From assembly GCF_014647155.1 (NCBI RefSeq), contig NZ_BMOQ01000010.1:1-49642 (forward strand): a DNA stretch of 49,642 bases, in the 5' to 3' direction. The notes beneath the pieces are model-generated. The model worked only from the letters and a program-made list of their open reading frames with translations, was not told where the DNA came from and did no database searches. Made by a program: the position numbers and the translations under genes. This stretch comes from Halarchaeum nitratireducens. GTDB taxonomy: Archaea; Halobacteriota; Halobacteria; Halobacteriales; Halobacteriaceae. Shown here piece by piece: positions 1 to 49,642 of this stretch. How positions within the stretch are numbered: position 1 is the stretch's first letter; every line of letters starts with the position of its first letter.

Positions 1-203
1 TCGAACGCATCCCGTACGCGGTCAAACTCAGCAAGGCGACGCGCTGGAACGTCCTCGAGAACGTCGGGCTCGCGGTGCTGACCGTGACCGTCCTCCTCGC
101 GGGCGTGCTCACCAGCTACGTCACCCTCGCGTCGGGAATGCTGGTCCACGAGGCCAGCGTCCTCCTCGTCATCCTCAACGGGATGCGACTGCTCCGCTAC
201 TGA
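1..203 (+). CDS. Heavy-metal P1B-type ATPase, C-terminal end (partial)
   Basis: The frame is open from base 3 to the TGA at 201-203 and gives about 66 residues. It has the typical end of a heavy-metal translocating P-type ATPase: a membrane helix (VLTVTVLLAGVLTSYV), then the family's last helix ending in a VLLVILNGMRLLR-like tail. The family pumps Zn, Cd, Pb or Cu out of the cell at the expense of ATP. The catalytic parts lie outside the window, so the metal cannot be told. A complete, different metal ATPase lies at 45013-47388. The FmdE-like gene follows 28 bases downstream and may belong to the same metal-related unit. Confidence 0.75.
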   Translation, partial: ERIPYAVKLSKATRWNVLENVGLAVLTVTVLLAGVLTSYVTLASGMLVHEASVLLVILNGMRLLRY

Positions 204-231
204 CCACGAGACACGATCACAACCACAACTC

Positions 232-885
232 ATGACATCGAATTCGACTGCGACTGACACGACCCAGACGAGAACCAATTGGCAGGTCGACTACGACGCC
301 GACCCGATCGAAATCCGCGACCCCGTCGCGGAGGCCCTCGGCGTCCTCGAACCGGGCGAGCCGTTCGTCGTCACCTACCGGGACGCGGTGAAAGAAGCCG
401 GACACTCCTGTCCGACAGCCTCGGGTGCCTATCGGATCGTCCAGCTCGGGCTCGACGCCCTGTATCCCGACGACTATCCAGTCCGGAGCGAAATCGAGGT
501 CCAGACGGCCGGCCCGCAGGACGATGCCGCGTACGGCGTGATGAGCCGCATCATCTCGTACGTGACTGGCGCGACCGGCGATGACGGATTCAGCGGGCTC
601 GCCGGCGGCTATGGCGGCCGCCGCGACCTCCTGCGCTTCGACGCGTTCGACCCGGACACGGCGGACCCGACGTTCCGGTTCCGGCGAACCGACACGGACG
701 AGACCGTCGAAGTGACCTACCACGTCAGCGACGTTCCTGACGGTGGACCCGCAATCGGGAACCTCCAAGGGATTCTCGACGAATCGGCAACTGACCAGCA
801 ACGAGAGGCTTTCGCTGACGCCTGGCACCGCCGGGTACAGGTCGTCCTCAGCGACGACTCGCTGTTCACCGTCGACGCGGTGTGA
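232..885 (+). CDS. FmdE-like putative metal-binding protein
   Basis: A 217-aa soluble acidic protein. Residues about 57-80 carry GHSCPTASGAYR followed by a conserved stretch, resembling the GHxCPG...G signature of FmdE-family domains (formylmethanofuran dehydrogenase subunit E relatives). In that family a His/Cys pair binds a metal. A glycine-rich stretch (FSGLAGGYGGRRDLLRF) follows. Haloarchaea do not make methane, so a role as metal chaperone or sensor is more likely; its place just behind a metal ATPase tail supports this. ATG at 232 lies 28 bases after the upstream stop. The family call is by motif only. Confidence 0.55.
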   Translation: MTSNSTATDTTQTRTNWQVDYDADPIEIRDPVAEALGVLEPGEPFVVTYRDAVKEAGHSCPTASGAYRIVQLGLDALYPDDYPVRSEIEVQTAGPQDDAAYGVMSRIISYVTGATGDDGFSGLAGGYGGRRDLLRFDAFDPDTADPTFRFRRTDTDETVEVTYHVSDVPDGGPAIGNLQGILDESATDQQREAFADAWHRRVQVVLSDDSLFTVDAV

Positions 886-918
886 ACGCGACGGTCTACC
901 CCTCTCACTCGAAATAAG

Positions 919-2151
919 TTACTGCGGTACACTATCGATCTCCTCAAGGGCCTCAGTAGCGACATCACCTAACTCACCAGCCTCGATATGCGAGTACCGC
1001 TCACGAACCATCTCCTCAGAATTATCGAGATATCGGGCCGCCACAGTATATCCGAATGCCCGGACCAGAACCTCGCCCATGCCACGACGGCCACCGTGCG
1101 GAGCAAGATAATCGTGTTTCGGATGGTCGATGTCGATCTCCGCGGCCTCCGAGAGTCGTTGGAGAATCGACCGTGCGCCGTCCGTCGTGATCGACGGCGG
1201 CCGAATGTCCACATCGAGCGCCAGCAGCAGGTCGCGAGCGTACTCCGCACGGCGTTCAATGATTGCTTCTGGGCGTTCCCCTCGTTCGGCGAGGTTTTCC
1301 CGGACGAGCCCTGCGAGCGTCCGTTGGTCGAACGTCGGAAACACCGGCCAGCGCTCCGTTGGTGGGTCCATCAACTGGCGATAGCTTCGCAACGGCGAGA
1401 TCACCGGATCGGGAAGGCTCGCGGCATCCCATTGCTGTTTCTTCCGGTAGACGTCCATACTCCCGTCGTCGACGGAGAGGTCCTCCCAGCGGACGCCGCG
1501 CCGGCGCGGGTCGTTCGGATCGCGGAGGAGTTCGCCAACGCGGACGGCGGTGTACGCGAGGACAAACACCAGCGCCCGGTCACGAGCCGCCTTCAACGCC
1601 GCGTAGCGTGCTCGCTGCTTGTCGAGGGGATCAGTATCCTCCGGGAGTGTCGTGTACGCCTCGACGGCGTCGCGGGCCCGTTCGTCGACGTGACGGGTGA
1701 GGGCGTGGCGCTGTTCGGACGTCCAGGCCTGCTGGTCGCCGGGCTTGCGACCGTCGTCCTCCGGCAGCGGCGCCATCGCACTCGCTCGCTGCGCGTAGTG
1801 GGCCTCAAGATATCCCTCGTTGACGCACCAGCCACACCACGCAGAGATATAGCGGTAATAGGTTTGTACTGTGTTCTGCTTGAGTCCCCGATCTCCACCG
1901 AGATGTCGGGCGTACTCCCGGAACACGCGTTCGTCGAGATCGTCGAAGGTCGGCTCGCGGCCGACGTCGTCGGCGATCCCGGTCCAGTCGTCGGCGCCGC
2001 GGTCGCCGGCGGCCCACTCGGCGAACCGTTCGAGCTCGCGTGCAGCGTTACGTCGATAGTTCCCACCGCCGCCGCCGCGGCCTTTCCCCTTGTCTTGGAG
2101 GTAGCGCTCGAAGCTGTCGTCGAGCGGCGTCGAAAGCGCTCGGTCAGGCAT
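919..2151 (-). CDS. Tyrosine recombinase / integrase (XerC/D-like)
   Basis: A 410-aa tyrosine recombinase. Residues about 10-120 form a SAM-like N-terminal core-binding domain with a glycine-rich linker near residue 25. The catalytic domain shows Arg204 in TAVRVGELL, the His352-x-x-Arg355 box (PHGGRRG) and the nucleophile Tyr386 in RYSHIE. The second His/Trp position, normally LGHS, reads LDNS, so an Asn replaces the usual His. Such enzymes integrate plasmids or viruses or resolve dimers. It is convergent with the FmdE-like gene (33-base gap). A 22-base palindrome lies about 120 bases upstream. No tRNA or att duplication was seen, so its target is unknown. Confidence 0.9.
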   Translation of the reverse strand: MPDRALSTPLDDSFERYLQDKGKGRGGGGGNYRRNAARELERFAEWAAGDRGADDWTGIADDVGREPTFDDLDERVFREYARHLGGDRGLKQNTVQTYYRYISAWCGWCVNEGYLEAHYAQRASAMAPLPEDDGRKPGDQQAWTSEQRHALTRHVDERARDAVEAYTTLPEDTDPLDKQRARYAALKAARDRALVFVLAYTAVRVGELLRDPNDPRRRGVRWEDLSVDDGSMDVYRKKQQWDAASLPDPVISPLRSYRQLMDPPTERWPVFPTFDQRTLAGLVRENLAERGERPEAIIERRAEYARDLLLALDVDIRPPSITTDGARSILQRLSEAAEIDIDHPKHDYLAPHGGRRGMGEVLVRAFGYTVAARYLDNSEEMVRERYSHIEAGELGDVATEALEEIDSVPQ

Positions 2152-2272
2152 TCACCGGCCCTCCACCGTCCTGCAGCCCCGGTCTCGGTGCCTCTACCCT
2201 GGGGGAAGCGTCGTCGTGAGGCGGTTGCAGCATTCGTGCTTCACCGACGGCGCCGGGGTACTTCAAAGTGGT

Positions 2273-2294
2273 CGTGATTACTATACTAATCACG
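2273..2294. repeat. Palindrome upstream of the integrase
   Basis: Arms CGTGATTA and TAATCACG, 8 bp each, flank the AT-rich spacer ctatac. It lies 122 bases before the integrase ATG on the minus strand. It could be an operator or recombinase site, or simply a promoter-region palindrome. No second copy was found in the window. Confidence 0.4.
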
Positions 2295-2400
2295 TCCAGT
2301 TGTTGTTTTGGGCGTACTAGCCAAATCCAGCGGTCTCAGCCTACAATTCCGCCATTCGGAGATATATAAACTTCATATGGCTATACCAATTCGTGGGCCT

Positions 2401-2406
2401 GATGTT
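2401..2406. repeat. Target-site duplication, left copy (GATGTT)
   Basis: GATGTT directly abuts the left terminal inverted repeat of the IS and is repeated at 4446-4451 directly after the right one. Confidence 0.75.
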
Positions 2407-4445
2407 CACAGGTTCGGAGGATGGCAGAATACAAAGCACTAGCGGAGCGATACGACGGATTATCGTCACACTCAGTCGTGAGCGGCGTCGGCATCCGCTA
2501 TGCCGACGCCACAAACGGAAGCCGCGGTGGATGGCCTCGTCGAACAGGCCGAAGAACTGTGCACGCTTCACGACCACATCACCCGAGTGATCGCCGCCCT
2601 CGACGTTTCGGAGGGTCCGTTTTCCGACCAGTACGGACGGGCCAGCACGACCGACTTCGCGTTCGAGTCGGTCGTGCGGATGTTCCTCTACCAGCACGCG
2701 CGCGGGTTCAACGACAGCGAACTCCACCGCCGGCTGAAAGGGACAGCCTACGTGTTCATCCGGTTCGAACTCGGACGAGCACCGACTCAGCAGGCAATCA
2801 ACTATATGTGGCGGCGACGATTCTCACTGGCCGACCGACGAGCGATCAAGGCTACCGCCCGCGACATACGGGCGGTGGCCGCCGACCACGATATCGTCTC
2901 AGACGGAGAGCCACGTCTCGATCCCGGCGAAGTCAGTGACGCGGGCGTCACTGACGAGCACATCATGAAGGCAATCCGGACTGCTCGCGACCGCGGCCTC
3001 GGTGCCTTCGAGACCGACCGCGCAGCGAATGCGCGGTATCCCGATGAACTGTTCTTCGAACGCCAAGCGTATCTCAACCTTGCCGACGTGGGGACGACGA
3101 CCCCACGTCGGCGCTTCGACCGGCTGAGCGACTGGAACAACACACCCCACGGCGATACACACCTCCGCACGATGAAACAGATCGCAGCACCGACTGAACA
3201 GATGTCGCTCACCGACTTTGCAGACGGTGAGCGACCTCGCGACTGGCAGCGGATCCGTGAGGCGATCCTTGAGCCGTTCCACGCGGGATTGGAGTGTTTA
3301 CTCGAAGAGATCGACGCGAACGACGGGCTCCGCGAGCCCGTCATCGCGGCAGTCGACATCACTCACTGGGAGTTCTATCCCTCGCCCTACAAAGACGATG
3401 ACGACGTCGAACCAGAGGATGACGTCGTCATCGTCAACGGCAAGGAGAAGGTTCCAAAGGACGAATTTCCCGGGATGGTGAGCGGTGACAAAGAGGGACG
3501 TAGCTACAAATTCGCAACACTGACGATCATCGGTCAGGACACACCGATCGTCCTCGGAATCGAACCCGTCCGGGAGGCGTCGACCTGGGAGGGCGACGCC
3601 TCCCAGATCGAGAGCCACACAAAAGCCGGCATCGTCCGGCGGTTACTGGCGCAGGCCCAACAGCACGTCGAGATCCACAAACTGTTCGCCGATCGTGAGT
3701 TCGACGCCATGGAAGTCCGGGACGTGATCGACCGGCACAACATTACCTACCTTATCCCGCGGCCAGTCTACGCCGCCGATCTCGATCAGATTGAGAAACT
3801 CGAGGAGCACCCGCTCGCCGACGTTGCCGTCGAGCGAGCGGTGCCTCTCTCTGTAGACGGTCGCTCACACGAACTCAGCTTCATGTACGTGCCATCGACG
3901 GAAGAAGACGGCAAATACGCCGTCTTCACGACGAATCGTGACGTCACGCCCGACCAAGTCATGGGACTCACCGCACAGTACAGCCACCGCTGGCAGATCG
4001 AAAGTGAGTACAAAACCATCAAACACCATTTCCTCCCGACCACAGCCTCCACTGATTACCGTGTCCGGCTGCTGTACTTCGTCCTTGGCGTCGTCATGTA
4101 CAACGTCTGGCGCCTCACGAACCTCCTGCTTCGTGAGGCGGTCTCCGGTAGTCTTGGCGCGAAGCCACCGCTTCGCGCCGGCGAAGTCGTCGAACTCGTC
4201 GGCTTCTGCCTAGTCCCACCTGACTGACCGGCTCCACCCCTCTAGTGGGCGAGAACCGTCCCGGACCGCGGGACTCGGGAGTGACAACTCCCTCCCGAGT
4301 CCCGCTCTCTCACTGTAACTCTTCGGCTTCCAGGGTGTCCAACTGACTCACGCATCGATCCTGCCGAACTATCATTCATCTCAACCGCAACACATCCGTC
4401 TTCCCCTCCATCTCGCTTGTATTTTCGATATCCTCCGAACCTGTG
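2407..4445 (+). mobile_element. Complete IS4-superfamily insertion sequence
   Basis: A 2039-bp element. Its ends are inverted repeats: CACAGGTTCGGAGGAT at 2407-2422 is matched exactly by the reverse complement of 4430-4445, and an imperfect extension ends in AATACAA on both sides. The six bases GATGTT occur directly outside both ends, as expected for a target duplication. The only gene inside is the transposase at 2500-4227. The intact ends and duplication suggest a relatively recent insertion. Confidence 0.85.
2500..4227 (+). CDS. IS4-superfamily DDE transposase
   Basis: A 575-aa transposase. Catalytic residues visible are Asp286 (AAVDITHW), Asp398 (FADREFD) and the IS4 YREK signature Tyr494-x2-Arg497-x3-Glu501-x6-Lys508 (YSHRWQIESEYKTIK). 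The acidic insertion near residues 300-330 is typical of haloarchaeal relatives. ATG at 2500 is 93 bases inside the left inverted repeat, and the stop is 218 bases before the right end. The gene looks intact. It is related in motif layout, but not closely in sequence, to the transposase at 4633-6447. Confidence 0.9.
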   Translation: MPTPQTEAAVDGLVEQAEELCTLHDHITRVIAALDVSEGPFSDQYGRASTTDFAFESVVRMFLYQHARGFNDSELHRRLKGTAYVFIRFELGRAPTQQAINYMWRRRFSLADRRAIKATARDIRAVAADHDIVSDGEPRLDPGEVSDAGVTDEHIMKAIRTARDRGLGAFETDRAANARYPDELFFERQAYLNLADVGTTTPRRRFDRLSDWNNTPHGDTHLRTMKQIAAPTEQMSLTDFADGERPRDWQRIREAILEPFHAGLECLLEEIDANDGLREPVIAAVDITHWEFYPSPYKDDDDVEPEDDVVIVNGKEKVPKDEFPGMVSGDKEGRSYKFATLTIIGQDTPIVLGIEPVREASTWEGDASQIESHTKAGIVRRLLAQAQQHVEIHKLFADREFDAMEVRDVIDRHNITYLIPRPVYAADLDQIEKLEEHPLADVAVERAVPLSVDGRSHELSFMYVPSTEEDGKYAVFTTNRDVTPDQVMGLTAQYSHRWQIESEYKTIKHHFLPTTASTDYRVRLLYFVLGVVMYNVWRLTNLLLREAVSGSLGAKPPLRAGEVVELVGFCLVPPD

Positions 4446-4451
4446 GATGTT
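4446..4451. repeat. Target-site duplication, right copy (GATGTT)
   Basis: Second copy of the 6-bp duplication, directly after the right terminal inverted repeat (4430-4445). Confidence 0.75.
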
Positions 4452-4632
4452 GCGAAGATGGCTCTATAATGCACAGGTATCACAGCTAAGAAGTCTGGAA
4501 GAAGTACCCGAGCAAGTCTTGGAACGCGCTTCCGGGAGAACTGTCTGATATCGTTCACAAATCCGGTGAGAAATCGGCGTCCGGGACAGCACTGCCGCTC
4601 ACGACCGAGCAAGCCCAGCGGAAACGAGGGAG
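4452..4632. other. Inter-IS spacer, no gene recognised
   Basis: 180 bases between the first IS and the second transposase gene. Short frames exist on both strands but none has a recognisable motif or convincing start. GACAG at 4585-4589 begins a 21-base stretch that matches 14 of 21 bases with the reverse complement of 6596-6616. It could be the left end of the second element, but no target duplication was found. Confidence 0.4.
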
Positions 4633-6447
4633 TTAGTCGGGCGGGTCGAGGCCGTAACTCTTCTTGGCAAACGTCAGGAACGAGTTCGCCGTGATCGCCG
4701 GTTCGTTCCCAACCTCCCCGTCCATCTCCAACTGCACGAGGATGTCCACAAGCCGCCAGCAGTTGTAGAGGACGCAGGCGAACGCGAAGTTGAAGTACCG
4801 GAACCGGTGGTCTGGCGACTGCGTCTCCGCGAGGAACGTCTTCAGCTTCTTGAACCCGTTCTCGATGCCCCAGCGCCGCTTGTACCGGACCATCAGCCGC
4901 CCAACCTGGTGCTTCATCTCCTGCTCATCCTCGGGATCAACGTCCACCCACGGGATGTTCGTCTCGAAGGGTACCGTCGGCGCTTCAACCCGTGCCGGCT
5001 CCTCGATTACCTCCTCTTCGGCAACCTCATCGAGAAGGTCCCTTAGTGGCGAGTCGCTGTCGCGGTCCTCCGAGAGCGGTGTCGTGTCGCCGACGTCCTC
5101 AAAGTCCTCGATGAGTTCCTGTCGAATTGTGACGTCCGTCCCGTCATCGTCTTCGTCCTCACGCCCCCACTCGCGTTTCGGGAGGTAGACCGCTTTCCGT
5201 GTCGGGCCATCGTCCAGACGCTCCTGCTCGACCACGTCAAAGTCTTTGTCCTCGCTGGCGAGCTTGGCGATCTGGTGCTCGTGGTCGCTACTGGACCGGA
5301 CAACGCCGGGGTTCAGGTAGTGGACGTCGTGTTTCTCGCAGGCGTCCTTCACGCCGTCAAGCGCGAACTCGCGGTCCATCATCACCAAATCGAGTCCGGG
5401 GACAATGTCGGTCGCGCCGTCGAGGAGATCGTCCACGATGTCCGCTCGCTTCCGACCACGAACAACCGGGACGGCATCAAGGATCAGCGGGATGTCGTGG
5501 CCGACGAGTTTGATGACCGCCCACTGGAAGAACGGCCCGTTGTCTCCCTTGTACCCGAGAATCCACGGCTCCTGATTCTGTCCGCTGCTATCGCGTTCAA
5601 CGTGGCCGCTCCACGGGTTGCCCTTCGTGAAGTCGATTGCCGCCATCTGCTTGCGCCCCATCTTGTCCTTCGACTTCGCCCGCGCAACGAGCGTCCGGCC
5701 AGTCTCCCGGAGCATTGTCCGAATGCGCTCAACGCCGAGCGTCTTCGTCTGTAACCGGTGCGAGTCGCCCGACGGCGTCTTCCGCCGGGTCGATTCCTCG
5801 GCGAAGTTTCCGGCACCGTCGTGCGGGTGCATATCCGACCGCATCCCGAGGTAGGCCTGCTGCTCCCAGAACGCACCCTCGGGAATGGAGGCGTTGTCGC
5901 CGCGGTTGAGGTGGAAGCAGTCCTCGACGATAGGCTTCGCTCCCTTCCAGACCTCACGGGCCTTTTCGCGGGCGAGCGTGTCCTTGCTCTTCGAGTTCGT
6001 CACCGTATCGGTCAGCTGATCAGGCAGAAACTCGGGTTCGGGCGCGGGGATGTCGTGGTAGCGGGCGATATCCACGACGACTTCGGCGGCGTCTCGTACC
6101 GCGTCCTGTACCTCGGAGAGACGGTATTCCCACGCTCGATAGAGGGTTGACTGGTCGGGAATGCCGTCGAAGCCCAGCTGCGTGCAGAGGAACGGCTTCT
6201 GCTTGAGGTAGCGCCAGAGTGTTTTCTCGTTCTTCCAGCCTTTCACGCACCGTAGGACGTGAGCGCGAAAGACGGCTCCCCAGGGCTTCGGGTGGCCCTG
6301 TTCGTGATCGTAGGAATCGTAGAAGCGGAGGTAGCAGGCTGGGATTTCGGCGACGAGGTCGTCCAGCGTCACCGAGCGGTCGTGTCGGACCTGTTGTTCA
6401 CGCGGGTAGGTCTTGAGGACGCCATCGACCATCTCGTAGAACGTCAT
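4633..6447 (-). CDS. IS4-superfamily DDE transposase (second element)
   Basis: 604 aa from the ATG at 6447 (MTFYEMVDGVLKTYPREQQ). The catalytic set is Asp272 (AIDFTKGNPW), Asp358 (MMDREFAL) and YREK Tyr522-Arg525-Glu529-Lys536 (YKRRWGIENGFKKLK). A long acidic insertion (about residues 420-500) separates the second Asp from YREK. The frame stays open upstream to 6900, but that part has no transposase-like sequence and runs over the membrane-protein gene at 6768, so I reject the longer start; 6432 is an alternative. Element ends are uncertain (candidate 4585 to 6616). Confidence 0.85.
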   Translation of the reverse strand: MTFYEMVDGVLKTYPREQQVRHDRSVTLDDLVAEIPACYLRFYDSYDHEQGHPKPWGAVFRAHVLRCVKGWKNEKTLWRYLKQKPFLCTQLGFDGIPDQSTLYRAWEYRLSEVQDAVRDAAEVVVDIARYHDIPAPEPEFLPDQLTDTVTNSKSKDTLAREKAREVWKGAKPIVEDCFHLNRGDNASIPEGAFWEQQAYLGMRSDMHPHDGAGNFAEESTRRKTPSGDSHRLQTKTLGVERIRTMLRETGRTLVARAKSKDKMGRKQMAAIDFTKGNPWSGHVERDSSGQNQEPWILGYKGDNGPFFQWAVIKLVGHDIPLILDAVPVVRGRKRADIVDDLLDGATDIVPGLDLVMMDREFALDGVKDACEKHDVHYLNPGVVRSSSDHEHQIAKLASEDKDFDVVEQERLDDGPTRKAVYLPKREWGREDEDDDGTDVTIRQELIEDFEDVGDTTPLSEDRDSDSPLRDLLDEVAEEEVIEEPARVEAPTVPFETNIPWVDVDPEDEQEMKHQVGRLMVRYKRRWGIENGFKKLKTFLAETQSPDHRFRYFNFAFACVLYNCWRLVDILVQLEMDGEVGNEPAITANSFLTFAKKSYGLDPPD

Positions 6448-6767
6448 ATCGAAAGAGGCAGCGCGGACGAGCGTGCAATCGTCAGAGCCGTAGAGACCGT
6501 CAACGGGGTAATCACTTGGTGTGGATTCGTAGCCAGCACTCTCGATATTCCTCGTTGGACCGAGCCACTTCCACCGGGAATTTTTGGGCGGACGCGCCGT
6601 CTGTGACACTACTGTCAATTCTGGCGTTTTGTCATAAAAGCATTCGCCTACTGGGGGTACGCTATTCGTTGGTCCGCTACGCCCCCTACCAGTAGTGAGA
6701 GCATCATACAACCATTCACATACCCCGTCTATCGATGCTGTTGCACCGATAAGTGCAGACCGTTGGG
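6448..6767. other. 320-base gap upstream of the second transposase
   Basis: The minus-strand frame is open throughout but shows no recognisable protein. A candidate IS end lies at 6596-6616 (reverse complement begins GACAGTAGTG). No promoter or RNA gene was recognised. Confidence 0.3.
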
Positions 6768-7124
6768 CTATCGGCCCAGTGCAGTGAAACATCCATAGAG
6801 TACGAATGCGGCCCCAATTACCAGTCCGCCCCCGAACCTCCCAATCGTAGGTGAGGCGGCGACAGCGATAGCGGCGACACAGATTCCGACGAGTATCCAA
6901 AACAGCCCGACCACCCGATCATCGAGATCCTTGAACCATGGTACGATACGAGGAGCGAGGGTTTGGGAAAGCCCAAAGATAGCGAGGGCAACACTCGCTA
7001 TGACCCCGCCACTATTGATGGGGTCTGTCGTAAACACGAACACACCCAAGGCTACCAGTGCAACAAGAAGTGTGCTTATTCCGGCCCAAACACCACCGAA
7101 CTCGTCCTCATCAATTTCGTGCAT
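6768..7124 (-). CDS. Small four-helix membrane protein
   Basis: 118 aa. After an acidic N-terminus (MHEIDEDEFGG) come four hydrophobic segments, roughly residues 12-32, 40-57, 70-90 and 97-116, separated by short loops (one reads RIVPWFKDLDDR). No signal peptide or enzymatic motif is seen. It resembles the many small unassigned membrane proteins of haloarchaea; I do not recognise a function. It stands alone, so nothing around it suggests a partner. Confidence 0.6.
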   Translation of the reverse strand: MHEIDEDEFGGVWAGISTLLVALVALGVFVFTTDPINSGGVIASVALAIFGLSQTLAPRIVPWFKDLDDRVVGLFWILVGICVAAIAVAASPTIGRFGGGLVIGAAFVLYGCFTALGR

Positions 7125-7698
7125 ATTGTAGAGCGGATTACCGGAATAGTAGTTAGCGAGTACGACCCCGACAGTTCATATGGGTAACTAGCTAGATGGG
7201 AAATAAGTATCTTCTGCCAGACCGGGTAGAGTAGTCAGTGTTACATACGCACATCTACTGATCAGATGATTCAGCGCAATTTGATTGGAACAAACGAAGT
7301 CCGTTTGCTGCTCGTGGAAACAAATTCTCCCATTGTTCTGATAAAATCGGGGTATCCTCTCGTGAGCAGGGGGTACACGAGACCACTCAGTCCTGCGAGT
7401 GATCGCCGTCAGACCTGTGCATTATTCCCTATCTTCGCAACACGTCGTGGGCGTCCATTTTCGAGTTGTTTTACCGATCTATAACGTAGAAACCCGTTCT
7501 CTCTGGTCAGATACGCGAATATAGTTCGTCGGGCAGCGATGGACGCATCCAGAATTCATGCGTCCCGTGCCCTTGTGGAGGTGCATATATGAATAGAATA
7601 CTCTTCATGCTATTTGACCTATTCCAGTAAACCTCCTTCCTGAAGAGATGGACATCCCCCCGTCGTTCTCCTTGTAAAGAAATAGAATGCTATTCAGG
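7125..7698. other. 574-base gene-free region with sparse 9-bp repeat units
   Basis: No credible gene: the 72-codon plus-strand frame at 7266-7484 lacks acidic haloarchaeal composition and any known motif. The sequence is AT-richer than its surroundings. GAATAGAAT at 7591-7599, and GCTATT/CTATTCC words at 7609-7625 and 7681-7705, are members of the 9-bp repeat family found upstream of parA. Confidence 0.5.
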
Positions 7699-7705
7699 CT
7701 ATTTT
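7688..7705. repeat. 9-bp repeat units at the 3' end of the par operon
   Basis: ATGCTATTC (7688-7696) and AGGCTATTT (7697-7705) are two in-register units of the parA-associated repeat, overlapping the stop codon of the ParA partner gene. They mirror the much larger array on the other side of the operon. Confidence 0.55.
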
Positions 7706-8118
7706 GAAATCGTATTCTTTCGTTCTTGCTCGAACCGTTCAGCCACCTCGTCAACCAAGTCTTCCTCTACAACCGTGCGCAGCAACGCATCAGTCATCTC
7801 ACGGACAACGATATTCTGATAGCCGCGAGTACTGAGCTCGCGCTCTAATTCGTAGTTCAGCCAGGAATCGAAGTTCTCGATAGTCTCTTCGCGTGCGTAA
7901 AACGGCCGTTGATTGGCTGCCTCGTATGAAAAGGCAGTATCTGTCATCGGGTCCAGTTCCTCGACGTCCCCCTCATCCGGTTCGTCGACGTGTTCGGTTG
8001 TCGTGTCTGAGGCGGGTGGCTCGCGCGGTTCCTGTTCACTCTTCGTCTCGTCCTGATCGTCAGCATCGTCATCCAGCGTCTGACTAAGATCTGCGAACGG
8101 GTCACCGTCGTCAGCCAT
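7699..8118 (-). CDS. Putative ParA partner (ParB-analogue) protein
   Basis: 139 aa. The first half is very acidic and low in complexity (poly Asp/Glu, residues 1-60), probably disordered. The second half (about 62-139) is helical and charged (ENFDSWLNYELERELSTRGYQNIVVREMTDALLRTVVEEDL). Its ATG at 8118 overlaps the parA stop by eight bases, so the two are translationally coupled. Position and size fit the small centromere-binding protein of a ParA system, but no ParB, ribbon-helix-helix or SegB motif can be named; the partner role is inferred from context. Confidence 0.55.
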   Translation of the reverse strand: MADDGDPFADLSQTLDDDADDQDETKSEQEPREPPASDTTTEHVDEPDEGDVEELDPMTDTAFSYEAANQRPFYAREETIENFDSWLNYELERELSTRGYQNIVVREMTDALLRTVVEEDLVDEVAERFEQERKNTISK

Positions 8119-9049
8119 GCCGGATCACCTCACCGGCCTCGACGATGTGCGCGAGTTCGTCGAAATTCTTCAGTTGATCACAGTTGGCGTCGTAGTCCAA
8201 TAGCGGTTTGCGTTCACCGTACGCTTTCGTGATACTCGTTCGGTCTCGGATACCTGGTGTCGGGCTAATGTCACCGGTGCCCACAGCCTCCCAATCCGTG
8301 ATTCGAGCGAAGTTCGGAATACGGTCCTGCAAGCTGTTGTGGGAGTTCAGCCGTTCGAGGAGCTGGCGATCTTGCGTTTGCTGGTCGATACGCCCATCCA
8401 GCATATTCGGGACGAGTGCGAGGACGTCGACGTCCATGTGCTTTCGCAGCGGAGCAATCTGGCGCTCGATAGTGCGTTCCAGTCCGGACATCGCCTCGTT
8501 GCCGGGCGCTAGTGGAAGTACAAGATTAGACGTCGCGACGAGAGCGTTGTCGGTCAGTCGCGAGCGATATGCGGGCGAGTCCGTGACGATGAAGTCGTAT
8601 TCGTCGCCCAGCAGCGGCTCAACGACTTCGCGCTTCAACAGAGCAGACGGCTGGAAGACGTCACCGACGACGATTTCTCGCTCGACTTGCTCGAGATCCT
8701 CGCTCGAGGGAAGGATATCGAATTCATATTCGGTATCGTAGACGACTGAGGTTGGATCTGCCTCATCGAAGAATACCTCACCGATACCTTCGTCTGTATT
8801 GTGGTAATGGTCATCGAACCCGAGACCGACTGAAGCGTGTCCATTCGGATCGAGGTCGATGAGGAGGACATCGTGGTCGTGGGTAGCAAGCTGACGCGCG
8901 AGATTCACTGCGATGGTTGACTTGCCAACGCCACCCTTCAGCATACAGACTGAGACAGCCCGAGAATTCCCCGCTGTATCCACGGATTCGTACGGGCTAT
9001 TTGGGCTATTCGTGCTATCTATGCTATTCCTGCTATTCGTTCCCGCCAT
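8111..9049 (-). CDS. parA: ParA-family partition ATPase
   Basis: 312 aa. It carries the deviant Walker A motif of ParA/MinD/Soj ATPases, KGGVGKST at residues 38-45, then DLDPNGHAS (Walker A') and a later FIVTDSPAYRS segment (Walker B region). It would move plasmid copies apart by ATP-dependent binding to nucleoid DNA. The first 25 residues are unusual: a run of three-residue units (NSR NSI DST NSP NSP) encoded by the same 9-bp repeats that fill the upstream region. The start at 9049 is the first ATG and gives the full domain. It forms an operon with the downstream acidic partner. Confidence 0.9.
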   Translation of the reverse strand: MAGTNSRNSIDSTNSPNSPYESVDTAGNSRAVSVCMLKGGVGKSTIAVNLARQLATHDHDVLLIDLDPNGHASVGLGFDDHYHNTDEGIGEVFFDEADPTSVVYDTEYEFDILPSSEDLEQVEREIVVGDVFQPSALLKREVVEPLLGDEYDFIVTDSPAYRSRLTDNALVATSNLVLPLAPGNEAMSGLERTIERQIAPLRKHMDVDVLALVPNMLDGRIDQQTQDRQLLERLNSHNSLQDRIPNFARITDWEAVGTGDISPTPGIRDRTSITKAYGERKPLLDYDANCDQLKNFDELAHIVEAGEVIRHG

Positions 9050-9056
9050 GCTATTC
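8994..9056. repeat. 9-bp repeats inside the parA 5' coding end
   Basis: Seven consecutive 9-bp units on the plus strand: GGGCTATTT, GGGCTATTC, GTGCTATCT, ATGCTATTC, CTGCTATTC, GTTCCCGCC (diverged) and ATGCTATTC. They are the reverse complement of the GAATAGNNN units upstream. Nine is a multiple of three, so they stay in frame as NSx tripeptides. The array spans the start codon. Confidence 0.8.
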
Positions 9057-9095
9057 TGGAATAGTGCTCTACCCCCTCTTATAACTAAGGGCAGT

Positions 9096-9301
9096 GAATA
9101 GCCCGAATCGCCAAGATAGCCTGAATAGATTGAATAGATTGAATAATAAGAATAGCAAGAATAGCAAGAATAGCATAAATAGTATGAGTAGCAAAGGTAG
9201 CCCGAATTGTTAGAATAGCATAAGTAGTATCGATAGAAAATTTCTATGAATAGGATGCTATCTTGGAATAGTATCCGATTTCAGAATACCCCTAATAGTG
9301 C
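9096..9301. repeat. Tandem 9-bp repeat array upstream of parA (candidate centromere)
   Basis: Sixteen contiguous units of 9 bp run from 9096 to 9239, consensus GAATAGNNN (for example GAATAGCCC, GAATAGATT twice, GAATAGCAA twice, GAATAGCAT). A second stretch, offset by one base, runs from 9248 to 9301 (GAATAGGAT, GCTATCTTG, GAATAGTAT, CCGATTTCA, GAATACCCC, TAATAGTGC). The array lies between parA and the AbiE toxin gene and fills that gap. It is a natural candidate for the parS/parC centromere and autoregulatory operator of the par operon. Confidence 0.8.
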
Positions 9302-9337
9302 AGGGCTAGTACGTGCCGCAGGCGAGAGGATTCGTAC

Positions 9338-10141
9338 CTACTCCGTCCCTTTGTCAATGACGGCCTCGTCCAGTCTCTTCCAAACAGTATCGAACAGCGG
9401 TGGATCACCGGTCAGGTCTGGAAGTGAGGTTTCCCACTGGCGCTGAATGTCCTCGCTCTGGTCACCCGGCAGACCTGTGGTGAGATCGACGTCAAGGTCG
9501 TCGTGGTCGCACTTTGCTTCGAAGGCAGGCAGGACAACGTCGAACTCAATCTCAACAGATTCGGTCTCTAAAAGCTGATAAAGATCGTAGTAGTCTCTGG
9601 CAGCACCCCGTTGGAAGATCGCCCGAAGTTTCTCCGCGAAGATCTCTTCGACACTATACGCCTGCAGTTCGAACTCCGGGATATCCTCGTAGGAGTGCGT
9701 ATGGTGAACCGAGTCGAATGCGACGTACTCGTCGACCATCACGTCGAGACTGGTCGTATTCGGATGGTCAAGCACCGCCCGATACTGGATGCTCATGTCG
9801 ACGTAGTGTGTCGGATAGTGTTGCTGGCGGGACTCGTGGTGCTCGCTGATGGTGAACTCAATCCCGGAGCGCTCGGTAACTGTGTCAAGGACATCACGGA
9901 GGTCGTCTTCTGATCCGTTGTACTGACCTTCGACGCCGAAATCGAGATCCTCTGAGAATCGCCACGACTGGGGGAAGTACAGTTTGCTCAGCGCCGTTCC
10001 ACCTTTGAACATGAGGTTCTCGCCAAAGTCACTCGTGAAGATACCCCAGAGAATCCAGGAGTTGACGTAGTTCTTCTCAGCATAGCCCTGGCGGACACCT
10101 AGCTCACGGGCAAGGACACGGAGTCGGTTTTGACTGATCAT
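9338..10141 (-). CDS. AbiEii-type nucleotidyltransferase toxin
   Basis: 267 aa. Residues about 44-68 hold the family signature: FKGGTALSKLY followed by RFSEDLDF, the GG...S and DxD motif of the nucleotidyltransferase fold. A further conserved stretch is EIFAEKLRAIFQRGAARDYYDLYQL. In bacteria AbiEii blocks growth on phage infection by transferring nucleotides, and AbiEi represses it (type IV toxin-antitoxin). The start is five bases after the antitoxin stop, so the pair is an operon. Confidence 0.8.
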   Translation of the reverse strand: MISQNRLRVLARELGVRQGYAEKNYVNSWILWGIFTSDFGENLMFKGGTALSKLYFPQSWRFSEDLDFGVEGQYNGSEDDLRDVLDTVTERSGIEFTISEHHESRQQHYPTHYVDMSIQYRAVLDHPNTTSLDVMVDEYVAFDSVHHTHSYEDIPEFELQAYSVEEIFAEKLRAIFQRGAARDYYDLYQLLETESVEIEFDVVLPAFEAKCDHDDLDVDLTTGLPGDQSEDIQRQWETSLPDLTGDPPLFDTVWKRLDEAVIDKGTE

Positions 10142-10146
10142 TAGAA

Positions 10147-10977
10147 TCAGGACTCCGTCGGACCGAGCGTGCCCGGGTCGACGTTAATTCGGAGGCGATA
10201 CTCACTGTCGTATGATCCCTGCTCGCTCTGCGTTGGGTCAAGCAGCGAGTACCCGCTCGTGAACGACTCGACGAGCGTCTCACGCGTTGGGAGGTCGATA
10301 TCCAGCTGGTCGGCCAAGTAGACGATTCGCTTGGTCGCCGCGCCGTTGTCAAGCCGCTGGAGGTACTCGCCGACCGTCGCCCACGAACAGTCTTGGTCGT
10401 CCGCCGCGACCATCGCCGTTGCGAGTTCGCGGATGCCACCGCAGTACTCGGGATGGTCGGCACAGTCGACAAGCGTCTTCTCCAGGTCGGCGACGTTCAC
10501 GACAGTTCCCTCGATGGACGTCGGCTCGTAGCCGAAGAACTTCCGCTCGGTGACCGTCGCGACGCGATAGGGGACGCCGTGAATCTCGCGACTCTGGGCT
10601 CGCGTCGGGGTGACGACGTACACGGTTCGGGGAACCTGTTCGGTCAACCCGTGATGGCTGAGGGCGCTGTAGTAGCCGATGTACATCGGCTCAGCGACGT
10701 GCGAGGCGATGAGATACTCGTGGGTCGTGTACACGGCCTCCTCGCCAGCAGCGAGCGGGATGATGAGATATCGGCCGGGGAGCAGCCGATCCAGCCACCC
10801 TTTCTCGGTGAGGCGGGAGGCGATCTCGCGGGCGGTGTTCGGCGCGACCTCGAGGGTCGCCTCGACGTCGTCGATCGAGATGATTTGGTGGCCCTCAGCG
10901 GCGAGATGCGAGAGGAGTCGGCTCTCACGGGTCGAAAGGCCCTGCCGTATAGTTTGGGTCTCTTGTGTGGAACTCAT
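10147..10977 (-). CDS. AbiEi-type antitoxin/repressor
   Basis: 276 aa. An N-terminal winged helix (residues about 14-70, LSTRESRLLSHLAAEG ... TAREIASRLTEKGWLDRLLPGRYLI) is followed by the AbiEi middle region (AEPMYIGYYSALSHHGLTEQVPRTVYVVT) and a C-terminal domain. It is first in the operon before the AbiEii-like toxin, the usual order. By analogy it represses its own promoter and counteracts the toxin. ATG at 10977. Confidence 0.8.
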   Translation of the reverse strand: MSSTQETQTIRQGLSTRESRLLSHLAAEGHQIISIDDVEATLEVAPNTAREIASRLTEKGWLDRLLPGRYLIIPLAAGEEAVYTTHEYLIASHVAEPMYIGYYSALSHHGLTEQVPRTVYVVTPTRAQSREIHGVPYRVATVTERKFFGYEPTSIEGTVVNVADLEKTLVDCADHPEYCGGIRELATAMVAADDQDCSWATVGEYLQRLDNGAATKRIVYLADQLDIDLPTRETLVESFTSGYSLLDPTQSEQGSYDSEYRLRINVDPGTLGPTES

Positions 10978-11075
10978 ACCTGCATTTCGTACATAGAATA
11001 TGAAGCCCGGCAGGCATCAACGTTGCGCCTCCTCCTCCTCCTCCTTGCCGGACAGACACCGGATTGTGAGCCTAG

Positions 11076-11513
11076 TTAGAGTGATTGAGGGCCGGTATCG
11101 ACAACGCTGGCAAATGCGACGTTCTCTTGGACCTGGTCGATTTCGACGGTCGGCTCGTCACCGGGCTGCGCACCTGGAATGATGACGACATAGCCGCGTT
11201 CAACCTTCGCGATTCCATCGCCCTGGTCGCCGACTGTCTCGATCGTCACGTCACGGAGTTCCCCTTCAGTGACCGGTGGGGTAGGTGGTCCCGATTTCCG
11301 TTCGGAAGGAGCGAGCTGCTCCTGTGCTGTGCGCTCGTCAGCTGTCTCCGTCGAGGAGTGTCGTTGCGTGAGTACGCCGATCCGGTATGTTTCACCAGCA
11401 GAGATAGTGCCGTGATCAACCTCGGCTTGCGGAACTTCGAGCGTATATGTCTCTCCTCGTTTTTCTACAGTTGCGCTAAACAAACTCTGGAGCGACTCCG
11501 GAACCTCAACCAT
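11076..11513 (-). CDS. TRAM-domain protein
   Basis: 145 aa. The C-terminal half (about residues 80-140) is a TRAM domain: VTEGELRDVTIETVGDQGDGIAKVERGYVVIIPGAQPGDEPTVEI, the GxGIA...G(Y/F)VV(F/I)VPGA..GD pattern of a small beta-barrel RNA-binding fold. The N-terminus (VPESLQSLFSATVEKRGETYTLEVP) matches other haloarchaeal TRAM proteins. These are thought to act as RNA chaperones or cold-shock-like proteins. It is divergent from the Orc1/Cdc6 gene. ATG at 11513. Confidence 0.85.
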   Translation of the reverse strand: MVEVPESLQSLFSATVEKRGETYTLEVPQAEVDHGTISAGETYRIGVLTQRHSSTETADERTAQEQLAPSERKSGPPTPPVTEGELRDVTIETVGDQGDGIAKVERGYVVIIPGAQPGDEPTVEIDQVQENVAFASVVDTGPQSL

Positions 11514-11597
11514 ACGCCGACCTACAGCCCCTAGTAGTTAATCGGTTATCTTCCGCGAAGATAGGTATCTATTCAGGAAGGCTCGTGTTTCCTAGAA

Positions 11598-11693
11598 TTT
11601 CCGGAAAACTTTGAGGTGCAATTCCAGCAGAATCGCCTGCCAGCGATACAGTATCCGGGTAGAACTCAATTACAAGTGCTTCCTTTCCGGAAA
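11598..11693. repeat. Two TTTCCGGAAA boxes before the short orc gene
   Basis: Perfect palindromes TTTCCGGAAA occur at 11598-11607 and 11684-11693, the second continuing as CCGGAAACGACC. The CCGGAAACGA core resembles haloarchaeal origin-recognition boxes. A related TCCGGAAAG word lies right after the gene (12777-12785). They may be binding sites for the adjacent Orc1/Cdc6. Confidence 0.45.
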
Positions 11694-11746
11694 CGACCCG
11701 GTCACTCTTATATGACCTGCCGCAGAATCACTTTTGTACCGAATTC

Positions 11747-12775
11747 ATGATACGCGATGCTCGCGTTCTCCGCGCCGGGTTCGTCCCTCGGGAAGTCGAG
11801 CATCGCGACGCCGAAGTCAACCATCTCTCCAGCGTTCTCGAACCCATTACGAATGGCGAACCTGCGGATACAGCTATCGTCACAGGGGCGAGCGGCACTG
11901 GGAAAACCTGTATTTCACAGTTCGTTACCGAGCGCCTCCGCGAAGAGGTTCTCGACGTTGAGGCCACCTACGTCAACTGCTGGCGTAACTACACCCGATT
12001 CCGAACGCTCTACCAGATCCTCGACGATTTCGGCGAAACCATCGATATCCACCGCCAGTCGACACCCCACGACGAACTCATCGACCGACTCCAACAGTAC
12101 GACGGGCCACGGACAGTCATCATCCTTGACGAGGTCGACCAGCTCGAAGATCCGGGTATTATCTACGACCTGCATAGCCTGCCCCAGTTCGCGGTGATTT
12201 GTATCGCCAACAAAGAAGAGGACCTCTTCAGCCGCGTCGACGACCGCCTCGTGAGTCGGCTTCGGTCCAGCGAACACGTCCGCATGGACAAGTACCACGA
12301 TGAGCAACTCCACGATATCCTCGATGCTCGTGTGAAAGGAGGGCTTGAACCGGACGTCGTCACGAATAACCAACTCGACCGCATTGCCGACGCCGCTGCT
12401 GGCGATGCCCGCCTCGCCATTGGCATTCTCCGGACCGCCGCGAGCAAAGCCGATCGTGAGAGCAGCGAGCGAATCACTGACGATATCCTCCTTGACTCGG
12501 CGGAAGATGCCCGCGCCCAGATCAAGCAGAAGAGCCTCGATTCACTCACGCCCCACCAGCGGATCGTCTACGACGTCGTCCGCGAACACAGCCCGCTCGG
12601 CCCGAGCGAGATTCACGAGCGCTACACCGACGAGGTCGACGACCCTCGGACGAAACGCACGGTCCGCACGTATCTCTCGAAAATGGCCCAGTACAACCTC
12701 CTCGAAGCAGAGGGGACAAGCCGGGATCGGGAATACTCGCTCGTCGATTCGGCGGCTGCCTCGCCGATTCAGTAA
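11747..12775 (+). CDS. orc: Orc1/Cdc6-family replication initiator (short form)
   Basis: 342 aa AAA+ protein. Walker A is VTGASGTGKT (residues 45-54) and Walker B ILDEVD (126-131), followed by sensor regions and a C-terminal winged helix (LTPHQRIVYDVVREHSPLGPSEIHERY ... RTYLSKMAQYNLLEAEG). Proteins of this family bind origin boxes and load the MCM helicase. It lacks the long N-terminal extension of the second Orc at 21631. A TATA-like CTTATA sits about 38 bases before the ATG. The par locus nearby suggests this was the initiator of one of two fused replicons. Confidence 0.88.
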   Translation: MIRDARVLRAGFVPREVEHRDAEVNHLSSVLEPITNGEPADTAIVTGASGTGKTCISQFVTERLREEVLDVEATYVNCWRNYTRFRTLYQILDDFGETIDIHRQSTPHDELIDRLQQYDGPRTVIILDEVDQLEDPGIIYDLHSLPQFAVICIANKEEDLFSRVDDRLVSRLRSSEHVRMDKYHDEQLHDILDARVKGGLEPDVVTNNQLDRIADAAAGDARLAIGILRTAASKADRESSERITDDILLDSAEDARAQIKQKSLDSLTPHQRIVYDVVREHSPLGPSEIHERYTDEVDDPRTKRTVRTYLSKMAQYNLLEAEGTSRDREYSLVDSAAASPIQ

Positions 12776-12850
12776 CTCCGGAAAGTTCGGCTGGGTGCTC
12801 GAACTGCATCCCGAGCGGTATCACGTTCGGGGAATTCGGGATCCGACGAC

Positions 12851-12862
12851 AGAGTATAAATA
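12851..12862 (+). promoter_or_regulatory. TATA promoter of the DUF262/DUF1524 gene
   Basis: AGAGTATAAATA: TATAAA at 12855-12860 lies 25-30 bases before the ATG at 12885, the spacing of a haloarchaeal leaderless promoter. This decides the start of the downstream gene against a much longer open frame. Confidence 0.7.
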
Positions 12863-12884
12863 CTCTTCTTGCGTTCTGGTGACT

Positions 12885-14798
12885 ATGTCCAGACAGGTCT
12901 CCGATTATTTGTCTGAAATAAATGACCACATCTTCCTCCCTGGGCTCCAGCGAGAATTTGTCTGGAACCCGAGACAAATTGAGGAACTGTTCGATTCACT
13001 GATCCGAGACTATCCGATTGGCGCAGTAACTGAATGGAGAGTGCGAGCGGCCAATATCAACGACTACAACTCGTATAACTTCCTGCAGATGTACGTTGCC
13101 GATGACTACCGACCACCGGATTCAGTTCTAGCGGAATACGACCTCTACAATCAGGAGATTGAGGACGAAGAGCCGGAAATACTAATTATAGACGGCCAGC
13201 AGCGGTTGAATTCGCTCTATATCGGTGTCGAGGGTGAAATCGCAGTGTACAATGGGGGACGGGGACAGCCCAGCGATCAGCTCCAGTACTGGGAAGGCCG
13301 ACGGCTGTGTGTTGACCTGTTCGGCCACCCGGAGTACGACCGCGACGACACGGCAGGCGACTACGGGTTCGAGTTCAGATCGACGGGGAAGTTTGGAGGA
13401 ACCGACGACACTGGCTATTCCATGACTGGCGACACACGACACCTATGGATGCCGGTAGGGGAGTTATGGAACGGTGGCGGTGAAGCGGCCACCGGGAACT
13501 CAACGGTACTTGAGGGGAGAGCGCTTAGTGAGGTCGTCGATAGATACGTCGACACTGCTGAACTGAGGGCGGATAACGAAACCCGATATCAGCTGCGTAG
13601 TATTTCGATGGCCGTTGCGAGAGACATCACGAGCAACGTTCTTCAGGACGATCTCGAAACCGACAGTACGAGCAAGGACCGGTCCGAAATTCCCGAGATA
13701 TTCACTAGGCTAAACATGGAGGGCTCCGACCCGAAGCCGTACCAGCTCCTCCTCTCAAAGCTAATGAGTTACTGGCCGTACGCGGAAGAAGAGAGCAAGC
13801 GGATCAACCCCCGGGAAGTGATTCAGGGTTGGATTGACGAATTTAAACAGAGGTTCCCTCAGTATGAGCAGGAGATCGACCGGAACCTGTTCCTCCGGTA
13901 TACAGCGTACCTCGTCGGAACCGATCTCCTCCGTAGCAACCTCAGCAGTATCGACGAGGATAGAATGGACGAGATGCGCGAGCGTTGGTTGTTCGACGAG
14001 CCCGTCGTCGCCGGTCGGCGATTCGAGTGGTTTCGAACGTCGCTCGAGAAGGCATTCCAGACAGTAATTGAGAGCGGGATTCGGAGCTCGGTCATGAACA
14101 CGATGCCAATCTTCGCATTACTTGGAGTGTTTTACTACCAGAATCCGGATGCCGAGGTCTCTGACGCGAACCGCGAGAGTGTTTTCCAGTTCATCGCAAG
14201 AGCGCTCCTGCTGAACAAGTACTACCAAGTTCTGACCTACGGCAAGTGTCGCAACTGGATGCGGTATCTCCGCAAATGGGAACCAGCACCTAACGAGCCC
14301 ATTGTTTTCCCAGGAGAGGAACTATTTGAATCGGAGAACATCAGCCCGTCCGCCGAGGACATCCGCCGGGTCGTAGCCAACGCCCGTTACGAGAGTAGCC
14401 CTGGGAAGCCTGTATTCACCGACACAGATGTCACGGCAGTACTCGGGCTCATCGAGGAATCGTATACGCAGTCGATGTCTGATAGTATCGGCGACTACTC
14501 GGTTGACCACATCTACCCGAAAAGCAAGGAAGAAACAGTATCCGAAGCCGTAGGAGAAACCGTTGATCTTGACCGAATTGGGAACCTGCAGCTGTTGCCT
14601 CATGAGATGAACGAAGAAATCAAACGCGATCAGTGGCCACATGACTGGCTGGACGACCTCGGCGATGCCGAGGCCGAGCGGATTTGTCGGATAAACCAGT
14701 ACCCCGATACCGAGCCTACGCCGGAGAACGCACAAGCGTTTATTCAGGCCCGCGAAGAGCAGATTACGGACTACCTGCTCGATAGATATGTCAAATGA
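12885..14798 (+). CDS. DUF262/DUF1524 (GmrSD-like) restriction protein
   Basis: 637 aa. The N-terminal DUF262 domain shows LPGLQREFVWNPRQIEELFDSL and the DGQQR nucleotide-binding motif (IIDGQQRLNSLYI, about residue 100). The C-terminal DUF1524 domain is an HNH-type nuclease: DHIYPKS, then GNLQLLPHEMNEEIK about 50 residues later. Single-chain proteins of this type include GmrSD and SspE, which cut modified DNA or act with phosphorothioation marks. No modification genes lie beside it, so its trigger is unknown. The frame is open back to 12345 inside the orc gene, but TATA at 12855 and domain homology support the start at 12885. Confidence 0.85.
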   Translation: MSRQVSDYLSEINDHIFLPGLQREFVWNPRQIEELFDSLIRDYPIGAVTEWRVRAANINDYNSYNFLQMYVADDYRPPDSVLAEYDLYNQEIEDEEPEILIIDGQQRLNSLYIGVEGEIAVYNGGRGQPSDQLQYWEGRRLCVDLFGHPEYDRDDTAGDYGFEFRSTGKFGGTDDTGYSMTGDTRHLWMPVGELWNGGGEAATGNSTVLEGRALSEVVDRYVDTAELRADNETRYQLRSISMAVARDITSNVLQDDLETDSTSKDRSEIPEIFTRLNMEGSDPKPYQLLLSKLMSYWPYAEEESKRINPREVIQGWIDEFKQRFPQYEQEIDRNLFLRYTAYLVGTDLLRSNLSSIDEDRMDEMRERWLFDEPVVAGRRFEWFRTSLEKAFQTVIESGIRSSVMNTMPIFALLGVFYYQNPDAEVSDANRESVFQFIARALLLNKYYQVLTYGKCRNWMRYLRKWEPAPNEPIVFPGEELFESENISPSAEDIRRVVANARYESSPGKPVFTDTDVTAVLGLIEESYTQSMSDSIGDYSVDHIYPKSKEETVSEAVGETVDLDRIGNLQLLPHEMNEEIKRDQWPHDWLDDLGDAEAERICRINQYPDTEPTPENAQAFIQAREEQITDYLLDRYVK

Positions 14799-14951
14799 CT
14801 AGCTGCAGCGCGTCTGTCTGTTTCCAACAGAGACTCTCAGAAACAGTTACTGCTACAAGACCGCAAATTCAGCCGACGAGTCCAGAACGTCAACTCTGGA
14901 GTGGTAGATTCCAACTGGATCACGCGAACTGCTGAGACTCCGAGCAGGGGA

Positions 14952-14992
14952 TTAACCAACAGATCATCAGATTAACCGCGGTTGTTGGTTAA
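14952..14992. repeat. TTAACCAAC/GTTGGTTAA inverted repeat, copy A
   Basis: TTAACCAAC at 14952-14960 and GTTGGTTAA at 14984-14992, 23-bp spacer containing a third partial half-site (attaaccg). It lies upstream of the RecA-like gene. Confidence 0.75.
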
Positions 14993-15103
14993 GCTCAAAG
15001 ATGGTCATCATCTCCGGAACCGTTCTCGGAAATGGCCTCTTCAAATACGAAGAGACGGCAACAGCGCTGCCACTCGCCCGGTTCTGGTCTGTTTCCTGAA
15101 ACG

Positions 15104-15132
15104 CGGAAGCGACACGCCGCGGCTTATCGGGA
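15104..15132 (+). repeat. 29-bp direct repeat, copy 1
   Basis: Begins CGGAAGCGACACGC and ends GGCTTATCGGGA. It matches 18573-18601 with one mismatch. It lies 21 bases before the ATG at 15153. Confidence 0.7.
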
Positions 15133-15152
15133 GCCTGAGCATCTAGTTGAGT

Positions 15153-16103
15153 ATGGCCGAGAGATCAACGTCGTCATCGAACCGGCTGGCAGTGAATCAG
15201 CCGACCCGGGGCGCAGAGCGCAATCAGACCCTCGCTGACCAAGCCGATCCAGCGGCCGAGGATCTCCTGCTCCCCTCGCTTGACGACGGCATCACGCTCC
15301 TGGACGTCGACGGCAGTCGAGGCGTCCCTGTTCTCCAGTCACTGGTTCTCGATCATCTACTCCTCCACGAGGGGCCCGCCTTCTGGATTGACGCAAACGG
15401 CCACGCGACGACGACCACCCTTGCCCAGATAGCCCCGAGTCAGCGGTTGCTCAACCGAATCCACGTCGCTCGCGGCTTCACCGCTTACCAGCACTACGGA
15501 GCGGTCTGCGATCTCACGGCGGCGGTGAATCAATCCATCCAGCAATCGACCACTGACATCGAGACTCCAGGCCGACAGCGACCGGGTCGCGACGACGATT
15601 CGTCCCCGTATACTCCCTCGCTCATCGTCGCGCCGGCCGTCGATGCGCAGTACCGTGCCGCCGACACGCTCAGAGAGGAGTACACGGAGACGTTGCAGGC
15701 GCGAACACTCGCACAACTGGCGACCTACGCCGAGGGCTACGACGTGCCGGTCCTCGTCACCCGGAGCACGGCCGACGAGTTCACGGCGCCGGTCGCGACG
15801 GCCGCCGATCACCACCTCAAATGCGAGCAAACCCGCATGGGGCCCCGGTTCGTCAGCGACGAGTTCGAGACACTCGTCTACCCCGTCGACGACGGTGCGT
15901 ACTACCAGACCACATTCGCCTACTGGCGACAGCTGCTCGATGCTCGTGCCACGCAGGTCGGCTTCGAATCCGCGACACCCCCGTCATCGACGACGAGTAC
16001 TGCAGACGTCGGGAGAGGAGTGATGGCTGACGGTGAGACGACGTCGCTCACCGCGAATCCCCTACTGGACGCGTGGACTGCCGCCGGGGCTGGAGGGCGA
16101 TAA
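15153..16103 (+). CDS. RecA/RadA-fold protein lacking a Walker A motif
   Basis: 316 aa from the ATG at 15153 (a TTG two codons earlier is possible). The pattern LLDVDGSRGVPVLQSLVLDHLL ... FWIDANGHATTTTLAQIAPSQRLLNRIHVARGFTAYQHYGAV follows the RadA/RecA core, including the ARGFTAYQH stretch that in RadA reads RAYNSDHQ. The P-loop is replaced by GSRGVPVL, with no GK[ST], so ATP hydrolysis is unlikely. It begins a module that ends with polB, so a DNA-binding accessory role in plasmid replication or repair is inferred. Confidence 0.6.
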   Translation: MAERSTSSSNRLAVNQPTRGAERNQTLADQADPAAEDLLLPSLDDGITLLDVDGSRGVPVLQSLVLDHLLLHEGPAFWIDANGHATTTTLAQIAPSQRLLNRIHVARGFTAYQHYGAVCDLTAAVNQSIQQSTTDIETPGRQRPGRDDDSSPYTPSLIVAPAVDAQYRAADTLREEYTETLQARTLAQLATYAEGYDVPVLVTRSTADEFTAPVATAADHHLKCEQTRMGPRFVSDEFETLVYPVDDGAYYQTTFAYWRQLLDARATQVGFESATPPSSTTSTADVGRGVMADGETTSLTANPLLDAWTAAGAGGR

Positions 16104-16105
16104 CG

Positions 16106-16414
16106 ATGGGGCGAACGAACCCGACATATCGGGATGCACTACGGGCCATCGAGGAGCGCTGGGCGGACTTCCGGCGGGCGCTCCGCCGGCGCGACCAACC
16201 CCGCTTCGACCAGTTGTTCGCGTACGCTCGCGAACACGCCGACGCCAGCGGGCTGTTGAACCACCAGAACCCGCTGCTTCCGGCCCTCTTCAGCATCGAT
16301 CTCGAACAGGAGGCCAGGCTCGATGCGCACGAAGAGCGCCTCGCGGAGCTCGAACAACGACTCGCAGCAGTCGACGACAGCGAGTCCGGACAGCCTGACA
16401 CCAAAGAGGGATAG
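16106..16414 (+). CDS. Small coiled-coil protein of the polB module
   Basis: 102 aa. It is helical and charged throughout, with likely coiled coils at about residues 8-45 (ALRAIEERWADFRRALRRRDQPRFDQLFAYAREHAD) and 68-92 (LEQEARLDAHEERLAELEQRLA). ATG at 16106 lies two bases after the stop of the RecA-like gene, so it is coupled to it. No function is known to me; the steady pairing with replication genes suggests a scaffold or regulator. Confidence 0.7.
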   Translation: MGRTNPTYRDALRAIEERWADFRRALRRRDQPRFDQLFAYAREHADASGLLNHQNPLLPALFSIDLEQEARLDAHEERLAELEQRLAAVDDSESGQPDTKEG

Positions 16415-16419
16415 CTACG

Positions 16420-16575
16420 GTGGCAGACTTCGATACCGTAGCCTTCGACATCGAGGTGACGGGGTTTGCAACCGACGACCAACTCACCGTCGTGGAGTTC
16501 GATGCAGAGGCGGGCACGCATATCTTTCTCAACACCGGTGGACGAGAGTGTGGGAGGAGCCGGTTGAAGGGATGA
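16420..16575 (+). pseudogene. Truncated RNase H/exonuclease-like gene of the polB module
   Basis: GTG at 16420 begins VADFDTVAFDIEVTGFATDDQ, a strand with the DIExTGF signature of DEDD 3'-5' exonuclease-like folds, here DIEVTGF. The frame ends after 51 residues at TGA 16573-16575 (GGRECGRSRLKG), far shorter than a complete exonuclease domain. The next bases belong to the Nmad-like cassette on the other strand. I infer that the insertion of that cassette cut this gene; no 3' remnant was recognised. Confidence 0.6.
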
Positions 16576-16576
16576 T

Positions 16577-17344
16577 TTAGGTCCGTTCGATTTTTTCTAT
16601 GAACGAATCTCCATCCATATCCAGAATCAGCGGGAACTTTCGGCCGATGCCTTTCTGGCCGCTCTCCACGTTGAACTCGTTTGCAAAGCTCTGGCTTACC
16701 TGATACCATGGAGCCCGGTCCAGCCGTTCGCTTATTTTAATCGGTGAATCAATCTTCGCGGTGGGTTTTCGCCCCTCAATAATTACGAGGTCGTCATGCT
16801 TCGGAGTTCCGGCAGCAGCAAGCCGCTTTGCGTGTGCGTTCTCAGGGAACTGTTCGATTGCATCGTGGTACTCGTCCCCCTCAAGCTGAGACAGGTCGTG
16901 GACCGCCTCAACCGTCATGTATCCGTAGAGGAATCGGTTCAGGTTCGAATCATCGGGACCGTCCTTCATTCCGGTATAGAAACCGAGTACATCCTCGCCT
17001 GTAGAATCCAGGTGCTTCACTAACGTCGTCCCTTTACCACCCTGACCGCGGCGATCACCGAACGTCATTGCCTCAAAGTTGGGATCGTGATGCACGGGAT
17101 GTGATTTGATTTTCTCAGCGTCCCGAATCCAGTCGCTATCCTCTCCTCGGGGACTGATACCATCCACAAACTCAGATGCATACCCACCCCGGTGTTGCAA
17201 CTCCCAGTTTCCGTGCGTGGATTCCTCATTAGTGGGGTATGACTCGGGGATTGGGATGTAGTCGAACTTTCCGCCCTCTGTCAACTCTAACGCTGGACAG
17301 AGATGCTCAGTATCGGCTCCAACGCCGACGAGAACCACCGTCAT
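16577..17344 (-). CDS. Nmad3-like protein (nucleotide-modification-associated domain)
   Basis: 255 aa. It opens VVLVGVGADTEHLCPALE ... KFDYIPIPE, which I recognise as the start of the Nmad3 family (predicted to act with modified nucleotides). Further conserved parts are HHDPNFEAMTFGD, LGFYTGM, FLYGYMTVEAV and NAHAKR, typical of that fold. The family is thought to be an alpha/beta enzyme or base-sensing domain found near DNA-modification genes and in phages. The ATG at 17344 shares a base with the stop of the upstream Nmad2-like gene, so both are made from one transcript. Confidence 0.55.
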   Translation of the reverse strand: MTVVLVGVGADTEHLCPALELTEGGKFDYIPIPESYPTNEESTHGNWELQHRGGYASEFVDGISPRGEDSDWIRDAEKIKSHPVHHDPNFEAMTFGDRRGQGGKGTTLVKHLDSTGEDVLGFYTGMKDGPDDSNLNRFLYGYMTVEAVHDLSQLEGDEYHDAIEQFPENAHAKRLAAAGTPKHDDLVIIEGRKPTAKIDSPIKISERLDRAPWYQVSQSFANEFNVESGQKGIGRKFPLILDMDGDSFIEKIERT

Positions 17345-18222
17345 CAGAGGACGCTCCTGAGTTCAGACAAGATCGTTCCGTCCTGTGATTCACCGGAGTC
17401 GCGGTAGGATCGCTTTCGTTGTCCCCCTCCCCAAGCATCCGGCCCATTACCGACGGTCCAGTAGAACTGGGGCTCCGACCAACTCATCCAATAGTCAGAC
17501 GTGGATGCAAATTTCAGAATGGACCTATCATTGTCCTCGTGATAAACGTGGTCGTACTCTGGATTAACTGTCGTGCTACAACCACAGGAGGAGGTTCCCG
17601 AGCTGGAGACGTGGTCGTGCTCTGGATACGGGGAATCAACGCCAACCACCTCCCCATCGTTAATTACCGCGTGACAATCGCCTTTCTTCCTCGCCCAAGC
17701 CGTGTCCTCGGACGATTCCTGAGTCGCTACGCGGTCTTTCCACGCCGCTTCGTCCTGTTCCAGCAGGAATCGGCCGTAGTCATCCATCCCTCTAAACGCG
17801 TGGGTGACCAGAGCGACGCTGGTCACCCATCGTCTCCGGTCAGCCGCCCAGTCCGGGGTATCCGAATTCATCTTCCCTGCACAGGTGAATAGGAAGAAAG
17901 GCTGTGTAGGCCGCAACACACCGGGCTCAACCTCCTCGAAGTAGTCGAAGAAGTGTTCCTGGCGCATCTTGTGCTTGCAGCAAGCAAGTGACCAGAGGCC
18001 GCCCCAGTAGCTTGGAGAGCTACCACCCTGAACTAGGCCAGAATCGTTGCGGTAGTCAATTGAATCCGCAGGGTAAATTCTACCGTTCACCGGAGAGGTA
18101 TCAAAGTCGTCTCGTTCCTTTGCGAACTTTTCGACAAGTTGCTCTAACCGGGTCCTCAAATCCTCTATACTAGAAGACTGAGTCGCGTTACCTCGTTCAG
18201 GAACGGCTCGCTGCGGCGCCAT
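17344..18222 (-). CDS. Nmad2-like protein
   Basis: 292 aa. The core YRNDSGLVQGG..SYWGGLWSLACCKHKMRQ resembles the Nmad2 pattern (DTGFAPNPF.G..TLA.CKP.IRR). It continues with LRPTQPFFLFTCAGKM, LVTHAFRGMDDYGRFL and a C-terminal SEPQFYWTVGN. CSSCGCSTT-type cysteines occur near residue 215. It is translationally coupled to the Nmad3-like gene. The pair looks AT-richer than the surrounding polB module and is oriented against it, which fits horizontal insertion. The exact function is unknown; sensing or processing of modified nucleotides is inferred. Confidence 0.5.
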   Translation of the reverse strand: MAPQRAVPERGNATQSSSIEDLRTRLEQLVEKFAKERDDFDTSPVNGRIYPADSIDYRNDSGLVQGGSSPSYWGGLWSLACCKHKMRQEHFFDYFEEVEPGVLRPTQPFFLFTCAGKMNSDTPDWAADRRRWVTSVALVTHAFRGMDDYGRFLLEQDEAAWKDRVATQESSEDTAWARKKGDCHAVINDGEVVGVDSPYPEHDHVSSSGTSSCGCSTTVNPEYDHVYHEDNDRSILKFASTSDYWMSWSEPQFYWTVGNGPDAWGGGQRKRSYRDSGESQDGTILSELRSVL

Positions 18223-18269
18223 ACAGTCGCATCAGAGGATGCGGAAATAAGTCTAATGTTGACAACCCA

Positions 18270-18398
18270 CGGCTGCTTTTCGTCGACACGAATGCGCTCG
18301 TGGCACGATTTGACACGTAGAGAGCGGAAATCCACCACTTTAGGGAAGAGGTCAATTTGGGTCTGATTGCAGTGTCACGCCTCGTATCCAGGTCATAA
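18270..18398 (+). pseudogene. Possible PIN-domain relic
   Basis: RLLFVDTNALVARFDT resembles the first strand of a PIN (VapC) ribonuclease. A TAG at 18318-18320 interrupts it, and the frame continues AEIHHFREEVNLGLIAVSRLVSRS before TAA. There is no start codon or catalytic remainder. It is a weak relic call. Confidence 0.25.
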
Positions 18399-18431
18399 CC
18401 AACGCCGGATCAAGACAGAGAGAAGCCTATA

Positions 18432-18473
18432 TTAACCAACAGCCCGCAGCCATTCGTCCCCAACGTTGGTTAA
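18432..18473. repeat. TTAACCAAC/GTTGGTTAA inverted repeat, copy B
   Basis: TTAACCAAC at 18432-18440 and GTTGGTTAA at 18465-18473, 24-bp spacer. It lies about 170 bases before the polB start. Confidence 0.75.
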
Positions 18474-18572
18474 TCCGGAGATCGTCGCCGTAATAATTCG
18501 GAAAGTTGCTCTAAAGGGTGGAAGTCAGGGATTAGACGGCCACAGTCAATAATTACGCTAATCTCGGAAATC

Positions 18573-18601
18573 CGGAAGCGACACGCTGCGGCTTATCGGG
18601 A
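18573..18601 (+). repeat. 29-bp direct repeat, copy 2
   Basis: Matches 15104-15132 with one mismatch (CGGAAGCGACACGCTG here, CGGAAGCGACACGCCG there). It lies 45 bases before the polB ATG. The distance from the inverted repeat is 99 bp here and 111 bp in the other copy. Confidence 0.7.
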
Positions 18602-18645
18602 CACCGGTCGTAGCCTGGTGTACCCCGGAGAACCCGAGATAAACA

Positions 18646-20793
18646 ATGTCGTTCACTATTGACTTCCTTGATGATGGTCGCGTCCTCGAATGGGAGACAA
18701 GCGGCGACGGTGCCGTGGCGACCGAACGTGACGACTACACGCCCCATTTCTACGTTGCCTCGCGCACACCTGATACTGACATCGACCTCACGGCGCTTCG
18801 CACGCTGTACGAACGTCACCCCGACGTCATTTCGACCGAGGTCGTGTCTCGGCGGCCCGGCTTCCGTCGCGACGACGAGCGCGTCCTCGCCGTCGACGTC
18901 CACCACATCAACCAGATCACGTCGCTTGCTCGTCAGGCTCGCCAGCTGTCAACGTATCCGGTCGGAGATCTCGCCTGCTTCAACGTCGACTTCTCGCGTG
19001 AGTTTCGGTACTGTCTGGAGAATGGCCTTAATCCAACGCCGGCGACGGAGCTGTCACCACTTTGGCTCAGCGTCCCGGTGACCGAAACGAGTGGGGACAC
19101 GTACACGGAACTGACCGTCGCCGGCGAGACAGTTACAGGGCCACCGGAAGACATTCTATCAGCTGTTCAAGCGGCGCTCGAGACACACGACCCGGATATC
19201 CTGATATGCTCGACGAGCGAGATCATCCCGACGCTATACGAAATGGCCACGGCTGCCGGCATCGACGAGTTCACGCTGAGTCGGTGGCCGGGCGTCGACT
19301 ACCAACAGCTCGCGAGTCGGTCGACGTACGCGAGCTATGGCCGCGTCGGCCACTCGCCATCCCGGTACAACGTGCCCGGCCGGGCGATCATCGACGAGTC
19401 GAACACATTCTTCTACGGCGAGACGAACCTCGACGGTGTCCTCGATCTTGTCTCGCGGTCGAAAAAGCCAGTTCAGGAACTCGCCTGGGCGTCGATTGGG
19501 AACGTTCTCACCGCCATCCAGATCTGTGAAGCCCACAACCGCGGCGTCCTGGTTCCGTGGAACTCCTGGCGGCACGAGTTCTACAAGCCGATGGGGACGC
19601 TCCACGACGCCGACCGCGGCGGATTCATTTTCGCGCCTGATGTCGGCCTCCACGAGGACGTCCACGAACTCGACTTCTCCAGTCTCTACCCGAACATCAT
19701 CTGCACGCGGAACGTCTCGCCCGATGTCATCCGGTGTGACTGCCACAGCGACCGCGACGATGTGCCCGGCCTCGGCTACGCGATCTGTGACGACCGCGGC
19801 TACCTCGTCGACGTCCTCCAGCCAATCATCGATGCGCGCAACGAGATCAAGACCGCAATCCGTCGCGAAGAACAGCGGGAGAACCCCGACCAAGACTGTC
19901 TCGACGAACTCGAGGGGCGGTCGGCCGCGCTAAAGTGGATTCTCGTCGCGTGCTTTGGGTATCAGGGATTCAGTAACGCGAAATTCGGCCGAATCGAGTG
20001 CCACGAAGCAATTAACGCGTTCGCTCGGGAGATCCTGCTCACCGCGAAACAGCGGTTGGAAGCGGGCGGATGGCGCGTCGTTCACGGGATCGTCGACTCG
20101 ATCTGGGTGACGCCCGACCCGGACGTCAGCGACGACGAACGAGGATCACTGGAGACGTTGGCCGCCGAGATTACGGACACCGTCGATATCCGTCTCGAAT
20201 ATGAAGCCGAGTACGAGTGGGTAGCGTTCGTGCCACAGCGCGAGAGCGACGCCGGCGCGCTGACGAAATATTTCGGGAAGGTTGCGGGCAAGGACGAGTT
20301 CAAGATACGCGGCATCGAAGCCCGGCAACGATCGACGCCCGGATTCATCGAAGACGTCCAGCGCGACTGTCTCGAGATTCTCGGTCAAACGCAATCTCCG
20401 GATGTGGTAATTAATCGCTTGGAACGGGCGATTTCGGAGCTTCACGCTGGCGATGTCGATTCCGACCGACTCGTCGAACGGAACCGTGTTTCCAAGCCTG
20501 TCGAGGCGTACACGCAGTACACCCAGAACGTGGCGGCACTCGAGCGTGCTCGGGACCAGAACCTCGCTGTCCATCCCGGTCAAGATGTCGAGTACGTGGT
20601 CGTCGACGACGAGAAGGCATCACGAGAACGTGTCGCCCTTGCTCACGAAGAGACGGACCAGTATGATCCATCGTACTATGAGACGCAGCTGGTCCGAGCT
20701 GTCGAGAGTATTATCTCACCCTTGGGATGGGATCGGTCGGATATCCGACGAAGGTTAGCAAAGACACGAACGACTAAGATCACCTCGTTCTGA
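18646..20793 (+). CDS. polB: Plasmid-type family B DNA polymerase
   Basis: 715 aa. Motif A is DFSSLYPNI with catalytic Asp343. Motif B is KWILVACFGYQGFSNAKFGRIECHEAINAF. Motif C reads HGIVDSIWV: the metal-binding Asp484 is kept, but the first Asp of the usual YGDTDS is Ile. The N-terminal exonuclease region looks degenerate, since the usual DxE and Nx(2-3)(F/Y)D boxes are not evident (FNVDFS; ICSTSEIIPTLYEMA). It is shorter than the chromosomal replicative PolB. It may replicate or repair the plasmid together with the RecA-like protein. ATG at 18646. Confidence 0.85.
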   Translation: MSFTIDFLDDGRVLEWETSGDGAVATERDDYTPHFYVASRTPDTDIDLTALRTLYERHPDVISTEVVSRRPGFRRDDERVLAVDVHHINQITSLARQARQLSTYPVGDLACFNVDFSREFRYCLENGLNPTPATELSPLWLSVPVTETSGDTYTELTVAGETVTGPPEDILSAVQAALETHDPDILICSTSEIIPTLYEMATAAGIDEFTLSRWPGVDYQQLASRSTYASYGRVGHSPSRYNVPGRAIIDESNTFFYGETNLDGVLDLVSRSKKPVQELAWASIGNVLTAIQICEAHNRGVLVPWNSWRHEFYKPMGTLHDADRGGFIFAPDVGLHEDVHELDFSSLYPNIICTRNVSPDVIRCDCHSDRDDVPGLGYAICDDRGYLVDVLQPIIDARNEIKTAIRREEQRENPDQDCLDELEGRSAALKWILVACFGYQGFSNAKFGRIECHEAINAFAREILLTAKQRLEAGGWRVVHGIVDSIWVTPDPDVSDDERGSLETLAAEITDTVDIRLEYEAEYEWVAFVPQRESDAGALTKYFGKVAGKDEFKIRGIEARQRSTPGFIEDVQRDCLEILGQTQSPDVVINRLERAISELHAGDVDSDRLVERNRVSKPVEAYTQYTQNVAALERARDQNLAVHPGQDVEYVVVDDEKASRERVALAHEETDQYDPSYYETQLVRAVESIISPLGWDRSDIRRRLAKTRTTKITSF

Positions 20794-20829
20794 CCCTGCG
20801 GTTGCAACAAGATACAGCTGGAACCACAC

Positions 20830-20850
20830 ACCCCCCTCGTTCGGAATGAG
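20830..20850 (-). repeat. ORB-like box 1 (inverted)
   Basis: Reverse complement reads CTCATTCCGAACGAGGGGGG followed by T, the same 21-bp box as those at 21201-21596 but facing them across the AT-rich core. Confidence 0.8.
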
Positions 20851-21200
20851 ATTATACCCTCCATACCACCTGATTAGAAGCTGAGTTTCCACCCGATGAG
20901 AAGGTTGCAGTAATGGATTCGTTGGGTATACGCCCTCGACGTATGGTCTACTGCTTCGATTCAAAGGATAGAATAGCTGTACTTCCAGTGTTAGGCGTAT
21001 TCACGAATACTTCTAACTAGTGCCGTATTCTACTTAATGAGCTTTTAGCGTAACTAGGTAATAAAGCTAGGGTAGTAACTAGACAAGTGATTCTTCGAAG
21101 TCTACGCTATCTTGCGGTTTGGAGAGAATGGCTCGTCCTAGTTAAGAACTGCCTAGTTGGTTGTTGGAAGATCGCGCCCATACGGTCAGTCTTACGGGAT

Positions 21201-21596
21201 CTCATTCCGAATCAGGGGGGTGTGTCCCTCCAACTCCAATCTCCATCCATCCTGTTTAAGCTGGCATCAATATCGTCCATTAGTTCGGGGAACAGCTCAC
21301 TCCGAATCAGGGGGGTCTCTTTAGCATTCCCGATTCTTGGCTGATGGACCAACTCGTACTACCTCATTCCGAACGAGGGGGGTTGATCTGAACCCCGCTG
21401 ATCATTTGAGCTGCTGGCAATCCTCTCGTTCTAGGAAATAGCTCACTCCGAATCAGGAGGGTGAGGTCATCAGAAGGCGCAGATTTGAACAACAGCTCAC
21501 TCTGAATCGGGTATCCTTGGGTATGGCGGTGTCACCTATCGATTTTCCGCTGTTTAGCACCGATATCCAACGAATCTCACTCCGAACCAGGGGGGT
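21201..21596 (+). repeat. Array of six ORB-like boxes
   Basis: Consensus CTCA[TC]TCCGAATCAGGGGG plus GT. Copies: 21201-21221, 21296-21316, 21363-21383, 21442-21462, 21496-21512 (degenerate, CTCACTCTGAATCGGGT) and 21576-21596. Spacings are 54 to 95 bp. The run of G at one end matches the G-string of haloarchaeal origin recognition boxes. Confidence 0.85.
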
Positions 21597-21630
21597 AACG
21601 ACTAAGTAGGTTCCTTCCCAGGATGAATCT

Positions 21631-23025
21631 ATGACAGACAACGAGGAACCAGATGGTGGAGGTGACTCGTCTATCACGGACCAGCAGCTGAATGATTTCG
21701 ATACAAACAGGGAGGGCAGTTCTGCTTCTGAAATCTCGTCGACCTCGGAGGAAATCCAACGACAAGACTCGAACGATCCGGCAAATGACCCGTTGTTCGT
21801 TCGGGAAGGCGATGAAGACGGGTCTTCAACTCATATCTGGGCAGATCGAGATTTACTCTCAATTGGAACAGTTCCTGGCCCTGATCGCATCGTCGGTCGT
21901 GACACGGAAATACAATCGGTTGCTGGAGAAATCCGACACCTCATTCACGAATCACAACCAAACCACGTCGTCATTTATGGGGAAACCGGAACTGGAAAAT
22001 CACTTGTCAGCCGTCACGTGTCCGACCGTCTCGTTGATACTGCCACGGCACGTAACGTTCCCGCTGCTAGCGTCTACGTTGAGTGCAAGAAGAATAATAC
22101 CGAAACACGAGTGGCCCGAACAATCGCTCGTGCGTTAAGCGACAAATCTGATTCTGATATAGATATCCCTCGTATCGGTTTAGGTTCCGCCGAGTACTAC
22201 GATTACGCCTACGACATCATCGACGAGTACTACGATGGGCTCATTGTCATCCTTGACGAAATCGACATGGTTGATAACGCTGAGGGGCTCCTCCATGAAC
22301 TCTCGCGGGCTCGAGAAGCTGGTCACACCGACGCCTATATCGGAATCATTGCTATCAGCAACGACATCGATTTCGGACAAAAACTCAACGCACGCGTTCA
22401 GAGTTCGATGCGGACAACGGACTTCGTCTTTGAACCATACCAAAGCGATCAGATTGAACAGATCCTGGAGTATCGACGAGACGCGTTCCATGATGGTGTC
22501 GTTCAAGACGGCGTCATAACCGAGACTGCCGACCGGTCGGCGGATGAACACGGTGATGCGAGAAAGGCAGTCGACGTCCTACGGATTGCTGGTGATATCG
22601 CTGACGACACCGATGCAGAGGTCGTTAGTCCAGAACATGTCGACAAAGCAGTCAAGCGTGCAGAGGTTAATCGAGTCAAGGAGACGATCGAGAGCACCTC
22701 ACCCCAGTCTAAGCTCGTTCTCTACACTCTCGGTCGCTTGACTGGCTCGAATAATCGCCGCTTCCGCACCTCTGGTATCTACAGTCAATACGAGACGACC
22801 TGTGGCGACGTCGGTGCTGATCCTCTCTCATATGATCGAGTGAGCCAAATTCTCAGCACGCTCGCGCTAATGGGGATTTCTGAGTCACATCAGGTCGGTG
22901 GCGGACACAAACAGGGTGTCTACCTGGAGCACCAGCTTATCAAGGACAAAGATGTAGTGATGAAGGCCGTTGTAGAGAGTGATGAACGGCTTTCAGAACT
23001 TCACAACGGTACCTACGAGATTTGA
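21631..23025 (+). CDS. orc: Orc1/Cdc6-family replication initiator (long form)
   Basis: 464 aa. A disordered acidic N-terminal extension of about 65 residues is followed by the AAA+ domain: Walker A GETGTGKS (117-124), Walker B ILDEID (207-212), sensor 2 GDARKAVDVLR, and a C-terminal winged helix (SPQSKLVLYTLGRLT ... YDRVSQILSTLALMG). It probably recognises the 21-bp boxes that flank the gene on both sides. ATG at 21631 lies 34 bases after the last upstream box, which may also mediate self-repression. Confidence 0.9.
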   Translation: MTDNEEPDGGGDSSITDQQLNDFDTNREGSSASEISSTSEEIQRQDSNDPANDPLFVREGDEDGSSTHIWADRDLLSIGTVPGPDRIVGRDTEIQSVAGEIRHLIHESQPNHVVIYGETGTGKSLVSRHVSDRLVDTATARNVPAASVYVECKKNNTETRVARTIARALSDKSDSDIDIPRIGLGSAEYYDYAYDIIDEYYDGLIVILDEIDMVDNAEGLLHELSRAREAGHTDAYIGIIAISNDIDFGQKLNARVQSSMRTTDFVFEPYQSDQIEQILEYRRDAFHDGVVQDGVITETADRSADEHGDARKAVDVLRIAGDIADDTDAEVVSPEHVDKAVKRAEVNRVKETIESTSPQSKLVLYTLGRLTGSNNRRFRTSGIYSQYETTCGDVGADPLSYDRVSQILSTLALMGISESHQVGGGHKQGVYLEHQLIKDKDVVMKAVVESDERLSELHNGTYEI

Positions 23026-23071
23026 TTAAGCATCATGAGGGTTCGTTCTACCTAGAACCCTTCTGCTGAAG

Positions 23072-23137
23072 CTCATTCCGAATCAGGGGTGTCAAATCTT
23101 CTGAGAAGTGAACAAGCTCACTTCGAATCAGGGGGGT
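23072..23137 (+). repeat. Two ORB-like boxes downstream of orc
   Basis: CTCATTCCGAATCAGGGGTGT at 23072-23092 and CTCACTTCGAATCAGGGGGG plus T at 23117-23137, in the same orientation as the upstream array. The orc gene is thus enclosed by its presumed binding sites. Confidence 0.8.
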
Positions 23138-23160
23138 TGTTCTCGAGAAAACCAGATCAG

Positions 23161-23484
23161 CTAATCGTCCGGACTGACCGGTCCTTTATACTTTGAGCGC
23201 ACCTTCTCGCCTTCCCGCCACTGCCAGTAGTAGTAGCGGTTGTCGTTAATCTCCTTGATTGTGATTGTAGCCTTCGAGGGGACGTCGTCCGGGAGATCCT
23301 CAGGTCGCTCTTCGATCTCGTCTTCGTCATCCTCCTCGGCGAGGCGGGCTTCACGCTCGCGATATTCGGCGAGTTCCTCGGCGTAGCGGGCAACGTGGCG
23401 GAGCAGTTCCGGAGAATACTCGTTGAGCGTGTCGACGACGTCGGTGGGCAGTTCCGATGGCGGCGTCGGTGGCTCGTAGGACAT
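23161..23484 (-). CDS. Small acidic haloarchaeal protein (DUF6788-like)
   Basis: 107 aa. The acidic helical first half (ELLRHVARYAEELAEYREREARLAEEDDEDE) is followed by TITIKEINDNRYYYWQWREGEKVRSKYKGPV, a short beta unit I associate with DUF6788, common next to haloarchaeal plasmid replication genes. Function unknown. It is transcribed away from inverted-repeat copy C, which lies 13 bases before its ATG at 23484. Confidence 0.7.
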   Translation of the reverse strand: MSYEPPTPPSELPTDVVDTLNEYSPELLRHVARYAEELAEYREREARLAEEDDEDEIEERPEDLPDDVPSKATITIKEINDNRYYYWQWREGEKVRSKYKGPVSPDD

Positions 23485-23497
23485 GGGTCAGTTCTTG

Positions 23498-23538
23498 TTA
23501 ACCAACACAGACGCCAGGCGCATAGATTTGTTGGTTAA
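23498..23538. repeat. TTAACCAAC/GTTGGTTAA inverted repeat, copy C
   Basis: TTAACCAAC at 23498-23506 and GTTGGTTAA at 23530-23538, 23-bp spacer. It lies between divergent genes (DUF6788-like to the left, HTH gene to the right). Confidence 0.75.
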
Positions 23539-23604
23539 ACCGGTGCTCGCTCTCCTTCCCGCCGATTCGCCGAGACTGTAACACTACTCGAAACTCGTTT
23601 ATAT

Positions 23605-24555
23605 GTGGGTTTCGTACTATGTTACAACGTGCTCGGGAGCATCGAACTCGAGGTCCTCGCCACCGTCGAACGCGGCGACACGATCTCCGACATCGCGGCC
23701 AAGCTGAACCACAGCAAGAGCTACGTCTCCCGTGCAGTCACGGACCTCTCCGAGAAAGGCCTCATCTACACGGAGCGCGATGGTCGCCGGAAGCGAGTAA
23801 TCCCCTCTGATGCCCGGGCGGTCGAAGTATACCAGGACCTCGTCCGTCAGCATTCCCACATCGACTTCCCCGAGCTGTTGACCGGGAAGAGCCTCGAGGT
23901 CCTCTATTACTTCGACGGACCGAGTACCGTCGCCGAAGTAGCTGCCGCGAGCGATAACTACCGCAATACCGTCAACCGCATCATCAAACGACTCCGCGAC
24001 CGCGGACTCGTCGGACCGGACGACGGGCAGTACCGCTTCAACGACGAGTTCGACCAACTTCACGAGTTCGCACAGGAACTCGCGCACCACCTCCATCGCC
24101 AGCGGCTCGAATCGGTCGCACCGAGCGGGACGATTCTCTGGGAAGACCACGACGAATTTCTCGCGCAGACGGAGATAGAAATCGACGCGGAGGACTTTCA
24201 CGAGACTGGGCTGGCCCGGTTCGCGGCGTACGACCTCCAGTTCCTGCTGACCAGCCACCGCTACTACGTCTATTCAGAGAACCTGGAATCAATCTCGCCG
24301 GCGGACCTCTGCTGCCATACGCTATTGATCGACGAGGACAGCCGCCACCGGTCGTACTGTCTACTCTTGCTCAGCCACGTTGACGTCGACGAGGCTACGC
24401 TCCGAGAGCGAGCGGACAAATACGGACTGGAGGACACAATCGACGCGCTCCTTCGGTATCTCGACACCAATGGTGACGCCCAAAACGTGCGACTCCCGGA
24501 GTGGGCCGAGTTCCAGGAGCTAGCGGCTGACTACGAGGTGACCCTGACACAATGA
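23605..24555 (+). CDS. Winged-helix regulator paired with a nucleotidyltransferase
   Basis: 316 aa. Two winged-helix units are visible: residues about 10-62 (LEVLATVERGDTISDIAAKLNHSKSYVSRAVTDLSEKGLIY) and 95-140 (VLYYFDGPSTVAEVAAASDNYRNTVNRIIKRLRDRGLV). The C-terminal 170 residues are a separate domain without a known motif. The start is uncertain: GTG 23605 gives the longest frame, and GTG 23629 fits the TTTATA at 23598-23603 as a leaderless start. Its stop overlaps the start of the nucleotidyltransferase gene, suggesting a regulator/antitoxin and effector couple. Confidence 0.75.
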   Translation: MGFVLCYNVLGSIELEVLATVERGDTISDIAAKLNHSKSYVSRAVTDLSEKGLIYTERDGRRKRVIPSDARAVEVYQDLVRQHSHIDFPELLTGKSLEVLYYFDGPSTVAEVAAASDNYRNTVNRIIKRLRDRGLVGPDDGQYRFNDEFDQLHEFAQELAHHLHRQRLESVAPSGTILWEDHDEFLAQTEIEIDAEDFHETGLARFAAYDLQFLLTSHRYYVYSENLESISPADLCCHTLLIDEDSRHRSYCLLLLSHVDVDEATLRERADKYGLEDTIDALLRYLDTNGDAQNVRLPEWAEFQELAADYEVTLTQ

Positions 24556-25355
24556 GACCGACGTTTGGACGAGAGTACATCGAGGATGAGTTCCGGCGGA
24601 TCGCCGATGGTCTGGGTGACCCGCTCACCGTCTATCTGATCGGTGGCGGCGCGATGTCGCTCCGTGACCTGAAGGGCGCGACGAAGGATATCGACCTTGT
24701 CGTCACCGATGGTGACGCGTATGGCCAGCTCTGGGCCGTCCTGATGGACCTCGAGTATTCGGTGGTCCAATCGTTGGATCCCGACTACCGGGCCCTCGGA
24801 GCGACGAGTTGCGTCGAGAATGACGACGGCTGTCGCCTCGATATCTTCAACCAGCAGGTCGCGAACAAACTCGTCCTGACCAACGGGATGCGCGAGCGCA
24901 GCGAGCCGTTCTTGGCGACGGGCGCGTTGGCCGTCCGCTTGGTCAGCAACGAGGATATCTTCCTGTTCAAGATGATCGCCGGACGTGACGATGATATCGC
25001 GGATATGAATATGCTCGTGCAGGCTGGACTCGACTACGACGTTGTCCGGGCCGAACTCGAAGCACAGATCGACCGGCTCGGCGACGACCAGTTCGCCACC
25101 TTCGCGAACGAAGCCTTAGTCGACCTCGACGAGCGGTACGGGGTGACCACGCCGATTGAAGACCGCGTCCAAGAGCTGACCAACCGATACTACCGCGGGC
25201 TCGAAGTCCTCCAGGCGCTCGATGACCCGAAAACGCTCGACGAACTGGCGGCCGCCCTTGACCTCGATTCTGCTGAGGTCGCGGAGCGAGTCACGTATCT
25301 CGAGGAGTTCGACCGGGTATCCCGAGATAGCGAGACGATCCGTCCGTCGGAGTAG
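24552..25355 (+). CDS. Nucleotidyltransferase-fold protein (DUF6036-like)
   Basis: 267 aa. Residues about 27-50 show the fold's signature: VYLIGGGAMSLRDLKGATKDIDLVV, with the GG and DxD-type acidic pair (KDIDLV). A third acidic residue is likely in CRLDIFNQQ. A small C-terminal helix-turn-helix-like unit follows (KTLDELAAALDLDSAEVAERVTYLEEF). ATG overlaps the previous stop as ATGA. Such HTH plus nucleotidyltransferase pairs resemble AbiE and MNT/HEPN toxin-antitoxin logic; the activity here is inferred. Confidence 0.75.
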   Translation: MRPTFGREYIEDEFRRIADGLGDPLTVYLIGGGAMSLRDLKGATKDIDLVVTDGDAYGQLWAVLMDLEYSVVQSLDPDYRALGATSCVENDDGCRLDIFNQQVANKLVLTNGMRERSEPFLATGALAVRLVSNEDIFLFKMIAGRDDDIADMNMLVQAGLDYDVVRAELEAQIDRLGDDQFATFANEALVDLDERYGVTTPIEDRVQELTNRYYRGLEVLQALDDPKTLDELAAALDLDSAEVAERVTYLEEFDRVSRDSETIRPSE

Positions 25356-25498
25356 AGCTTAGATCGCCGGTATTCACTCAGGAGTGAGTGTGTCACAGAA
25401 TCGTCCGCAAGGAATTGTTTTTCACTCTGTCTTTCAACGAATCAGCTGTTAGATAGAGCGTGCGAATTGAACACACGGCGTATTGAATGCGTGTCCCT

Positions 25499-27205
25499 CT
25501 ACCTGAACCAAGTCGACTCATTTCGGAACTTCTCAATTAGGTCGGGGACAACGTCTTCCCCGAGATTTTCGTCCAGAAGGGTCTGGAGGCCGCCTCCGGA
25601 CTCATATCGCTCCGTCATTTGTTCGAACTGCCCCTCATCATAGACTGCTCTCGGGGCATCAGGCAGGCTTCCCATCATGTCCCCGTTCTCTTTCACGTAT
25701 AGCAAGTCCGACGCAAATTCGAACGTGCTAAAGGCGTCCTTGTACCGTCGTTCATCCGGGATCACATCCTGAAGTGGCTCACGAAGATTCTCGGCCAGCC
25801 TCTTCTTCAAGAGAGAGCTGTTGAGGCGAATGCCATGACCCAGATGCGCGCAAACTGTTGTCGGGTGGAGCTCCAAAGAAGCAGGGCGACCAATCCGTGA
25901 AAACTGCACTTCGGTGTTGACGAGCCGTTCGACTAGGCCCCAGTTCTGGGCTTCGACAGCAGCGATTCCTGTCCCGTAAAACACCCGAGTCGCAGGATAT
26001 TTTTTCAGGTGGTCGTATGCGTCGTTGTATCTCGAAGGTCTCGGAGGCGAACACAGCCTACTGACCGATCGCAGAACATCCCGACTGACCGGGTTTTCGA
26101 CCTCATTCTCCCAGTAGGCAGAAATCGACGTCGCGATGACTAACTTCTCGACCTGTTGTTCGTACGTCTCCACCCGCTGCTCGACGTTCTCATCGTTCAC
26201 GTCCTCGTTCAGCGGTAGCGTGGAGTAGTCGAACACCTCGCCATAGACACGCTCTGTTTCCTCTTTCATCAATTCGGAGAGGTCGATTCTCCGATCGTTC
26301 CGAGGCAGATACTGCTTCGTACGTTCTCGGATGACCTCTCTGGTCAGCGGAGCGCCATCTTCTGCTTTCTCGAGCGCCCTCACGTTTTCTTTAAGGTCGG
26401 AGAAGAACTGGCTCGCTCCCTCTATCTCTAACCTGAACCCCTTGCGATGTTCGATGATCTCCTCTGCGAGGTTGGATACTTCACTCCGATGGGTCCAGTA
26501 GGTGGAATAGCGCCTGTCCTTGCTCGAGAGAATCGATTCTCGGAGTGCCTGGTCGGTATCACCGGACCAACCACAGATGATGAGGCCGTAGTCGTTTAGG
26601 ACCTCGTCGATGAGTTCCTGCATCGGTTCATCGTAGGAAGACAGCTCCTCTGTCGTGTTCCTGAGATTTGTCTCCTTGTAATCGCCGTGAATCTTCAGCA
26701 CGACCGGACCGACGTGGGCGAGGGGCTCAGCTCCATCAGCGGCCTCCATCGTCGAGATCACAGTCGGCTCTACACCGATATCACGGAGGGCGCTCTCCAA
26801 GAGGTTGTCAAAGTTCGTGGTCAGCACGACCCTGATGTACCCCTTTTTCATCAGCCATGCGATACTCTTGTGAGCATCCGTAGGGGTCTTCACTTCATTC
26901 TCCCGTTCTTCGTCCGTCGGTTCGAAGTATCGTTCCAGTAGAACGCGGCGCTCCGGTTTCGTATCGGCTAGTGCCTCTATGAGCTCATCGTACCGCGCTG
27001 GGTGTCCATACTCATCTTCGTACCACTCGAACGGGTCTCCTGGTTCGACTCCTTCTATTTCAGCCACTTTCTCGATCAGGTCCTCAACCACTCCCCACCC
27101 AGTCGGAATCTCAGCAGCCTTCGAGACGCCTGAACCCAACAACAAGGCGTAGACACCTCTGTTGTTCCGCACCGAGAACGTCAACGCCATGTCCTTGTCT
27201 ACCAT
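25499..27205 (-). CDS. SIR2-domain putative defence effector
   Basis: 568 aa. Residues about 18-245 form a SIR2 domain: LLGSGVSKAA (GSGVS 24-28), TTNFDNLLE (129), KIHGDY (171) and CGWSGDTD (211). The long C-terminal half (about 290-568) has no family I recognise and may be the sensor. SIR2 proteins of this design deplete NAD+ on phage infection in several bacterial systems. No partner gene is adjacent; both neighbours are at least 140 bases away. The sequence looks AT-richer than the genes around it, consistent with transfer. ATG at 27205; an internal ATG six codons on is possible. Confidence 0.8.
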   Translation of the reverse strand: MVDKDMALTFSVRNNRGVYALLLGSGVSKAAEIPTGWGVVEDLIEKVAEIEGVEPGDPFEWYEDEYGHPARYDELIEALADTKPERRVLLERYFEPTDEERENEVKTPTDAHKSIAWLMKKGYIRVVLTTNFDNLLESALRDIGVEPTVISTMEAADGAEPLAHVGPVVLKIHGDYKETNLRNTTEELSSYDEPMQELIDEVLNDYGLIICGWSGDTDQALRESILSSKDRRYSTYWTHRSEVSNLAEEIIEHRKGFRLEIEGASQFFSDLKENVRALEKAEDGAPLTREVIRERTKQYLPRNDRRIDLSELMKEETERVYGEVFDYSTLPLNEDVNDENVEQRVETYEQQVEKLVIATSISAYWENEVENPVSRDVLRSVSRLCSPPRPSRYNDAYDHLKKYPATRVFYGTGIAAVEAQNWGLVERLVNTEVQFSRIGRPASLELHPTTVCAHLGHGIRLNSSLLKKRLAENLREPLQDVIPDERRYKDAFSTFEFASDLLYVKENGDMMGSLPDAPRAVYDEGQFEQMTERYESGGGLQTLLDENLGEDVVPDLIEKFRNESTWFR

Positions 27206-27385
27206 TTTTATGAAATCTGTGGGCCAATCCTATTATAGTTGAGTTGGATTGCCACAGCCACGGACGATGGTTTTTGATGCGTGACTTACTTACAGGGTGG
27301 TCGAAGGTGAACTAGAGATTAGTAGGCCTCTGTATCTATCATTTCGGTCACTTCGAAGGGGCCGAGGAGAGTTCTTGACACGCTA

Positions 27386-28204
27386 TCAGGTGTCCGAGGG
27401 GAGTCGTCCGTCGGGCCGCGGGACACGTCCCTGCTTGATCTCATGGTCGACGCGACGGATATGTTTACACCCACCGTCTGGCGTCCGTTGCGTCCAGTCT
27501 GGACAGGTGCACGACTCGCTAATCACGTCGATGTCGTACTGGTTCCCAGACGCGGACTGCACCTCGTACCGGCCGCCCTTTTCGAGCAGCGAGACGCTCA
27601 TGTCTTCGTCGACGGCGCGTCTGGTTCGTGGCTCGAGGTCGTCGTGCTGCGTCGAGTGCTCCGTGACGACCATCCGATCGCGAACGTCGCCTGTTCGGCC
27701 GCCATCTGGAGCAACGGCGGCCGCGGGACCTTGGAGCCGATTCTCTAGCAGTTCTTCGACCGGATGCCCTTCCGGCCAGAGGAAGTGGATTTCGCGCCGT
27801 TCGCGATGGTCGTAGGAGCCGCAGGCGGCAGCGCTGCCAGTCCAGATGCGCCACGCGCCGAGTGCCCCCATCACGTCGACGATAACCCGGGGAACGGTCT
27901 CGTGCTCGTCGGGGTAGAACACCCGGAATCGCGTACAGTCCTCTTGGGATGGGGTCGTGTCCCACCACTCAACGTCGGTGCCCCAGCTATCGAACATCGC
28001 CTCATCCTCCCCGTACCCAACAGTCACGCCGCCGATCCGTGGCACGTTTGCTGGTGTCTCGTCAAGCTCACCTTCGAGTAACCGGAGAATGGCATACCGA
28101 AGATACGCATGCGCTGGATTGTCTGTCGACTGGGCGACCTGGTCGTGTTGGTCGGCAACTCGTTCCGCCTCGTCGAGGACGGCGGTTAGATACTGGTCAG
28201 TCAT
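27386..28204 (-). CDS. SWIM zinc-finger protein
   Basis: 272 aa. The C-terminus carries a SWIM zinc finger, SCTCPDWTQRTPDGGCKHIRRV (about residues 233-254: CxC...CxH), a fold used for DNA or protein binding in recombination and ubiquitin factors. The N-terminal 190 residues, rich in Trp and acidic residues (MFDSWGTDVEWWDTTPSQEDCTRFRVFYPDEHE), are specific to haloarchaeal plasmid clusters. ATG at 28204. It is preceded by a structured leader (28224-28254) and inverted-repeat copy D. Confidence 0.75.
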   Translation of the reverse strand: MTDQYLTAVLDEAERVADQHDQVAQSTDNPAHAYLRYAILRLLEGELDETPANVPRIGGVTVGYGEDEAMFDSWGTDVEWWDTTPSQEDCTRFRVFYPDEHETVPRVIVDVMGALGAWRIWTGSAAACGSYDHRERREIHFLWPEGHPVEELLENRLQGPAAAVAPDGGRTGDVRDRMVVTEHSTQHDDLEPRTRRAVDEDMSVSLLEKGGRYEVQSASGNQYDIDVISESCTCPDWTQRTPDGGCKHIRRVDHEIKQGRVPRPDGRLPSDT

Positions 28205-28223
28205 GATTCGTGGAGACCGGAAT

Positions 28224-28254
28224 GCGCCTCCGCCCCTCGGCGGGCGCTGAAAAA
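28224..28254 (-). promoter_or_regulatory. Structured 5' leader L1
   Basis: On the minus strand a TTTTT tract is followed by a GC hairpin (arms GCGCC 28224-28228 and GGCGC 28243-28247), 46 bases before the SWIM gene start. One of twelve such leaders in the window. Confidence 0.6.
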
Positions 28255-28255
28255 C

Positions 28256-28297
28256 TTAACCAACGCAGAACGGTATTAGCGTCCAGATGTTGGTTAA
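28256..28297. repeat. TTAACCAAC/GTTGGTTAA inverted repeat, copy D
   Basis: TTAACCAAC at 28256-28264 and GTTGGTTAA at 28289-28297, 24-bp spacer, between the ArdC-like gene stop and the leader of the SWIM gene. Confidence 0.75.
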
Positions 28298-28315
28298 CAG
28301 GCGAGAACCGCGCGT

Positions 28316-29245
28316 TCAGCTCTCTGTAACCGTTCCGATGATTTCCTGAGCCGTCGAACTGATCCGACTGAGACGATCCTGAATCACGTCCGGCTCATCA
28401 CCTTGCCACGCGGCTAAGTAGAATGCGGATCCGCTCGTGTCGAGATCGAAATACCGACCGACGATGTACGCGACGGCTTCGGCTTCGACCTCGCGTTTCG
28501 CCCGCTCGGTCTCGTCGGTGACGTCTGCGTGGAGGAGCGCGTGAGCGAACTCGTGGATGAGCGTCACGGCGAGATCGGCCTGATTCGTGCGGGCTTTCGC
28601 CTCAACGACTGGTTGGAGATCACGCTTACTCCGGTATTTGCAGACGCCCTTGGCGTCGCCATGCTCCCAGTCGACAGCGTCGACGATACGGACCGTCACG
28701 TCGATCTCAGCGGCTGCATCCTCGAGTGCGGGTACTAGGTCGTCGGCATCGCCAGTCGCCTCTGTCTCCAACTCGGGAAGCGGCTCACCCTCGGTCTGGG
28801 ACACGTCGAAGACAGCCGTTGGTTTGAACCCGACAAGCCCTTTCGACCACTCGTCCGGCGCCGTCTCGTCGTACTCACAGCCGCTTTGCTCGTGGTAGCT
28901 GGGCGAATTTTCGCACTCAGGACATTGCGTGGTGATGATCGGGGCCCAGATCCAGATCGCCTGCTCGCCCTCCTGGACGTGCCGGTCGAACTCATTCCGC
29001 CAGGTGTTGTACCCCGCGACCTTCGTCGCGTCAGGGCACTGGAGATTGATGAGGAGTGTATTCCGGTGCGAATAGTCGTGGAACCGGGATTGAACATCAA
29101 GCCACTCCTGGAACTCTGAGCTGGACTGCGCGTCCTCGACGTCTGCAACGAGGTCGTCGATCCAGTCTTCGATGGTACTGTGCATCTCGTCGTGTCGGGC
29201 GTCGGTCTCCTCGAACGAGACCGACGAGTCACTGGCCGTAGCCAT
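28316..29245 (-). CDS. ArdC-like antirestriction / zincin protein
   Basis: 309 aa from ATG 29245 (three codons upstream there is another ATG). The N-terminal region FQEWLDVQSRFHDYSHRNTLLINLQCPDATKVAGYNTWRNEF matches the ArdC single-strand-DNA-binding domain. The C-terminal half is a zincin metallopeptidase domain with HEFAHALLH (about residue 236) and a downstream E in EVEAEAVAYIVGRYF. A zinc ribbon (CPECENSP..C) is inserted between. ArdC relatives protect incoming plasmid DNA against restriction. It belongs to the conserved leftward accessory cluster and has leader L2. Confidence 0.8.
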   Translation of the reverse strand: MATASDSSVSFEETDARHDEMHSTIEDWIDDLVADVEDAQSSSEFQEWLDVQSRFHDYSHRNTLLINLQCPDATKVAGYNTWRNEFDRHVQEGEQAIWIWAPIITTQCPECENSPSYHEQSGCEYDETAPDEWSKGLVGFKPTAVFDVSQTEGEPLPELETEATGDADDLVPALEDAAAEIDVTVRIVDAVDWEHGDAKGVCKYRSKRDLQPVVEAKARTNQADLAVTLIHEFAHALLHADVTDETERAKREVEAEAVAYIVGRYFDLDTSGSAFYLAAWQGDEPDVIQDRLSRISSTAQEIIGTVTES

Positions 29246-29290
29246 AATATTCACCGAATCGAGTTCACGGCGATTGCGTCAGTTCAGGAC

Positions 29291-29319
29291 GCGCCGCACC
29301 CCTTGGGGCGCACAAAAAA
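29291..29319 (-). promoter_or_regulatory. Structured 5' leader L2
   Basis: Minus strand: TTTTTT, then GCGCCCC-AA-GGGGTGCGGCGC, about 46-74 bases before the ArdC-like start. Loop core GGGTGC as in L5, L7 and L12. Confidence 0.6.
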
Positions 29320-29332
29320 CTCGCGGCGGCGG

Positions 29333-29680
29333 TCACCGCAGGACTGCTTTCTCGTCAGCGAAGCCGACCGCGACGAGGTACTCGAGGAACTCATCGAACT
29401 GCTCCACGTCGCTGGGCGTGTCGGTCGCGAGGTGTCGCGCCCACTCGGTGGCCCACTGGAACGCGGGATCAGTCCCGCCCTTCCCGTGGATGTACCACCA
29501 GCGAGCCGCTTTCAAGACGACGAGCGGGTTCGTCGGCGGCTGCTCACTTGCGAGTCCACGAGTGATTGACCGGATCTCCTCGGGAACTTCGGCGGGCTCG
29601 ACCTCGCCGGATTGTGTGTTCGTGATATCGACTGGAATCGCATCGATCGAGACGTCGTTCACACGTTGTTGTTGACTCAC
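29333..29680 (-). CDS. Haloarchaeal plasmid-cluster protein, unknown function
   Basis: 115 aa, soluble and acidic. Recognisable stretch: PLVVLKAARWWYIHGKGGTDPAFQWATEWARHLATDTPSDVEQFDEFLEYLVAVGF, mainly helical. No catalytic motif is seen. It lies directly upstream of the ArdC-like gene and has its own leader L3. ATG at 29680. Confidence 0.7.
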   Translation of the reverse strand: MSQQQRVNDVSIDAIPVDITNTQSGEVEPAEVPEEIRSITRGLASEQPPTNPLVVLKAARWWYIHGKGGTDPAFQWATEWARHLATDTPSDVEQFDEFLEYLVAVGFADEKAVLR

Positions 29681-29712
29681 GGGAATTCACCTCAGTCTGA
29701 AGACTCGTTATC

Positions 29713-29744
29713 GAGCCTTCGCCCTCTTCGGGGGCTCGAAAAAC
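29713..29744 (-). promoter_or_regulatory. Structured 5' leader L3
   Basis: Minus strand: TTTTT, then a hairpin with arms CGAGCC / GGCTCG (29713-29718 and 29734-29739), 33-64 bases before the ATG at 29680. Confidence 0.6.
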
Positions 29745-29892
29745 TGGACGACGGCGTCACACCGGCAGGAAGAATCCGCTCAGGGTTACGGAGTGACTCC
29801 GTCGCACCCTGTCATAGAATACGCTCGTGCCCCTCTTGGGGTGGTGTCTGCAACGGGAGTGAAATACCACCCTCTCTTACTGGCCACTACTC

Positions 29893-31218
29893 ATGCACGA
29901 AACCGAAGAAAAGACGCTGAACAGCCTCGTACCACTCGGTCTAATTCATGCGTTTCAGAGTTGGTTTCGCGGGTTTCAGGGCCAGCGGGTCGGAGACCCG
30001 CGGCCCTGTCCGAAGTGCGGTGAAACCACGGTCTGGAAGAACGGCTACCGAACGGATCGGCTCTTCGCCATCCTCATCACCGAGGATGGCTTCGACGAGA
30101 TCACTGTCGAGATTCAGCGGTATCAGTGCTCCGAGTGCAGACATTCCTACGATGGCGATATCGGGGAGCTGTTCTACGAGGACTGTGAATACGCCAAACC
30201 AGTCGTTGATCTCTGCCTGTTCCATGCGGCGAAGAATCCGTTCCACGCGTGCGAACGGATTCTTCAGAATCAGTACGGTCTCCAGGTTGACCGCGATACG
30301 ATCCAACGCTATGCCGAGCTGTTCGGCGACGAAGTCGCCGAGCAGCACAGCGTCACGATTGCCGGCTGCATCCTCTCGATGAACTTCCTCTCGCTGTTGT
30401 TCGGTGTCAGCACCGTTGACGAACTCAAAACCGAGTTCGCCGACGAACTCGCTGCCGAGGACATCGACGGTCTCGTCGGGGTCGCCGACGAGACCTATCC
30501 GGCGAAGAAGGGCGCAAAGAAAGACCTCTACGAGGAAAATATGCGCCGGAAACAGGAGGGAGAAAACCCGAAGAAGTGGCCGGAAGGGTTCACTGTCGGA
30601 TGTTCCTATCTGACTCAGCTGGGTTGTTTCGCCGGACTCCAGTGTCGGAACACCGCCTTCGCGCGAGCGCTGGCGCTCGCGCTCGTCTTCCCGCTCTTGG
30701 GTGTGGATTATTGGCTCACCGACGACAACGACTGCTACAACGACATCTTGCCGGATCGGGTGAAGTGTCTCGTCCACAAGCTCCGGACACGCGCTCGCAG
30801 CGACGAGCGCGTGTCCGAACTGCACGAGGCGGGCGAGTTAGAGGAGTTGCGGGAGTATCTCGAAGACGAGTACGAGACTGCGTACGAGGAGATAGTGGCG
30901 ACACTCCGTGAGGAGCACCCATCGTTCTGGGACGAGGACGAAGAAGAGTTCAATGGGCCAGTGAGTACGAATGCAATCGAAGGGGGGAACTGGCGGCTGA
31001 AATACGGCCTTGGAGTCCCGTACGCGCGGTGCCATGCGGCACGCGCGCGTACATCGTTGTTGGCGCTGCGTGAATCGATGTCGACGTTCACAAACGGCGA
31101 GCCGGCGGAGAGCTTCGCTCACCGCCACGGCTCATTTAGCTTTGAGCAGGTGTTGGGTGAGTCCTCGACACAGCCGCTACCGCCCCGGAAAGAAGATCAC
31201 GTAACTCAGGCGGCGTAA
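29893..31218 (+). CDS. Zinc-ribbon DDE transposase
   Basis: 441 aa. An N-terminal zinc ribbon (CPKCGETTVWKNG ... CSECRHSY, residues about 38-82) precedes a DDE catalytic domain with GVADETYP, WLTDDNDCYND and the closing NAIEGGNWRLKYGLGVPYARCHAARARTSLL, which resembles Mutator/IS256-like folds. I do not assign an IS name. Only weak inverted similarity was found at the flanks (GTGAAA near 29861 and 31263), so the ends are open. It forms a block with the monooxygenase and the DJ-1/PfpI fragment that interrupts the accessory cluster. Confidence 0.8.
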   Translation: MHETEEKTLNSLVPLGLIHAFQSWFRGFQGQRVGDPRPCPKCGETTVWKNGYRTDRLFAILITEDGFDEITVEIQRYQCSECRHSYDGDIGELFYEDCEYAKPVVDLCLFHAAKNPFHACERILQNQYGLQVDRDTIQRYAELFGDEVAEQHSVTIAGCILSMNFLSLLFGVSTVDELKTEFADELAAEDIDGLVGVADETYPAKKGAKKDLYEENMRRKQEGENPKKWPEGFTVGCSYLTQLGCFAGLQCRNTAFARALALALVFPLLGVDYWLTDDNDCYNDILPDRVKCLVHKLRTRARSDERVSELHEAGELEELREYLEDEYETAYEEIVATLREEHPSFWDEDEEEFNGPVSTNAIEGGNWRLKYGLGVPYARCHAARARTSLLALRESMSTFTNGEPAESFAHRHGSFSFEQVLGESSTQPLPPRKEDHVTQAA

Positions 31219-31287
31219 GAATCGGAAGGAGGAAGCAGCGGGTAAGGCTCTGCGTTTCACCCGAGTACTCCTCAGCACCTGAGCGTC

Positions 31288-31300
31288 TAGCATAAATAGT
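31288..31300 (+). promoter_or_regulatory. TATA promoter of the monooxygenase gene
   Basis: CTAGCATAAATAG: ATAAATA lies about 38 bases before the ATG at 31334, near the expected distance for a short-leader haloarchaeal transcript. Confidence 0.5.
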
Positions 31301-31333
31301 TATGTGAGTTGCGCACCTACCTACGGACTGGGT

Positions 31334-31639
31334 ATGACCGACGCAAACGTCGCCCTCCTCGTTCGACTCCAAGCACAGTCCGGCAAAGAATCCGATGTCG
31401 AGGAATTCCTCCGTTCGGCACTGCCGATGGCCGAGGAAGAACCGGACACCACCACGTGGTTCGCGCTCCGCATGGACGATTCGACGTTCGGCATCTTCGA
31501 CACCTTTCCGGATGAATCCGGTCGGGAAGCGCATCTCTCGGGCGAAATCGCTGCTGCCTTGGAGGAAAACGCGGACGAGCTGTTCGCAGAACCGCCGGAG
31601 ATAGAAGAAGTCGACGTACTGGAGGCCAAACTCCCCTAA
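31334..31639 (+). CDS. Antibiotic-biosynthesis-monooxygenase (ABM) family protein
   Basis: 101 aa from MTDANVALLVRLQ. The small ferredoxin-like ABM fold is evident: ALLVRLQAQSGKESDVEEFLRSALPMAEEEPDTTTWFALRMDDSTFGIFDTFPDESGREAHLSGEIAAAL. These dimeric enzymes oxidise quinol-type substrates without cofactors, or act as heme or stress proteins. A longer frame starts at 31304, but the TATA position favours 31334. It is convergent with a DJ-1/PfpI remnant; such pairs are chromosomal neighbours in haloarchaea, so both were probably carried in together. Confidence 0.8.
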   Translation: MTDANVALLVRLQAQSGKESDVEEFLRSALPMAEEEPDTTTWFALRMDDSTFGIFDTFPDESGREAHLSGEIAAALEENADELFAEPPEIEEVDVLEAKLP

Positions 31640-31736
31640 CATCTGAAATTGGACAGACAGAAGCAGCAAAGACGAATCTCACATCTCGTTCACGAACGCC
31701 GGACGTGGCGATGGACCCTTTCGCGCTACCGCGCCG

Positions 31737-31865
31737 TTAGTGGCGACCTTCCTCGAACTCCTCGATGATTTTATCACAGAAGGCGGGGATGTCGTCGGGC
31801 TTGCGGCTGGTCACCAGTCCCTCGTCGACGACGACTTCCTCGTTGACCCACTCGCCGCCCGCGCC
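31737..31865 (-). pseudogene. DJ-1/PfpI protease family, C-terminal fragment
   Basis: The minus-strand frame reads [40 protein letters not shown], the end of a DJ-1/PfpI class I glutamine-amidotransferase-like protein (D.GLVTSR.P.D..AF). Residues before this are out of family and belong, in another frame, to the DUF6610-like gene. The 5' two-thirds, including the nucleophilic Cys, is missing. The seam lies near 31850-31870. Confidence 0.7.
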
Positions 31866-32340
31866 AGTCCACAGGGTCGGAGAACTCGTGGGCGAGTCGA
31901 TCAGCGTAGCCGCGCGAGTAGCCGACGACGAGGTCATCAGGGATCGCGTGAATCGCCGCACGGCACTTCGGGACGATCACGAGGTCAGCCGCTGGATAGC
32001 TTCCCTGAATCTCGCGAGCGGCAGCAACGTATTCGTTGACCTCGTCGACGTCGTAGGCGTCACCGATCACGCCGACCTGTGGTTCGTACTCGAAGAAACG
32101 CTCGACGTACCGATCAAGGTCAGGATTGCGAAAGTCGTTATCCAGCATCCCGACTGGTAACTCCAAGTTTGTGTACTGGTGCTGTTGGTAGGTACAGTCC
32201 TCGCGAAAACCCGTGAGAAACCCGAGTCGGAATGCGTCAAGCGCGAAGGGAACGCGGTGAAGGAATGCTACGTGGTCGGCCTGCCGGGCTGCCGTAATTT
32301 CAGTCGCGATGCTGCTGGTCGGACGTGCTGAAAGCGCCAT
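31774..32340 (-). pseudogene. DUF6610-like gene with foreign 3' end
   Basis: 188 codons. The first 155 or so residues are a haloarchaeal plasmid family I associate with DUF6610 (VPFALDAFRLGFLTGFREDCTYQQHQYTNLELPVGMLDNDF ... [47 protein letters not shown]). From about residue 158 the sequence turns into low-complexity Arg-rich text ([16 protein letters not shown]), which is the PfpI fragment read in the wrong frame. The native C-terminus has been lost by recombination. It may still be expressed: leader L4 and the ATG at 32340 are intact. Confidence 0.65.
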
Positions 32341-32368
32341 CTCGAATCACCCAGAAGACGCGGGAGTA

Positions 32369-32400
32369 CTCGCCCCGCGCCCGCTCTCGGGGCGAGAAAA
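32369..32400 (-). promoter_or_regulatory. Structured 5' leader L4
   Basis: Minus strand: TTTT, then CTCGCCCC / GGGGCGAG arms of 8 bp (32369-32376 and 32389-32396) around GAGAGCGGGCGC; 29-60 bases before the start at 32340. Confidence 0.65.
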
Positions 32401-32421
32401 TACCACCAGCGGACGCCACTA

Positions 32422-32463
32422 TTAACCAACAACAGCAGCTTTACCGCTCCTGATGTTGGTTAA
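32422..32463. repeat. TTAACCAAC/GTTGGTTAA inverted repeat, copy E
   Basis: TTAACCAAC at 32422-32430 and GTTGGTTAA at 32455-32463, 24-bp spacer, just after the stop of the small zinc-ribbon gene and before leader L4. Confidence 0.75.
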
Positions 32464-32464
32464 C

Positions 32465-32740
32465 TCACCGCTGATATCGTGCCTCGAGTGGTTCGATCTC
32501 TCCGGCGTGGACGAGACTCATCTGTGAGTCTGTCTCTTCGTGAAGAAGATCGACGAGTGCGAACTGCGCGCAGGAAGTGAACGGACACTCATCGTTGAGA
32601 CACCAGACGTCGGCGTAGGCGATATCGGTCTGCTCACCAGCGTAAATGGGTTTCCCGATGCCAAGGTGAGATTCGCAGCCGTCGCGAGGGCAGATCGGTT
32701 CGATACGCGTGAATGTGGGCGTGTCTTCCATTGAATTCAT
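32465..32740 (-). CDS. Small zinc-ribbon protein
   Basis: 91 aa from ATG 32740 (MNSMEDTPTF). Four cysteines form a ribbon: CPRDGCES (about residue 17) and CLNDEC (about 47). The rest is acidic and short. Its ATG overlaps the stop of the upstream gene as TGATG, so the two are co-translated. Likely nucleic-acid or protein binding; function unknown. Confidence 0.7.
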   Translation of the reverse strand: MNSMEDTPTFTRIEPICPRDGCESHLGIGKPIYAGEQTDIAYADVWCLNDECPFTSCAQFALVDLLHEETDSQMSLVHAGEIEPLEARYQR

Positions 32741-33159
32741 CAGTAAGGGTCGTAGCTCGGCGTGATATCGCCGGTCAGGACGCTGCTCTCGATGGCGTTG
32801 CTCTCGCCGCCTTCGAGGTCGATGATTCGATAGACGGCGTCGCCGCTCCACTCGCAGTCTTCATCGGAACACTTCGCGCTCGCGTACGCGCCGTTCTCGT
32901 TGTTCAGATGGACACTCTGGAGATCGAGTCGCTCGCTACAGAGTGGGCACGTCGCCGGAACTTGCGCATAACGGTAACCTGTACTCACGTCAACGTCACC
33001 TTGGTCAGCGTCGATGCCACGAAGCCCTTCGACGAGATGGCCGACTCGCGAACGGAATTCGGTGAGAAGCGCGTTGCGGGCTTGCTGGTCGACGGGGAGC
33101 TCGGCGCTATCGAGAGTGATCGTTATTCGACACGCTGTCGTCTCGTTGGTTTCTTTCAT
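32740..33159 (-). CDS. Zinc-ribbon protein of the accessory cluster
   Basis: 139 aa from MKETNETTACRITITLDSAELP. A beta-rich N-terminus is followed by a zinc ribbon, CPLCSERLDLQSVHLNNENGAYASAKCSDEDCEW (about residues 73-106). The frame continues upstream but that part is unlike the family, and leader L5 fixes the start here. It is coupled to the small zinc-ribbon gene. Confidence 0.7.
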   Translation of the reverse strand: MKETNETTACRITITLDSAELPVDQQARNALLTEFRSRVGHLVEGLRGIDADQGDVDVSTGYRYAQVPATCPLCSERLDLQSVHLNNENGAYASAKCSDEDCEWSGDAVYRIIDLEGGESNAIESSVLTGDITPSYDPY

Positions 33160-33189
33160 TTGGCTCGCCTCTGGGGGATACGTTCGATT

Positions 33190-33215
33190 CCCCCGCACCC
33201 CTTTGGGGGCGAAAA
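33190..33215 (-). promoter_or_regulatory. Structured 5' leader L5
   Basis: Minus strand: GTTTTC, then CCCCC / GGGGG arms with loop AAAGGGGTGC; 31-56 bases before the ATG at 33159. Confidence 0.65.
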
Positions 33216-33241
33216 CTATCCCAAGCTGTAACCCTCCGGCG

Positions 33242-33578
33242 TTATTGATCGGCTTTACTCTCAAGAACAGCAACGATATCGGATAGATCGAAGAGACGAA
33301 GATCATCACGCTCGTCTACAGCTTCCTCGGCCGAGCGTTTGAACCCAGAGCGGCTGAACAAGGCGAATTCATACGTCGGTTCATCACCTCCGGTGGGTGC
33401 CCAGCGGCTGGGCGACGTCGTCTTCGAGATCGGCAAACACGTCATAGCCGAGGGGGGTGTTGGTAAATTTCGCTTCGCCAGCGATCAGCGTTGACTCGTC
33501 AGTTGATGCTCCAAAGTTAGGAATCAGACTATAATAGTCTGAACTATAATATTCTGACCCCCTAATACGGTGGGTCAA
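33242..33578 (-). pseudogene. Remnant of an archaeal ATPase, DUF234 C-terminal domain
   Basis: Two overlapping frames together spell the end of a DUF234-type archaeal ATPase. 33578-33400 reads STDESTLIAGEAKFTNTPLGYDVFADLEDDVAQ (a PD-(D/E)xK-like GExK). 33410-33242 reads RWAPTGGDEPTYEFALFSRSGFKRSAEEAVDERDDLRLFDLSDIVAVL. A frameshift near 33405-33415 separates them, and the P-loop N-terminus is absent. It is a dead gene fragment. Confidence 0.7.
33524..33542. repeat. AT-rich palindrome at the edge of the DUF234 remnant
   Basis: TCAGACTATAATAGTCTGA: 9-bp perfect arms around a single A, followed at once by a related ACTATAATATTCTGA. It lies at the truncated 5' edge of the remnant, a possible recombination or small-element end. 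Confidence 0.5.
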
Positions 33579-33630
33579 TCATTCGAACATTCACCCACTA
33601 AGGCTCCGACAGATATTCCCGAATGTTTCG

Positions 33631-33852
33631 TCAGTCGTCCTGTGAGCGGATTTCGCTGGCCCGCTGTTCAAGCCGACGAAGGATCTGGATGCGCTGCTGA
33701 TTCGCGTTCTCGTAGGCGACGCAGGCTCGGAGCGTCTCCATGTCGTGAATCGTCGCGATACCAGCGTTGATGAGTCGGGTGTTTGGTGGTTCAAGACGCT
33801 GTTCCGGTGTGAGACCGTCTGATTCGACGGAGAGATTCGACGAGTCGCTCAT
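33631..33852 (-). CDS. Small helical accessory-cluster protein
   Basis: 73 aa from MSDSSNLSVESDGLTPEQRLEPPNTRLINAGIATIHDMETLRACVAYENANQQRIQILRRLEQRASEIRS. The C-terminal 40 residues are likely a long amphipathic helix. No known domain. Leader L6 ends seven bases before the ATG. Confidence 0.6.
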   Translation of the reverse strand: MSDSSNLSVESDGLTPEQRLEPPNTRLINAGIATIHDMETLRACVAYENANQQRIQILRRLEQRASEIRSQDD

Positions 33853-33858
33853 TTTTGT

Positions 33859-33889
33859 TCGCCTCCGCTCTCTCAAGGCGACAATAAAC
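33859..33889 (-). promoter_or_regulatory. Structured 5' leader L6
   Basis: Minus strand: GTTTATTG, then TCGCC / GGCGA arms with loop TTGAGAGAGCGGA; T tract about 38 bases before the ATG at 33852. Loop class GAGAGCGG as in L4 and L10. Confidence 0.6.
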
Positions 33890-33938
33890 AGCGGCCAGGC
33901 CACTCCCGATCGAAGAAATTTCTTGTCAGAACTCTAGG

Positions 33939-34598
33939 TCAGTTCGGACGGTAGTTCGCGTCAGTGTCGACGCTGTCGTACATGCGGCCGAGCATGTCGA
34001 GCGCTGACTGGAAGTGCGCGTAGTGCTCGTTTGCGAACGCCACGGTTTCTTGGAGCGGGATGACGGGCCGTCCGTCGACCATCTCGGCCTCGATCTGTGG
34101 CCGCGGCTCGAGTACCACCTGTATCGCACCATTGAGGTCGCCGGCGGGCTGGCGTTCCTGTGCGGTCGGGATTTCGAATCGATCGAGGAACGCCGTCCAG
34201 GCGTTGAGATTGGACTCGTGAACGGCGATGAACAGCGGATAGTCCTCTGGGTCGCGAGCGACCTGATAGCCACCGCGGGTCCAGACGTAGACCGCATCGA
34301 TGCCAGTGTATGCATACTCCATCCCTGCGAACTGCGGGAGGACATACGCCTCCGTGATGGATGGCGGCGAGATGTCTGCTGCCGCCGTCAGGAACTCGAG
34401 ACCGACGTCTCGGAGCGTCTGATCGACAAGCTGGAGGCCATCATCGTACGCGACGTATCCCGCCTCTTCGAGGCGATTCACGACGCGCCGAATCGTCTCC
34501 CGGTTCCCGTCGATCTTCCGCGCGACGCCTGAGATGGAATCGCCCGGGTCAAGCGCGAGGATAACCTTGAGTTCCTTTTCACCGCACACTTCGTACAT
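33939..34598 (-). CDS. HTH-type transcriptional regulator
   Basis: 219 aa from MYEVCGEKELKVILALD. Residues about 5-60 form a helix-turn-helix (ELKVILALDPGDSISGVARKIDGNRETIRRVVNRLEEAGYV). The remaining part (TEAYVLPQFAGMEYAYTGIDAVYVWTRGGYQVARDPEDYPLFIAVHESNLNAWTAFLDRF) is shared with other haloarchaeal regulators that couple an HTH with a nucleotidyltransferase-like sensor; it is not assigned. It could control the accessory cluster. No leader precedes it. Confidence 0.7.
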   Translation of the reverse strand: MYEVCGEKELKVILALDPGDSISGVARKIDGNRETIRRVVNRLEEAGYVAYDDGLQLVDQTLRDVGLEFLTAAADISPPSITEAYVLPQFAGMEYAYTGIDAVYVWTRGGYQVARDPEDYPLFIAVHESNLNAWTAFLDRFEIPTAQERQPAGDLNGAIQVVLEPRPQIEAEMVDGRPVIPLQETVAFANEHYAHFQSALDMLGRMYDSVDTDANYRPN

Positions 34599-34638
34599 CC
34601 TTTGGTTACACAATTCTGTGCAATAGTCAAAAGAAGTA

Positions 34639-34917
34639 CTATTCGTGTGGGTCGCCTGGCTGGATCTGGCGAGTGTCCTCAGCGAGGTCGTGGATATACT
34701 CGCGGAGGGTTTCCATATCCTCGCGGGCGTCTTCGAGCGTCTTGCCCTTCACTTTGGCCGTGATCTTGTCTTGATCGCGGGTGCCAGTACCGCGAGTGAG
34801 TTTGACGGTAAGTGAGACGCCGACATCGCTTCGCTCGACGTACTCGGTTGGTGCCTGACGCTCACGGCTCTGCGGCGATTCTGCGCCCGTACGAGGCTGC
34901 TGGGTGTGTTCTGACAT
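34639..34917 (-). CDS. Small acidic haloarchaeal protein (DUF7389-like)
   Basis: 92 aa. VERSDVGVSLTVKLTRGTGTRDQDKITAKVKGKTLEDAREDMETLREYIHDLAEDTR: a short beta hairpin and a long helix, preceded by a disordered N-terminus. I associate it with DUF7389, a widespread haloarchaeal family of unknown function. It lies 19 bases after the DUF6166-like gene, probably the same transcript. Confidence 0.65.
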   Translation of the reverse strand: MSEHTQQPRTGAESPQSRERQAPTEYVERSDVGVSLTVKLTRGTGTRDQDKITAKVKGKTLEDAREDMETLREYIHDLAEDTRQIQPGDPHE

Positions 34918-34936
34918 TGATTGCTCTCTGTGATCG

Positions 34937-35341
34937 TTAGTTGACGGACGGTGCGACTGGATCGTCGACTATCTCACGAAGGGCTGCATCTATCTCGCGT
35001 CCCGTGAGTCGCCAGCAGCCGTCAGGTCCTGTACACTCTAGCTGGCTCACCACTTCGGTCTTGAACGCCTTGTACTCCCCAAGTGCCACCTCCTCATCGT
35101 CAGTGTAATCGAGCAGAAGGGCGAGTGCGAGTTGAGCCGGCCCGCTGCCACCATATCCCCATTCGAAGCCCGAAGGACTGTGATTCGCCAGCTCGAGACT
35201 CCGCTCTGGCGTGAGCTGTTCTTGGTCCGATTGCTTCTCGACAATGGCGCGGCCTCGACGACGGTAACCGACGTAGATGACGTCGGGATCAGCCGAGGTC
35301 CGTGACTGTACGTGTGAGCGTGGGTCGCTGATTCCACTCAT
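34937..35341 (-). CDS. DUF6166-domain protein
   Basis: 134 aa. DVIYVGYRRRGRAIVEKQ ... RSLELANHSPSGFEWGYGGSGPAQLALALLLDYTDDEEVALGEYKAFKTEVVSQL is the DUF6166 signature (YxGYR.GR, NHSP.GFEWGYGGSGPAQLALA.L). The domain is found across bacterial and archaeal plasmids; its function is unknown. Leader L7 precedes it. ATG at 35341. Confidence 0.8.
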   Translation of the reverse strand: MSGISDPRSHVQSRTSADPDVIYVGYRRRGRAIVEKQSDQEQLTPERSLELANHSPSGFEWGYGGSGPAQLALALLLDYTDDEEVALGEYKAFKTEVVSQLECTGPDGCWRLTGREIDAALREIVDDPVAPSVN

Positions 35342-35371
35342 AGGTTGGTTCGCGGGAGGCTCGTTCGATCA

Positions 35372-35400
35372 CCCCCGCACCCCTCTCGGGGGTTCAAAAA
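35372..35400 (-). promoter_or_regulatory. Structured 5' leader L7
   Basis: Minus strand: TTTTTGAA, then CCCCC / GGGGG arms with loop GAGAGGGGTGC; 31-59 bases before the ATG at 35341. Confidence 0.65.
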
Positions 35401-35463
35401 CAGGACGTAGCTGCGTTCGGCAACGTATTTGACAGTTGCAACGTACTGTCCAGGTATATCGGA

Positions 35464-36828
35464 ATGGCTGTACTGGACGATCTCTCAGGGTTCGAGTTCG
35501 AGGACGTGATGGAGGACGTGTTCCGCAACCTCGGCTACGAGAACGTCCGCCAGGCAGAGCGGACGGCCGACGAGGGCCGCGACGTCATCATGGAGGAGGT
35601 CGTCGACGGTACCCGCCGCGCGATCATCGTCGAGTGTAAGCACACGGGGACGGTCGGGCGACCGGTCGTCCAGAAGCTCCACTCGGCGATCGCGACGTTC
35701 GACTTCGACGGTCCGAAACGCGGGATGGTCGTCACGACCGGCCGGTTCACGAACCCTGCTCAAGAGTACGCCCAGCGGCTCCAGCAAAATGACGATCCCC
35801 ATCCAATCGAGTTGCTTGATGGCGAGGACCTCCGAGAGATCGCCGACGAGATCGGTCTCGACCTCTACAACGGGCGCATCGAGATTCTATGCAACGATAC
35901 CCTACGCCCGTACGACCCGGCCGCCGACGTCGACGCGCCCGTCGCGGAGGCGTTCCGCGACATCGATAACATTGAGGCCGCTGACCTCCCAGAACCACAT
36001 TCGGCGGTGACGTTCCGCCCGGTGGTCGCTGTCACCGCGGACACGAACGCGGTCTTCGAGACGTCGGTGGGCGTCATCCACCGGATCAACGACCGGACTC
36101 GATTCGTCGCCCACGCCGAACGCGGGCAGCCGCAGGTCGTCGACGAAGACGTCGCGACGCTGGTCACCGAGAATCTCCACGCGACGGTCGACCTCGATGC
36201 CGAGCAGTTCGGAGAGGTGTTCGACGACGTTGAGGAGCGGCGGTTCGGGCAGACGCAAACGGAGTACAAGGAGTGGGCCGTCGAGCGCCTCCAGCAGCAT
36301 CACACGACGACGGTCACCTACACCGGCGACAACAACGTCACGTACAACAAGACCTGTGAGCCGAACCGCTCGGACATCTCTGTCCAGTCGATCGAACCAG
36401 TGTACCTCCCGGAAGTTCGGCACACTACCGACGTCCAGGAGTACACCTACCCCTACGAGTACTACGCGGCAGGCCCGTCGAGAGTGACCGCCGAGGACGG
36501 CATCCATCAGTGCGTCCACTGTGACACGAGTGGCGTCACCGAGACGTACACCTACTGTCCGAACTGCGGGGCCATCGCCTGCTCCAGCCACATCAAAACG
36601 GAGCGGCTGGAAGGCGAGCCGGTCTGTACGGGCTGCGCGGTGACGGAACGGTTCGCGCTGAAGACGAAGTACTTCTACGACGAGGAGAATCTCGAAGCGT
36701 TCCGCGAGGAGTACGCCGCGATGCCGATCCACGAGAAGGTGATGGAAAACAAGTGGCTGGCCGGGGGAAGCGTTGTCGCGACGCTGCTGGTCGTCGTCGG
36801 ACTACTCGTCATCGGCGGCATCATCTGA
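35464..36828 (+). CDS. Mrr-like membrane-anchored restriction endonuclease
   Basis: 454 aa. Residues 1-115 form an Mrr-type PD-(D/E)xK nuclease: FEFEDVMEDVFRNLGYENV, catalytic Asp40 in DEGRDVI, and Glu57-x-Lys59 in IIVECKH, followed by QKLHSAIATFDFDGPKRGMVVTTGRFT. A long middle domain (about 130-340) is unassigned. A zinc ribbon (CVHC..CPNCGAIACSSH..CTGC, about 350-395) and one C-terminal transmembrane helix (LAGGSVVATLLVVVGLLVIGG) end the protein. It may cut modified or foreign DNA at the membrane. It is transcribed against the cluster. Confidence 0.8.
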   Translation: MAVLDDLSGFEFEDVMEDVFRNLGYENVRQAERTADEGRDVIMEEVVDGTRRAIIVECKHTGTVGRPVVQKLHSAIATFDFDGPKRGMVVTTGRFTNPAQEYAQRLQQNDDPHPIELLDGEDLREIADEIGLDLYNGRIEILCNDTLRPYDPAADVDAPVAEAFRDIDNIEAADLPEPHSAVTFRPVVAVTADTNAVFETSVGVIHRINDRTRFVAHAERGQPQVVDEDVATLVTENLHATVDLDAEQFGEVFDDVEERRFGQTQTEYKEWAVERLQQHHTTTVTYTGDNNVTYNKTCEPNRSDISVQSIEPVYLPEVRHTTDVQEYTYPYEYYAAGPSRVTAEDGIHQCVHCDTSGVTETYTYCPNCGAIACSSHIKTERLEGEPVCTGCAVTERFALKTKYFYDEENLEAFREEYAAMPIHEKVMENKWLAGGSVVATLLVVVGLLVIGGII

Positions 36829-36841
36829 GCGGGCTAAGCGT

Positions 36842-37414
36842 TCACGCCGGCTCAGCGACGATCTCTTCGAGCGCGTGCTCAAGCGGGCCGTGGAACTGCC
36901 AGCTGGCCCGCTCGAAGGCGTCCTCGGTCGGACCATCCCAGCGCGGGAAGGCGGAGTGACCACTCACCTTGACGGTCCACTCGGACGGCTCCTCGAACGG
37001 GTTCCGGTTCGGGAGCTCGACGACGTAGAGATACTCCTCGTCGCCGTGAATGCCGTCGGCTGGGTTCTCGACGCCGTGTCCGAGTAGGAACATCGGCTGG
37101 TCGAGGTGCTCCATATTGTCCGGCTCGAGGAGATCCGAGGGGTGGTCAGCGTGGATGCTCCGATCACGCCCTTCGTCCACGTAGAGGGTCATCGTCGAGA
37201 GCGTGTCGAGGAAGAGGAACTGGGCAGCGGCGTACGCAGGCCCGCACTCTGTTCGTGTCTCGTCGAGCAGCTCCTTCAGCTGGACAAGGTCACGGAGGAC
37301 GCCGTCGGGATAGCCATCCGAGTGACGGTAGATCTGTGCGATGCGGTCGGGTTCGGACTGTTCGTCTGCGGGCTCGCTCCGTTGGATGAATCGGAGTTGA
37401 CTTCGTGTGGACAT
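36842..37414 (-). CDS. Accessory-cluster protein, unknown function
   Basis: 190 aa, acidic. SQLRFIQRSEP..DRIAQIYRHSDGYPDGVLRDLVQLKELLDETRTECGPAYAAAQFLFLDTLSTMTLYV starts it, and EEYLYVVELPNRNPFEEPSEWTVKVSGHSAFPRWDG follows. I know the family from haloarchaeal plasmids but not its function. It carries leader L8 and is convergent with the Mrr-like gene (13-base gap). Confidence 0.7.
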   Translation of the reverse strand: MSTRSQLRFIQRSEPADEQSEPDRIAQIYRHSDGYPDGVLRDLVQLKELLDETRTECGPAYAAAQFLFLDTLSTMTLYVDEGRDRSIHADHPSDLLEPDNMEHLDQPMFLLGHGVENPADGIHGDEEYLYVVELPNRNPFEEPSEWTVKVSGHSAFPRWDGPTEDAFERASWQFHGPLEHALEEIVAEPA

Positions 37415-37434
37415 CGATTACCGCCGACGCGTGT

Positions 37435-37466
37435 GCGCCGGCACCCATCGCCGGCGCAGAAACAAC
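37435..37466 (-). promoter_or_regulatory. Structured 5' leader L8
   Basis: Minus strand: GTTGTTTCT, then perfect 8-bp arms GCGCCGGC / GCCGGCGC (37450-37457 and 37435-37442) with loop GATGGGT; T tract 52 bases before the ATG at 37414. Confidence 0.7.
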
Positions 37467-37621
37467 TTCTCCTGAATCGAGTGGAGTCACTGGAGTCTCG
37501 CCGAATGGCTGTCACTGGACAACTTAAACCCGGTTAAAAATGAACTCCGAAATTCGCAAGACAGCGGTCGGTCGGGGTCCTTGCTCGGAAACTGATGCTG
37601 TTCCAGCCCAAAGGTATGCGT

Positions 37622-38485
37622 ATGTCATCGGAGTCTGAGAGGGGCTCACCACTCCCCGATCCAGATGAAATTGCCAGTCGGGCCGAACGGCAGCGTAGTC
37701 TGTACGAGGAGGCCGCCGAGAATCCAGACCGGGTGGTACCAGCGATGTTCATCGAGGACTGCGCCCGGTGTGAAACACTCGCCGACAAGCGGCGTCGTGA
37801 GGGCTTCCATAAACACTTCTATCGGACACTCCCTGACCGAGAAACGGCGGAGCTGTCCAGCCACGATCTCCCCGAGGAGATTCAGTCTGCTGCGCCCGTC
37901 CATCGTGCAATCGATGATACGACTCTCGAGGATGAGAGCGCCGACGTGGCTTCCGTCTCGGAGCTGTGGGAGCAGATCGGTACGGGTGAGCACCCGGGCA
38001 AGCTGTGTCAAGCTCCGCTGGTCCACTATATCGACCGTGAGGACTGCTATATCCACGCTGAACCAACGCGAGTCGGCTTCAGCTATGGTCTCCCCGTGTT
38101 CGTGTACAAACGCCGGCAATCGGACAACCACTACGGAGTCTTCTTCTCTAGTGAGAAGGCGTATCTGTGGCTCTGTGGGTGGATTCTTCACGCCAACGGA
38201 TTCTTCGACCCGAAAGAGTTCATCCCATCACTCTACTTCTTGAAGGCCTCGGACCCATCCACAGTTGCTCCTGAGCTGGTGTCCAAAACAGAAGATCTCG
38301 TGTTTCGTAACGGATTCCCCGGCGTAGATGCGCCCGAAATCACAAACCTGCCGGACGGGGTCAATCTGTACCAATTCCCGTACAGCAAGGACACGTATGC
38401 GGATCAGTTTGCTCGATGGCGCCGCCTCTACTTCGGCGAGCGAACCCCTCGTGGATGCGGAGACTGCGACGTGTGTCGGGCGTAA
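37622..38485 (+). CDS. Hypothetical protein with Cys pairs
   Basis: 287 aa from the ATG at 37622 (earlier in-frame ATGs at 37595 and 37616 are possible). Early cysteines occur in CARCETLADKRRREGFHKHFYRTL, and the protein ends CGDCDVCRA, so a metal or Fe-S site is possible. The middle (YGLPVFVYKRRQSDNHYGVFFSSEKAYLWLCGWILHANGFFDPKEF) has no family I can name. It is transcribed away from the cluster and convergent with the gene at 38508. Function unknown. Confidence 0.6.
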   Translation: MSSESERGSPLPDPDEIASRAERQRSLYEEAAENPDRVVPAMFIEDCARCETLADKRRREGFHKHFYRTLPDRETAELSSHDLPEEIQSAAPVHRAIDDTTLEDESADVASVSELWEQIGTGEHPGKLCQAPLVHYIDREDCYIHAEPTRVGFSYGLPVFVYKRRQSDNHYGVFFSSEKAYLWLCGWILHANGFFDPKEFIPSLYFLKASDPSTVAPELVSKTEDLVFRNGFPGVDAPEITNLPDGVNLYQFPYSKDTYADQFARWRRLYFGERTPRGCGDCDVCRA

Positions 38486-38507
38486 ATTCACCGCCCTAAC
38501 GCGTGCT

Positions 38508-38903
38508 CTACGCCAGATGCGACACCTCTGATGGTTCTTCGACGTCGTCGAACTCGCCGCGCTCGACAGGCTCCCAGTCCTCACCCGGCTCCGGACTCCA
38601 CCAGTCGACCTCGTAGGCGCCCGGTGCGCCGAAGATTTTCACGCGCGCCGACCCATCAGGCAGGTCGCGACGCAGTTTCTCGTCGACGTGGAGGTTCCAG
38701 GTCGTGGTTGTATCGAAGCAGGCGAGCACGGCCTCCTCGTAGCCGCGTGTCTCGCGGGATTCTTGGAGTTCGACCTGGGTGTTGCAGTTCTTGCAGAACA
38801 CCCCCTCGAATGGGATGTGAGTGAAGACCTCCTGCCCGCAGACGGGACACCAGAGGAACTCGAACAGTGCCTCACTGTGTCGGTCAAGTACTTCGAGACT
38901 CAT
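38508..38903 (-). CDS. Zinc-ribbon protein (DUF7567-like)
   Basis: 131 aa from MSLEVLDRHSEALFEFLWCPVCGQEVFTHIPFEGVFCKNCNTQVEL. Two CxxC pairs form an N-terminal zinc ribbon; the rest contains YEEAVLACFDTTTTWNLHVDEKLR and a Trp-rich acidic end. I associate it with DUF7567, seen in haloarchaeal plasmid clusters next to the following family. Start chosen by leader L9. Confidence 0.7.
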   Translation of the reverse strand: MSLEVLDRHSEALFEFLWCPVCGQEVFTHIPFEGVFCKNCNTQVELQESRETRGYEEAVLACFDTTTTWNLHVDEKLRRDLPDGSARVKIFGAPGAYEVDWWSPEPGEDWEPVERGEFDDVEEPSEVSHLA

Positions 38904-38923
38904 TGGTTGACTCACCCGGTCGT

Positions 38924-38955
38924 CCCGGGCCACCACCTCGTGCCCGGCCGAAAAA
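38924..38955 (-). promoter_or_regulatory. Structured 5' leader L9
   Basis: Minus strand: GTTTTTCGG, then CCGGGC / GCCCGG arms (38942-38947 and 38925-38930); T tract 52 bases before the ATG at 38903. Confidence 0.6.
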
Positions 38956-38976
38956 CAGCGCCCACCGCTCACTCAC

Positions 38977-39342
38977 TCACCGTTCGGCGCCGTAGACGAT
39001 GCGTGAGGGGGCTTCGTATCCACAGTCGGGGCAGTCGTACCATCGCTGGATTTTTGCCCCGTCTGCTGCCTTCTCGCCGACGCGAACGTCGTTGTTCGGA
39101 CACTCCGGGCAGCTGAGGTCCGGAGCCGGCCGCTCCCGGAGTTCGTCACGGAACGACGTCGCATCCTTCGTCTCGTATCCCCGCGACCACACCGGATAGC
39201 CGTCGACGATGATTGCCCCACGCCATTTGTACCGGTAGGAGTCCGGGGCTCGATGCAGGACGGCTCGCGCACCGGTCTCGGTGTTCCGATACGCAAGCGT
39301 CGGCGAGCGGCTTTCGCGTCGCCAGTTGGTGATCCTGGGCAT
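38977..39342 (-). CDS. Zinc-ribbon protein (DUF7568-like)
   Basis: 121 aa. TGARAVLHRAPDSYRYKWRGAIIVDGYPVWSRGYETKDATSFRDEL is followed by a zinc ribbon, CPECPNNDVRVGEKAADGAKIQRWYDCPDCGYEAP. It is adjacent to the DUF7567-like gene and lies three bases after the stop of no other gene; the upstream 39346 gene ends four bases before its ATG, so they are co-transcribed. Function unknown. Confidence 0.7.
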   Translation of the reverse strand: MPRITNWRRESRSPTLAYRNTETGARAVLHRAPDSYRYKWRGAIIVDGYPVWSRGYETKDATSFRDELRERPAPDLSCPECPNNDVRVGEKAADGAKIQRWYDCPDCGYEAPSRIVYGAER

Positions 39343-39345
39343 TAT

Positions 39346-39837
39346 TCAGAAGTGGACGTCAGCGGGTACGATCCAGAGCTCTTCACTTTCCTCGAGGAGT
39401 CGATCCAGCTGTCCACGGTGACGAATGCCGGTTCCGTGTTCGGTGTACAGGAAGATCGTCGGGCCGTCGTACGCACCGACCTGGTGGAAGGCGTGTCGGG
39501 CGAGGTCCTCGTCGCGCATGATCTCCTCGTCGGAGAGCTCCTCGATGGCCTCCTTCACCCGGTCGAGATTACGCTCGAACTCTTCCTTCGTTGCCTCCCA
39601 GCCACGCTCGAGCAGGTCTTCGCCATCGTCAGAGTCGACAGGGGCTGCGGTCGGCAACTCCCCCCATCGGGCCGAGCCAGCGACCGTCGTGTCCTCCTCG
39701 TCGAAGGCGACAAAGTAATCAAATACAGCACCGGATTGGGGCTCAGCGCCGACCAACTGCCTGAATACTGACTTCCCTGCATCCAATGCTTCGTCTTCTG
39801 TCGATGCCTCTACGAGGGCGTAAATGACCAAATGCAT
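39346..39837 (-). CDS. Accessory-cluster protein with a truncated paralogue nearby
   Basis: 163 aa. MHLVIYALVEASTEDEALDAGKSVFRQLVGAEPQSGAVFDYFVAFDEEDTTVAGSARWGELP, then a helical part and EEIMRDEDLARHAFHQVGAYDGPTIFLYTEHGTGIRHRGQLDRLL. It is a widespread haloarchaeal family of unknown function. A second copy at 41501-41710 keeps only the first 40 residues. Leader L10 precedes it. Confidence 0.7.
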   Translation of the reverse strand: MHLVIYALVEASTEDEALDAGKSVFRQLVGAEPQSGAVFDYFVAFDEEDTTVAGSARWGELPTAAPVDSDDGEDLLERGWEATKEEFERNLDRVKEAIEELSDEEIMRDEDLARHAFHQVGAYDGPTIFLYTEHGTGIRHRGQLDRLLEESEELWIVPADVHF

Positions 39838-39883
39838 CTAAACCACCTCAGTGCCCGTGGGCTAACCGCTACTTGACCCAACG

Positions 39884-39914
39884 CGCGCCGCTCTCTCACC
39901 GGCGCGAACAAACA
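39884..39914 (-). promoter_or_regulatory. Structured 5' leader L10
   Basis: Minus strand: TTTGTTTGTT, then CGCGCCG / CGGCGCG arms of 7 bp (39900-39906 and 39884-39890) with loop GTGAGAGAG; about 47-77 bases before the ATG at 39837. Confidence 0.65.
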
Positions 39915-39994
39915 AATCCTGACTGGTACTCTTAGTACAGCTCAACTTCATAGAGAAATCGTCTTTTACTGCTCAGCTCGTCAAACGTCACATA

Positions 39995-40054
39995 TTGACG
40001 TCCACCTCGAAACGAGGTTCCTCCACGCTGGATACGGCGTTCCACGGGAGTGAC
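39995..40054 (-). ncRNA. Candidate omega-RNA (reRNA) 3' region of the TnpB element
   Basis: Directly after the tnpB stop on the minus strand. It contains the hairpin CCTCGTTTCGAGG (40005-40017), preceded by a second stem-loop with ACGC/GCGT arms (about 40021-40040). In IS200/IS605 elements the right end is transcribed as the guide RNA of TnpB, and the guide follows the last hairpin. The guide would begin near GTGGACGTCAATATG (about 40004 downward). The exact end is not determined. Confidence 0.45.
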
Positions 40055-41317
40055 TTACGGGTTTGTGCGCTGTTCGTTGGGATTTGTCCCGAGCTCAGGG
40101 GCGTCTGTGGTCGAACGCCACTCGTGGTTGTCCCACTGGAACCGCACGGGCCGCGCCATCGGCCTGACTTGCTGCTCGGTGTTCCGCCGGAGGAACGTCT
40201 CTGCGGCTGTGAGATCGGCGTGTCCCTCGAACCCGCAGGGGCAGGTCAGGGTTTCTCGATGTCGAACTGTCTCGGCTTGCTCCCCACACTCCGGACACGT
40301 CTGGCTCGTCCATGCCTCACTCTTCTCCACTACCTCGATCCCATACTCCTCACAGACGGACCGCAGCTGATCGACGAACTGCTTGAACGCCCAAAAGTTC
40401 TCCAGCTTCTCGTTGATTTCAGGGGACGGTTGGATTTCGATGACGCCGGAGAGGTCGCCGATGTACACCGTTGCGATCCCCTCGTCGTGTAATCGTTCAA
40501 CGAGGTCACGGATGAGGGCCTTCTGGGCATGGGTCCGCCGGCGAGAGCGTTTGCGGTAGAGCCGGCGGATTCGCTGGCTTGTGTCCCGCTCTGGCGGCAG
40601 CTTGGACGACAGGCGCGCAATCTCTTCGGTCGTTGATCGGAACTGCTCGAACAGCTCCTCACCGTCGTAGAGGTACTGTTTCCCTGTCGTGGTCGTACAG
40701 GCAACGAGATTGTTGGCACCTAAATCGAGGGCGACTTCTTCCGAAGCCAGCGGTGAATCCAGTTCCGAGTCGTCGACTGTGACTGGTTGATATGCTCGAT
40801 AGGTGCCTTCAACCTCGTCGTATTGAATTTCCAGTCGCCCCTTTTCGCCGGACCACTTCGGATCGCCACGCACCTCCAGCCGGAGCCGTTCGTAGTACCC
40901 CAGTCCATACTTCTCTTTGAGATCCTGGCCGACCGGAATTTCGACCCGGGAGTAGTCGCCCCACTCGATCTCGTACGAATCGTTCCGAACGAACAGCCGG
41001 AGATCTCGCCCGTCCTCTTGATTCCCCCAGTAGCCCGGTGGGGACGCGTCTTCACCGCTTTCCAACAGCGCGAAAAACGACTTCCAGGCGGCGTTGTTCT
41101 TTCGTGTCACCGTCTGGACGCCGGCAGCGCCGAGTTGGCCTTTGTACTGTCCGCGAAACTCATCGGTCTCCCAGATGTTCTCGTCATCGAAGAACCGCTG
41201 ACGGCGGGCATAGGTCAGCTCGTTCCAGAAGCTTGCCGTCGCGTCCATGACGTCTTGTAGAAGGGCCTCATCAGACTCAGAGAGGGGACGTACCTCGAAA
41301 GTATTGGTCCGTTTCAT
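40055..41317 (-). CDS. tnpB: TnpB (IS200/IS605 family) RNA-guided nuclease homologue
   Basis: 420 aa from ATG 41317 ([14 protein letters not shown]). RuvC-I is ALDLGANNL with Asp198. RuvC-III is [14 protein letters not shown] with Asp368. The zinc finger is [15 protein letters not shown] (Cys341, 344, 359, 361). At RuvC-II the sequence is VYIGDLSG: Gly287 stands where the catalytic Glu of the canonical EDL motif is expected. It is therefore either inactive or uses a relocated acidic residue. No TnpA is present, so the element is non-autonomous. The upstream small gene overlaps its start. Confidence 0.85.
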
Positions 41318-41511
41318 CGCTTGCTTACTTCCTGCTGGTCGGGTTGCTCCCACCGGCGCGGGATGTAGCCGAACTGTTCGATCTTGGCGGCCTGTTCTCG
41401 GAGAAGCCCGACGAGGACTTGCTCTGGAACGCCTGCCTGTGCTTGTTCGACCAATAGGCTCTGAAGTCCCTCACGGGCGTCCTCGACGGCTTTGAGATCG
41501 TTATCGCCCAT
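41314..41511 (-). CDS. Small TnpB-associated protein
   Basis: 65 aa, [57 protein letters not shown]. Helical and charged. Its stop overlaps the tnpB start by four bases (ATG at 41317), so it is coupled to TnpB. Similar small frames precede tnpB in other haloarchaeal elements as far as I recall; their role is unknown. Confidence 0.6.
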
Positions 41512-41710
41512 CGATGCGCTCCAGGGTATCCGCGGTTTCGTATTTGAATGTTGGCGACGCCGTCCGGCTCTGAGAGTTACGGTGAATTCGATCGAAGACG
41601 GCGCCGGCGTGTGGGTCCGCGCCGACCAGGCGGTCGAACACCGACTTTCCGGTGGACAGCGCGTCGTCGTGCGTCGATGCCTCTACGAGTGCGTATATCA
41701 CCATATGCAT
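41501..41710 (-). pseudogene. Truncated paralogue of the gene at 39346-39837
   Basis: The first 40 residues (MHMVIYALVEASTHDDALSTGKSVFDRLVGADPHAGAVFD) match the N-terminus of the 163-aa protein at 39346. From about 41590 the sequence departs ([29 protein letters not shown]) and runs into the small TnpB-associated gene. The 3' half is missing, which marks the left boundary of the TnpB element near 41590. Leader L11 is still in front. Confidence 0.7.
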
Positions 41711-41760
41711 CTTGGACACCTCGAAACGCCGACGCACGGGTGTCGTTGGTCGCTCCAGCT

Positions 41761-41793
41761 GCGCCGGCACCCATCACCGGCGCGGAATAAACA
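41761..41793 (-). promoter_or_regulatory. Structured 5' leader L11
   Basis: Minus strand: GTTGTTTATTCC, then 7-bp arms GCGCCGG / CCGGCGC (41777-41783 and 41761-41767) with loop TGATGGGTG; T tract about 85 bases before the ATG at 41710. Nearly the same stem as L8. Confidence 0.65.
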
Positions 41794-42021
41794 ACTCTGG
41801 CCTCACTCGATCACAGGATATTGTTCGCCCACTCGACGGTGATCGCTACGGCATCGGGTGTGAAAGCTACGATGGTCATTTTACCGTTGATTGAACTGGA
41901 AACACTCTTGATATGTATTCACGCACAAAACACGGTGTGCCGTTTCAGAGGGCTACGCTAATTCCGAGCGACGGAATCGGAAATTCGCGATCTTACTGGT
42001 CGAGGAGACACTTTGAAAGCG
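41794..42021. other. Spacer between the accessory cluster and aconitase
   Basis: No gene is seen. The plus-strand frames here are short or antisense to acnA. It marks the edge of the accessory cluster; no terminator or repeat was recognised. Confidence 0.35.
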
Positions 42022-44811
42022 TCACGATTCGGTTAGCAGCTGTCGAAGGACGTAGTGTAGGATGCCGCCGTGTTCGATGTATCGCACCCCGGCAGGTGTG
42101 CCCACCTGGGCCGTCACCGGGAACTCAACCGACGACCCGTCCGACCGCTCCGCAGTCACCGTCAACTCGGCCATCGGCTCCAACTCGTCGTCCAACCCGT
42201 AGATCGTGTAGACCTCTGACCCGTCCAATCCAAGCGCCTCCCAGGAGTCACCGTCCTGGAACTGCAACGGCAACACACCCATTCCGACGAGATTGTCCCG
42301 ATAGATGCGCTCGTAGCTTTCCGCGATGGTCGCACGAACACCGAGAAGGTCGGTCCCCTTCGCCGCCCAGTCACGGCTCGACCCAGTCCCGAACTCCTCG
42401 CCCGCCATCACGACGAGTGGAGTTCCCTCCTCGCGGTACCGCTGGCTGGCCTCGAACACGGTCGTCTGCTCACCAGTCGGATGGTGGATGGTGTACCCGC
42501 CCTCGACGTCGTCGAGCATCTGATTCTCGATGCGGACGTTGGCGAACGTGCCCCGCATCATCACCTCGTGGTTACCCCGGCGGGCACCGTACGTGTTGAA
42601 CTCGTGGGGCTCGACACCGTGGTCCATCAGCCACTGGCCGGCCGGCTGATCCGTCCCGAACGGCCCGGCAGGACTGATGTGGTCAGTCGTAACCGTGTCA
42701 CCCAGCGTTAGCAGACACCGTGCATCCTCGACGTTAGAGACGCCGGGTTTCTCCAGCGGGAAATCTTTGAAGAACGGCGGCTCCCGGATGTATGTCGAGT
42801 CCTCGTCCCACTCGTAGACCTCGCCGGTCGGGGCCTCCAGCGCGTCCCATCGCTCGTCGCCTTCGAACACTTCGGCGTACTTCTCCTCGAACATCGACGG
42901 GTCGACGAAGTCGTGGACGGCTTCGTGGATCTCGTCGCTGTCTGGCCAGAGGTCCGCCAGATAGACTGGGTTTCCGTCGTCATCGTACCCCAGCGGGTCG
43001 TGCTCCAGATCGATGTCCATCCGCCCAGCGAGCCCGTACGCCACCACCAGCGGCGGGCTGGCGAGGTAGTTCGCGCGCACTTTTGGATGGATGCGCGCCT
43101 CGAAGTTCCGATTCCCGGAGAGTACGCTCGTCGTCCAGAGGTCGTGTTCGTCGATAGCGGTCTCGATCGGCTCCGGGAGCGGCCCTGCGTTCCCGATGCA
43201 GGTCGTACAGCCGTAGCCCACGACGTTGTAACCCAGGTCTTCGAGGTATGGCAACAGCCCCGATGCTTCGAGGTACTGGGTGACGACGCGGCTGCCGGGC
43301 GCGAGGCTTGTTTTAACGTAGTCCGGGACGTCGAGGCCACGCTCGACGGCGTTTTTCGCCAGGAGCCCGGCTGCCAGCATCACGGAGGGATTCGACGTGT
43401 TGGTACAGCTGGTGATGGCGCTAACGACGACGCTCCCGTGCCCGATTTCGACGTCGTTGCCGTCGATATTCACGGAGGCGCGCTTCGTGAGAGGGTCGAG
43501 GTCGGGGCGGTCTCGACCGGTGTCCACGACCGCCTTGCCGCCGTCGGTCTGCCCCATCGATTGGTCGCTCTCACCGAGCCACCGGGCCAGCGCCTCCTCG
43601 TCAGCGTCGTCGAGTTCGTCCTCGAACTCGCCGTGGAGTAATTCCCGGAAGTGGGTTCGCATGTCACCCATCTCGACGCGGGACTGGGGTTTCTTGGGGC
43701 CGGCGAGACTCGGCGTCACGGTCGAGAGGTCCAGTTCGACCGTCTCGGTGTACTCGGGGTTCTGCTCACCGAACAGCCCCTGGGCGTCCAGATACTTTCG
43801 GACGAGTTCGATGTGGTCCTCGTCGCGGCCCGTCAGTTCGAGGTAGTCCAAGGTGGCCTCGTCGACGGGGAACATGCTGATGGTCGAGCCCTGCTCGGGC
43901 GCCATATTCGCGATTGTCGCCCGATCAGGAACAGTCAGCGTCTCCACGGCGGGCCCATAGAACTCAACGAATCGATCGACAACACCGACATCCCGCAGCA
44001 GTTCGGTGACGTGCAGTACGAGGTCAGTCGCCGTCGCACCCTCGGGGAGTTCACCTGTGAGTTTCACGCCGACAACCTCGGGGAGGTTCATCGTGATGGG
44101 CTGGCCGAGCATCGCGGCTTCGGCTTCAATACCGCCGACGCCCCAGCCGACGACGCCGATGCCACCAATCATCGGCGTGTGGCTGTCGGTCCCGACGAGG
44201 GTGTCTGGGAACAGCCAGTTCTCGCCGTTCTGCTCGCGTTCGTGGACGACTTGCCCGAGATACTCCAGATTCACCTGGTGGACGATACCCGTCCCTGGCG
44301 GCACGACACTGAAGTCGTCGAAGGCGTTTTGCGCCCACTTCAGCGCCCGGTACCGTTCGCTGTTGCGCTCGTATTCGAGTTCGACGTTCTTCTCGTAGGC
44401 GTCCTCGTTGCCGAAGTAGTCCACTTGGACGCTGTGGTCGATGACCAGGTCGATGGGGACTTCGGGTTCGACGAGGGTTGGGTCGCGGTCCTTGCGTTCG
44501 ACGGCCGATCGGAGTGCCGCGAGGTCTACAACGGCGGGGACGCCGGTGAGGTCCTGGAGGATAACCCGGGACGGCTGGAACGGGATGTCGGCGTCGGGAA
44601 CGTCCGGTTGCCAGCCAGCGAGGGCCCGGATGTCGTCCTCGGTAATGTCCTCCCCGTCGGCGTTACGGAGGACGGATTCAAGCATAACACGGATACTGAC
44701 CGGGAGTTTGTCAAGTTCACAGAGGCCTTCCTCTTCGAGGACGGTGAGGTCGGCCATTTTGTAGGTCGTTCCATCGGCTTCGAACTCGCGGATCGCATTG
44801 AAGGGGTTCAT
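42022..44811 (-). CDS. acnA: Aconitate hydratase (AcnA/IRP-type)
   Basis: 929 aa from MNPFNAIREFEADG. It interconverts citrate and isocitrate through cis-aconitate in the TCA cycle, in the cytoplasm, with a 4Fe-4S cluster. Cluster ligands are visible in SCTNTSNPSV and GCTTCIGNAGPL. Other signatures are LVGTDSHTPMIGGIGVVGWGVGG, GSSRDWAAKGT and TDHISPAG. The length is that of full AcnA proteins, and all four domains are present. It is a housekeeping enzyme in an accessory setting; whether a chromosomal copy also exists cannot be seen. Confidence 0.95.
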   Translation of the reverse strand: MNPFNAIREFEADGTTYKMADLTVLEEEGLCELDKLPVSIRVMLESVLRNADGEDITEDDIRALAGWQPDVPDADIPFQPSRVILQDLTGVPAVVDLAALRSAVERKDRDPTLVEPEVPIDLVIDHSVQVDYFGNEDAYEKNVELEYERNSERYRALKWAQNAFDDFSVVPPGTGIVHQVNLEYLGQVVHEREQNGENWLFPDTLVGTDSHTPMIGGIGVVGWGVGGIEAEAAMLGQPITMNLPEVVGVKLTGELPEGATATDLVLHVTELLRDVGVVDRFVEFYGPAVETLTVPDRATIANMAPEQGSTISMFPVDEATLDYLELTGRDEDHIELVRKYLDAQGLFGEQNPEYTETVELDLSTVTPSLAGPKKPQSRVEMGDMRTHFRELLHGEFEDELDDADEEALARWLGESDQSMGQTDGGKAVVDTGRDRPDLDPLTKRASVNIDGNDVEIGHGSVVVSAITSCTNTSNPSVMLAAGLLAKNAVERGLDVPDYVKTSLAPGSRVVTQYLEASGLLPYLEDLGYNVVGYGCTTCIGNAGPLPEPIETAIDEHDLWTTSVLSGNRNFEARIHPKVRANYLASPPLVVAYGLAGRMDIDLEHDPLGYDDDGNPVYLADLWPDSDEIHEAVHDFVDPSMFEEKYAEVFEGDERWDALEAPTGEVYEWDEDSTYIREPPFFKDFPLEKPGVSNVEDARCLLTLGDTVTTDHISPAGPFGTDQPAGQWLMDHGVEPHEFNTYGARRGNHEVMMRGTFANVRIENQMLDDVEGGYTIHHPTGEQTTVFEASQRYREEGTPLVVMAGEEFGTGSSRDWAAKGTDLLGVRATIAESYERIYRDNLVGMGVLPLQFQDGDSWEALGLDGSEVYTIYGLDDELEPMAELTVTAERSDGSSVEFPVTAQVGTPAGVRYIEHGGILHYVLRQLLTES

Positions 44812-45012
44812 TATTGTGGAAGATTTCAAACGGAGTAACCTTATTCTTGTTCCCGTTCTCGGGAGACGGGATTCGAGCAGTTCGACGTGTTCGTTGGACC
44901 TGCCCGAAGGGGTTCAGAGAGCTCGTTGCTCTCGTGTTCGACGAGTGACACAGTTCTGCATAAGGTGGCACTGTCTTTCTCGCTAGTCTTCATGGATTCA
45001 TGCACCCGTTTC

Positions 45013-47388
45013 TTAGCCAGTCTTACCGTCCATGCGTTCAGGCGCGATTCGCGACAACCGCATCGCGTTCCCGGTGACACCGAGGCTCATCCCCATATCA
45101 CCGACAACGACCGCCAACGCAACGCTGACCAGCCCCAGCGGCACGCCTAGCGCCAGCAGGAGCTTTACGCCGAGGCTCGCCCAGATGTTCTGCCGGATTA
45201 CGCCGTTGGCCGTACGCGACAGGTCGTACAGGTACGGGAGCTTCCCGACGTCGTCGCCCATCAACGCAATATCGGCCGTCTCAAGAGCGGTGTCGGTGCC
45301 GGCTGCGCCCATCGCGATGCCGACCTCTGCGGTGGCGAGCGCGGGCGCGTCGTTGATGCCGTCACCGACCATCGCCACCTCGCCGTACCCCGCCTGCAAC
45401 TCCTCGACTGCGTCGACCTTCTCGTCGGGCAGGAGTTCTGCGCGATACTCATCGACACCGACCTGCTCGGCGATAGCGCGGGCAGTTCCCTCGTTGTCGC
45501 CGGTCAACATTACCACGCGCTTGACGCCCAACTCGTGCAGGCGTTCGACGGCCCGCTTTGAGGCCGGGCGCACCTCGTCGGCGATGGCGATTGCACCCAG
45601 CAGTTCCGACTCCGTCCCGACGATAACGACCGTCTTGCCCTCCTGCTCCAGCGCGGAGAGGGCATCCTCGGCGAACGCCCCGTCGTCGACCTCGGCCGCC
45701 TCTTCCGCCATGACGCCGCCGTCCGTTTCGCGGCGTGCCCGAGCGAGGTCGAAGCCGAGCTCTTCGAAGAGCGCTGGCTTACCCGCATAGTACGTCTCGC
45801 CGTCGATCTCGCCGCGGATGCCCCTCCCGGTGAGGCTCTCGAAGCCAGTCGGGTCGGGCAGGTTGCCTACGCCTGCCTCTTCAGCGCGGGCGAGAATCGC
45901 CGTGGCGATGGGATGCTCACTGCGCCGCTCCAGCCCTGCGGCGCGACGGAGCAGATCGTCCTCCGTGGTGTCACCCACCGGAACGACGTCGGTGACGGCG
46001 AGTTCGCCCTTGGTGAGCGTCCCGGTCTTGTCGACGGCAACGGCATCGACCTCGCCCATCGCCTCCAGATAGTTGCCGCCCTTGATCAGGACACCGTTCT
46101 TCGCGGCGCTAGTAATGCCCGACACCACCGAGACGGGTGTGGAGATGACGAACGCACACGGGCAGGCGATCACCAGCAGCGTGAGCCCGCGGATGAACCA
46201 CGTCTGCCAGCTGCCCGCGAAGGTGAATCCGTATCCGGCGAGGTCCACCGACACCGGGTCGGCAATGACCAGCGGCGGGATGGCGGCGGTCAGGATTGCC
46301 AGCGCGACGACGAGAGGCGTGTAGTAGCCCGAGAAACGGTCGACGAACTGCTCAGACTCGGTTTTCTTCGCCTGTGCACCCTGTACCATCTCGATGATGC
46401 GCGAGAGCGTCGAATCGCCAGCGGTCGAGGTAACCTCTACCTCGAGGTACCCCTCTTCGTTGATCGCGCCGGCGTAGACCTCGTCACCGGTAGCCTTGTC
46501 GACGGGGACACTCTCGCCCGTGATCGGCGACTGGTCGACTGCACTCTCGCCGTCGATGACCGTCCCGTCGAGCGGAATCTTGTCGCCGGGGCGGACGACG
46601 ACGGTCTCGCCAACGTCGACCTCCTCGGCGGGAACGGTCACTTCCTCACCATCGCGACGGACGGTCGCCTCGTCGGGCGAGAGTTCCATCAGCTCGCGCA
46701 GGGAGTCCCGTGCCCTGTCCATCGCATAGTCCTCGAGCAGTTCGGCGATGCTGAACAGGACGGCCAGCGTGGCGGCCTCGACGAAGTAGCCGATACCGGT
46801 CGCCGCGATGATCGCCGTCCCCATCAGCAGGTCGATGTCCAGACTTCGGTTCTTCGCGGAGTAGTACCCGCTACGGACGACCGGGATGCCACTGGCCGCG
46901 ACGGCGCCGAGGAACAGAACATCTGCGATATGGAGCGGGTACTCGAGGACGCTCGCCACTGTGACGTTCTGCCCGGTGAGGAGGAACTCGAAGAGGAGAC
47001 CGAGCGTGACGAACGCCGCGCCGAGCCACGTCTTCTTCGCGCGGGGACTCGTCCAGACCTCCGACGGTGGCGCGATGTCGACGCCATTGCCCGACTCCTC
47101 TCGCTCATCGCTCTCGGCGTCCGAACCTCCGACGACCTCATAGCCGGCACCTTCGATCGCTTGGACCACGTCGGATTCGCTGATTCGGTCAGGGTCGTAC
47201 GTAACAGTCGCCGTGCCGGTGGTCGGCTGGAGCGTCGCGTCGACGACGCCGTCGACGCGCTGGAGGCTCTTGTCGACCTTCTGGGCGCAGGAGGGACAGT
47301 CCATCTCGGGGACGGTGAAGCGGGCGGTCAACTCCTGTCGCTGCCCGCCCCCGCTCGCCTGTCCCGCTATATTCGGATTCTCTGTCAT
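45013..47388 (-). CDS. Zn/Cd/Pb-type P1B ATPase
   Basis: 791 aa from MTENPNIAGQ. An N-terminal heavy-metal-associated domain carries MDCPSCAQKVD (about residue 29). Six to eight membrane helices follow, with the CPC metal site in VIACPCAFVIS, the phosphorylation site DKTGTLTKG, the TGES loop (ITGESVPVDK), the SEHPIA motif and GDGINDAPAL. The CPC context and the helix 8 end (KLLLALGVPLGLVSVALAVVVGDMGMSL) point to the ZntA/CadA group (P1B-2) that exports Zn, Cd or Pb. It is directly downstream of an HTH-10 regulator. Confidence 0.9.
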   Translation of the reverse strand: MTENPNIAGQASGGGQRQELTARFTVPEMDCPSCAQKVDKSLQRVDGVVDATLQPTTGTATVTYDPDRISESDVVQAIEGAGYEVVGGSDAESDEREESGNGVDIAPPSEVWTSPRAKKTWLGAAFVTLGLLFEFLLTGQNVTVASVLEYPLHIADVLFLGAVAASGIPVVRSGYYSAKNRSLDIDLLMGTAIIAATGIGYFVEAATLAVLFSIAELLEDYAMDRARDSLRELMELSPDEATVRRDGEEVTVPAEEVDVGETVVVRPGDKIPLDGTVIDGESAVDQSPITGESVPVDKATGDEVYAGAINEEGYLEVEVTSTAGDSTLSRIIEMVQGAQAKKTESEQFVDRFSGYYTPLVVALAILTAAIPPLVIADPVSVDLAGYGFTFAGSWQTWFIRGLTLLVIACPCAFVISTPVSVVSGITSAAKNGVLIKGGNYLEAMGEVDAVAVDKTGTLTKGELAVTDVVPVGDTTEDDLLRRAAGLERRSEHPIATAILARAEEAGVGNLPDPTGFESLTGRGIRGEIDGETYYAGKPALFEELGFDLARARRETDGGVMAEEAAEVDDGAFAEDALSALEQEGKTVVIVGTESELLGAIAIADEVRPASKRAVERLHELGVKRVVMLTGDNEGTARAIAEQVGVDEYRAELLPDEKVDAVEELQAGYGEVAMVGDGINDAPALATAEVGIAMGAAGTDTALETADIALMGDDVGKLPYLYDLSRTANGVIRQNIWASLGVKLLLALGVPLGLVSVALAVVVGDMGMSLGVTGNAMRLSRIAPERMDGKTG

Positions 47389-47425
47389 CACTTCACGGTA
47401 GGAGCGGGAGTTCGATAGGTCTTTA

Positions 47426-47439
47426 TTGGAATATTCCAA
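47426..47439. promoter_or_regulatory. 14-bp palindromic operator candidate
   Basis: TTGGAATATTCCAA, a perfect palindrome in the 60-base gap between the regulator stop (47449) and the ATPase start (47388). On the minus strand it overlaps the AATAAA-like TATA region about 36 bases before the ATG, so a bound protein could block the ATPase promoter. Confidence 0.6.
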
Positions 47440-47448
47440 CTACTGGCG

Positions 47449-48198
47449 TCAGTGTGATGCCAGCCGTTCTTCAGCTACCCGCTCGCCGGCGACATGTTGC
47501 TTCGCCAAATGTTCTTCCGCCCGACGGAGTCGGTAGGTGAGTGTTGACCGTGGCACGTCGAGATGCTCGGCGAGCTCGCCGACGTCGACCTCGCGGGGCG
47601 ACTCGTAATAGCCGTGTTCAACCGCAGCCTGAAGAGCGGCCTCTTGGGCTGGCGGTAGGCCGCTCGGTGTCCCGTCGCGTCCCCCAGCTGATGTTGTTGT
47701 GTCCGCTGTGCGGAGCATCTCCATTTGTGCACACTCCCCCACGGCGACTTCGAGAGCGTCGAAGAACGCCGCCACGTCACCATCGCCGGAGTGGATGAGT
47801 CGCCACGTGTAGTGGCGCCCCTCGTGACGGGTCTCGAACAAGACGCCGTCGCCGAGGTGATCTCGAGCGATATGGGGAACTGAGGCGCAGGTCGGAGTGC
47901 GCTCCCAGTCGGAGTAGAGGATGAGCGTGTCGTCCGTCCGATCCAGCACACGAGTCGTCTGTGTGGCGCCACAGTCCTCGGTGGCGAGACAGTCAGCGTA
48001 GTAGTCGCCGGTGAGAAAGGCGTCCTCGATGGCGTCGAGCGCCTCAGGAGTTCCGGTGGCGTGGTCAACCCGCCAGAGACGCTCGGCAGTGGCGTGCAGC
48101 GAGAGCGAGCGGACACGGGCGTCGGGGTGGTCGGCGAGGGCGTCCGCCACCCGGTTACAGCCCGGCTCGTATTCGAGGGCGAAGACGAGTTCGCGCAT
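47449..48198 (-). CDS. HTH-10 (Bat-like) transcriptional regulator
   Basis: 249 aa from MRELVFALEYEPGCNRVADAL. The C-terminus is an HTH-10 domain: GLPPAQEAALQAAVEHGYYESPREVDVGELAEHLDVPRSTLTYRLRRAEEHLAK. The N-terminal sensor contains Cys and His residues (EPGCN, DCLATEDCG, CASVPHIARDH, VGECAQME) that could bind metal. Its position 60 bases upstream of the metal ATPase suggests that it controls it, as in other haloarchaeal metal-efflux loci. An ATG at 48231 is possible but less like the family. Confidence 0.85.
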   Translation of the reverse strand: MRELVFALEYEPGCNRVADALADHPDARVRSLSLHATAERLWRVDHATGTPEALDAIEDAFLTGDYYADCLATEDCGATQTTRVLDRTDDTLILYSDWERTPTCASVPHIARDHLGDGVLFETRHEGRHYTWRLIHSGDGDVAAFFDALEVAVGECAQMEMLRTADTTTSAGGRDGTPSGLPPAQEAALQAAVEHGYYESPREVDVGELAEHLDVPRSTLTYRLRRAEEHLAKQHVAGERVAEERLASH

Positions 48199-48259
48199 AC
48201 CCTGTGTACGGCCTCCTACGACATAACCCATGGCCCGGGGCGATGTCTACTGGCGGGTA

Positions 48260-48544
48260 TCAGATCACGTCGTCCGGGTCGTGGACCTCCTGCATTCGCT
48301 GCGCTTCGGCCGCGTATTGTTCCTGGAGGTCGGGGTCATCGACCGTGCCGAGATTGTCGGGTTCAGCGTCGACTGCTGCCGTCGTATCTCGGACGTCGGT
48401 GAATGAGGTTAGTGCTCGTTCCTTCCGATAGTACTGTTCGCCATCGGGTGTTGCGTAGGTGAGGATGATCAGATTCTGTTCGTCATCGGAGTACGTCCGC
48501 TCGACAAGCCAAACACGAACACCGCCTTTAGGCTGATTTGACAT
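48260..48544 (-). CDS. Small haloarchaeal protein, unknown function
   Basis: 94 aa from MSNQPKGGVRVWLVERTYSDDEQNLIILTYATPDGEQYYRKERALTSF. A beta-rich first half and acidic helical second half (LQEQYAAEAQRMQEVHDPDDV). I know this type from haloarchaeal plasmid clusters; no function. It lies 38 bases downstream of the DUF6735-like gene. Confidence 0.65.
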   Translation of the reverse strand: MSNQPKGGVRVWLVERTYSDDEQNLIILTYATPDGEQYYRKERALTSFTDVRDTTAAVDAEPDNLGTVDDPDLQEQYAAEAQRMQEVHDPDDVI

Positions 48545-48581
48545 ACTTGGGTGTTTCCCGGGATCCACTAAGGAAGTGGTG

Positions 48582-49244
48582 TTACGGCTTGCTGAGACTC
48601 GCCTTCTCGAAGGGTAATTCTCCGGTCGGAATGAGCAGCTCCTGTCGGTCTCCGACTCGCTCGGCCAGCTTCCGTTTCAGGTACTGTCTCGCCGTCGACG
48701 GCGTGAAGACGCCCTTGTCGAGCATGTCGCCGACGACGTCTTTGAGGGCCGCGAACTGTCCCTGCAGGTGGCCGTCGCCGACCGGCTCACCGTCGTACCA
48801 GCGCACCGTCGCGAGCGCGCCGTTCCCGACGGTCTCTCCCTGTTCGACCGTCTCAGAGTCGTACTGGAGCCCGAACCACAGCGTCCGATAGGCGGTCACC
48901 TCGAACGTCGTCGACACCACGAAGAACGCCTCGTGGTGGAGGTAGTCGAGGTGGTCAGCGACGATCTCGTCGAGGGTGAGCCCGGTGGCGCGGGGCTTCG
49001 GCTCGACGACCGTCGACGGCCGATCCTCGCCGGCGAGGTAGCCGTCGACGGCATCTGCCTCGAGGCCATCGGCTAGTTCCGCCAGCAGCTGTTTCGCCCA
49101 CTTTGAGTCGGTGTCGTCGCCACCGAACGGCGACTCAGCCGAGATTCGGCGCTTGAGCTTCAGGTTCGCAGCGCCCCAGTGAGAGTAGTGGAGCGTGTAC
49201 TGTCCATCGGTACGTTCGTGCGCAACAAGTGCGCGGTGTCCCAT
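48582..49244 (-). CDS. DUF6735-like protein
   Basis: 220 aa. MGHRALVAHERTDGQYTLHYSHWGAANLKLKRRISAESPFGGDDTDSKWAKQLL is the family start. DEIVADHLDYLHHEAFFVVSTTFEVTAYRTLWFGLQYDSETV follows, and a C-terminal ARQYLKRKLAERVGDRQELLIPTGELPF. The family is common in haloarchaeal accessory regions, function unknown. ATG at 49244, with leader L12 upstream. Confidence 0.75.
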   Translation of the reverse strand: MGHRALVAHERTDGQYTLHYSHWGAANLKLKRRISAESPFGGDDTDSKWAKQLLAELADGLEADAVDGYLAGEDRPSTVVEPKPRATGLTLDEIVADHLDYLHHEAFFVVSTTFEVTAYRTLWFGLQYDSETVEQGETVGNGALATVRWYDGEPVGDGHLQGQFAALKDVVGDMLDKGVFTPSTARQYLKRKLAERVGDRQELLIPTGELPFEKASLSKP

Positions 49245-49282
49245 GATTCAATCACCTCACGAGGCGATGCTTGTGCAGTGTC

Positions 49283-49309
49283 GCCCCGCACCCCTCCTGG
49301 GGGAGAACA
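49283..49309 (-). promoter_or_regulatory. Structured 5' leader L12
   Basis: Minus strand: GTTGTTCT, then CCCC / GGGG arms with loop AGGAGGGGTGC; T tract about 66 bases before the ATG at 49244. It lies 7.5 kb from L11, on the far side of acnA and the metal ATPase. Confidence 0.6.
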
Positions 49310-49312
49310 ACG

Positions 49313-49630
49313 CTACACGTCGATCGGATCGAGGGAACTGAGATCCGCGTGGAGGACTTCGCCGTTGCGGATGACGTACCGCTTTGCGAGGACTGGGAAC
49401 CGACATTTCGTGAACCCGGCTGTCTGGATGTCGAGTTCTTCGTTAGGCTCGAGATAGCCGGCGAGTGTTCGGAGGAACTCGTGCGTCACAAGACCATCTT
49501 CGTAGTCAGGGAGGCCGTCTTCACGCGCTTCGTAGACCTCGAAGGCGTCGTATCCCCAGATGATGAGCTCTCCTTGCCTCGTTGAATCACAAGATAGCGT
49601 CGGGGTAGGGAAGACTATTCGTAGTTTCAC
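49313..49630 (-). CDS. Hypothetical protein, possibly incomplete at the window edge
   Basis: 105 aa from GTG 49630; the frame is open to the window end, so the true start may lie outside. Visible: SCDSTRQGELIIWGYDAFEVYEAREDGLPDYEDGLVTHEFLRTLAGYLEPNEELDIQTAGFTKCRFPVLAKRYVIRNGEVLHADLSSLDPI. Mixed alpha/beta, two Cys, no known motif. Its stop lies just upstream of leader L12. Confidence 0.55.
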   Translation of the reverse strand: MKLRIVFPTPTLSCDSTRQGELIIWGYDAFEVYEAREDGLPDYEDGLVTHEFLRTLAGYLEPNEELDIQTAGFTKCRFPVLAKRYVIRNGEVLHADLSSLDPIDV

Positions 49631-49642
49631 AGCGTCAGAGAC

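Follow-up and report, generated by a model that had tools for sequence, protein, structure and literature searches.

The Nmad protein families owe their names to gene context only, and no paper describing Nmad family function was found in the literature. On bacterial plasmids, Nmad2 lies directly 3' of a TIR gene in 8 of 11 annotated regions, with the TIR of ThsB type in the three that were tested, and genes for MazG_C, UDG, thymidylate synthase, HMUDK, radical SAM or patatin proteins are met near bacterial Nmad2. The TIR-Nmad2 operons (L116, L117, L118, L119, L121, L122, L123 and L125) can be regarded as candidate nucleotide-based immune systems. One published figure, on E. coli systems validated against phages, has NMAD, TS and 5hmdUk among its domains and leaves the Nmad family unspecified (PMC13092281). 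Another relevant arrangement, composed of DUF499 ATPase, MTase and helicase genes, is of a BREX-related, RM-like type and has also been named Hma (PMC12839542). A Type-2-like system of this kind in Haloprofundus marisrubri (L043/L053), with the HmaABC-like order DUF499 ATPase, N6 MTase, the Nmad pair, PLD/SNF2 helicase, carries the closest known relative of the cassette described below (84% and 86% protein identity). The same locus has a DUF7680 (PF24728) gene (L043:5399-6037) where Type-2 BREX-related systems reportedly carry DUF3780.

The window analysed here is a whole contig of Halarchaeum nitratireducens (C10, 49,642 bases, in a genome of 27 contigs). In contrast to the Haloprofundus system, its cassette stands alone, and DUF499 ATPase, N6 MTase and helicase are not among the scanned window genes. 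As in the bacterial ThsB-TIR operons (L116-L125), which have defence-type effectors nearby, an Nmad2-type gene is coupled to one partner; in the window, however, that partner is Nmad3, and TIR, MazG and HMUDK are absent among the contig genes scanned. The window thus presents a stand-alone Nmad2-like/Nmad3 pair as cargo of a plasmid replication module.

In the left-centre of the contig, Orc1/Cdc6, GmrSD and RecA-like genes, a short gene for a coiled-coil protein, polB and another Orc1/Cdc6 gene all run rightward (Table 1). The RecA-like, coiled-coil and polB genes of the predicted rightward module lie where the original prediction placed them, with two leftward genes splitting the module. The name "RecA-like" is a weak one (Pfam Rad51, E = 0.087). 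A homologue of the coiled-coil gene is present in 145 of 242 haloarchaeal genomes. In Halobacterium salinarum pHS1 a DUF262 gene occupies the position equivalent to that of GmrSD on the contig. A conserved 35-bp element (GAAATCCGGAAGCGACACGCTGCGGCTTATCGGGA) precedes the RecA-like gene in more than 20 related haloarchaeal plasmid loci and stands before polB solely in loci whose polB does not adjoin the coiled-coil gene, namely the window and three further ones (L041/L060, L050 and L052). The two copies in the window differ by 3 mismatches. Given this second copy ahead of a separated polB, the polymerase gene probably keeps a promoter of its own at the 18567 copy. The GC content of positions 18223-18561 is 0.496.

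Table 1. Features of the window discussed in the text (positions of the 49,642-base contig).
Feature	Position	Strand	Remarks
GmrSD (DUF262; PF03235/PF07510) gene	12771-14798	+	Upstream of RecA-like gene; best PADLOC match HEC-05
35-bp conserved element	15098..15132	+	Upstream of RecA-like gene; probable module promoter
RecA/RadB-like gene (tentative name)	15156..16103	+	70-82% identity to homologues in related plasmids
Coiled-coil gene	16106..16414	+	Weak DUF7310/SlyX similarity (Pfam)
Truncated RNase H-like / DEDD exonuclease gene	16420..16575	+	GTG start, 51 codons and TGA
Cassette extent common to Haloprofundus marisrubri	16573..18262	-	blastn ends against L043/L053
Nmad3 (PF18754), second cassette gene, 255 aa	16577..17344	-	Pfam E 1.4e-17, 64.6 bits
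Nmad2-like gene, first cassette gene, 292 aa	17344..18222	-	Motif, Nmad3 pairing
AT-richer stretch between cassette and polB leader	18263..18561		No homology detected
35-bp element, second copy	18567..18601	+	Upstream of polB
Family B DNA polymerase, polB	18646..20793	+	NCBIfam NF004418, 1427.8 bits
SIR2-like gene	25499-27205	-	Matches PDC-S65, a candidate defence family of PADLOC (E 3.5e-184)

Comparison with uninterrupted plasmid modules, by which the predicted insertion could be checked, gave a regular picture. In 27 of the 37 related loci with both genes, among them pHS1, polB directly follows the coiled-coil gene and starts 308-323 nt after the coiled-coil start. Wherever the RNase H-like gene is complete and the start of polB is present too, polB is 2.4-4.8 kb off and cargo, often leftward, is lodged between them: MarR-type regulators, hypothetical genes, TnpB. 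In haloarchaeal plasmids the space that separates these two genes is a cargo slot, and the Nmad cassette is one of the elements it has taken up; since this is a regular cargo site, insertion there is not special to the Nmad cassette.

The first ~42 codons of the short third gene are homologous to the RNase H-like gene, and 9 unrelated codons and a TGA follow. Of seven homologues read elsewhere in haloarchaea, annotated as "ribonuclease H-like", six are 214-220 aa long and the seventh is itself cut at 79 codons, with a TnpB gene adjoining. The predicted stop after 51 codons is therefore a real truncation and not the normal length of the family. Nucleotide homology to the RNase H-like gene runs up to 16546 and that to the Haloprofundus cassette begins at 16573 (blastn), breakpoints which, with the truncated gene, bear out an insertion into the replication module. 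One detail had to be corrected: the third gene was said to stop where the leftward genes begin, whereas it abuts the cassette at its 3' end, a single base away from the stop codon of Nmad3. Full-length relatives carry both the DxE and the C-terminal HxxxD motifs of DEDD 3'-5' exonucleases; as the remnant keeps the FDIE segment but has lost the rest, including the C-terminal HNxxDxxR region (HxxxD), it is presumably inactive. In the explanation favoured here, the cassette would sit in the cargo slot ahead of polB, having taken the place of the 3' three-quarters of the RNase H-like gene.

The GC3 of the cassette (0.59-0.62) is lower than that of the RecA-like gene, the coiled-coil gene and polB (0.73-0.78), and its two genes overlap by one base in a stop/start TGATG, being translationally coupled. 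Neither a target-site duplication nor terminal inverted repeats were conspicuous at the cassette, and the short repeats seen there look like chance. An assembly error at the junction is conceivable, against which it can be said that cassette and flanks lie on one contig and occur a single time.

The Nmad3 assignment of the second cassette gene, proposed earlier by resemblance, was upheld in a profile search: at 64.6 bits against a curated cut-off of 27 the protein is a member of PF18754, residues 3-221 of 255 being aligned with profile positions 2-210 of 247. It also matches PHROG 34025 (E 5.5e-33), and PF18754 is matched by all six cassette Nmad3 proteins found in this study. The family is nevertheless widespread as a haloarchaeal chromosomal gene, which weakens any inference from Nmad3 alone; its presence in 309 of 391 haloarchaeal genomes, mostly as a single copy, suggests a housekeeping use. 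Nmad3 by itself is no defence marker, and the mobile lineage is a separate branch. The tree groups the cassette Nmad3 of the window with those of Haloprofundus, Halorubrum cibi and the first G033 copy in a clade (100/99) that lies apart from the core Nmad3 of haloarchaea and has hosts from three families; the more distant cassette proteins (L045, L047) likewise fall outside the core clade. An impression by eye that Nmad3 resembles a PUA/EVE-like reader is not put forward as a claim.

This distribution bears on the view that the two proteins are modification enzymes with a host role, in RNA or nucleotide-pool chemistry, which merely ride on plasmids, the plasmid copy supplementing a core Nmad3 function. 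The breadth of PF18754 speaks for it, as does a solo Nmad3 adjoining cbf5 in Natronorubrum; the genome of the window (G000) has one PF18754 match only and no other Nmad3. The cassette lineage, however, is distinct from the core lineage, patchy and mobile, and unlike solo core Nmad3 it is coupled to an Nmad2-like gene, a partner absent from the annotated solo Nmad3 loci. A host role is therefore considered improbable for the cassette.

The first cassette gene was predicted to encode Nmad2, and of this identification the gene context and a motif of about 24 residues stand, while the match to the family profile does not. The protein has no match in Pfam, NCBIfam or PADLOC; with Nmad2 (PF18753) there is none at E<=1, nor is there a PF18753 match genome-wide, and one homologue of the protein reaches that profile at E 0.2. 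When an alignment of the six cassette proteins was compared by hhalign with a profile built from 13 collected archaeal and bacterial Nmad2 proteins, a probability of 74% and a score of 41 were obtained, the best of 60 column shuffles reaching 20.6. The match is limited to one stretch (SPSYWGGLWSLACCKHKMR in the window against APNPFGGYCTLACCKPQIR), with the common motif P-x3-G-x-[WC]-[ST]-L-A-x-C-K-x2-[MI]-R, and once the motif is removed the similarity does not exceed that of shuffles. Because similarity is confined to the motif, the protein is best called Nmad2-like and is not an established Nmad2. Its family has in common with Nmad2 this motif, the Nmad3 partner and the type of neighbour (HMUDK, ThsB TIR); it differs in that the window protein has 292 aa against ~205 and an extra Cys/His-rich C-terminal half. 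The invariant residues C82, H184, H204, C213-G-C215 and H228 suggest a putative metal site. Two other weak Nmad2-like matches (L007, L008) were discarded, one being a peptidase-like protein and the other a meaningless frame.

In a profile search, six full-length Nmad2-like copies were found in 5 of 391 haloarchaeal genomes, two of them in G033. All six have Nmad3 beside them: the genes are coupled in the window and paired in the 5 other loci, with the same order and strand in five of the six and divergent in one. Nmad3 also stands directly after two archaeal reference Nmad2 genes (L094, L095). In the haloarchaeon G024, a single open frame, interrupted on its upstream side close to a contig end, holds the C-terminal part of Nmad3 together with Nmad2, and the window cassette has the Nmad3 partner in common with these pairs and with the one-frame protein. 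The latter lies at L143:96-1352 and an Nmad3 N-terminal part at L142:117-482, at the end of another contig; the two pieces resemble one fused gene that was split at a repeat or an insertion. The gene adjoining the one-frame protein was once taken by eye for a uracil-DNA glycosylase, a likeness which neither comparison nor a PDB search supported. Because the pairing holds in 6/6 haloarchaeal loci and another haloarchaeon has both proteins in one frame, Nmad2-like and Nmad3 may well form one complex or pathway.

Two coupled plasmid genes that run opposite to the host operon could also be read as a toxin-antitoxin or plasmid-addiction pair, stabilising the plasmid from within its replication module, and AbiE-type genes are indeed present elsewhere on the contig. 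Such a function is highly improbable, since both proteins exceed the typical size of type II parts and match no toxin-antitoxin family, and since the pairs are also chromosomal and, in one case, stand within a restriction-like operon and in line with it. Searches for further relatives returned little: neither cassette protein has a relative in IMG/VR or in the PDB, Nmad3 and Nmad2 are absent from the phage records searched, and AlphaFold2 gave no usable model of either cassette protein (pLDDT 34 and 32 from 4-row alignments).

The surroundings of the related pairs point towards immunity, although the defence-gene neighbourhoods of Nmad loci are descriptive associations given without a background rate from random genes. 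Apart from the Haloprofundus operon, the pair of Haloarchaeobius sp. FL176 (L047) lies beside an HMUDK_hel 5-hmdU kinase (E 2.8e-69), a ThsB-type TIR (E 2.9e-21) and a PD-(D/E)XK gene; in the window no TIR was seen among the scanned genes. The second G033 copy (L045) has GmrSD and GIY-YIG genes nearby, and in Halorubrum cibi (L046) an Mrr-type gene 3.4 kb from the pair resembles the window gene at 35464-36828, while the first G033 copy (L044) has no clear defence genes beyond an HNH gene. GmrSD, AbiE-type, SIR2 and Mrr genes are likewise carried by the window contig. The 5-hmdU kinase profile PF18723 found no match in G000, and none in the control genomes either. DraG-type ADP-ribosylglycohydrolase genes were observed near two Nmad loci (L043:16694-18532, by NCBIfam, and L143:1392-2291, by resemblance only).

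The cassette itself contains no effector or modification gene; as had been predicted, no modification enzyme was recognised by Pfam either in it or among the scanned contig genes. The link of the proposed module to defence is indirect, through the gene neighbourhoods of its relatives, and neither window protein is matched by the PADLOC phage-defence profiles. In its strictest form the pair would be a direct sensor that binds a hypermodified base in incoming DNA, e.g. a 5-hmdU derivative or 7-deazaguanine, and itself blocks that DNA or triggers its degradation. A target for such a sensor exists in principle because dPreQ1 accounts for ~30% of G in the DNA of halovirus HVTV-1 (PMC6884629), and genes for 5-hmdU kinase, MazG_C, thymidylate synthase and UDG adjoin Nmad2 systems. 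These neighbour enzymes, however, may just as well be engaged in making, removing or using modified nucleotides of the host, and neither a nuclease motif nor an effector domain was recognised in either protein, which leaves direct sensing unlikely.

The explanation preferred here, at about even confidence, is a mobile, coupled Nmad2-like/Nmad3 accessory cassette in a plasmid cargo slot, with an immunity-linked part in the recognition or processing of a modified nucleotide. The plasmid copy is most likely an accessory defence gene pair, a unit acting on modified nucleotides. The complex of both proteins would recognise or process the modified nucleotide and, a weaker step, might in immunity supply the recognition by which a nuclease or NADase effector is licensed. 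Possible sources of the effector on this contig are the genes for GmrSD, Mrr and SIR2; alternatively, the pair may act alone.

A broader and more doubtful proposal, entertained only tentatively, is that the pair constitutes a mobile module, so far unrecognised, for the recognition of modified nucleotides, plugging into different immune effectors and also operating alone from plasmids. If this were true, the effectors would include the DUF499 BREX-related operon, TIR/5-hmdU-kinase systems and GmrSD. What the locus offers is a minimal, freely moving pair, known from five other loci, one of them amid a restriction-like operon, together with a one-frame Nmad3-Nmad2 protein; the function of Nmad2 and Nmad3, and their cooperation, would therefore be accessible to experiment with no more than two genes, in an archaeon that is tractable.
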